Below are positions 1 to 33,910 of a stretch of 33,910 nucleotides of DNA, piece after piece. Both the position numbers and the translations under genes were made by a program. The stretch is from Thermoplasmatales archaeon. Its GTDB lineage: Archaea; Thermoplasmatota; Thermoplasmata; Thermoplasmatales; Thermoplasmataceae. The notes beneath the pieces were generated by a model. It was not told the origin of the DNA. It was given only the letters and a program-made list of their open reading frames with translations, and did not search any database. The stretch is taken from the NCBI GenBank assembly GCA_026127925.1, contig JAJSLM010000011.1, positions 1 through 33,910 of the forward strand, in the 5' to 3' direction. The stretch's first letter is position 1; each line of letters opens with the position of its first letter.

Positions 1-94
1 AGGGAGGGGCACTCCCGAATTCACGCCCGTGGAGATTGGAGCTCTGCCAGCAATGGTAACTCCGATCGCTGAAACGGGAAGCCCCCTGCGTTAG
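1..94 (+). CDS. tnpB: TnpB (IS200/IS605 OrfB) C-terminal end, partial
   Basis: The reading frame is open from the window edge (codon phase starts at base 2) and ends with TAG at 92-94. The last residues read TPVEIGALPAMVTPIAETGS followed by PLR and stop. A tail containing a PVE motif and ending in an ETGSP/EAGSP-type motif is typical of archaeal IS605 OrfB/TnpB proteins. TnpB is an RNA-guided nuclease that helps IS200/IS605 elements persist. The RuvC catalytic core and zinc ribbon would lie upstream, outside the window, so I cannot tell whether the gene is intact. Family assignment rests only on this 30-residue tail. Confidence 0.7.
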   Translation, partial: GRGTPEFTPVEIGALPAMVTPIAETGSPLR

Positions 95-130
95 CTGGGA
101 GAGGATGTCACAACAATGCATCAAGGGAAA
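60..130 (+). ncRNA. Possible TnpB-associated omega RNA 3' part / element right end
   Basis: In IS200/IS605 elements the guide RNA scaffold overlaps the 3' end of tnpB and runs to the right end of the element, with the guide read from the flanking DNA. Here the stretch CCCCCTGCGTTAGCTGGGAG (82-101) can fold into a short C/G hairpin around the tnpB stop. It is followed by a TCAAG-containing stretch at about 121-125 that could mark the element end. The exact boundary cannot be fixed because the left end is outside the window. Placement follows the known architecture and is not a recognised conserved RNA. Confidence 0.3.
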
Positions 131-250
131 ATAATTGGTCAGACTCAAGAAAAAGAATAATGGACGAGCTGAGAATATTACTTAATTTTCTTTTTTAGAA
201 GGTGTGGCTGGAGTACATTTTCAAGTTCGAGATGATTTGCAAATTTGAAA

Positions 251-412
251 TCAGTCCATTCGGCTAAGCTTCACCCCATCATCATCATAGAATCCAACAA
301 TATCCTCGTCTTTAAGACCTAACCTTTTGACAATCTTCTTCGGCAATGTAATTCTAAACGAGGATCCACGCGCAGAAACATGTGCCACGTCGATAAGCTT
401 CTTCTTTTCCAT
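251..412 (-). CDS. AbrB/SpoVT-type DNA-binding protein (53 aa)
   Basis: ATG at 410-412, TGA at 251-253, 53 residues. The protein begins MEKKKLIDVAHVSARGSSFR and continues ITLPKKIVKRLGLKDED. The pattern 'S.RG.SFRITLPKKIVKRLGL..GD/ED' is the swapped-hairpin AbrB/SpoVT/MazE fold, which binds DNA as a dimer and serves as a transition-state regulator or as the antitoxin half of toxin-antitoxin pairs. At 53 residues it is essentially a lone domain, and no toxin partner is visible next to it. A TATA-like stretch (TATATTTAGTATAA on the minus strand, about 424-437) lies just upstream. It sits between the tnpB remnant and rpl10e and is transcribed away from rpl10e. Confidence 0.75.
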   Translation of the reverse strand: MEKKKLIDVAHVSARGSSFRITLPKKIVKRLGLKDEDIVGFYDDDGVKLSRMD

Positions 413-640
413 TGTTAAGTATTATTATACTAAATATAATAATTTCACTTATTGCATTATTTTCATCATGGAAGTAGATCTTGATCAAAGATCATTTTTT
501 AGATGCGTTTTATTCAAACGGATTCTAAGTCAGGTTATGATCTTCGCTTAGGATATATCCTTCAAATTTATCAACGCTAGAGAACTCAAAAAGAAGCCAT
601 CCAATGTTAGCCAGTAAGTTATCCGTTGCACAGCACCAAT

Positions 641-653
641 TACTATATATATT
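641..653 (+). promoter_or_regulatory. TATA box of rpl10e
   Basis: TACTATATATATT lies 27-39 bases before the rpl10e ATG. The spacing puts transcription start at about 672, giving a leader of only a few bases that carries a weak GGAAGAT purine stretch. Confidence 0.6.
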
Positions 654-679
654 GAGAAAAGCTACACAGGAAGATAGAA

Positions 680-1210
680 ATGGTCACAAAACCTGCCAGA
701 ATGTACACAAAGATTAGTGGTCCAGCCTACACGAGGCGTGAGTTCATGGGGGGAGTACCCTACTCCAAGATCACAAATTTCGTTCAGGGTAACCAAAAGA
801 AAGATTTTGAGATTGAATTGAGGTTAATCGCCAAGGAATCATGCCAGATTCGCCACACCGCACTTGAAGCTGCAAGGGTATCTGTTAATAGGAAAATGAT
901 AGAGGCTACCGGGGAAACAGGGTATTACCTTCAAATAAGACCCTATCCTCATCAGGTTATTCGTGAGCACAAGATGGCAACTGGGGCTGGAGCAGACAGA
1001 ATTTCAAGTGGAATGAGGGCTGCATTCGGCAGACCCGTCGGAACTGCTGCAAGAGTGAAATTTGGAGATATAATCATGGTCGGAAGAACGACTGTAGATA
1101 AGGCGAGCGTTTTAAGGGAAGCGCTTCACAAGGCTTCCATAAAGTTGCCGACCCCGTGCAAAATAGAAGTTACTAAAGGCAAGGAAATTGCCGGAAAGAT
1201 AGGCCTCTGA
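680..1210 (+). CDS. rpl10e: Large ribosomal subunit protein uL16 (archaeal L10e)
   Basis: 176 residues, the usual length for archaeal L10e. The N-terminus MVTKPARMYTKISGPAYTRR and the motifs GVPYSKI, QIRHTALEAARVSVNRK, YYLQIRPYPHQVIREHKMA and GADRISSGMRAAFGRPVGTA are those of the L10e/L16 family, which organises the peptidyl-transferase and tRNA-binding side of the large subunit. It stands alone, with a TATA box about 30 bases upstream and a hairpin just after the stop. The ATG at 680 starts exactly at the conserved N-terminus, so the start is secure. Confidence 0.97.
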   Translation: MVTKPARMYTKISGPAYTRREFMGGVPYSKITNFVQGNQKKDFEIELRLIAKESCQIRHTALEAARVSVNRKMIEATGETGYYLQIRPYPHQVIREHKMATGAGADRISSGMRAAFGRPVGTAARVKFGDIIMVGRTTVDKASVLREALHKASIKLPTPCKIEVTKGKEIAGKIGL

Positions 1211-1236
1211 TCTTTCACATTTTAAAATTACTATAG

Positions 1237-1260
1237 TATTTTTCCTGTGCTGGAAAAATA
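1237..1260. terminator. Hairpin between convergent rpl10e and agmatinase genes
   Basis: TATTTTTCC (1237-1245) pairs perfectly with GGAAAAATA (1252-1260) around a 6-base loop, with further TTAC/GTAA pairing after a bulge. The T-run on the left arm and the A-run on the right would give U-rich RNA in both directions, so it could end transcription of both converging genes. Archaeal termination depends mainly on T-tracts, so the hairpin itself may be secondary. Confidence 0.5.
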
Positions 1261-1264
1261 GTAA

Positions 1265-2167
1265 TCATGTTTTGCTTTTTTGTTCTCTGCTTGCAATGAA
1301 ATTCTGTATCAATTTGGCAGCAAGCATAGATGTATTTCCATTATCGTAAACAGGTGTAATCTCGACTATGTCAAATCCAATGATTCTTTCTGAGAAATGG
1401 TCAATCAGTGATCTTACGTCCGTGTCCATAAGGCCGTAAGGCTCTGGCGTCCCTGCCCCAGGTGCATAAGCCGGGTCGATTCCATCTATGTCAATAGAAA
1501 AATATATCCTGTCAGCTGAATTATCAATTTCCTCTATTATTCTGTCAATTCCTTCTTTCTTGACTCTAGCAGCAGGTATAAAAGTTACATCGTTCCACGA
1601 CTCGCTTTCTCTTTCTTCTTTTGAAACCGATCTGGTTCCAATGGAACAGATCTTATTCTTTCCTAAGACTTCTAGAGCTCTTCGTGTAACACACGCGTGG
1701 TTGAGTGGATTGCCCATGTATTCATCCCTGAAATCGGAATGTGCGTCTATTATAATCATCATAGCGTCTTTGAGATTTTTGATTGCGCCTACTGTTACTG
1801 AGTGTTCTCCACCCAGCATTATGGGTATTTTCCCGTCAGAAAAAATCGTCTGCGTTACAGCCTGGACCGAATCTACAACTTCTGATGCGTCTTCTCCCAC
1901 AGAAAGGTTCCCGAGATCGCAAATTCTTGAGGAAGTAAAGTCTACCTCATAACCAAATTCGTAGGATTCCAAATTATTGTAAGCAAGTCTGATACTCTCG
2001 GGAGCAAGCCGAGATCCTCTGCGAAAGGAAGAGGTTCCATCAAATGGAACGCCGAATATTACATATTTCGCGTTTTCATATGACGAGTTTGCATCAGCAA
2101 TTTTTCTAAAAGAGAAAAGATCACTCAATTCTGAAGCATGATCTTTCGTTTTCCCATCGCTTCCCAA
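1265..2167 (-). CDS. speB: Agmatinase-like ureohydrolase (arginase family)
   Basis: 300 residues. Manganese-site motifs of the ureohydrolase fold are all present: GGEHSVT (about residue 118), [10 protein letters not shown] with the downstream NHA, and [20 protein letters not shown] near residue 225. The family hydrolyses guanidino groups and releases urea; in archaea agmatine to putrescine is the usual assignment. The start is a TTG (2165-2167) preceded by a strong GGAGGT (2174-2179) at 6 bases, so translation begins inside aIF5A with a 43-base overlap. A second in-frame TTG overlaps the aIF5A stop codon but lacks such a site. Coupling with aIF5A fits polyamine supply for hypusine-type modification. 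Specificity for agmatine over arginine or guanidine is not proved by sequence. Confidence 0.88.
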
Positions 2168-2514
2168 TAAGATACCTCCGTTCCTGGGGTAACTTTCCCA
2201 AGTTCCTCATCAGAAAGTGGAACTAAGAAAGTTTCGAATGTTTCAGAATCCATCAGTTGGGCCTCTTTGTTAGTTACTGAAAGAACCTGTGCATTCTTCT
2301 TTTCTATTATCGGGACCTTTACCTTGTGCTTAACAGGGTACACTACGCTCCGCTTTTGGCTATCGAAAATTCCTATGGCTACTATCCTTCCCTTAGCTTC
2401 GCCATGTTTGCCAGGTTTTGACATTGTAATCTCAACTATCTTGCAAGGAGCATCATCAATCAGCATATACCTGCCAACTTTTAACTCCCTTACTTCAGCT
2501 TCTTGCCAACTCAT
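2125..2514 (-). CDS. eif5A: Translation initiation factor aIF5A
   Basis: 129 residues, normal for archaeal IF5A. The modification loop reads [10 protein letters not shown] with the lysine at residue 36, the site of deoxyhypusine or hypusine formation. The N-terminal SH3-like half ([16 protein letters not shown]) and the C-terminal OB-fold half (after about residue 70) are both complete. aIF5A helps ribosomes pass proline-rich and other difficult stretches. The last 43 bases overlap the agmatinase gene on the same strand. A TATA-like TTTAAATA about 30 bases upstream of the ATG suggests a very short leader. Confidence 0.96.
2174..2179 (-). promoter_or_regulatory. Strong Shine-Dalgarno site for the agmatinase TTG start
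   Basis: GGAGGT on the minus strand, inside the aIF5A coding sequence, 6 bases before the TTG at 2167. It decides the start of the overlapping ureohydrolase gene. Confidence 0.75.
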
Positions 2515-2572
2515 ATTATCAAAGAGGTATATATTCTATATTTAAATATTATCTGCAATTTTACAGGTCCCG

Positions 2573-3844
2573 TTACACGAATTCCTTCCCTACAAAGTAT
2601 TCAGGATCGAACTTGAGAAGTTTATGGTCCATCTTTATTAATTCCCCATCTACAATGACGTCAGATACACAGGAAGAGTCCGCAGAATAAACAATTCCAG
2701 ATATGATCTCACTATCAGACATTCCGAAAAGCTTTGGATTCTGGCGGTCTAATAGAACCAGATCTGCTAGTTTTCCAACTTCCACGGACCCGAGATCAGG
2801 CATTCTGAGGCTTCTCGCTGCATTTATGTTTGTCATATCAAATACGTCTTGTGCCTTTATTACAGATGGATCCCATCTGTCATTTTTAAGTGAAAGAGCG
2901 GAAAACTTCATTATTTGGAATGGATCGAGCGAGTTGTTACTTGCACTGCTGTCTGTTCCAAGCGAAACTATCGCACCGTTATCCCTCAGCTCTGGTATCG
3001 GTGGTATGCCCCCGGTTCCTAGAAATTCGTTGCTTATAGAATTCCATGACACACCAACTCTGTTTTTGCCCAGTTCCTTTGTTTCTCTCAGTGTAAGCCA
3101 GACACAATGTGCTGCTATGAAACGATCATTAAGAAACCCTATCTTGCCAAGATGTTCTGCTGGGCGTTCTCCGTTGTGACTTTTAGCAAAATTATACACT
3201 TCTTCCCTGGTCTCAGAGAGGTGGCCATGGATAATTGTATTATATCTTTCAGAAATCTCTTTCGCTTTCAAATACACTTCATCTGAAGCAACATATACGC
3301 CCTGAACTCCTACTGATGGGTATACCCGCTCCATATCTCTTGTGGACTCTATAAAATGCTCTGCATTTGATAAAGGATCGCCCTTCTGCGTCGTCTTATC
3401 GCTATCAAGCGTGTTCCAGGCCAAAAATCCTCTTATGCCAGACTCTTTAACTGCCTTCGCAATCACGTCTTCAGAGTAATAAAGGTCAAGGAAAGAGGTA
3501 ATTCCTGAGTTTAGCATTTCGAAAGCGCCCAGTAATGACGAATTTTGTAATCCCTCGTTGCTCCTTTCCGCATCCATTTTGAATGTTCTTTCCAAAAATT
3601 CAGAAAGTTTGATATCATCAAGCTTTCCACGAAGGTGGGTCATAGCGACGTGACAGTGTGTATTTATGAATCCAGGTATGACGATCTTGTTTGTCGCATC
3701 TATTGTTATCTCAGCATCTCTTTCTTCGTCTCCAATATAATCTATTCTGCCGTTACTGATAGCAATGTTACCTCGTGTAATCTCTCTTCTCTCGTTCTGT
3801 GTTACTATTGTTGCGTTTTTTATTAGGATTAACTGGTCTTTCAA
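2573..3844 (-). CDS. Amidohydrolase of the SAH/MTA deaminase (SsnA/MtaD) group
   Basis: 423 residues. Metal-dependent hydrolase landmarks: NTHCHVAMTHLRG (about residue 62), HGHLSETREEV (about 206), AAHCVWLT (about 244) and LGTDSSASNNSLDPF (about 297), then the C-terminal beta-sandwich 'GSVEVGKLADLVLLD'. This arrangement is that of adenosine-type deaminases acting on S-adenosylhomocysteine, methylthioadenosine or 5'-deoxyadenosine. Two departures: the usual H-N/C-P-x-S-N segment reads SWNSISN, and GTDG is GTDS, so substrate choice may differ. The start is TTG at 3842-3844 with a TATA-like ATTTTATAGTT about 26 bases upstream, consistent with a leaderless mRNA. Transcription is in the same direction as aIF5A but separated from it by 58 bases. 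Confidence 0.85.
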   Translation of the reverse strand: MKDQLILIKNATIVTQNERREITRGNIAISNGRIDYIGDEERDAEITIDATNKIVIPGFINTHCHVAMTHLRGKLDDIKLSEFLERTFKMDAERSNEGLQNSSLLGAFEMLNSGITSFLDLYYSEDVIAKAVKESGIRGFLAWNTLDSDKTTQKGDPLSNAEHFIESTRDMERVYPSVGVQGVYVASDEVYLKAKEISERYNTIIHGHLSETREEVYNFAKSHNGERPAEHLGKIGFLNDRFIAAHCVWLTLRETKELGKNRVGVSWNSISNEFLGTGGIPPIPELRDNGAIVSLGTDSSASNNSLDPFQIMKFSALSLKNDRWDPSVIKAQDVFDMTNINAARSLRMPDLGSVEVGKLADLVLLDRQNPKLFGMSDSEIISGIVYSADSSCVSDVIVDGELIKMDHKLLKFDPEYFVGKEFV

Positions 3845-4218
3845 TTATTCTATAATTGCTAATAACTATAAAATACATCTACCAACGCTATGTTATCCGT
3901 TGATCTTAAGCCGTTATTTCGGTTTTTATCAGAGCTTGGAAGCGTCTATTACCAGGTTCTGGTGTTGTATAGTCATTATGGCTTACTATCCTAAGGATCA
4001 TCTCTCTTACTTTATATTTATTAGGGTGAAAATATTCTACCTTATATTCCACGCTCTTTTAGCGACATCCAAAATTGAGCAAAATCTTGGGCCGTGCCTT
4101 CTTCCTATGGAGGTAACTATTCGTTCTGATTGTAGCCGCGACCGCGATATCTGCTTATCAGGTTGAGAAGCACAAAATGAAAAAACTATAAACATTTAAT
4201 AAATAATTTTATAATATT
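3845..4218. other. 374-base gap; promoter of amidohydrolase and possible decayed transposase tail
   Basis: The left end carries the amidohydrolase promoter. The rest is AT-rich with no convincing gene. On the plus strand, about 4093-4195, one frame contains LPMEVTI and another VAATAISAYQVE; broken frames next to a P-M/V-E motif resemble a frameshifted tnpB 3' end, but the match is weak. The far right (about 4180-4218) is A/T-rich and probably serves as the 3' end of arcS. Confidence 0.35.
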
Positions 4219-5793
4219 TTAATTTCTTACTTTTACAGCAGTTCCTTTTTTTAACTGTAGCATAGCATTTATCGGCATCTTGGTTATACCAACCCCTCTT
4301 ACTTCTCCTCCGTGATACAGAACTACCTCGTCTTCCTGCCTGATATCTTCCGTCGCGCCAAGTATTCCGACAGGATAGACATTAGCAGTTGGTTTGAAAT
4401 CGTCTATTTCCACGCAGAATTTTTTATTTTCTAAAAACCACTGTGCAGAACGTTTGTTGATGGTAAATTTTCCGAGCCTTTCATTGTAGACTAAGATAGG
4501 ATCACCGTTAAGCATCAACATATCGCTGTTATAGATCCTTTTTATCTTTGCTTCCTTTAAGTATGGCACGATCCATTCACCAAATTGATACGTTGCTATC
4601 TGAATGTACCTTTCCAGCGTAAAATTATGTCGTATTGGTTGAAGATTTTCTGCACTTATTATCTCCCTTATAGTGCTTACCAGTTCATCAAGAGACGCGT
4701 TGCTGGATTTGTCCCACCTTATGAAGACATTTCTCGTTGGAAGGAATTTCTCTATGAAACTAAGATCCTCAGTGACAAATGATATTACACGCGTATAGTT
4801 GTTGTTTTTAAAGAAAGAACCTAGCATTGAGCTTATCATCTGTTTTTCCTCTTCAAACCAATTTCCAGTGACTGGGATGTCATAAAATCCAGGTGGATAT
4901 GTGGCTTCCAATTCCCTTGGGACGAGACCTACTGGGGATGTGACGATCACTTCATGCACGAACTGTCTCAGTTTTCCAAGAGCGTTAATGATCATTTTGT
5001 GACTCTTAGAGCTAGAGTATGGCTTTCTAGCAGAACAGGGCAGAAGCAAGGCTATATTCCTGTCTTCAGGCTTACGATAACTCTTTGATATATACTCTCT
5101 GTAACGAACCAGATCAGGTCTGTTTAGTGAATCTAAGGATGATGCCGAGATCCTTGGAGTTCTTCTAGGAAAAAACTGCTCAGATGTGCTGTAGAATTTA
5201 GAATCCAGAATTCTCAATATCTCGCTTGCCTTGTTTGAGAATTGGAATCTTTCAACTACGTCTCTCAACGTACCATTTGCTATGGAAGTAGAAACAGATC
5301 TGAGGAGGTTATTACAGAAATTAACATTTTCCTGGCTTACGTCGGAGTTCGTTTTCACTATACCGATGGGTGTGAACCTTTCGCCTTTCAATCCGCGTAA
5401 CTCAAACAAACTGCTGTCAAAGAGAGATACTCCCATGTAAACAAGTATTGGGAGCAAGTAAGGATCAGAGACTCCCTGAAGATATACCAATTTAGAGTAT
5501 CCGTACTTATCCCGCGCTGCGTTAATCGTATTGATAATGTCCCTTGCCTTAAGTAGCAATTGTGATCCGTTTGGTATTATTACATAATCTTCTTGCGGAA
5601 TCAAAGAATTAGTAGAATTGCCCTTCAATAGCATAACAAACTGCATAGCAGAAATCCGTTTCTCTCCAAGTACACTTAGTCCAGAGTTATTGCATGAAAT
5701 ATCTCTGTCGGGAATTAGAAGTGCAGGGTACTCTACATTATCGTTGAGAACTCCCGATCTCGCAAATCCAAAGAAACTGTGGTCTATGAACAC
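4219..5793 (-). CDS. arcS: Archaeosine synthase (ArcS)
   Basis: 524 residues. The N-terminal half (to about 240) resembles the TGT fold without its catalytic residues. The core signature P-C-x3-K-P-Y-x2-S-x2-H is exact at residues 252-265 (PCSARKPYSSSKSH), and the C-terminal about 80 residues form a PUA RNA-binding domain ending in 'AMLQLKKGTAVKVRN'. ArcS modifies preQ0 at tRNA position 15 on the way to archaeosine, here as a full-length multidomain protein and not the split alpha/beta form. The start is GTG (5791-5793) at the N-terminal 'MF...ARSG' typical of the family; no good Shine-Dalgarno site is present at usual spacing. It lies 84 bases after the ABC permease on the same strand. Confidence 0.9.
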   Translation of the reverse strand: MFIDHSFFGFARSGVLNDNVEYPALLIPDRDISCNNSGLSVLGEKRISAMQFVMLLKGNSTNSLIPQEDYVIIPNGSQLLLKARDIINTINAARDKYGYSKLVYLQGVSDPYLLPILVYMGVSLFDSSLFELRGLKGERFTPIGIVKTNSDVSQENVNFCNNLLRSVSTSIANGTLRDVVERFQFSNKASEILRILDSKFYSTSEQFFPRRTPRISASSLDSLNRPDLVRYREYISKSYRKPEDRNIALLLPCSARKPYSSSKSHKMIINALGKLRQFVHEVIVTSPVGLVPRELEATYPPGFYDIPVTGNWFEEEKQMISSMLGSFFKNNNYTRVISFVTEDLSFIEKFLPTRNVFIRWDKSSNASLDELVSTIREIISAENLQPIRHNFTLERYIQIATYQFGEWIVPYLKEAKIKRIYNSDMLMLNGDPILVYNERLGKFTINKRSAQWFLENKKFCVEIDDFKPTANVYPVGILGATEDIRQEDEVVLYHGGEVRGVGITKMPINAMLQLKKGTAVKVRN

Positions 5794-5877
5794 ACTCCGC
5801 CATGCATAATGGCCTAATCATATTTTGTTTTTGAAGAAAAAAATTGAATCGCTAAAAAATGTAAAATTATTTGTGAA

Positions 5878-7377
5878 TTAATCCCTGGATCTGGCAAGGA
5901 AAAATGAAATGACTGCTGGAATTATTGCCCATACTAATCCGATGAACAGAAGAGCACCTAATGAAACACCGTCATTAAGTAATGTACCTGTCATAAGGTA
6001 ATTGTTCATTGTTGGAATGAAAGACGGTGAAATTGACGAAAGAGCAATAACTATCTTGTAAGCGCCTGGAACTGCCAGATTTACATGTAGAACAAAAGCC
6101 AATAAAATAGCTATGTCCCCCCAGAAGAGTGCAAGGAGGAAGAACAGCCCTATTCCTATGCCAATTATCGCACCCTGAGATTTTACGAATTGCGATATAA
6201 GGTAAATAATGCCTGAGTAAGCTACAGCAGTCGCAAGATAACTTAAAAATATACTAAAGAAGTTTCCAGAAGAAAGTGCAGATCCCGTATAATGAAAAAC
6301 AATAAGATCAACAAAGCCGAGCGAGACGATGAGCGCAACAAAGAAAGATATTACTCCCGCCGTAAATCTGGACGCAAATACCCTCCCCTTCGTAACAGGT
6401 CGGACGATTATGGATTCTAACACTCCCGAAGCTTTGTCTTTGCTGTAATAGAAATAGGCAGAGAATATTCCCAATATAGGAATTAAGAATTCGTAAGGGA
6501 GTTGAAGTAAGGACGTTACAACTAAATCCGAATTAGTCACAGAATATGGGGTGAAACCCGTGCCCATAAGAGAATCATTAGCCGCAAATATTCCAACATT
6601 AATCTCCTTGTTATTTGCGCTACTGTTTAATGGAACTGTTACGATAGAGGTATTCTTTCCAGAAATAGTTTTAAGATAGGTCATGTTTGAATTGGATTCG
6701 GTAGAAGGGGAGAAATCATTAGTGTAATTGAAGTAAACCTTCATAGTCGGTGTCGCAGTTGAGTTTGGTCCAGCATAATATATAAGGAAATTCGTAGGTT
6801 CTTTTGATGTTGTACTTGAAACTGGAATCACGTATAGATAATCAGGTGATAGGCTTTTGTTACTATGGGATCCGCCATTGAAGAAATAAACACCTGGAGA
6901 AAAATACGTAACATTGTTTCCAATTGAAGAGACGTAAATGATCTCAAAGAGAGCAGTGCTATTGCCAGTTACCGATCCATATTGATAATCTGCACTGTAA
7001 GAGTAATTTACTGCGCTCATGCTTGTTTTGTATGTAAAAGAGACGAATCCAGAACTATCAGTAGTGCCATTGAAACGCTGCAATATAGTTCTAGAAGATG
7101 AACTACCAGAAAAATTATAAACGTAAGAACTGACGGCAAGATTAGGGACCGGTTGGCCGTAACCGTTGATGGCATAGTCGACGATTTTATATCCTCCCTT
7201 AATTGGATATATGTCCGGAAGGACATGAGATACCGCCGAAGGTGGAGCAGAAGAAGGCGTTGAAGGAGCGATCACCAAAAAAGCTACAGCAACGCTCAGG
7301 AGTATGACCAAAACGATCATGATTATTGTGAATTTACCCGTAAGCGTTCTTTTTAGGTCGTATAGGAAATCTCTCAT
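5878..7377 (-). CDS. ABC-2 type transporter permease with large extracytoplasmic domain
   Basis: 499 residues. One membrane segment near the N-terminus (about 16-38) is followed by about 250 residues rich in Ser, Asn, Thr and Tyr with many N-x-S/T sites, so probably outside the cell. Then come about six membrane segments (residues 290-495) with the cytoplasmic 'YYSKDKASGVLESIIVRPVT' segment typical of ABC-2 permeases (CcmB/NatB/GldF-like). The ATG overlaps the ATPase stop codon in an ATGA tetrad, so the two are translationally coupled and must form one exporter. The substrate is unknown. Confidence 0.85.
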   Translation of the reverse strand: MRDFLYDLKRTLTGKFTIIMIVLVILLSVAVAFLVIAPSTPSSAPPSAVSHVLPDIYPIKGGYKIVDYAINGYGQPVPNLAVSSYVYNFSGSSSSRTILQRFNGTTDSSGFVSFTYKTSMSAVNYSYSADYQYGSVTGNSTALFEIIYVSSIGNNVTYFSPGVYFFNGGSHSNKSLSPDYLYVIPVSSTTSKEPTNFLIYYAGPNSTATPTMKVYFNYTNDFSPSTESNSNMTYLKTISGKNTSIVTVPLNSSANNKEINVGIFAANDSLMGTGFTPYSVTNSDLVVTSLLQLPYEFLIPILGIFSAYFYYSKDKASGVLESIIVRPVTKGRVFASRFTAGVISFFVALIVSLGFVDLIVFHYTGSALSSGNFFSIFLSYLATAVAYSGIIYLISQFVKSQGAIIGIGIGLFFLLALFWGDIAILLAFVLHVNLAVPGAYKIVIALSSISPSFIPTMNNYLMTGTLLNDGVSLGALLFIGLVWAIIPAVISFFLARSRD

Positions 7378-8291
7378 TTTCCAGCACCTACCAAATTCAG
7401 GAAATAGTCTTCGAGACCTTCGTTCTTAATCGACATTGATATAACGTTGTACCCGTTCGATACGAGAGCTTGGTTTATCTTGTATCCCTCGCTTGCACTG
7501 ATCTTAAGATCCCTCACGTAATAGAGATTGCCACTTCTCTCAACCTTTCCGTAAAGTTCTAACATAGACTCAACCTTGTTGTCTGGATTCTGGACGTTTA
7601 TCTCTATGAACGCACTTCCTAGATTTGAGAGTTCAGATCTCTCCAGAACCTTTATCAATTCACCCCTCCTTATTATGGCAATCCTGTCAGCTACGTTTTC
7701 TAGCTCGCTGAGAATATGCGAGGAAAGGAAGACAGCTTTTCCTTCATTCCTAAGTGATATCATGAGATTTCTCATGTCTCTCACGCCTTCCGGATCCAGA
7801 CCATTAAGTGTTTCATCGAAAAGAAAGTTTTTAGGATCTCCCATCAGTGCTGCCGCTATCGCGAATCGTTTCTTCATACCTTGTGAATAATCTTTAAGCT
7901 TCTTCTTTCTGCTATCCCATATGGAGAATCTCTTGAGTAGTTCCTCTGCCTTTGATTCTGCATCGGATGGAGAAATGCCATAGAATCCAGCATAATACTT
8001 CAGGAGTGGTATTGCTTTGCCGTTGGGTTCAAAGTTTGGAAGTTCTGGTACCCACCCTATGTTCTTTGAAGCTTCCACTTTTTCCTTCACTATGTCCTTA
8101 CCGTCTATACTCACTCTGCCGGAAGAAGGAAAGATGATGCCACACGCGACCCTAATTGTCGTAGTTTTGCCTGCACCATTCAGGCCGGCAAATCCAACTA
8201 TTTCTGAATCATCGATATCAATGCTGAGATTTTTGACAGCAGAAGGTTGGTTCTTCTTGTAAGATTTCGTTAGTGAGACGATCTGTATCAT
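7374..8291 (-). CDS. ABC transporter ATP-binding protein (ABC-2 exporter)
   Basis: 305 residues. Walker A is GLNGAGKTTT (about residue 37), the signature motif is YSQGMKKR, Walker B is NFLFDETLNGLDPEG, and the switch His is in LSSHILSE. The extra C-terminal about 80 residues are common in the NatA/CcmA-like exporter ATPases. A TATA box reading GTTTTATATAG on the minus strand (8313-8323) lies about 25-30 bases before the ATG, so the two-gene transcript is probably leaderless. The 4-base overlap with the permease defines the operon. Nothing in the neighbourhood reveals the cargo. Confidence 0.95.
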   Translation of the reverse strand: MIQIVSLTKSYKKNQPSAVKNLSIDIDDSEIVGFAGLNGAGKTTTIRVACGIIFPSSGRVSIDGKDIVKEKVEASKNIGWVPELPNFEPNGKAIPLLKYYAGFYGISPSDAESKAEELLKRFSIWDSRKKKLKDYSQGMKKRFAIAAALMGDPKNFLFDETLNGLDPEGVRDMRNLMISLRNEGKAVFLSSHILSELENVADRIAIIRRGELIKVLERSELSNLGSAFIEINVQNPDNKVESMLELYGKVERSGNLYYVRDLKISASEGYKINQALVSNGYNVISMSIKNEGLEDYFLNLVGAGK

Positions 8292-8479
8292 CTTTCAGAA
8301 CATAATACGATACTATATAAAACTTAAAATTATCAACTTCATATAAAGTTTTGAGCTGTGAGAGCACTGTTCGTGAAGTTTTAGGTTTCCGTTCTTATTC
8401 CTAGTTTTTTTTGATTACAGACTACTGAGGAACATGGGGGGATAAAGAAATTTGAATACTATCAACAACTACCATACTA

Positions 8480-9349
8480 ATGTCAACTATTCACGATAAA
8501 TCTCACAAGAACTATCTCTTGTTTGACAATCACATGCACCTGCGCTCAAATGGGCGTTTTTTGGGTGCCGTAAATATGTTTATTAAGGCTGGAGGGAATG
8601 CATTTAATCTGGTTAACTTGCCTGAGGATTTAGGGCCTTTATCCAATAGATATGAAGCTATATACGATCAAACAATAAAAATGTCCGAAATCATAAGATC
8701 TGAGATGCCACTGGATGTGGTAGTGACCCTAGGCCCATATCCTTTGGATTACTTTCTTTTTACTGATCACGGAGTGGACCCTATGGAATACATGAAGGCT
8801 GGAATCGATCTTGCTGCAAAGTATATTCTGGAAGGAAAGGCTAATGCTATCGGCGAGATTGGGAGGCCTCACTTTCCGGTATCAGAAAATGTAACGGAAG
8901 TTTCAAACGAGGTCATAATTTATGCCATGTCCATATGCAAAGACTTAAACTGCCCACTAATTCTTCATACGGAGGATCTAAGCCCTGAAGATTATAAACA
9001 ACTTGAGAAGATGGCTCTGGATACGGGTATTAGAATGGATAAGATTGTAAAACATCATGCAGGTCCTCTTGATGTATGTTTAGAAACCAAAATACAGAAA
9101 TCTGTACTTGCCACAAGGACCAATGTAAGAGAAGTTAGCAAATGCAACGGAGGATTTTTACTGGAAACTGATTATGTGGATGATCCAGCTTCAGGGTGGA
9201 AAGTTATTCCTCCGGATTCGGTTCCTAAAAGGGCAGTAATGATGCGAGAAGAAATCAGCGATTGGGAATCACTCTTCGATCACTGTTTCTTTGAGGGGCC
9301 TATCACTTTGTACGGAGAGGATGCATTTGCCAGAAACCTTCATCTTTAA
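8480..9349 (+). CDS. TatD-related TIM-barrel metal-dependent hydrolase (COG1099-like)
   Basis: 289 residues. Likely metal ligands appear in the order of TatD-like amidohydrolases: FDNHMHLR (about residue 15), GEIGRPH (about 122), LILHTED (about 155), IVKHHAG (about 190) and LLETDYVDDP (about 230). The family is widespread in archaea as a predicted hydrolase without a settled substrate; TatD proteins are linked to nuclease activity. The start ATG directly precedes the conserved N-terminus, with an AT-rich box about 25 bases upstream suggesting a leaderless message. It is a single gene converging on ribA. Confidence 0.8.
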   Translation: MSTIHDKSHKNYLLFDNHMHLRSNGRFLGAVNMFIKAGGNAFNLVNLPEDLGPLSNRYEAIYDQTIKMSEIIRSEMPLDVVVTLGPYPLDYFLFTDHGVDPMEYMKAGIDLAAKYILEGKANAIGEIGRPHFPVSENVTEVSNEVIIYAMSICKDLNCPLILHTEDLSPEDYKQLEKMALDTGIRMDKIVKHHAGPLDVCLETKIQKSVLATRTNVREVSKCNGGFLLETDYVDDPASGWKVIPPDSVPKRAVMMREEISDWESLFDHCFFEGPITLYGEDAFARNLHL

Positions 9350-9487
9350 TTCTACATCTTGCTGTGTTAGATTCCAGTTTAGATTCAAATTTAGGCACAG
9401 ATCTCATCAGTTGCTATAATGCTCAAAAGGCTAATTATTTTGGCTCCTTGATGAAATTTTATTTTCAAAAAAAGAAGAATCCAAAGG

Positions 9488-10069
9488 CTATATCTGATGG
9501 CGCATCCTAATTTTCTTTGTTTCTAAGTAGAATTTGTCATAAGGAGTGGGCTTACTTAAAATTGGGATCCTCTCAGAAATAGTAATACCGTTCTTCTCAA
9601 GAAATTCAATCTTGTCCGGATTATTTGTTAAAAGTTTAATCGAGTGTAGCTTGAAGTACTTCAGTACTTCAACGGCAAAGGAATAATCTCTTGTGTCAGC
9701 AGGAAAACCAAGCATCAAATTAGCCTCAACCGTATCGTAACCCATCTCCTGCAAACTATATGCTTTTATCTTGTTAAGGAGTCCTATGCCCCGTCCTTCC
9801 TGCCTCAAATATATTAGCAGACCTTTCGGTTGAGAGCCAAGATAAGAAAGTGAATGAACCAATTGGTCATGGCAATCACACCTTTGAGAACTAAAGACGT
9901 CTCCAGTGAGGCATTCGCTGTGTATCCTAACGGGTATGTCTTGTTGACCCATTATGTCTCCTTTTACAAGGACGGCATTTTCCTTGTCATCTCCGTCCCA
10001 TTTGAAAGCATAAATATCAAATAAACCATAAGCAGTAGGTAACTTTGCTTTTGAATATAGTTCTAACAT
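9488..10069 (-). CDS. ribA: GTP cyclohydrolase II
   Basis: 193 residues, matching a stand-alone RibA. The zinc and GTP site reads [20 protein letters not shown] (three cysteines in the E-C-L-T-G-D...R-C-D-C arrangement), followed by [11 protein letters not shown] and the C-terminal '[10 protein letters not shown]'. It opens GTP to 2,5-diamino-6-ribosylamino-pyrimidinone phosphate, the first step of riboflavin synthesis. Many archaea use the unrelated GTP cyclohydrolase III, so this bacterial-type enzyme is a lineage feature. No fused DHBP synthase domain is present. A TATA-like TTTTTATAGATG about 30 bases upstream suggests a short leader. Confidence 0.95.
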
Positions 10070-10206
10070 TTTTTCTCATTGTAATTCTTACATCTATAAA
10101 AAGATAAATGTCCAGAAACCAGTTAAATTTTCATTTCTAATTCAGGAAAATAAAATATGTCGGTCGTTATTGTATTCAAGTTTCAAAGAGGAGTTCTTTT
10201 AGCTTG

Positions 10207-11400
10207 TTATACCTTTAAACAAAGTATATACTGATTTTTTTGCTTGAATATGTATAGGTTATTTGTCCCTTTAAGCCCTCCCTCGATCTTATTTTTAATC
10301 TCGTAATATTCTTTGTCATCCAGCTCGAACCTGGGAAACACCTTTCCTACATCATTTTCCCTGTATATTTTGAGATCAAACAAGTCGTTTGTAGTTCCAA
10401 GGACAAGATATTGTTCTCCGAAAAATTCAGGGATTCTTTCATTTGACGTAAATAGTACTCTCCTTTTATCGGAAGCCAAAAACGTAACAGGGTAAAGTTC
10501 CTCAATTTTATGCATCAAGCCGGCATAAGAGGCTGAAATGTCCGGTAACAAAACATACTCTTGGAGCTCACCTTCTATTCCCTGAAAATTCATTGGTTCA
10601 CCACGAATACTTCTGCCAGATGGCAGCATTACAGCCGAACTCTTTCCATTTGAGATTTTTCCTGTGTACAGAGTGAGACGATTAAGATTCCCGTCTATCG
10701 ATATATACTCAGTCTCGCCATCTATGGTTATTCTCTCTTTATGTATTTGGGGGGGAAGATCAAAGGCAAAATTTAAAGAATAGTCTCTGAAGATCTTATA
10801 AACGGCTATGGGAGAAGGTATAAGCGTCTGAAGAGAGCGTTCCATTTCGCTCACTGGTCGCGCTGGATCTGAAAAAATTACAGTTCTTTCGTTAACAATC
10901 TTTTCTGGATTTAATTCCAAAGCATCACCCTGAATAAACTTTGTTTCGTTGCCTTCGAACTCCTGTGCATTGAGTTGGCAAAAGCGGTATCTTACAGGGT
11001 CCTTTTCCACCCCAATTGTCTTTATTGTATGTTCTGAGAAAATTAGATCCTGGATGCCTGATCCGGAGCCTAAGTCAAGAACTTCAAATCCATCAAGTCG
11101 CTTCGTCCTATATTCAGCAATAGATTCTGGGGTAGAGTAACTTGCCAGGTACTTATCGACCCATAATCGATTCCAGTTGCGAAATTTCTTTGAAATTGCT
11201 ATTCTTGCGGTGGCTATCTCAAATAATAGATCAAATACGTATGACTGGACTTTTTCGACCTGCTTCAGATAGCTGTAATTATATCCATTCCTTAATGCGT
11301 CTATGTACTTATCAATGATATCGTTAGCTTTTTCTTTCTTTGATTGATCTTTTAATAGCGTATCAAGATAAACAGATAGCTTAGACTTTTTTACTTGCAT
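10207..11400 (-). CDS. Class I SAM-dependent methyltransferase with THUMP-like C-terminal domain
   Basis: 397 residues. After a helical N-terminus, the SAM motif I is VLDLGSGSGIQDLIF (about residue 106), followed by an acidic GVEKD and a post-motif SDPARP (about 176). The last about 80 residues resemble the THUMP-like domain found in a family of putative RNA methyltransferases. The target base is unknown. The DPARP motif in place of DPPY or NPPY argues against a plain N6-adenine or N2-guanine enzyme. ATG start at 11400; monocistronic, divergent from the Lrp gene. Confidence 0.78.
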   Translation of the reverse strand: MQVKKSKLSVYLDTLLKDQSKKEKANDIIDKYIDALRNGYNYSYLKQVEKVQSYVFDLLFEIATARIAISKKFRNWNRLWVDKYLASYSTPESIAEYRTKRLDGFEVLDLGSGSGIQDLIFSEHTIKTIGVEKDPVRYRFCQLNAQEFEGNETKFIQGDALELNPEKIVNERTVIFSDPARPVSEMERSLQTLIPSPIAVYKIFRDYSLNFAFDLPPQIHKERITIDGETEYISIDGNLNRLTLYTGKISNGKSSAVMLPSGRSIRGEPMNFQGIEGELQEYVLLPDISASYAGLMHKIEELYPVTFLASDKRRVLFTSNERIPEFFGEQYLVLGTTNDLFDLKIYRENDVGKVFPRFELDDKEYYEIKNKIEGGLKGTNNLYIFKQKNQYILCLKV

Positions 11401-11703
11401 GATTCTTTAACTTCCTCAAGCTCGTGATGGATTCCTTATTCCAACGGGTTTAATATTCGTTTACTGCATTTACATTATTTAATGCCGGATACATCCATTA
11501 AAGCCAACTTAATGCAACTCATCTCTTGGCCGTATCTTGAAGTGTTGTGTACAAGACTGTAAGGGCAAAGATTTCACGGCATTTTTTATACATATTTATT
11601 GAATTTGCTGCAGTTTTACCACTGAATAATTATTTGTGTGCCTTTTGCCAAGTTAACACTGCAAGTCACGAATCAATTTATACGCTGTTAATATCTACTT
11701 TAA
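11401..11703. other. 303-base divergent intergenic region
   Basis: It lies between the methyltransferase (minus) and the Lrp gene (plus). An ATTTATAC box near 11675-11685 is about 25 bases before the Lrp GTG. I see no RNA gene, and no open frame here has a recognisable product. Confidence 0.5.
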
Positions 11704-12138
11704 GTGAGATCATTTAAGTTGGACAAGCTCGATTATGATATCCTGGATATCATTGAAAAAGATTGCACTATGACATACAATGAAATAGCTAAGAAAACAG
11801 GAAAAAATCTCTGGACAGTAAGAGATAGAATGAACCTGCTAAAACAAAGGGGTATCCTTAAGGGATGCAATGCTAACATTGATTATTCGAAGATCGGACT
11901 TAGTTGCAGGGCAGCAATAAATTTCAACGTGCCCGCAGATAGAATCGATGAGTTTGTAGAATTTGCAAAGAAAGAGAAACGCATAAAGAAACTTATAATC
12001 ACTACAGGCGCGAGACGATTTACTATTCACATAGTGGGTGAAGAATGTGGAGAAGTAAGAAATTATGCAAGGGCGTTGCTTCCTGAATTTGGGATATATG
12101 ATGTAGATTTTGAAGTGATCCTGGACGAAATCCCGTGA
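11704..12138 (+). CDS. Lrp/AsnC family transcriptional regulator
   Basis: 144 residues. An N-terminal winged helix (LDYDILDIIEKDCTMTYNEI ... WTVRDRMNLLKQRGIL) is followed by a RAM/AsnC ligand-binding domain ending in 'YDVDFEVILDEIP'. Members bind DNA as dimers or octamers and sense amino acids or related effectors. The start is GTG at 11704 with a TATA-like ATTTATAC about 25 bases upstream, so the mRNA is probably leaderless. The next genes on the same strand are an AhpD-like protein and a TDT transporter, preceded by a 10-base palindrome that could be its operator. Confidence 0.88.
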   Translation: MRSFKLDKLDYDILDIIEKDCTMTYNEIAKKTGKNLWTVRDRMNLLKQRGILKGCNANIDYSKIGLSCRAAINFNVPADRIDEFVEFAKKEKRIKKLIITTGARRFTIHIVGEECGEVRNYARALLPEFGIYDVDFEVILDEIP

Positions 12139-12211
12139 TTGTATGCTCTGAGTGAGCAAACCGGCACTTATACTATGGCGATTGAACCACAATTTTTGCT
12201 GCGTGTTAATA

Positions 12212-12221
12212 ACTGCGCAGT
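12212..12221. promoter_or_regulatory. Palindrome ACTGCGCAGT upstream of the AhpD-like gene
   Basis: A perfect 10-base palindrome directly before a TAAATTTTT box (12221-12229) and about 40 bases before the GTG at 12260. The position next to a TATA/BRE and just after an Lrp gene fits a regulator site; this is inference. Confidence 0.35.
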
Positions 12222-12259
12222 AAATTTTTGCCAGATATTGTTTAGTAAGGTGGTATTAT

Positions 12260-12991
12260 GTGCCTTTCATGACGGATGAAATGGAAGAAATAGAACGGTT
12301 TGCGAAGTCCACGCTTGGTGGAATGCCAGAGGTTATAAAACTTCTTGGGCGTCACAATGTTGAAATGGCTAAGGAACAATTCAGAGAAAACATGACGATG
12401 TATCTTGGTAGAACGGCTCTTCAAAAAAAGATGCTGGCCCTGACGGCGCTTTCAGTTTCCCTGGTAAATGGTCAGGCAGACTCTGCTATGATACACTTTA
12501 GGCTTGCAAGGAAATTTAATGCAGGAATGCTGGAAATACTTGATTCAATAAAAGTTGCAAAGATGGTACTAATGTCCTCAACTATGTCGGTCATGGACGC
12601 GATAAAGCCGATAGTAATGGAGCGAGGAAAATCATCCACGGGAAGCTCGGAATTAAAGAAAATTCTCAGTCAGCTTCAAACCGAATCTGGGCTAACATCG
12701 CCTCCCCAGAATCTGGTCGCTCTTTCCTCAATCTCATTCGGATTATTTGAGGAGCATCTCAAGGAGAAGGCTGAACTTCTATCGCCTTTTGCGGTTGATC
12801 AGAAGGATATTTTCCTCATGGCGTTTGCTGATAGCGTTTCAATAAGGTATGAGGAATGTGCAAAGACTTACCTGGTTCAGTTTTTCAGAAAAGGCGGAAC
12901 TAAGGAAGAGATGGAAGATGCATTGTATCTTACAAGATTTGTCACAGGTAACAAAGCCTTGACCGCTTCAATGGAGATCCTTAAGTGGTAA
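12260..12991 (+). CDS. Carboxymuconolactone decarboxylase/AhpD-like two-repeat protein
   Basis: 243 residues, all helical, with two similar halves (about 45-110 and 155-240). Each has the pattern 'A....S...H/EE...A...G....EI.DAL...', seen in the AhpD/CMD superfamily. The C-x-x-C thiol pair of AhpD peroxidase reductases is absent (the first half has DSAMIHF, the second RYEECAK), so a redox role is doubtful. GTG at 12260 is preceded by AAGGTGG at suitable spacing; the ATG at 12269 is possible but too far from that site. The TDT transporter starts 37 bases later, so the two are likely one operon. Confidence 0.6.
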   Translation: MPFMTDEMEEIERFAKSTLGGMPEVIKLLGRHNVEMAKEQFRENMTMYLGRTALQKKMLALTALSVSLVNGQADSAMIHFRLARKFNAGMLEILDSIKVAKMVLMSSTMSVMDAIKPIVMERGKSSTGSSELKKILSQLQTESGLTSPPQNLVALSSISFGLFEEHLKEKAELLSPFAVDQKDIFLMAFADSVSIRYEECAKTYLVQFFRKGGTKEEMEDALYLTRFVTGNKALTASMEILKW

Positions 12992-13028
12992 AGGATTTTA
13001 TGCTGCACAATAACAGAGGAAAGATAGA

Positions 13029-14099
13029 ATGAGAAAAAGTATATTGAACCTCTTTGGTTCGGAATGGTTTGGGATGGCGATATCTACGCTTGCGCTTGCT
13101 CAGGTTTACATCCTTGCTTTTGGAGAGACGAAAAGCTTCTGGTACAATTATATTGCAGAAGGCCTTTCTTTATTTGGAATTGCTATATTTATAGTGATCT
13201 TTTCTATCTGGGTATTGCGAGCTTTCGTCCTAAGGGACAGGGTCTTTTCACATTGGAACAATCTTACTAGGCTGAGTTTCACGGCCCTTATACCTATTAT
13301 TGGTTTTGTTGCAAATTATCAGCTCATATACTTTTTTGGGTTGTCAAGCTGGACAGCGAATCTTTCTGCAGTAAATTTCTATGGTGAATATCTCTTTGCA
13401 CTCGTTCTAGGCGTCCTTCTTGGATACAGACTCTATACGAAGGAAATAGATCCGCGTGAGATGAATTATGCCATAGTTATCCCGCCACTTGCAATCGGAA
13501 CAAGCGTCTTCCTGGCAACCCCTCTGATGGGATTCTATGGAGGTTTAGAGGCACAGGCAATGTATTTTCTCGTTTTGATGGGCTTGGGGATATTCTTCTT
13601 CCTGTACATCTTTATCGGATCACTTGCATTAGCTGGACACGTCGCAACGAAGGAACGGGGTACACTCCCAACAACAATGCTGCCTGTGGGAATAGCAAGT
13701 CTCATAATTATTAACTTATTTTCAATTTCTGGATTTCGCGTGATTGATAACATTACACTTTCAATGCCGACCGTTGAACTTCTTTCAGTGCTTCTCTGGG
13801 GATTTGAAGTCTGGAATTTCCTTGTAGTCCTAATACTGATATTCATGAAACCGGCTAAAGGAACACTTAGCGTATGGGCATATGGATTCCCACTGGGGCT
13901 TTTTGCGACATCCACTGTAAGGCTTTTGGGTTTCACAAAGTTTCCAGTGCTGTTATGGGCGTTTGTCGGAATATCGGCTGCACTGAATATATTGTGGGTT
14001 TATGCGTGGATAAATACTGGATTTTTCTTGAAATCTAAAATGCACGAAGAGCGCGTGGAGAAAAAAGCTATTCCGTTAAGCAAGAGCGGGAGCAACTAA
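13029..14099 (+). CDS. TDT-family transporter (TehA/Mae1/SLAC1-like anion or dicarboxylate carrier)
   Basis: 356 residues with about ten membrane segments spread evenly from residue 15 to 335 and a short basic cytoplasmic tail. The N-terminal 'SEWFGMAISTLALAQ' and the general layout match the tellurite-resistance/dicarboxylate transporter family, whose members move malate, sulfite or anions. GAGGAAAGAT lies just before the ATG. It follows the AhpD-like gene by 37 bases. The precise substrate cannot be read from the sequence. Confidence 0.72.
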   Translation: MRKSILNLFGSEWFGMAISTLALAQVYILAFGETKSFWYNYIAEGLSLFGIAIFIVIFSIWVLRAFVLRDRVFSHWNNLTRLSFTALIPIIGFVANYQLIYFFGLSSWTANLSAVNFYGEYLFALVLGVLLGYRLYTKEIDPREMNYAIVIPPLAIGTSVFLATPLMGFYGGLEAQAMYFLVLMGLGIFFFLYIFIGSLALAGHVATKERGTLPTTMLPVGIASLIIINLFSISGFRVIDNITLSMPTVELLSVLLWGFEVWNFLVVLILIFMKPAKGTLSVWAYGFPLGLFATSTVRLLGFTKFPVLLWAFVGISAALNILWVYAWINTGFFLKSKMHEERVEKKAIPLSKSGSN

Positions 14100-14327
14100 A
14101 AGTGAAGTATGCGGGGTAAGAGTAACAGACACAGAACTCGGTGAAAAACTGCATCTGCCGTTTGCTGATAACACACCCTTCCTTTTTCTAAATTGTGTAT
14201 TCCAGTTAACTCTCACCGATTAGGTGAAATGAATATTTTCGAGGATTAATTCTGCACCAAATAAGATCTTTCTATAAATATTCCTTCCAGGATAGAAATT
14301 GAGATCTAGTTAATGAAAGTGATAATG

Positions 14328-14555
14328 TCATATTACAATATGCGTGGTATCATTGATTACCAATGCGGCAATTATGCCTGCTTTTTGTTTTTTATCGCCT
14401 ATTTCTATATCTCTTGAATAGACAACAACATCCCAATAACCCTGATTTAATTTTGCGGATGCAATCCTAGCTGGTCCTTCTATATCCAAATCTTTAAGGT
14501 GCCTTTCAACAATGAGTCTCACATCTTTAACGTCCATCTGGATTTCTTGACCCAT
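14328..14555 (-). CDS. Small uncharacterised protein (75 aa), paralogue of the broken copy at 18938-19149
   Basis: ATG at 14553-14555. The protein begins MGQEIQMDVKDVRLIVERHL, with a helix-then-strands pattern and a C-terminal AALVINDTT segment that recalls PepSY-like small domains; no function is recognised. Most of the gene and its upstream region are duplicated at the other end of the island, where the copy has lost about 40 bases and is dead. In that copy the frame continues beyond DTT into different residues, so the present C-terminus (HIVI) was probably created at a recombination junction. Confidence 0.6.
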   Translation of the reverse strand: MGQEIQMDVKDVRLIVERHLKDLDIEGPARIASAKLNQGYWDVVVYSRDIEIGDKKQKAGIIAALVINDTTHIVI

Positions 14556-14702
14556 GGTATATATGTTATAGTAAGTTTAATAAACATTATTTTGGATTCT
14601 AATCAATAGATTTTCTCTTGAAAATACAATATGAGAGGAAAGTTTAAGCATTGAAAAATATAATTATCTTCAAGATATTATATTTATTGGCCCGACCGGA
14701 TT
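14344..14702. repeat. Left direct repeat of the island (copy A), ending in a tRNA-Val 3' fragment
   Basis: Matches 18975-19297 at roughly 85-90 percent by eye, apart from about 40 bases missing in the other copy. It contains the small gene, its upstream region and, at its right end (14688-14702), TGGCCCGACCGGATT, which is the acceptor and T-arm end of the tRNA-Val gene with mismatches. Past that point the tRNA similarity stops. Confidence 0.85.
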
Positions 14703-14759
14703 TATTCAACATATTGAGAGACTATTGGGTCACTCAGAGTTTCAACTGAAGCGCAAAGG

Positions 14760-14784
14760 TTTATACCTATTATTCTATTATAAA
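14760..14784 (+). promoter_or_regulatory. hicBA promoter with inverted arms
   Basis: TTTATA (14760-14765) and TATAAA (14779-14784) are inverted arms. The first arm is placed as a TATA box about 25 bases before the HicB ATG, implying a leaderless transcript. Symmetric arms here could bind HicB, as other HicB antitoxins repress their own promoters. Confidence 0.4.
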
Positions 14785-14788
14785 AGTA

Positions 14789-14980
14789 ATGCGATTTACA
14801 GTAGTCATGGAGAAGGATGAAGATGGAATATATGTGGTTACAGTTCCAGCTTTGCCTGGGTGCATATCTGACGGGCGCACGGTAGAAGAGGCCATGTCAA
14901 ACATTGACGACATGAATGCAGATGGAGAGGCCATTCCCCACGATATTGATATCATTGGAAACATTGAACTCAATGCCTAA
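14789..14980 (+). CDS. hicB: HicB-family antitoxin, apparently shortened
   Basis: 63 residues. The N-terminus RFTVVMEKDEDGIYVVTVPA and the following LPGCISDGRTVEEAMSNI are the HicB RNase-H-like fold, and the C-terminus DGEAIPHDIDIIGNIELNA is also standard. Between them, the helix normally reading like 'KEAIxLYL' is missing: NI runs directly into DDMNADGE. The frame is kept, so about eight codons seem deleted. Loss of this helix may impair folding or toxin neutralisation. The stop codon overlaps the hicA start by 8 bases, and the antitoxin-first order is common for this pair. Confidence 0.85.
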   Translation: MRFTVVMEKDEDGIYVVTVPALPGCISDGRTVEEAMSNIDDMNADGEAIPHDIDIIGNIELNA

Positions 14981-15194
14981 ACTTCCCTCTATTTCTGGAA
15001 AAGATACCGTGAAAGCTCTCTCTAAAGTTGGATTTAGATTCAGGAGACAGGTTGGAAGTCATATGATACTGAAGAGGGAATCAGATGGAAAGAGGGTGGC
15101 AATTCCAAACCATGATGAATTGCCAAAGGGCACTCTCAGAGCAATAATTAGGCAGTGCGATCTTACTGTAGAGGAATTCATAAAGTTACTGTAA
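14973..15194 (+). CDS. hicA: HicA-family mRNA interferase toxin
   Basis: 73 residues from ATG 14973, which starts the conserved MPKLPSISGKDTVKALSKVG. The catalytic histidine is in RQVGSHMILKR, and the double-stranded-RNA-binding-like fold is complete through 'LRAIIRQCDLTVEEFIKLL'. An upstream in-frame ATG at 14916 lies inside hicB and gives an atypical N-terminus, so 14973 is preferred. HicA cleaves mRNA and is held in check by HicB. Normal length and intact His suggest an active toxin, unlike its altered partner. Confidence 0.9.
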   Translation: MPKLPSISGKDTVKALSKVGFRFRRQVGSHMILKRESDGKRVAIPNHDELPKGTLRAIIRQCDLTVEEFIKLL

Positions 15195-15290
15195 ACTGTA
15201 GTAATCTTATAACTGCAGATATTTTGCAAGGTCCTCATGAATATTTGTGCAAAACTCGGTTTTTAATTTATGAAGGAGGGTAGAAGCAAG

Positions 15291-15692
15291 TCATTCGATT
15301 GGTATCAACAGAAAAAGTTCTTTCTCGCTCCTATAGAATTCAATAATGTACCTTTCAGGATCAACTAAATTATCAGCAGATACTTTATCGATGATTAACG
15401 GTATCTGACCCAGGTTTTTCTTCCAGTCTGCAATTCTTTCTCTGACATATTTTCCTTTTGGTAAATCTACTTCCTGGAGTCCGGGGGCGTTTATATTATC
15501 GCCATCTTCAATTTTAACACACGCTAAATAAGTTAGTTTGTTATTTTCCAGTTTCGATAACCCATAGAACTTTTTCTTCTTTAGTGTGGAGAGATTATTC
15601 TCCAGCAGATCAAACGTCTGTTCAGCAGTTAGAGGACCTTTGAGAGATTTGAGGCACATTAGATTTAGGTTAGAACTAAGTTCGTATTTCAT
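15291..15692 (-). CDS. GyrI-like/effector-binding domain protein
   Basis: 133 residues from the ATG at 15690-15692. The sequence MKYELSSNLNLMCLKSLKGP, a central 'GKYVRERIADWKKNLGQIP' and the final 'DPERYIIEFYRSEKELFLLI' resemble the SHS2-type effector domain of GyrI/BmrR C-termini, which binds small aromatic or cationic compounds. No DNA-binding domain is attached. A TATA box (GATATATAAAAAT on the minus strand) centred near 15720 fits a leaderless start at 15692 better than the in-frame ATG at 15701. It is divergent from an ArsR-like gene, which may supply the DNA-binding half of the response. Confidence 0.6.
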   Translation of the reverse strand: MKYELSSNLNLMCLKSLKGPLTAEQTFDLLENNLSTLKKKKFYGLSKLENNKLTYLACVKIEDGDNINAPGLQEVDLPKGKYVRERIADWKKNLGQIPLIIDKVSADNLVDPERYIIEFYRSEKELFLLIPIE

Positions 15693-15762
15693 GAATATCA
15701 TCTTTGGATTGGATTTTTATATATCACATTTTCCAGCTATTTTGTGAGAATTTTTCACCTTT

Positions 15763-15780
15763 CGGTAATAATTATAACCG
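15763..15780. promoter_or_regulatory. Candidate operator between GyrI-like and ArsR-like genes
   Basis: CGGTAATAATTATAACCG is symmetric at 16 of 18 positions. It lies between the divergent starts and overlaps the AT-rich box about 45 bases before the ArsR-like ATG (15819), where a winged-helix dimer could control both genes. Confidence 0.45.
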
Positions 15781-15818
15781 AAATCGCTATAAGGCATGAG
15801 AAAGAAAAGGTAAACTGC

Positions 15819-16118
15819 ATGAGAGATTACACCAGTGAGGAGAAATTATTTTCAGCTCTTGCATCTTCTGTAAGACTTAAAATTCTGGACTCAATTTCCA
15901 ATGGATTTGCAAATCCTGGAGAGATTGCAGAAAAACTCAACAGGCATCGTTCGTCAATCGAAAAACATTTGAACATCCTGGTTGTTGCAGGAATAATAGA
16001 AAAAGAGCCTTCGCTGAACAAAAAGGGTCAATTATCAGTCAAATACAGGATTAAGGCCGATTTGTCAGAATTGCTTTCATTTGCCAACGGGATTATTAAA
16101 GTACAGAACGGGAACTAA
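15819..16118 (+). CDS. ArsR-like winged-helix regulator
   Basis: 99 residues from ATG 15819, chosen because MRDYTSEEKLFSALASSVRL is the usual ArsR beginning and an AAAAGG sits just upstream; the longer in-frame ATG at 15744 adds unlikely residues. The helix-turn-helix is 'NPGEIAEKLNRHRSSIEKHL', followed by a wing ending in SVKYRIK. No metal-binding cysteines are present (cysteine is absent from this form), so it probably senses something other than metals. Divergent from the GyrI-like gene across a symmetric site. Confidence 0.8.
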   Translation: MRDYTSEEKLFSALASSVRLKILDSISNGFANPGEIAEKLNRHRSSIEKHLNILVVAGIIEKEPSLNKKGQLSVKYRIKADLSELLSFANGIIKVQNGN

Positions 16119-16422
16119 AATCATTTCGTAAGGGAAATGCCCTAAGTTCAATTTCTCCCTAAGATAAACATGGTTCTGGAACGTTGAATTAATTTGAGGA
16201 TGGTGCGGAGATTTAGTGTTGCATATGGTGGAACTAATAATTAACTTGATGTTGACTGTGAGCTTGTTAGCTAAATCGTCAAATCCTCTTTTTACTCATA
16301 AGAAAGCAAGACTCATTTATATCTGTAAATGGGCTCGACCAGACTTTATTATAGGTGTAATCAAGTCCAAGATGGAATGTGTAAACCCAATTGCAATAGT
16401 TACCGCAAAACACCCGTTATAT
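16119..16422. other. 304-base gap holding a third tRNA-Val 3'-end match
   Basis: The region separates the ArsR-like gene from the 3' end of the exporter. Apart from ATGGGCTCGACC at 16329-16340 (see that repeat entry), I find no gene; the open frames are short and give no recognisable protein. Confidence 0.5.
16329..16340. repeat. Third copy of the tRNA-Val 3' end (att-like core)
   Basis: ATGGGCTCGACC is identical to 19281-19292, the acceptor end of the tRNA-Val gene with one flanking base, in the same orientation. The next bases (AGACTT against GGATTC) diverge. A 12-base exact match in a window of this size is unlikely by chance (expected well under 0.01). Confidence 0.55.
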
Positions 16423-17952
16423 CTACGGTTTCTGGGTTTTATCTTTAAATTCACGAGACATGTGTGGAAGACGGCCATAGATGAAGAATGCCGAAATTAT
16501 AGTGAATGAGGACAGAATGAACAGAATGAGGAAAGATTCCTGTATAGCAGAAGACATTGCTATGGCATTAATTCCGTATTTGCCTGGATTCGTAGAAGTC
16601 ACATGGCTCATCAAGTCCAGTTCTTTATATCTAGAATAGATAAATGCAGTCAGGATAGAGAGGATAACGCTTCCTCCCATATTGCCCATAAATTGTACAA
16701 TAGAACTTGACGCACCAATATCACGTGGTTCTGCTGAGTACTGCGCCGAAAGAGTTGTGGCAGCCATCGTAAATCCAATGCCAAAGCCTATGGGGATCAG
16801 CCCCTCCACCAAGCCTAAGACAGGAAATGGGCCCACAAATATATAGGGTTGTATACTCGGCGACATTTTTAGAAGGGGCAGAAACCCCAGTGCCATGCAA
16901 ATCGTCCCGACAATGCAAAAAAACCTGTAAGATAGCTTTGGCAATAAAATCCCTCCAAGCATTGACCCCATCACCATTGGAACGACGAAACCGTACAGAA
17001 CGTTTCTGAGCATATTTGATGTCCCGAAAAGAACCTCCGTTACAAATATGGCGATGAATGTGCTAAGGGAAAAAAGAACTCCGCCACGAAAGAAACTAAG
17101 AAAACTGTCTGAAACTATCGTTTTATGCCTGAACATTCTGAGAGGTATAACCGGCTCTTCCGCAACCTGCATTTCCACTAGCAAGAAGAAGGCCAATAAT
17201 ATCAGGCCGAATACAAAAAAGGCAATAGTCATGGGATCTCTCAGGGACCATCCGGAATATGCCATTTCTATTAAGGGGAATGTCAGAAGTGAGACCCATG
17301 AAACAAGAAGAATGGAACCCAAATAATCAAACTTTCCACGCAAACTGGGTTTTAGTGGGCTCAGTAAAAACCATACAAGAATGAAAGAGACTATGCCGAA
17401 CGGAATATTCACATAAAAAACCCATCTCCAGCTTGTCGTATCAACGATGAATGCTCCAATTTCAGGGCCAGCCACAATGGCAATCCCAATGAAGCTGGTT
17501 ACAGCACCAGTCAGTTTAGCCCGTGCACTTGGAGGTAGAACCACTGCAATCACTGCGAGTCCTACGGGCAGAAATCCACCGCTTCCAAGACCCTGAACTG
17601 CCCTGAACCCAATCAATTCTGGTAGATTCTGACTCAATCCTGCCAAGATTGAACCTATGATGAAGATAACTAATGTTGCCAGAAGAATTATTCTCTTACT
17701 GAAGTGGTCGGAAAGTTTCCCAAATATAACCATCCCGATCGCGGATGAAGTAATATAAGCATCAATCAGGAAAGCAAGACCATTGGGCTGGTGTAACGCG
17801 CCAACTATGGCTGGCATTGCGGTTGTTACAATAAGATTGTCGAGAGCACCCATTAGCACCCCCATTACAATTGCGACCGTTATTAGATAAGGGTGACTTG
17901 TGGATTGCATTCTTTTATTAATTTCGTTACCTCGATTCTCATCAAGAGACAC
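16423..17952 (-). CDS. MFS drug exporter, DHA2 family (EmrB/QacA-like, 14 TM)
   Basis: 509 residues with fourteen predicted membrane segments. Family motifs: GALDNLIVTTAMPAIV in TM1, GKLSDHFSKR after TM2, FRAVQGLGSGGFLPVG in TM4, and GPEIGAFIVDTTSWRWVF with VNIPFG around TM5. These proton antiporters expel cationic or lipophilic drugs. The start is GTG at 17950-17952, placed directly after the MarR stop codon with no spacer, so the two are co-translated and the exporter is under MarR control. The pair lies within the tRNA-associated island and is likely horizontally acquired. Confidence 0.92.
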   Translation of the reverse strand: MSLDENRGNEINKRMQSTSHPYLITVAIVMGVLMGALDNLIVTTAMPAIVGALHQPNGLAFLIDAYITSSAIGMVIFGKLSDHFSKRIILLATLVIFIIGSILAGLSQNLPELIGFRAVQGLGSGGFLPVGLAVIAVVLPPSARAKLTGAVTSFIGIAIVAGPEIGAFIVDTTSWRWVFYVNIPFGIVSFILVWFLLSPLKPSLRGKFDYLGSILLVSWVSLLTFPLIEMAYSGWSLRDPMTIAFFVFGLILLAFFLLVEMQVAEEPVIPLRMFRHKTIVSDSFLSFFRGGVLFSLSTFIAIFVTEVLFGTSNMLRNVLYGFVVPMVMGSMLGGILLPKLSYRFFCIVGTICMALGFLPLLKMSPSIQPYIFVGPFPVLGLVEGLIPIGFGIGFTMAATTLSAQYSAEPRDIGASSSIVQFMGNMGGSVILSILTAFIYSRYKELDLMSHVTSTNPGKYGINAIAMSSAIQESFLILFILSSFTIISAFFIYGRLPHMSREFKDKTQKP

Positions 17953-18435
17953 TTATTCACTATCCGTTTTCTCCAGATTGCCCAGTACCTTTACCATAGT
18001 TGAAATAATTCTAGAGAATGCACTCATATCTTCAATATTTAGTGACTTCTCAAGTTTCTCTGTCATTGACTGTTGCATTTTCTGATACTTCAGAAGCCTC
18101 TCTTTTCCATTTTCTGAGATTGATATCTCAACTTTCCTCCTGTCTTTGTCGCTTCTGATCCTATATATATAATTTAATGCAATCAATCCATCTAGTAGAT
18201 CAGTGATACTAGGGAGGGTCGTCCCTGAATAGGAAGATATCTCTTTGGGGGAGATTTCTTTTCGCATAGATATCACTTGCAATGCCCACGCCTGCGGTAA
18301 TGTAAGTTGTGCCTTTCTCGCATTTATCTTGGAAATTTTCGTGAATTTTGATATCAGCGTTCCAAAATCTGTCCAAACTCCCTCAAAACTTTCAACTCTG
18401 TTGTTGAATAACTTATCCTGCCCCTTTCTTGACAT
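17953..18435 (-). CDS. MarR-family transcriptional repressor
   Basis: 160 residues. Winged helix: 'ISPKEISSYSGTTLPSITDL' followed by the wing 'RIRSDKDRRKVEISISENGK', in which the D-x-R-R-x motif is diagnostic of MarR. MarR proteins are dimeric repressors released by the drugs that their neighbour exports. Two tandem palindromes lie 2-30 bases before the ATG, between it and a TATA-like AAATATATTTAG. Binding there would block transcription of both genes, so autoregulation is very likely. Confidence 0.92.
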   Translation of the reverse strand: MSRKGQDKLFNNRVESFEGVWTDFGTLISKFTKISKINARKAQLTLPQAWALQVISMRKEISPKEISSYSGTTLPSITDLLDGLIALNYIYRIRSDKDRRKVEISISENGKERLLKYQKMQQSMTEKLEKSLNIEDMSAFSRIISTMVKVLGNLEKTDSE

Positions 18436-18436
18436 A

Positions 18437-18465
18437 TTAGGTAACCTAATAGTTAGGTATCCTAA
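18437..18465. promoter_or_regulatory. Tandem MarR operators
   Basis: TTAGGTAACCTAA (18437-18449) and TTAGGTATCCTAA (18453-18465) are perfect 13-base palindromes around a central base. Their centres are 16 bases apart (about 1.5 helical turns). They fill the space between the TATA box and the marR start codon. Confidence 0.75.
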
Positions 18466-18563
18466 ATATATTTCTATTCACGACAAACCTTACTTTTATA
18501 TAGAACTGGAAAAGCGAAACTGAAAATTGGTTTCTTCTTGTTTTTTTAAGAATAACCGGATAT

Positions 18564-18923
18564 TCAGATCCGCATAGTATCAGTTCTGAAGTCCAATTTC
18601 AATCCAATCATTTGAAGTATTTCTACTCCAATTATGGCTGGAAAATCTATATTTTCGAGAATTATGAATTCCGGTTCAGAAACGATAACCCCGTTCAGTT
18701 TTAGATTCTCGAATGTCAGGGAACCGTGCAATTCTCTGATGGACAACCCTGGAATTGAAACGGGAATTTCACCGTAAGATACAAATCCAAGTTGTTCTGG
18801 CCTGATTCCATTGGGCAATACAACACCGATATAGTTCCCTTCAGCTCCAGAATCTATCAAAGCGGAGACTTTGACACTCTTGATTGTGCCCTTTATTTCA
18901 ATCTAATCGATGATCAATCCCAT
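18564..18923 (-). pseudogene. Clan AA (retropepsin-like) aspartic protease, with in-frame amber codon
   Basis: From ATG 18921-18923 the frame reads MGLIID, then TAG (18903-18905), then IEIKGTIKSVKVSALIDSGA and on to the end (RTDTMRI). ALIDSGAEGNYIG is the active-site D-S/T-G-A motif, and 'FPAIIGVEILQMIGLKLDF' is the second conserved element. The family consists of about 110-120-residue single-domain proteases in prokaryotes. Skipping the N-terminal strand by starting at the TTG at 18860 would remove part of the fold, so I favour a recently broken gene. Amber readthrough or an ATT/ATA start after the TAG cannot be excluded. Confidence 0.65.
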
Positions 18924-18937
18924 GTGAAAAAGCGTCC

Positions 18938-19149
18938 TTATGTTGGGTTCTCTTTGAACGCCTCAACTTTTCTGGTGGTATCATTGATTACCAATGCAGC
19001 AATTATACCTGTCTTTTGCTTCTTATCTCCAACTTCTATGTCTCTTGAATAGACAACAACAACACTCCAATAACCCTGATTGAATTTTGCGGATGCAATT
19101 CAACGGTGAGTCTCACATCTTTAATGTCCATCTGGATTTCTTGATCCAT
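18938..19149 (-). pseudogene. Broken copy of the 75-aa small protein
   Basis: ATG at 19147-19149 starts MDQEIQMDIKDVRLTVE, closely matching the intact gene at 14328-14555. Then about 40 bases are missing and the frame shifts to an early stop. Past the lesion the old frame is still readable, as VINDTTRKVEAFKENPT to TAA at 18938-18940. That end is 15 bases before the ATG of the decayed protease, so the ancestral arrangement was small protein followed by protease. Confidence 0.75.
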
Positions 19150-19297
19150 AGCATACATATTATAGTAGGTTTAATAAACATTGTTTTGGATTCCAATCAA
19201 TAGATTTTCTCTTGAAAATACAATACGAGAGCAAGGTTGTAAGTTTTGAAAAATATAATTATATTTCAATCATTATATTTATGGGCTCGACCGGATT
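18975..19297. repeat. Right direct repeat of the island (copy B), running into the intact tRNA-Val
   Basis: Partner of 14344-14702 in the same orientation. The non-coding part between the small gene and the tRNA is conserved almost as well as the gene. The repeat ends inside the T-arm of the complete tRNA gene. Confidence 0.85.
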
Positions 19298-19353
19298 CGA
19301 ACCGGTGACCTCCTCCGTGTCAGGGAGACATCATACCGCTAGACTACGAGCCC
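19282..19353 (-). tRNA. tRNA-Val (GAC anticodon)
   Basis: Minus strand. Acceptor stem GGGCTCG pairs with CGAGCCC; discriminator A; anticodon stem TCTCC/GGAGG around loop CTGACAC, giving anticodon GAC; T-arm ACCGG-TTCGAAT-CCGGT is perfect. 72 bases, no intron, CCA not encoded (TAA follows the discriminator). Its 3' end is the sequence repeated at 14688-14702 and 16329-16340, marking it as an integration target. Confidence 0.95.
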
Positions 19354-19652
19354 GATAGATTATTTAACGCTACCGTTTATCATTGGTTCGTATATAATGA
19401 TTATTTCTGCAAACACTTGATTATGAAGTCCTATCCAATAACAGGAAATTGGAAGGAGATGAGAATCAGAATTATGTTATGAGAACATGAATTCAAATTT
19501 CCAAAGTGAATCTTAAGCTTTGGTGGTTGATTCGCAACAGCACGGATTTTGTTCTTCTCGGAGTTGGAAATTATTGATAAGAGAAAAATCAGCAATGTTG
19601 ATAGTTCACTGGAAAGCAAAAAAAGTTAAAAGCAGAATTATAATAGCGATCA
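19354..19652. other. 299-base gap between tRNA-Val and the nucleotidyltransferase
   Basis: AT-rich. It contains TATATA near 19391 upstream of the tRNA and a GTTAAAAG box about 28 bases before the ATG at 19653. No gene or RNA is recognised. Confidence 0.45.
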
Positions 19653-20738
19653 ATGGGCATAAAAGCTGTTGTAATGGCTGGAGGCAAAGGGACACGCCTC
19701 AGACCGATAACTTATTCTATTCCAAAACCACTTGTCCCTATAGCTGGTAAACCGTGCATAAATTACATTCTTGATTCTTTTTACAATATAGACGTGCGTA
19801 ACGTCATTGTAACCACCGGTTACAAGTATGATTCGCTCATCAATGGCATAATGAAGGCCAAGCATCAGGATCAGAATATCTTGTTCTCCGTTGAACTTGA
19901 AGCAGCAGGTACAGCGGGCAGTGTTAAATTGGTGTCAAGGTTTCTGGATGACACATTCCTTGTCGGAAGCGGGGACATCCTGATGGATTTCCGGTTAAAG
20001 AAGATGCTTGACTTTCACAAGAAGAATGGTGCAAAGGTAACAGTCGCGCTCACAACAGTGGAGGATCCGAGCCAGTTTGGTATTGTTGAATTGCGCGATG
20101 ACAAGATTATGAGATTCCAGGAAAAGCCAAAGGCAGGCGAAGCATTCTCCAATCTTGTTAATGCAGGCCTATACATAATTGAACCGGAGATAATGGATCT
20201 CGTTCCTCGTGGAGTACCATATGATTTCGCTAAGGATTTATTCCCTAAGCTACTTAGCAGCGGGGTCGATATTTACGGTTATAGAGGGGAAGGAACATGG
20301 TTGGATACCGGAAGACCGAATGACATGATAAGGGCAAATCAGTTAATGACAGAAAAGTACGGTCTGGAATTTAACAATCCCAATCTATCTGGTCATTTGA
20401 TAATGAACACGATATATGGGAAACTCAGTGCCTCCTCAATTGTTGGGCCTTCTTATATCGGTTACGGCGTCACTCTGGGAAATAATTGCAGGGTTTCCGG
20501 ATCAGCTATATATGATGGGGTAGAGGTTGGAGATGACGTAATTATAGAAAACTCAATCTTAATGGACGGCGTAAAAGTCATGGGCTCATCCAAGGTTATA
20601 AATTCAGTGGTGATGAACGGCACTTCGTTAGGTAAGATGTGTGAAATTCATGACAGTGTGCTTGCACCGAGGATGAACCTGCAAGAAAACTCGAGAGTTT
20701 ATAACCTTGCTTTATCACCAGAAACGCCAGAGGATTAA
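19653..20738 (+). CDS. Sugar-1-phosphate nucleotidyltransferase with left-handed beta-helix tail (GMP/TMP-glucose type)
   Basis: 361 residues. The Rossmann-like nucleotidyltransferase domain (1-235) has AGGKGTRLRPIT, PKPLVPIAGKP, the metal-binding GSGDILMD and FQEKPK. The C-terminal about 110 residues show the hexapeptide pattern of a left-handed beta-helix (IVGPSYIGYGVTLGNNCRV and so on). Such proteins make NDP-sugars for glycan or glycolipid synthesis; GDP-mannose or dTDP-glucose cannot be separated by eye. The 3' end overlaps the converging membrane-protein gene by 24 bases. Confidence 0.9.
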   Translation: MGIKAVVMAGGKGTRLRPITYSIPKPLVPIAGKPCINYILDSFYNIDVRNVIVTTGYKYDSLINGIMKAKHQDQNILFSVELEAAGTAGSVKLVSRFLDDTFLVGSGDILMDFRLKKMLDFHKKNGAKVTVALTTVEDPSQFGIVELRDDKIMRFQEKPKAGEAFSNLVNAGLYIIEPEIMDLVPRGVPYDFAKDLFPKLLSSGVDIYGYRGEGTWLDTGRPNDMIRANQLMTEKYGLEFNNPNLSGHLIMNTIYGKLSASSIVGPSYIGYGVTLGNNCRVSGSAIYDGVEVGDDVIIENSILMDGVKVMGSSKVINSVVMNGTSLGKMCEIHDSVLAPRMNLQENSRVYNLALSPETPED

Positions 20739-21101
20739 CATCAAGAACAAAATTAAGAGACCAGAGATCAGGAAAATCAGCATGATCCTCTTGCCAAAGC
20801 CCAAAACAATGGGGAAAAAACCTAATAATATCACAGTCTTGAATCTCGTTTCAGGAATACTGTTTTCGCTCTGTGGTTGCTGGTGCTCCATCGGGGTCGT
20901 GAAACGGCTAGAAAGGTATAATGAAAGTACGAAAAAAATACCGAAAACTATCAAGGCTACGCCGATGATCCCCATAAAATACCTCGCTATGGCCGGATTC
21001 ATCATGTAGAGCCTAAATAACCCGAATCCAGAAAACAAAATTGTGCCTATGGACAACAGCCAAAGTGACAAATTTATTATTAGGAAGCGGCCTTTAATCA
21101 T
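20715..21101 (-). CDS. Small four-helix membrane protein, function unknown
   Basis: 128 residues with membrane segments at about 8-30, 38-63, 87-101 and 105-126, and a hydrophilic loop (FTTPMEHQQPQSENSIPETR) between the second and third. The third and fourth helices and the C-terminus 'MLILWRFW' resemble the short archaeal DUF131/TIGR00304-type membrane proteins, but I cannot confirm this. The ATG is only 4 bases after the coiled-coil gene, so both are co-transcribed. Its end overlaps the nucleotidyltransferase gene. Confidence 0.6.
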   Translation of the reverse strand: MIKGRFLIINLSLWLLSIGTILFSGFGLFRLYMMNPAIARYFMGIIGVALIVFGIFFVLSLYLSSRFTTPMEHQQPQSENSIPETRFKTVILLGFFPIVLGFGKRIMLIFLISGLLILFLMLILWRFW

Positions 21102-21105
21102 ACGT

Positions 21106-21993
21106 TTAGAGGAAACCCGCCTTTTGTAAAACGAGAAGGTCTTCAGTGGTTAACTGTTCGCCATTCTTAAAACGGTCAAACAGGGTAGAAGCCTTCTTTT
21201 GCAGTTCCCCTTCTTTTTCTTTCTTTTTTGTAGCCTTAGCCTTCGTCCTTAGTGTAGAAATAACTTTCTCCAGGTCCCTTAGGTCATTCTTTGCCTTAAT
21301 GAATTCTTCATGTTCTTTCGTTGACTCTTGACTGAATTTAATAAATTGTTCGTGAAGCTCATCAGCCTGTTTCCTTGTCTCATCAATGTTCGTGAGCTGT
21401 TCATTGATTTCCTCGCTAAGTGCCGTAATTGCTGTAGAAATATTGTCAATCTCTTTTTTCTTCGCTTCTGCCAACTTTCTCGTTTCAGAAATCTTATCTA
21501 TTAATTCTTTTGTCGACTTGTTTGAGCTCAGCTCTTTCTCTCTCATTTCCTTGAGTTTTATTATCTCGTTGTTGAGTTTTCTAATTTCAGAGACTACCTT
21601 TTGTTCCTCTTTCTTTTCTAGCAAGGTCGTTTGCTGCTTTGTTTCAAGCCTCTTCAATTCCTTTTCCTTAAATCTCAATGTCTGCCGATCGATACCCTTA
21701 ACGTCTATCTCATCCCTGAGCTTAGCATATTCTCGTTTCAAGTCCGAAAGAATCTTGTATAAATCTTCCTTCTCAGTTCTTAGTTTTTGTACTTGCTCAA
21801 TTAAATTATTCTTCTCGGCAATTTTCTTCTTTGCCTCTTCTCGCATTTCGTGGACTTTATCATTAAGAATATCTCTCTGCTCGGCAAACTTATGGCTCTC
21901 AGCTGCAGCCTCATCTCTCATTTTAATATGCTCTTCAACTTGTTCCCTAATTGCAGCATGTTTTTGATCAAATTCTTCAAGAAGTTCTGTCAT
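21106..21993 (-). CDS. Archaeal coiled-coil protein (COG1340-like)
   Basis: 295 residues, nearly all charged heptad repeats rich in Lys, Glu and Arg, from residue 1 to about 260. A short globular end reads KKASTLFDRFKNGEQLTTED followed by LLVLQKAGFL. That C-terminal 'F..F..GE.LTTEDLL.LQKAG' motif is the conserved part of the COG1340 family of uncharacterised archaeal coiled-coil proteins. It has no ATPase head, so it is not an SMC. A membrane protein follows at 4 bases, suggesting a shared role at the membrane. Confidence 0.8.
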   Translation of the reverse strand: MTELLEEFDQKHAAIREQVEEHIKMRDEAAAESHKFAEQRDILNDKVHEMREEAKKKIAEKNNLIEQVQKLRTEKEDLYKILSDLKREYAKLRDEIDVKGIDRQTLRFKEKELKRLETKQQTTLLEKKEEQKVVSEIRKLNNEIIKLKEMREKELSSNKSTKELIDKISETRKLAEAKKKEIDNISTAITALSEEINEQLTNIDETRKQADELHEQFIKFSQESTKEHEEFIKAKNDLRDLEKVISTLRTKAKATKKKEKEGELQKKASTLFDRFKNGEQLTTEDLLVLQKAGFL

Positions 21994-22307
21994 TTTAATC
22001 CGTCACAGAAGTAAAATCTGCATAGCCGAATCAAATAAATACCTTTCGCAATAAAATCTTCGTTTTGTCAAATTTCTAAAACGTCTGGTAAAATCTTCAA
22101 TTTACGGTTGCTGCGATTATTTCGTTGGAAAAATTGGCTCAAATTGTATATTTTACACTCAGACTATCAGTGTTTCTGACATTTATAGCCAGATGAACGA
22201 GAGGGTTCTAATTTATATCAAATGATGCCTAAGCAGGGAAACAGAAATAAGTGTCGCACGGTAGTAAATCAAAAGAATTATTTGTAAAGTAATAATGCGA
22301 AAGGGAG
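21994..22307. other. 314-base divergent intergenic region before cobQ
   Basis: It separates the coiled-coil gene (minus) from cobQ (plus). I looked for the conserved blocks of a cobalamin riboswitch and do not find them. A GAATTATTT box about 27 bases before the TTG start of cobQ is the only promoter-like feature. Confidence 0.45.
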
Positions 22308-23750
22308 TTGAAAGGACGTAAAATTATTCAGGTTATCGGGACTTCATCGGATTCCGGAAAAAGCACTATAACAATGGCACTTTGCAGGGCGTTGTCCGAT
22401 CTTGGCATAAGGGTATATCCATTCAAATCTGTTAACATGTCGCTGAACTCAATATCCGTTCAGGGCGAGTTTGAAATATCTCGGTCGCAGTGGCTACAGG
22501 CTATTGCCTCACGTGTCAAGCCTATCCCAGAAATTAATCCTATACTCATCAAGCCAGAAGGAGGCATGAAATCACAGATCATTAGCATGGGGAAGTCTCT
22601 TGGTAAGTTGTCTTACGCCGAGTACGGAAAATTTCTTAGGGAACAAGGAAAATCTATTATACGCCAGAGCTTGGATAAGCTCCTGGAATTGAGTGACGTT
22701 GTTATCGCTGAAGGCGCAGGATCTGCAGCTGAAATAAATCTCTACGAGAGAGACCTTGCTAACGACTTCGTATCTAGTATCTATAACACGCCAATGATCT
22801 TGGTATCCGACATCGAAAGGGGGGGCGCTTTTTCTTCTATTTATGGTGTAGTCAAACTTATGCAGAGACCAGAATTGCTAAGATGGATAGTTATAAACAA
22901 GATGCGTGGAGACAAGTCTCTGCTTAAGGACGGGATCAGGAAAATTGAGGACCTGACGGGGAAAAAATTGATAGCTGTGATTCCGTATATGGATTTCACG
23001 TTGCCCGGAGAGGATTCGCTTGACTATGCAAAGACGAAGTTACACGGGACAAAAGTGTGCGTAGTAAAGTATCCACACATGGAAAACTACAGCGATGTTG
23101 ATCCGTTTTATATTTCTGGTGTTGGAATCAACATAATTGACCAAAGGAACGTGAATGATCTAAAGGTGTGTGATGCCATCATTTTGCCCGGATCAAAAAA
23201 TGTTGAAGCCGATCTTAGGTTTATGAGGGAAACAGGCATAGATCAGCAGATAATTGATGCCGGTTCCGAGGGCAAAAAAATACTCGGAATCTGTGGTGGG
23301 TACCAGATGCTTGGTAACGAAATCATTGATAAAGGTGGTGTGGAATTGAAGAATGCAAGTATCAGGGGATTGGGTCTTCTAAACTGCAAAACTATATACG
23401 TCGAAAAAAAGAGCGTCAGGAATGTCAGTTACCGGCCTCAGAATGAATTCTTCAAGAGTGAAAAGAAGATGAATGGCTACGAGATACATTACGGTCAGGT
23501 TGCAACCAAGGAAACCCCAGCCTTTTTAATCGAGGGACAAGGCGAGGGTTCTATCAGCATTAACGGGAATATCATCGGGACAAATATCCATGGAGCACTT
23601 GAGCATCCTGTTGTCTTATCATACATTCTAGGCATGAAGCAGAATTTTGATTTCATGGGTCTTGTTGAGGAAAACATAAAAATGTTCACAAAACACTTCA
23701 TGCAAAACGCAGACCTCACAGAGATTCTTGAATATATTCATGAAGATTGA
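22308..23750 (+). CDS. cobQ: Cobyric acid synthase
   Basis: 480 residues. The N-terminal dethiobiotin-synthetase-like domain has a modified P-loop (GTSSDSGKST, residues 11-20), ILIKPEGGMKSQ and AEGAGSAAEINL. The C-terminal glutamine amidotransferase domain has the nucleophile in ILGICGGYQMLGNE (about residue 327) and a histidine in GTNIHGALEHP. It amidates four side chains of adenosylcobyrinic acid a,c-diamide using glutamine and ATP. The start is TTG at 22308; GGGAG abuts it with no spacing, so a leaderless transcript is more likely than Shine-Dalgarno initiation. No other cobalamin gene is in the window. Confidence 0.95.
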   Translation: MKGRKIIQVIGTSSDSGKSTITMALCRALSDLGIRVYPFKSVNMSLNSISVQGEFEISRSQWLQAIASRVKPIPEINPILIKPEGGMKSQIISMGKSLGKLSYAEYGKFLREQGKSIIRQSLDKLLELSDVVIAEGAGSAAEINLYERDLANDFVSSIYNTPMILVSDIERGGAFSSIYGVVKLMQRPELLRWIVINKMRGDKSLLKDGIRKIEDLTGKKLIAVIPYMDFTLPGEDSLDYAKTKLHGTKVCVVKYPHMENYSDVDPFYISGVGINIIDQRNVNDLKVCDAIILPGSKNVEADLRFMRETGIDQQIIDAGSEGKKILGICGGYQMLGNEIIDKGGVELKNASIRGLGLLNCKTIYVEKKSVRNVSYRPQNEFFKSEKKMNGYEIHYGQVATKETPAFLIEGQGEGSISINGNIIGTNIHGALEHPVVLSYILGMKQNFDFMGLVEENIKMFTKHFMQNADLTEILEYIHED

Positions 23751-23808
23751 ATGACCCGAAACAAAGGAATCGAAACATGTTTAAGCCTCAAAGATCTGGG
23801 CTCGATGC

Positions 23809-24456
23809 TTAGGCAATTCCTAAGGCATTCCAGATTTCCTGGTTAATGGCTTTTGTAGAAGCAACAGGATCCGATGACCCGTATACCCCCCTTCCAACAA
23901 TGATGTAATCTGCTCCAGCCTCCATCGCCTCCGCCGCCGATCCACCCTGGGCTCCAACCCCTGGCGCTGCTATTTTTACCTCTGGAGCAAGATCCCTGAT
24001 TTCCCTTAGCATCTTATAATTGTTTCCGGGTGCGATCATCCCATAAACTCCACAATCGATCGAGGTTTTGACAAGGTCATGAACGTGTTCCTTCATGAAC
24101 TCAGAATATCCAGGATGGCTCATTGCGACCACTGAGAAAACCTTCATATTTCCAGCGGCTTCAACTACCGCTGAAAGTGAATCTCTGCCAAGGAAGGAAT
24201 GGCTTATTATACCCCATGCACCAGCGTTCTCGACTCTGTTGGCTATATTTGAATTCGTATACGGGATATCTGCAACCTTGAAGTCGCATAAAACATTAGT
24301 TATTTTGGAAAGTTCTGTTACGATAGAAATGCCCTTATCCATTACGGTTATCCATTGTAACTTTACAGCAAATATATCCTCTGAGATTTTCTTTGCGATT
24401 TGCAATACTTGTTTACTGTCCGCCAGATCAAGTGCAACTATAAGCCTGGAATCCAT
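23809..24456 (-). CDS. pyrF: Orotidine 5'-phosphate decarboxylase
   Basis: 215 residues, the archaeal length. The catalytic lysine lies in DFKVADIPYTN (D-x-K-x-x-D arrangement). The N-terminal LIVALDL and the phosphate-binding segments APGVGAQGG and ADYIIVGRGVYGSSDP are intact. It makes UMP, the last de novo pyrimidine step; pyrE lies about 1.6 kb away on the other strand. GTATTATAAAAGG on the minus strand, centred near 24483, points to a leaderless start at the ATG 24456. Confidence 0.96.
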   Translation of the reverse strand: MDSRLIVALDLADSKQVLQIAKKISEDIFAVKLQWITVMDKGISIVTELSKITNVLCDFKVADIPYTNSNIANRVENAGAWGIISHSFLGRDSLSAVVEAAGNMKVFSVVAMSHPGYSEFMKEHVHDLVKTSIDCGVYGMIAPGNNYKMLREIRDLAPEVKIAAPGVGAQGGSAAEAMEAGADYIIVGRGVYGSSDPVASTKAINQEIWNALGIA

Positions 24457-24539
24457 ATATGACTTGATGTCGCGCCTTTTATAATACTTTTCTAGTCGTA
24501 TGAAATAAGTTAAAGAACAGAGGTATATCGATAATTATT

Positions 24540-24561
24540 CTGTTTTAGAAATTTCTAACAG
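24540..24561. repeat. Near-perfect palindrome between ftsZ end and pyrF promoter
   Basis: CTGTT and AACAG arms enclose AGAAATTTCT (a perfect 10-base palindrome) with two extra T bases on the left. It has no loop, so a protein-binding site is more likely than a terminator. It lies about 60 bases upstream of the pyrF TATA box. Confidence 0.45.
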
Positions 24562-24614
24562 AGTTATCATTAAAAGATAAAAAAATTAAGTTTGGAGGAC
24601 ATTATTGGAGATAT

Positions 24615-25763
24615 TTATTTGACGAATTCCACGGAACTTTCGTCATTTCCTACTCCTATGATCTTCTTTATCGCTCCAACTTCCCTTCCGCCAGATATCA
24701 TGTAAGGTGACTTCACACCGGTCAAGAGCAGAAGAACTTTTATCGCGTCCCCCATCTCAGGTTCGGCAGAGGCTCCCCAAATTATTCTCGCGTCTTTGTC
24801 TATTTTATTTTTGATTTCTGCCATTGCAGAATGTGCCTCTCCTATGGACATATTCGGCCCCCCAACTACTCTGATAAGGCAGTTTTTGGCTTGGGATATA
24901 TCGGCTTCAACTAGTGGAGACGCTATTGCTTCGTTCAGCGCATTGAGAACCCTGTTTTGCCCTCCCTGTGACATACCTACTCCAACCATTGCAACGCCGC
25001 CGTCTTTCATGATGGTTTTTATATCTGCATAGTCAAGATTTACTATGCCAGTCTTGGTGATCAGTTCAGTTATCCCTTTCATAGTCTCTGCAAGTACGGA
25101 ATCTGCAAAGTGGAATGCTTCCTGTATTGGTTTAGTTGGAACAAGTTTTAGTAGCCTGTCATTTGGTATAACAACAACAGTGTCTGAGTAATTTGAGATC
25201 CTTTCAAGACCATTGACAGCATTTTCCATTCTCACGCGGCCCTCAGCAGTAAATGGCAATGTAACGATAGATATTACCAACGATCCGGCGTCTCTCGCAC
25301 TTTTCGCGACGATTGGTGCAGAACCAGTCCCAGTTCCACCCCCGAGGCCGCAGGTAACAAACGTTATGTCTGCTCTCTGAACTAGTTTTTGAATTGTTGG
25401 GAGATCTTCCATTACGGACTCTTCTCCAATCTGCGGAACTGCACCGCAACCAAGTCCCCTCGTGGTCTTTTTTCCGATCAGGACTTTGTGCCGAGCTTTT
25501 ATTGTGGCAAGGTGAGCAACATCAGTGTTGACGGCTATAAGCGAGGCACCCACAATTCCTTCAGAGCTGAGCCTGTTTATCGTATTGGTCCCACCACCTC
25601 CGCATCCTATTATCTTGATCCTCACACCGAGTTTCATAGCCACTTCGGCTATTTCCTGATCCTCAGGTAAGATCTCTTCGGTCTGTTGAACAGACGCCTT
25701 TTCACTCGCATTTTCTGTATTTCCGAATGCCGATTTATAGAGCAAGTCTACAATATCTCCCAT
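24615..25763 (-). CDS. ftsZ: Cell division protein FtsZ
   Basis: 382 residues. GTP-binding features: GCGGGGTNTINR (about residue 53), the tubulin signature GLGGGTGTGSAP (about 139) and the T7 loop NLDYADIKTIM (about 245) needed to hydrolyse GTP in the neighbouring subunit. A 40-residue acidic N-terminal extension precedes the core, as in archaeal FtsZ. The C-terminus is short (NDESSVEFVK), without an obvious bacterial-type FtsA/ZipA peptide. The ATG at 25763 has GGTGA 4-5 bases upstream. The TATA box GGTATATATAC (centred near 25812) places the transcript start only about 20 bases ahead, next to a small overlapping ORF. Confidence 0.97.
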   Translation of the reverse strand: MGDIVDLLYKSAFGNTENASEKASVQQTEEILPEDQEIAEVAMKLGVRIKIIGCGGGGTNTINRLSSEGIVGASLIAVNTDVAHLATIKARHKVLIGKKTTRGLGCGAVPQIGEESVMEDLPTIQKLVQRADITFVTCGLGGGTGTGSAPIVAKSARDAGSLVISIVTLPFTAEGRVRMENAVNGLERISNYSDTVVVIPNDRLLKLVPTKPIQEAFHFADSVLAETMKGITELITKTGIVNLDYADIKTIMKDGGVAMVGVGMSQGGQNRVLNALNEAIASPLVEADISQAKNCLIRVVGGPNMSIGEAHSAMAEIKNKIDKDARIIWGASAEPEMGDAIKVLLLLTGVKSPYMISGGREVGAIKKIIGVGNDESSVEFVK

Positions 25764-25783
25764 AATTTCACCATGTCCTCCAT
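25748..25783 (-). other. Short upstream ORF overlapping the ftsZ start
   Basis: ATG at 25781-25783 opens MEDMVKLWEIL and stops at TAG 25748-25750, in a different frame from ftsZ (start 25763). From the TATA position the transcript would begin about 3 bases before this ATG, so it could be initiated as a leaderless message. No known protein is matched; it may simply be incidental. Confidence 0.3.
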
Positions 25784-25874
25784 GTGTCTGTCAATATTAA
25801 CAAAACAGTATATATACCTTTTGTCGCTGAGATTAATAATATGCGGTAAATTAGGATTTCTGTCAAAAGACGTC

Positions 25875-25889
25875 ATTTGTCTGACAAAT
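25875..25889. promoter_or_regulatory. Perfect palindrome ATTTGTC-T-GACAAAT upstream of ftsZ/pyrE
   Basis: Seven-base arms around one base, about 60 bases upstream of the ftsZ TATA box and about 150 bases before pyrE. TGTCAAA/TTTGACA-type half sites recur several times in this gap. Confidence 0.5.
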
Positions 25890-25927
25890 ATCGCAATATG
25901 TTGCTTTACGTAACAAAGACATTATAT

Positions 25928-25962
25928 TTTTGACATTTTCTAAATTGAAATTTAGGTCAAAA
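25928..25962. repeat. Bulged hairpin before pyrE
   Basis: TTTTGAC (25928-25934) pairs with GTCAAAA (25956-25962), and inside it CTAAAT pairs with ATTTAG around a TGAA loop, with ATTTT bulged on the left: 13 base pairs in all. It lies 60-100 bases before the pyrE start and may act as DNA sites or as an RNA structure if the transcript begins upstream. Confidence 0.45.
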
Positions 25963-26030
25963 TTACACCGGTAAGTCTGTACTAAAGGCTCGATTTCTGG
26001 GACGAGGATTGAAGGAAAAATTAATAGCAT

Positions 26031-26576
26031 TTGAATTATCGCCGTAAAGAGAATTTGGATAACAAAAGTAAAGAACTTGCATCATTACTTCTGCGAGAAA
26101 AGGCCGTTAAATTCGGGGACTTTATTCTAACATCGGGAAGGCATTCTGATTATTATGTCGACATAAAGGATGCGTGCACGGAACCAATAATTTTACGCCT
26201 CATTGTTGAAATTCTCAAGGATAAGATCGTGGAGAAGAAAGTCGCTGGCGTTGAACTCGGAGCCGTTCCCATTCTGGTTGGCGTGTCATATGCTCTTAAC
26301 CTCCCTTATGTTATAAAACGTAAAGAAATTAAGCATGGAACCGGGAGGCTGAATATAGGGATAATAAACAAAGGTGAGCACATTGACGTGATTGAAGATG
26401 TCGTAACAACCGGGAACTCCTCACTGGAATGTGTAAAATATCTCAGGGAGAACGGTGCTTTGGTGTCGCGTGTTTATTGTGTTGTCGACCGAGAAGAGGG
26501 TGGAAAAGAACTACTTCATGCCAGTGGGGTTGAACTTATTCCGATTTTAAAAATATCTGACTTAAGATCAAGATAG
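26031..26576 (+). CDS. pyrE: Orotate phosphoribosyltransferase
   Basis: 181 residues from the first TTG. The PRPP site reads VIEDVVTTGNSSLE (D-D/V-V-T-T-G type). Other conserved parts: FILTSGRHSDYYVDIK, VAGVELGAVPI and PYVIKRKEIKHGTGR. It makes OMP from orotate and PRPP. The start is uncertain: TTG at 26031 or the in-frame TTG at 26055, which begins closer to the family's usual N-terminus (MDNKSKELASLLL). The end overlaps the converging aif6 gene by 9 bases. Confidence 0.95.
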   Translation: MNYRRKENLDNKSKELASLLLREKAVKFGDFILTSGRHSDYYVDIKDACTEPIILRLIVEILKDKIVEKKVAGVELGAVPILVGVSYALNLPYVIKRKEIKHGTGRLNIGIINKGEHIDVIEDVVTTGNSSLECVKYLRENGALVSRVYCVVDREEGGKELLHASGVELIPILKISDLRSR

Positions 26577-27218
26577 AACGTCGTCAATCCTTCCAATTTC
26601 AATTGGTGTGGTTTCCCTTCCTATAAACACGCCCTTGCTGTTAGCTATGATAGACGACCCAACATAAGGATTCCCAAAATTCGCAGTGCCAGGTTCCACG
26701 GGGACCTTAAATATGCTCCTTAGTTCTAAGATTTCCTCCTCATTTGCTTCGGAGGTTACCAGCATACCCTTTGGTGTGAGTACAGCAGCACTCCCAACAG
26801 TCTTTATTCCTCCTATGGTTCCCTTTATCACTTCGACGTCCAGTGCGTCAGCTATCTTTTTTACCGAACTGGCTGTGTATCCCTTATGAACCATTGCAAC
26901 CTTGTCATTGGTAATTATGTTGTTCCCAACGGCATTTAGTTTATCTTTTAGAAAAGTGATCTCTCTTTCGACACCTTCTGGCAGTTGAAAATCGGTTCCA
27001 GTGAAACCTATGATAACGCCTCTGGAATTCATAGAAAGAAGCGTCCCAACGAGATTTGAACTGTCAATCTGGACCTTGAAAGTTTTCACTCCTAGTCCAG
27101 CAGAAATCTCCGTTTCTTCCTTCTGCTCAATGCCGATAGGAAGAAAAGCGATATCCTCCCATACTCTTGCATATACTCCTATAAAATCGCTCAGGAGAAT
27201 TGAGATCTTCTTAATCAT
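26568..27218 (-). CDS. eif6: Translation initiation factor aIF6
   Basis: 216 residues from ATG 27218, four bases after the L31e stop and at the conserved beginning MIKKISILLSDFIGVYARVW; the in-frame ATG at 27266 lies inside rpl31e. The repeated alpha-beta units of the pentein fold are seen in GTLLSMNSRGVIIG, 'GTIGGIKTVGSAAVLTPKGM' and 'FGNPYVGSSIIANSKGVFIG'. aIF6 binds the 50S subunit and prevents premature joining. It closes the ribosomal operon; its end overlaps pyrE by 9 bases. Confidence 0.96.
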   Translation of the reverse strand: MIKKISILLSDFIGVYARVWEDIAFLPIGIEQKEETEISAGLGVKTFKVQIDSSNLVGTLLSMNSRGVIIGFTGTDFQLPEGVEREITFLKDKLNAVGNNIITNDKVAMVHKGYTASSVKKIADALDVEVIKGTIGGIKTVGSAAVLTPKGMLVTSEANEEEILELRSIFKVPVEPGTANFGNPYVGSSIIANSKGVFIGRETTPIEIGRIDDVLS

Positions 27219-27222
27219 AATT

Positions 27223-27492
27223 TTACGGAAGCAGAACTTCTGCTGTACCATCCTGGAGCTTAACAACTTTGACGGTTAGTTTTGACGGTATTTTGGTCTT
27301 TCCCCTTTCCCATATCCTGTTGTTCACCGTTGTGTCAATCCAGATCTTGGACATTTCGGTTTTCGTGTTTTTTGAGACAAAAGTCTTCAGAACATTAACC
27401 GCAGAATCAGCTCTTCTACTTCTCGATGAGAGCTTAGCTTTACGAAGCGGTACATTGAGTATGATTTCATTTTGTACTTCAGTTTCTACCAT
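27223..27492 (-). CDS. rpl31e: Large ribosomal subunit protein eL31
   Basis: 89 residues. Motifs: EIILNVPLRKAKLSSRSRRA, AVNVLKTFVSKNTK and IWIDTTVNNRIWERGKTKIP. Length and sequence are standard for archaeal L31e, which lies at the peptide exit. The gene follows rpl39e by 10 bases with a GTGAG site between and is followed by aif6 at 4 bases. Confidence 0.96.
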   Translation of the reverse strand: MVETEVQNEIILNVPLRKAKLSSRSRRADSAVNVLKTFVSKNTKTEMSKIWIDTTVNNRIWERGKTKIPSKLTVKVVKLQDGTAEVLLP

Positions 27493-27502
27493 ATTAACTC
27501 AC

Positions 27503-27658
27503 TTATAGTTTGAGATTTGATCTTCTCCAGCTCCTACGCTTGGGATTCGTTGTAACTTTCCTGTCGGTTTTCATCATTACCCATCCAGGGACTCTCCTAT
27601 TCGCCTTTATCCTGTTCATAAGTCTGTTCTTTCTGCCAGTTTCTTTATTCCTACTCAT
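27503..27658 (-). CDS. rpl39e: Large ribosomal subunit protein eL39
   Basis: 51 residues. [20 protein letters not shown] continues [20 protein letters not shown] and [11 protein letters not shown], the whole L39e sequence. ATG at 27656-27658 has GGAG at good spacing, located within the end of the preceding gene; TAA at 27503-27505. L39e lines the exit tunnel. It is easily missed by length cut-offs. Order (S19e, PDCD5-like, L39e, L31e, aIF6) is the one common across archaea. Confidence 0.97.
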
Positions 27659-27660
27659 CC

Positions 27661-28002
27661 TTATCTCCTTTCTATTTTTGTTTCTCTTTGTGTTCCGGTT
27701 AATTTTGAAAGTATGCCTCTTATATCTTCATCGGTCAAAGGATTTCTGATCCTTCCCATCCCTGCCAATTGTATTAATTGATTTTCCACATTTTCTGCCA
27801 TTTCAGGCTTGACCAGTCTTACGTTGGCAAGTCTTTCTCTCGCCTCAGGAGTCAATATTTGTCTAAGTATTTGTTGTCTTTTCGCCCTTTCTGTTTCCTG
27901 TTCCCTTTTTTGTTCTTCCAGCTCCTGCTGATCTTGAACCCCGCGCTGCATTTCAAGAAGTTTTCTTCTTCTTATCTGTTCAAGTTCATCTTCATCGTCC
28001 AT
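27661..28002 (-). CDS. PDCD5-family DNA/ribosome-associated protein
   Basis: 113 residues. A charged N-terminal coiled coil ([20 protein letters not shown] and following) precedes the three-helix PDCD5 core '[20 protein letters not shown]', then '[19 protein letters not shown]'. Archaeal members are called DNA-binding proteins, but their constant place in the S19e-L39e-L31e-aIF6 operon suggests a ribosome-linked role. Two bases separate its stop from the rpl39e ATG. Confidence 0.95.
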
Positions 28003-28012
28003 TTTACCTCAC

Positions 28013-28465
28013 TCATAGATATTTTTGAAGGGCAGGTGTTTTTTCGGAAATGGATTTCATCAGTTCTTTTGAAGTTTTTTCAAGGAGTGAAGTCCCTTGA
28101 GGCGTTAAGCTCCTGCCGCGTTTTTCTGTCTTAACGTATCCGAGTTCTTCCAGCGTTTTTATTGTATGCCTGATTATGAATCTGCTTCCATTTCCAGGGT
28201 GATATCGTTTCGATCCAGCGTCCACCCGGCCTCCATACTCACTGCTGAGCCTTGAGATTCCTATGGGGCCGTAGACAGATATTTTACGAAGTGTAGAAGC
28301 CATTCTTCTATAAAACCAATCAGGTGTATCCCACTTCTTTTCTTTATGCATACCTGCCTTCAGGTATCTTGTCCAATCCGGGACTTTAATCCTTTCATCT
28401 TTCTTGAATATCTCTGTTATGCTTTCGATTAGCATATCTGGCGGAACTTTCAAAGCATCAGTCAT
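28013..28465 (-). CDS. rps19e: Small ribosomal subunit protein eS19
   Basis: 150 residues. DWTRYLKAGMHKEKKWDTPD, 'WFYRRMASTLRKISVYGPIG' and 'GSRFIIRHTIKTLEELGYV' are standard S19e. First gene of a five-gene operon ending with aif6. TAAATTTAAAG near 28484-28495 on the plus strand reads as a TATA box on the minus strand about 25 bases before the ATG, so the operon transcript is probably leaderless. Confidence 0.97.
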   Translation of the reverse strand: MTDALKVPPDMLIESITEIFKKDERIKVPDWTRYLKAGMHKEKKWDTPDWFYRRMASTLRKISVYGPIGISRLSSEYGGRVDAGSKRYHPGNGSRFIIRHTIKTLEELGYVKTEKRGRSLTPQGTSLLEKTSKELMKSISEKTPALQKYL

Positions 28466-28609
28466 TTACTATCACGAGTTGAGGTAAATTTAAAGAGTCC
28501 TTATAACCTTAATGGTCGAAAACCGTCCTTTGCGCAAGTTGTTTACAGTGTACTTCAAATTGCGTACGGTTTGTTTTTCTTATCATATTCATTGTACTTC
28601 CGAACTGGA

Positions 28610-29599
28610 TCAAAGGATCGAAATATGGAGGAAGATGTGAAACATATAGGCTACAGTGAACGATGCAGCAGCTGCCAGCAGAGCAAGTAACGCAGCTTTC
28701 ATAGCTTCCCTAAAAACGGTCATGTTCATGGTTAGGGCTACGATCGCGTTAGAAAAACCTTGGACAAAAAAGACCAGAGAAGCGGAAACAATGAGAGCAT
28801 AATAAGGTAGCAGGAAAATATAAGGTATTATCGGTATCGCGGCACCTATTATATAGAAAACACCTACATTTCTTGCAGACGTTGTAGAACCTTTATTAAT
28901 GGATTTAATTTTCTGTAAATCATCGGATTGGTTCTTTAGGATTGCGCGGCGTTTGACCATTGAAATTCTGTACTTTGATTCCGTGTCAGCAGAAAGATAG
29001 GCACCCACACTCATGCTGATGGCTCCACTGATTGCAACTACGAGCCCGCCAAGGGCAATGTAATAATGGTCCGTTATTAGTGCAGTTAACCCTGCAAGCG
29101 CCGCTAGAACTTCCACGAGCCCATCGCTCATCCCATAGACAATGTCTCTGTTCCTCGAAACGAGCTTCTCGTTTTCTTCTAGTGAATAACTAAAGATATC
29201 CTCGTGCTCAATTTCGTCATCGATTATCCCCTCTATGTCAGTTTTGAAATTTTTGTTGTCCTGGGAGACGTCAGCAAAGGATCTGTATTTTGCCACGGTT
29301 TCAACTTCACCATGCTCCATCAATTTGACGGTAATTCCAGTGCCGAGAACAATGTGAAACATCAGAAGCATGCGGATTTTGAGTTTTCTAGACCTTATGT
29401 GGGCCGTTGAAATTCCATTCCGCTCGAGGAAATCTTTCCAGAATTTTGAATGCTTCTCTTCAACGGAAGCAAGCATGGAAAGTTCCTTGCTTAAACGATC
29501 ATCGGAAACGCGTTCCGAGAGTTTCCTGTAAAATTCCATATCTGTAAGCTCATCTCTATAGAATGTCCTGATTTTTGCAAGCTTCTTGGAAACTTCCAC
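28610..29599 (-). CDS. Ferritin-like/VIT1 fusion: iron (manganese) transporter of the MbfA type
   Basis: 329 residues. The N-terminal about 140 residues form a rubrerythrin-like four-helix bundle with Glu/His iron ligands (YRDELTDMEFYR, LASVEEKHSKFW, HGEVETVAKYRSF, DDEIEHEDIF). The remainder is a VIT1/CCC1 domain with five membrane segments, beginning NRDIVYGMSDGLVEVLAALA, and with an acidic cytoplasmic loop between the second and third. Bacterial proteins with this fusion export iron, with the ferritin part sensing or collecting it. GTG start at 29597-29599, with a TATA-like GTTTATTATTTTG about 27 bases upstream (leaderless). A 15-base palindrome separates it from the divergent aminotransferase. 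Confidence 0.88.
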   Translation of the reverse strand: MEVSKKLAKIRTFYRDELTDMEFYRKLSERVSDDRLSKELSMLASVEEKHSKFWKDFLERNGISTAHIRSRKLKIRMLLMFHIVLGTGITVKLMEHGEVETVAKYRSFADVSQDNKNFKTDIEGIIDDEIEHEDIFSYSLEENEKLVSRNRDIVYGMSDGLVEVLAALAGLTALITDHYYIALGGLVVAISGAISMSVGAYLSADTESKYRISMVKRRAILKNQSDDLQKIKSINKGSTTSARNVGVFYIIGAAIPIIPYIFLLPYYALIVSASLVFFVQGFSNAIVALTMNMTVFREAMKAALLALLAAAASFTVAYMFHIFLHISIL

Positions 29600-29652
29600 G
29601 TAACGGTAACATGTTCAAAATAATAAACTTAGAGATATCGTTTTACGAGATT

Positions 29653-29667
29653 CGTATTACTAATACG
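29653..29667. promoter_or_regulatory. Perfect palindrome CGTATTA-C-TAATACG between the VIT1 fusion and aminotransferase
   Basis: Seven-base arms around one base, in a 114-base divergent intergenic region, about 55 bases before one start codon and 47 before the other. It is upstream of both TATA boxes, so an activator or a shared repressor could use it. A metal-responsive regulator would fit the iron transporter. Confidence 0.5.
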
Positions 29668-29713
29668 TTTTGCATTTAGAAAAATATATATTATTAGTTG
29701 ATATAAGTAGATT

Positions 29714-31075
29714 ATGATGGAAAATACAAATTATGAAAAACTGGAAAAAATCGATATGAAGGTTACGCCGCCCGGTCCGAAGGCAAAGCAGGTTATTGAG
29801 GACGACAAGAAGTTTCTTGCAACCACAACAAAGTCATTACCCATCGTATGTGACACGGCAAGTGGTTCCTTTGTAAAAGATGTTGACGGGAATGTGTACC
29901 TGGATTTTGCCATGGGGATCAGCGTCACAAACGTCGGGCATGTAAATCCAGAAGTTTTAAAGAGCGTGGAGGAACAACTGCACAAGTTCTGGCACTTTGC
30001 AGGAACAGACTTCTATTATCCTCAGCAGGTTGAAGCGGCCAAGGCAATCAGCTCAGTGACTCCTGGAAAATTCCAGAAAAAGGTTTTCTTCACTAACAGC
30101 GGCACAGAGTCAAATGAGGCAGCAATCAAGTTTGTAAAGACGTATACGAAGAAACAGGAATTCATCGGTTTTATCGGCGGTTTTCATGGAAGGACCACAG
30201 GTTCTCTCTCTTTCACTTCGTCAAAGGCAATACAACAGAAAGGGTTCTTCCCGGCACTTCCGGGTGTGTTTCATGCACCATATCCTGATCCATACAGGAA
30301 CCCGTTTGGCATAGACGGTTATGAAGAGCCTGACGAACTAGAGGATCGCGTTATGGACTTCATTGAAAAGTTCATGATCAAGACATTCATTCCACCTGCC
30401 AATCTTGCGGGATTTCTCGTGGAACCGATCCAGGGTGAGGGAGGATACATAGTTCCTCCAAAAAATTTCCATAAAAAACTAAGGAAACTTGCAGATGAAA
30501 ACAACGCTGTGGTAATAATGGATGAGGTTCAGACAGGATTTGGGCGAACCGGGAAGTTCTTTGCGTCAGAGCATTTCGGCGTTGAGCCGGAGGTAATTTC
30601 CCTGGCAAAGTCAATAGCATCAGGTATACCCATGGGTGCCGTTGTTGTAAAGGACAAATTGGATTTCCCGGAGTCTGGATTGCACTCTAATACGTTTGGA
30701 GGGAATCCGATCGCAAGCGTTGCTTCAATTGCGACAATAAAGTATATCCAGGAGAATAATCTCTTAAAGAATGCTACTGTTCAGGGAGAATACCTCAGAA
30801 TGAGACTGAGAGAGCTCATGGACAAGTATACGAGCATTGGCGACGTCAGAGGTCTCGGATTGATGGTTGGTGTAGATTTCGTAAAGGATAGGAAAACGAA
30901 AGAACCAGATGCCAAGTTCAGGAACAGCGTATTACTAAAGTCTCTGGAGAACGGCCTGATCCTGCTTTCCACGGGATCCAGCTCAATTCGAATCATACCC
31001 GCACTAAACGTTACGGAAGCACAGATAGACATGGGAATGGAAGCTTTCGAAAAGGCCATAAAAACTTCCATTTAA
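29714..31075 (+). CDS. Class III (omega) aminotransferase, GabT/ornithine-type
   Basis: 453 residues. PLP-binding features: NSGTESNEAAIKFV (about residue 128), 'GFIGGFHGRTTGSLSFTSSK', VIMDEVQTGFGRTG (about 273) and the Schiff-base lysine in SLAKSIASGIPMGA (about 298). The long form with 'FLVEPIQGEGGYIVPP' resembles archaeal 4-aminobutyrate/ornithine aminotransferases and broad-range amino-acid racemases of this class. The substrate cannot be settled. ATATATATTATT about 28 bases before the ATG serves as the TATA box. Alternative start at the second ATG (29717). Confidence 0.92.
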   Translation: MMENTNYEKLEKIDMKVTPPGPKAKQVIEDDKKFLATTTKSLPIVCDTASGSFVKDVDGNVYLDFAMGISVTNVGHVNPEVLKSVEEQLHKFWHFAGTDFYYPQQVEAAKAISSVTPGKFQKKVFFTNSGTESNEAAIKFVKTYTKKQEFIGFIGGFHGRTTGSLSFTSSKAIQQKGFFPALPGVFHAPYPDPYRNPFGIDGYEEPDELEDRVMDFIEKFMIKTFIPPANLAGFLVEPIQGEGGYIVPPKNFHKKLRKLADENNAVVIMDEVQTGFGRTGKFFASEHFGVEPEVISLAKSIASGIPMGAVVVKDKLDFPESGLHSNTFGGNPIASVASIATIKYIQENNLLKNATVQGEYLRMRLRELMDKYTSIGDVRGLGLMVGVDFVKDRKTKEPDAKFRNSVLLKSLENGLILLSTGSSSIRIIPALNVTEAQIDMGMEAFEKAIKTSI

Positions 31076-31083
31076 ACTATTTA

Positions 31084-31095
31084 ATAATTTTTTTA
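31084..31095 (+). terminator. T-tract after the aminotransferase
   Basis: AATAATTTTTTTAT lies shortly after the stop codon, a typical archaeal oligo-T termination signal. The region is AT-rich and could also serve the converging Hjc-like gene. Confidence 0.4.
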
Positions 31096-31103
31096 TCTAA
31101 ATA

Positions 31104-31619
31104 TTAAACTTCCTGATTTACATAATCTATTATTTTGATCAAGGGCATACCGTCCTGCCACTTTAAGAAAAAGTTTCCATTTCTGGTGATACCTATTTTT
31201 GGAATCCTGTCATAGAGCCGTCTCACCCTGCCCACCGGCTGGGAAGGTGTGGAAAATATTCTCCAGGGGTCTCCAGATGCATTTTTTATCCTGAAGGCGT
31301 AAATAACGAAAAGCCCTGCCCTAGCACAATTGGCCATGAGTCTCTCCGCTTGTTCTTGGCGTTGACCGGATGCTTCTGTAAACATCAGTGTATCGGAGAT
31401 AGAGGATTTCACTTCAATTACAAAAGAGAAATCCGATCTTAAGGCTATTAAGTCTGCCCCAAGAGACCCGGCCGAGCGAGTGACATAAAACGGCTTTGAG
31501 ATCAGTGAACTTATGATTTGCTTTCCCGCTTCATCTAACTTCTTGGAAAATCTTTTTATCTGATCTTCCCGACCAGCGAGGATGGACGCTAACTCTCTTT
31601 CATAAATGCTGCCGTTCAA
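31104..31619 (-). CDS. hjc: Hjc-like Holliday junction resolvase (PD-(D/E)xK nuclease)
   Basis: 171 residues. The N-terminal 'NGSIYERELASIL', then VTRSAGSLGADLIALR and FSFVIEVKSS give the archaeal Hjc active site (E...D...E-x-K). Residues near 20-45 (EDQIKRFSKKLDEAGKQIIS) form an extra helical segment before the RSAGS core, making it about 40 residues longer than most Hjc proteins. Hjc resolves four-way junctions during recombination and fork restart. The start is TTG at 31617-31619, fixed by the conserved 'GS.YEREL'. It could instead be a related single-domain nuclease. Confidence 0.8.
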   Translation of the reverse strand: MNGSIYERELASILAGREDQIKRFSKKLDEAGKQIISSLISKPFYVTRSAGSLGADLIALRSDFSFVIEVKSSISDTLMFTEASGQRQEQAERLMANCARAGLFVIYAFRIKNASGDPWRIFSTPSQPVGRVRRLYDRIPKIGITRNGNFFLKWQDGMPLIKIIDYVNQEV

Positions 31620-31859
31620 TTCTTACTATAATCCGTGATCCTGTAAAATACTTACCGTCGGAGTGTCTTAACAGGTAAGTGGTTGGAACGAACTACGAAG
31701 CGATCTTGAGCAGTTGGAAAAAAATTTAACATACAACGCCTTATTCATGACGTTCGAATAATGGCATCAAAAGAAAAATAGCTATAAGTGAGCGCAATCT
31801 CAGCGAGATTAATAAAATCGAAATGTCTCTCGTCATTAAACATAGGTTAAAAGAAGGAA

Positions 31860-33746
31860 ATGGTAACAATGGAAATACACTCTAATTTTGTATATACGCC
31901 TAGGGACCCGCAAAATACCAAGATAATGGCATTTGCAAGGAAGAACGGTATAAGCGATCTTAGGACTCTTTATGATCGCGCTGATGATGATCCTGAATGG
32001 TTCTGGAGAGCTGTAATAGACGACGTAGGAATAAGTTTTAAATCGCCTTTTACAAAACTCAAGGACGATTCCAAAGGGATTCCTTACACGAAGTGGTTTG
32101 TTGGCGGTAAAGTCAACATAGCCTACAATTGTGTTGAAAAGTTTAAGGAAAGTGATACCACAGCAATAAAGTTTGAATCTGAGGAGGGCGAGAAGAGATA
32201 CATATCGTTTCAGGAACTCGATCTTGTTACCGGAAAACTGGCGGGGAGCTTAAGAGATTTGGGGGTAAAGAAAGGGGATAGAGTAGGCATATACATGCCC
32301 TCCAATTCCGACGGCGTGATCTCCTTTTACTCTATCCTTCGCCTTGGTGCTGTCGCTGTTCCAGTATTCTCCGGTTACGGAATAGAAGCTGTACAGTCAA
32401 GAATGAAGGATGCGGGGGCAAAATTCCTTTTTTCACAAGAGAGGTACAACCGCAAAGGAAAGCAGATCAGCACAAAGAGCCTGCTGGAAGAATTATCCGA
32501 TGTAGAGTTGATCCTTTCGAATGGAAAATTAAATGGCAGTTTGGATTTTCATAGGTTAATAAGCGACGGGAATTACCTTAGTAGCGTTGCTACCGACAGT
32601 GAAGATCCCGCCATCATGCTTTATACTTCGGGAACTACGGGAAAACCAAAAGGAACGGTGCACGTTCATGGAGGAACTCTGGTAAACGTAGCGAAGGAAG
32701 TAAAGTACTACATGGACATTGGCCCGAACGATTCTCTCTTCTGGGTATCCGATCTGGGGTGGATGATGGGCCCATGGTCTATCATAGGAGCAAATGTCAA
32801 TGGGGGTTCCATTTTTGAATATGACGGTGCAGTGGACTATCCTGACAGCCATCGCTTATGGAATCTTCTCAAGAATAACAACGTGACCCTTCTCGGACTC
32901 AGCCCCACTCTTGTTAGGGCTCTTCGCGCCAAGAAGACATCAGGAAGATTACCAAATGTACGCGTTTTTGGTTCAACTGGCGAGCCTTGGGACGAAGAAT
33001 CATGGATGTATCTATTCAATGAACTGGGCGGTGGAGAAGTTCCGATTGCAAACATTTCTGGAGGAACGGATATAATTGGCTGTTTCCTGGCTTCTACACC
33101 CGCAATTTCCTTGAAGCCAAAATGTCTGTACCGCGGTCTCGGTATGAACGTTTCGGTTTATGATGAAAACGGCAAGGATGTGTATGATACGGTCGGAAAT
33201 CTCGTTTCGAAAGCACATTGCCCATCAATGACAAGGGGGATATGGCATCAGGATGAGAAGTACATAGAGACATACTGGTCAATGTTCAAGAATGTTTGGG
33301 TTCAGGGAGACTGGGCTTACATGGATCGGGATGGTTACTTCTATCTTTACGGCCGTTCAGATGATGTCATAAAAGTGGCGGGAAAAAGGGTTGGGCCAAA
33401 TGAGCTCGAGGACATAGTCATGACGGTGAACGGGGTTACCGAGGCTGCAGTCATAAGTATACCCGATGAAGTAAAAGGAGAAGCGATATGTGTCTTTTTC
33501 ACGGGCACGAATGACGACGGCGTTATCTCAGCCATATCAAAGAAAATAGAGAACGATATGGGTAAATCTTTCTTACCACGTTTCGTAATATGGCTTCCTG
33601 CCCTCCCGAAAACAAAAAATGGCAAAATAATGAGACGGCTTGTCAAGAGGGCTTTCATGGGCATGGATTATCAGGACACAACAAATCTTGACGATCTGTC
33701 AATAGTTGACTATATCCGGGAGATCGGAGTGATATATCTTCCGTAA
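31860..33746 (+). CDS. Acyl-CoA synthetase, AMP-forming (acetoacetyl-CoA synthetase/ACS-like)
   Basis: 628 residues. ATP-binding motif MLYTSGTTGKPKGTVHVHGG (about residue 254), GSTGEPWDEESWMY, ISGGTDIIGCF and GDWAYMDRDGYFYLYGRSDD, then the C-terminal catalytic lysine in PKTKNGKIMRR (about 583). It activates an acid as acyl-AMP and transfers it to CoA. An ACS-type N-terminal domain (to about residue 90) is present. The SGGTDI segment replaces the YWQTE of acetyl-CoA synthetase, which points to acetoacetate or another short acid. Start at ATG 31860 or 31869; the GAAGGA at 31853-31858 has better spacing for the second. Confidence 0.9.
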   Translation: MVTMEIHSNFVYTPRDPQNTKIMAFARKNGISDLRTLYDRADDDPEWFWRAVIDDVGISFKSPFTKLKDDSKGIPYTKWFVGGKVNIAYNCVEKFKESDTTAIKFESEEGEKRYISFQELDLVTGKLAGSLRDLGVKKGDRVGIYMPSNSDGVISFYSILRLGAVAVPVFSGYGIEAVQSRMKDAGAKFLFSQERYNRKGKQISTKSLLEELSDVELILSNGKLNGSLDFHRLISDGNYLSSVATDSEDPAIMLYTSGTTGKPKGTVHVHGGTLVNVAKEVKYYMDIGPNDSLFWVSDLGWMMGPWSIIGANVNGGSIFEYDGAVDYPDSHRLWNLLKNNNVTLLGLSPTLVRALRAKKTSGRLPNVRVFGSTGEPWDEESWMYLFNELGGGEVPIANISGGTDIIGCFLASTPAISLKPKCLYRGLGMNVSVYDENGKDVYDTVGNLVSKAHCPSMTRGIWHQDEKYIETYWSMFKNVWVQGDWAYMDRDGYFYLYGRSDDVIKVAGKRVGPNELEDIVMTVNGVTEAAVISIPDEVKGEAICVFFTGTNDDGVISAISKKIENDMGKSFLPRFVIWLPALPKTKNGKIMRRLVKRAFMGMDYQDTTNLDDLSIVDYIREIGVIYLP

Positions 33747-33910
33747 AGTAAACGATGAGAGTAAATTCCAGTTACCATCAGCGCGAGTTTAACATATTCG
33801 AGCGGGAATTTCCCCTTCGCAAGATAGGGGATGAAAGCGAGCGAAAAGCTTATAGTATATGGAGTATAATGGTAACTATGTCTTATGAACTGGACAAAGG
33901 TGCACATTCT
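33710..33910 (-). CDS. Possible partial CDS, membrane protein C-terminus
   Basis: The minus strand is open from the window edge to TAG at 33710-33712, about 65 codons. Residues such as TISFSLAFIPYLAKG and YVKLALMVTGIYSHRLLYG look like two membrane segments with a short loop. It would overlap the acyl-CoA synthetase 3' end by 37 bases. Overlap of this size and the lack of any recognised motif keep this tentative. Confidence 0.3.
   Translation of the reverse strand, partial: RMCTFVQFIRHSYHYTPYTISFSLAFIPYLAKGKFPLEYVKLALMVTGIYSHRLLYGRYITPISRI

Follow-up and report, generated by a model that had tools for sequence, protein, structure and literature searches.

Why does one stretch of an archaeal genome carry the same small gene twice, once directly before a dead protease gene and once with no protease after it? 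The stretch, referred to here as the window, is the entire contig G000:C11 (33,910 nucleotides) of a 1.73 Mb genome. The host is an acid-loving archaeon, and its close relatives are genomes of Thermoplasmata from metagenomes, including one with the label E-plasma. Three matters had to be settled: whether the two genes form a genuine unit, how they came to be duplicated, and what they might do together.

Two damaged copies next to a tRNA gene

At the right-hand copy the genes lie on the minus strand in the order small gene (18938..19149), TAA stop, 14 nt, and ATG of a clan AA (retropepsin-like) aspartic protease gene (18564..18923). The small gene encodes 83 aa in relatives and has kept its characteristic end (ENPT followed by TAA); compared with those relatives, its frame is broken by a 40-nt deletion. 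The protease gene has 119 codons and keeps its DSGA and AIIG motifs. It is full length except for an amber codon at position 7 (MGLIID*), where relatives indicate a change from CAG to TAG. The first-pass annotation had correctly described the gene order and the damage to both genes; only its spacing of 15 nt has to be amended. Over the rest of the gene, the protease differs from that of genome G020 by only 2 non-synonymous and 8 synonymous changes, which marks the decay as recent.

The left-hand copy of the small gene (14328..14555, minus strand) is open over 75 aa and is not followed by a protease. It had been described as intact, separated from its protease and provided with a new C-terminus. 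The last two points hold, but the copy is not intact: comparison with eight relatives revealed one codon missing after W41/D42 and replacement of the last 10 or so residues (RKVEAFKENPT became HIVI). With this C-terminus gone, the fourth and last predicted strand (residues 75-80) is lost. Constraint on this copy is nevertheless not clearly relaxed (dN/dS 0.098/0.61 against G020).

Conservation of the pair in relatives

The small protein was detected in 12 of 61 nearby genomes, one of these (L013) being a chance-level match, and at 17 GTDB loci. Among loci with long enough DNA and intact genes, 14 of 14 distinct complete pairs of the close family consisted of an 83-residue protein, 12 to 14 nt and a 119-residue protease. 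These pairs come from 13 genomes (G012, G020, G021, G263, G016, G003, G029, G266, G570, G575, G032, G054 and G574), since G574 carries two in tandem; the G003 and G029 pairs do not differ from each other, owing to recent transfer.

Pairing extends beyond close homology. Six divergent proteases (L162, L164, L165, L166, L169 and L170) lie beyond the reach of the small-protein search; 6 to 18 nt upstream of every one of them ends an alpha+beta protein about 78 to 93 aa long. The divergent partners share a pattern consisting of a helix, R-I...A, W-x-V-x-I/V-x-Y and then a D-x-TG-like turn. As a control, a same-strand ORF of 50 to 110 aa was present just upstream of 14 of 97 long genes at the same loci. 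Both genes of the pair are under purifying selection (median dN/dS 0.124 and 0.166), and their divergences are correlated (r = 0.93).

We conclude that the small protein and the virus-like aspartic protease are a true, widely conserved two-gene unit. A two-gene module had been suspected from the window, with the proviso that homologues of the small protein should not rarely lie next to such proteases. At complete loci of the close family the protease always directly follows, at the spacing given above, and the six divergent versions agree. The pair also has the arrangement typical of type II toxin-antitoxin systems, that is, two small, adjacent and co-oriented genes. New relative to the first-pass annotation are the damage to the left copy, the origin of the duplication in tRNA cassettes (see below) and the pairing beyond close homology.

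Class and fold of the two proteins

In the protease, the LIDSGA and AIIG motifs were invariant or nearly so across 12 sequences. Its AF2 model (pLDDT 79) was closest in the PDB to Ddi1 protease domains (E = 1e-5), followed by Rickettsia APRc (2e-4) and HIV-1 PR (7e-4). Sequence profiles also point to clan AA, with scores under curated cut-offs; the TIGR03698 scores of 21.0 and 17.7 bits, against a cut-off of 57.35 bits, place the enzyme outside that family proper. As the modelled fold and the sequence profiles agree, membership of clan AA is well supported. The enzyme resembles the TIGR03698 (clan_AA_DTGF) and Pfam Asp_protease_2 groups in its D-S/T-G-A motif, its hydrophobic-hydrophobic-Gly motif, its full-length alignment and its retropepsin-like fold. 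It departs from them in that close-family members score under the curated cut-offs, and in having a fixed upstream cystatin-like partner for which there is no Pfam or NCBIfam model. A viral origin of the pair was considered and rejected, no relatives of either protein being found in IMG/VR at the sensitivity used. One island that contains an intact pair also encodes a second, two-stretch aspartyl protease of 273 aa (L040:6243-7064; Pfam Asp_protease_2, 1e-14).

The small partner is modelled as one helix and four strands (alpha-beta4) with a pLDDT of 87.8. Its best PDB match is a designed cystatin fold, and a weak one (E = 0.014, TM about 0.5); NTF2-like proteins and affimers are its other nearest solved folds, none of them with E < 0.001. 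The model thus hints at a cystatin-like fold, through a weak match that is compatible with other roles as well. No known family was recovered for the protein in Pfam, NCBIfam, PADLOC or PDB sequences, either singly or as a 10-member profile, and two candidate relatives, PerC and rhamnogalacturonate lyase, were discarded as chance-level matches. In genus g21, a conserved relative of the small partner (82 to 87 aa) lies just upstream of a threonyl-tRNA synthetase-like gene (L188, L189, L190, L191, L192 and L197). Since these distant relatives adjoin such a gene and not a protease, the fold of the partner is not protease-specific.

Cassettes bordered by tRNA 3' ends

The two copies of the small gene belong to a repeat of about 360 bp, some 87 to 89% alike, which takes in the last 15 or so nucleotides of a tRNA-Val gene (14688-14702 compared to 19283-19297). 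Because the repeat spans the tRNA 3' end, it is to be read as the duplication of an attachment site and not as a free-standing gene duplication. The tRNA-Val (GAC) gene itself is intact (19282..19353, minus strand), and its 3' end forms the attachment-like sequence AATCCGGTCGAGCCC (19283..19297, minus strand). Attachment-like 13-mers at 19283, 16331 and 14688, all on the minus strand, split the region into two cassettes lying in tandem between the tRNA and its displaced 3' end; when the window was shuffled 100 times, three such sites never occurred.

Cassette A holds the small gene, the protease, a MarR-type regulator (17953..18435, minus strand) and an MFS (EmrB/DHA2-type) efflux pump (16423..17952, minus strand), and ends with a 13-mer and its preceding arm, GGACTTGATTACACCTATAATAAAG (16331..16367, minus strand). 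Cassette B, also found at L154, comprises an ArsR-type regulator (15744..16118, plus strand), a GyrI-like/Cass2-like ligand-binding protein with weak Pfam matches (15291..15701, minus strand) and HicBA toxin-antitoxin genes (14789..15194, plus strand; HicB-like 14789-14980, HicA 14916-15194). Its end is the displaced 15-nt remnant AATCCGGTCGGGCCA (14688..14702, minus strand). An intact tRNA at one end and a displaced 3' fragment at the other are the mark of a tRNA-targeted element; no integrase gene was found within 14700-19282.

Relatives of the pair are similarly placed: the unit begins right behind a tRNA-Val or, at L018, a tRNA-Ile that is intact, or else behind a 13 to 15 nt remnant of tRNA-Val. 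Forty-eight of 77 relatives have members of a tyrosine-recombinase (integrase) family, at one to seven copies per genome. At most inspected loci (L122, L123 and most of L124-L148) it lies directly downstream of a tRNA gene for Val, Ala, Leu, Pro, Gln or Cys. The arm GGACTTGATTACACCTATAATAAAG corresponds, at L122 and L123, to the stretch between the integrase gene and its attachment site. There the recombinase is turned towards the site from the opposite side, across a GGACTT...AAGTCC arm. Genome G012 (L154), which is complete, has one tRNA-Val that is followed by cassette B, an attachment site, an integrase element roughly 13.7 kb long, another attachment site and the pair.

Recent transfer is indicated by a block of 8431 bp that is 99.7% identical between G003 and G029, two genomes of different genera (L019:2531-10960 and L020:5247-13677). 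Attachment-like sites lie at the ends of this block, and in L020 a tRNA 3'-end-like sequence is found at both ends. Part of the identity could come from mis-binning of the 13.8-kb G029 contig; the flanks differ between the two genomes, which argues for a separate insertion. The tRNA 3'-end borders and this block together support mobility of the unit, for which a test had been suggested from the window.

The simplest account is probably tandem integration, in which both window cassettes, being without integrase, would have been inserted or moved either in trans, by integrases that complete elements supplied, or through recombination between elements lying in tandem. It is from the borders alone that we infer a supply of integrase in trans, and homologous recombination between tandem elements could also explain the mosaic. 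Archaeal elements with tyrosine recombinases are known to use tRNA 3' ends as attachment sites, to integrate in tandem at one locus and to exchange modules (PMC8371274). The window shares these three features; its cassettes differ in being only 1.6 and 3 kb long and devoid of integrase, cassette A retaining only the integrase-proximal arm. This anatomy illustrates clearly how tRNA-borne units that lack an integrase shuffle among the archaea of acid mines.

Other protease-partner pairings in the phylum

Among TIGR03698-like proteases across the phylum, about 16 of 23 had an ORF of 60 to 85 aa immediately upstream, counts that are not phylogenetically independent. Eleven of these ORFs come from one Thermoplasmatota family, and the one tested matched DUF5678 (PF18929, 4.9e-8). 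The loci of this type are L087, L088, L089, L092, L094, L095, L097, L100, L102, L103 and L104. All 11 readable loci of that family, which is another one than that of the window, have a protein of 63 to 64 aa directly before the retropepsin-like protease. The DUF5678 pairs resemble the window pair in that a small gene immediately precedes a clan AA protease, but the partner belongs to a different family. L105 and L107 have in common a further, unnamed partner type. We found no paper on a pairing between DUF5678 and a retropepsin-like protease.

Systems already described offer partial likenesses. Pseudomonas RimB and RloA are retropepsin-like proteases of small operons with regulatory partners (PMC11957791, PMC12239564). 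RimA is a cyclic-di-GMP phosphodiesterase, RimK and RloC are ATP-grasp proteins, and RloA is secreted (PMC11957791, PMC12239564). These enzymes are prokaryotic and retropepsin-like, as is that of the window, but their systems have no small cystatin-like partner; RimA, being a phosphodiesterase according to the published paper, was rejected as a precedent for ours. The phage-defence candidates PDC-M08 and PDC-M52 of PADLOC are multi-gene systems whose B component resembles the window-type protease. The partners described here match no PADLOC model, and the PDC systems are themselves unproven candidates.

A fixed and separately conserved upstream partner, drawn from at least two families in one phylum, provides a testable handle on such enzymes: its role should reveal how they are regulated and for what reason they are found on mobile DNA. 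To our knowledge, few archaeal or bacterial single-domain aspartic proteases have an assigned function.

Possible role of the pair

Tight order, short spacing, joint conservation and joint decay suggest that the two proteins act together, and we infer the function of the pair as follows. By homology, the protease would be a single-domain clan AA enzyme active as a homodimer in the cytosol. The partner, made first, would bind it during synthesis and restrain or direct it; a TAAGGA sequence overlapping the stop codon of the small gene could serve as ribosome site. For a small soluble partner translated first, protease binding is the most likely role, and carrying the pair would presumably benefit the cassette. 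The best explanation of the locus is then that a conserved two-gene operon, whose partner probably binds the protease, travels on tRNA-Val-targeted integrative cassettes of Thermoplasmata, and that the right-hand pair is a copy of it that died recently. We hold this explanation to be evenly poised between right and wrong; it rests on the computed pairing, the purifying selection that acts on the two genes, the fold of the protease, the cassette borders and recent transfer. The relaxed constraint on the L045 protease, whose partner is cut by an insertion (see below), also favours it, whereas the weak fold match of the partner, the g21 relatives beside a gene other than a protease and the full-length protease that G026 keeps with a frameshifted partner count against it. 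A bolder version, which we propose tentatively and think doubtful as a whole, is a new class of mobile two-gene modules in which a cystatin-fold protein would block the activity of a retropepsin-like protease until stress or infection sets in. It would be the archaeal form of a wider pattern in which single-domain aspartic proteases of prokaryotes are accompanied by small upstream partners from several unrelated families (cystatin-like, DUF5678 and others), spread by integrase-less tRNA cassettes.

Other readings were weighed against this operon. The pair could be an addiction module stabilising the cassette, with the protease as toxin and the small protein as antitoxin; the first-pass annotation had suggested testing for such a pattern. 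The small gene does come first, 12 to 14 nt ahead of the protease, in a mobile setting beside HicBA, AbiEii, PIN and RelBE-like genes, and loss of the partner usually goes with a dead or altered protease (right copy of the window, L021, L046 and L045). At L045, for instance (G573 has the same sequence), an insertion removed the N-terminal half of the partner; the protease is full length, but its constraint is relaxed (dN/dS about 0.5), with changes at L22, A27 and D93, positions normally invariant or nearly so. In genome G026, however, the protease is full length although its partner carries a frameshift, and at G032:C63 it is the protease that is broken and the partner that is intact; each of these two situations was seen clearly once. 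Since one-sided losses run both ways, strict toxin-antitoxin behaviour is not accepted. Moreover, the small protein matches no known antitoxin, nor any other protein family. An addiction module is therefore a possible but doubtful explanation, and the toxin-antitoxin-like pattern is not demonstrated.

Antiviral defence, in which infection would free the protease from the small protein and the enzyme would then stop the infection by cleaving a protein of the host or the virus, seems unlikely. It is kept as a live rival because PDC-M08B and PDC-M52B weakly match the protease class (L061, 1.1e-4; L105 protease, 1.5e-5; L015, 1.9e-3; E = 1e-4 to 3e-3 for the PDC-M08 B model against the protease family), and because the island is of cargo type, with toxin-antitoxin genes. 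These PADLOC matches are weak, though, and the systems they belong to are candidates only (PMC11514479); no PADLOC match to the PDC-M08 A component was found among the cystatin-like small partners tested, and the commonest neighbour is an efflux pump and not a defence gene. That same neighbourhood raises a quite unlikely third reading, an accessory of MarR-MFS efflux whose protease would process or control the pump or its regulator under stress. Small gene, protease, MarR and MFS is indeed the commonest arrangement (window, L015, L018, L019, L022, L037 and the first copy of L039). Nevertheless, the pair occurs without MarR-MFS at L016 (next to TnpB), L017 (GNAT), L036 (AbiE), the second copy of L039 and the inspected divergent pairs. 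As to the origin of the two copies, a simple tandem duplication of the chromosomal DNA that lies downstream of tRNA-Val, followed by decay of both, would explain why upstream sequence and not just the gene is common to them. It was rejected as very improbable on account of the tRNA 3'-end border and of foreign similarity: the repeat stops where the tRNA ends on its 3' side, which is the pattern of integration, the right copy is nearer to G020, at 96% over the pair region, than to its left counterpart, at 88%, and the intervening island is found elsewhere with the same borders.

Further observations on the mobile genes

The HicB-like and HicA genes of cassette B have 65 nt in common. At 63 aa the HicB frame is short, and it seems to lack a middle stretch found at L019 and L036 (INPRIASLMF / KEAIRGF region), so the antitoxin may be truncated. 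The genome of the window has an integrase of its own next to tRNA-Cys, split between two frames (L155, G000:C1:433979-435239). Identity to the G569 enzyme is 97% in the C-terminal part and 53% in the N-terminal part, which suggests that this integrase is a mosaic.
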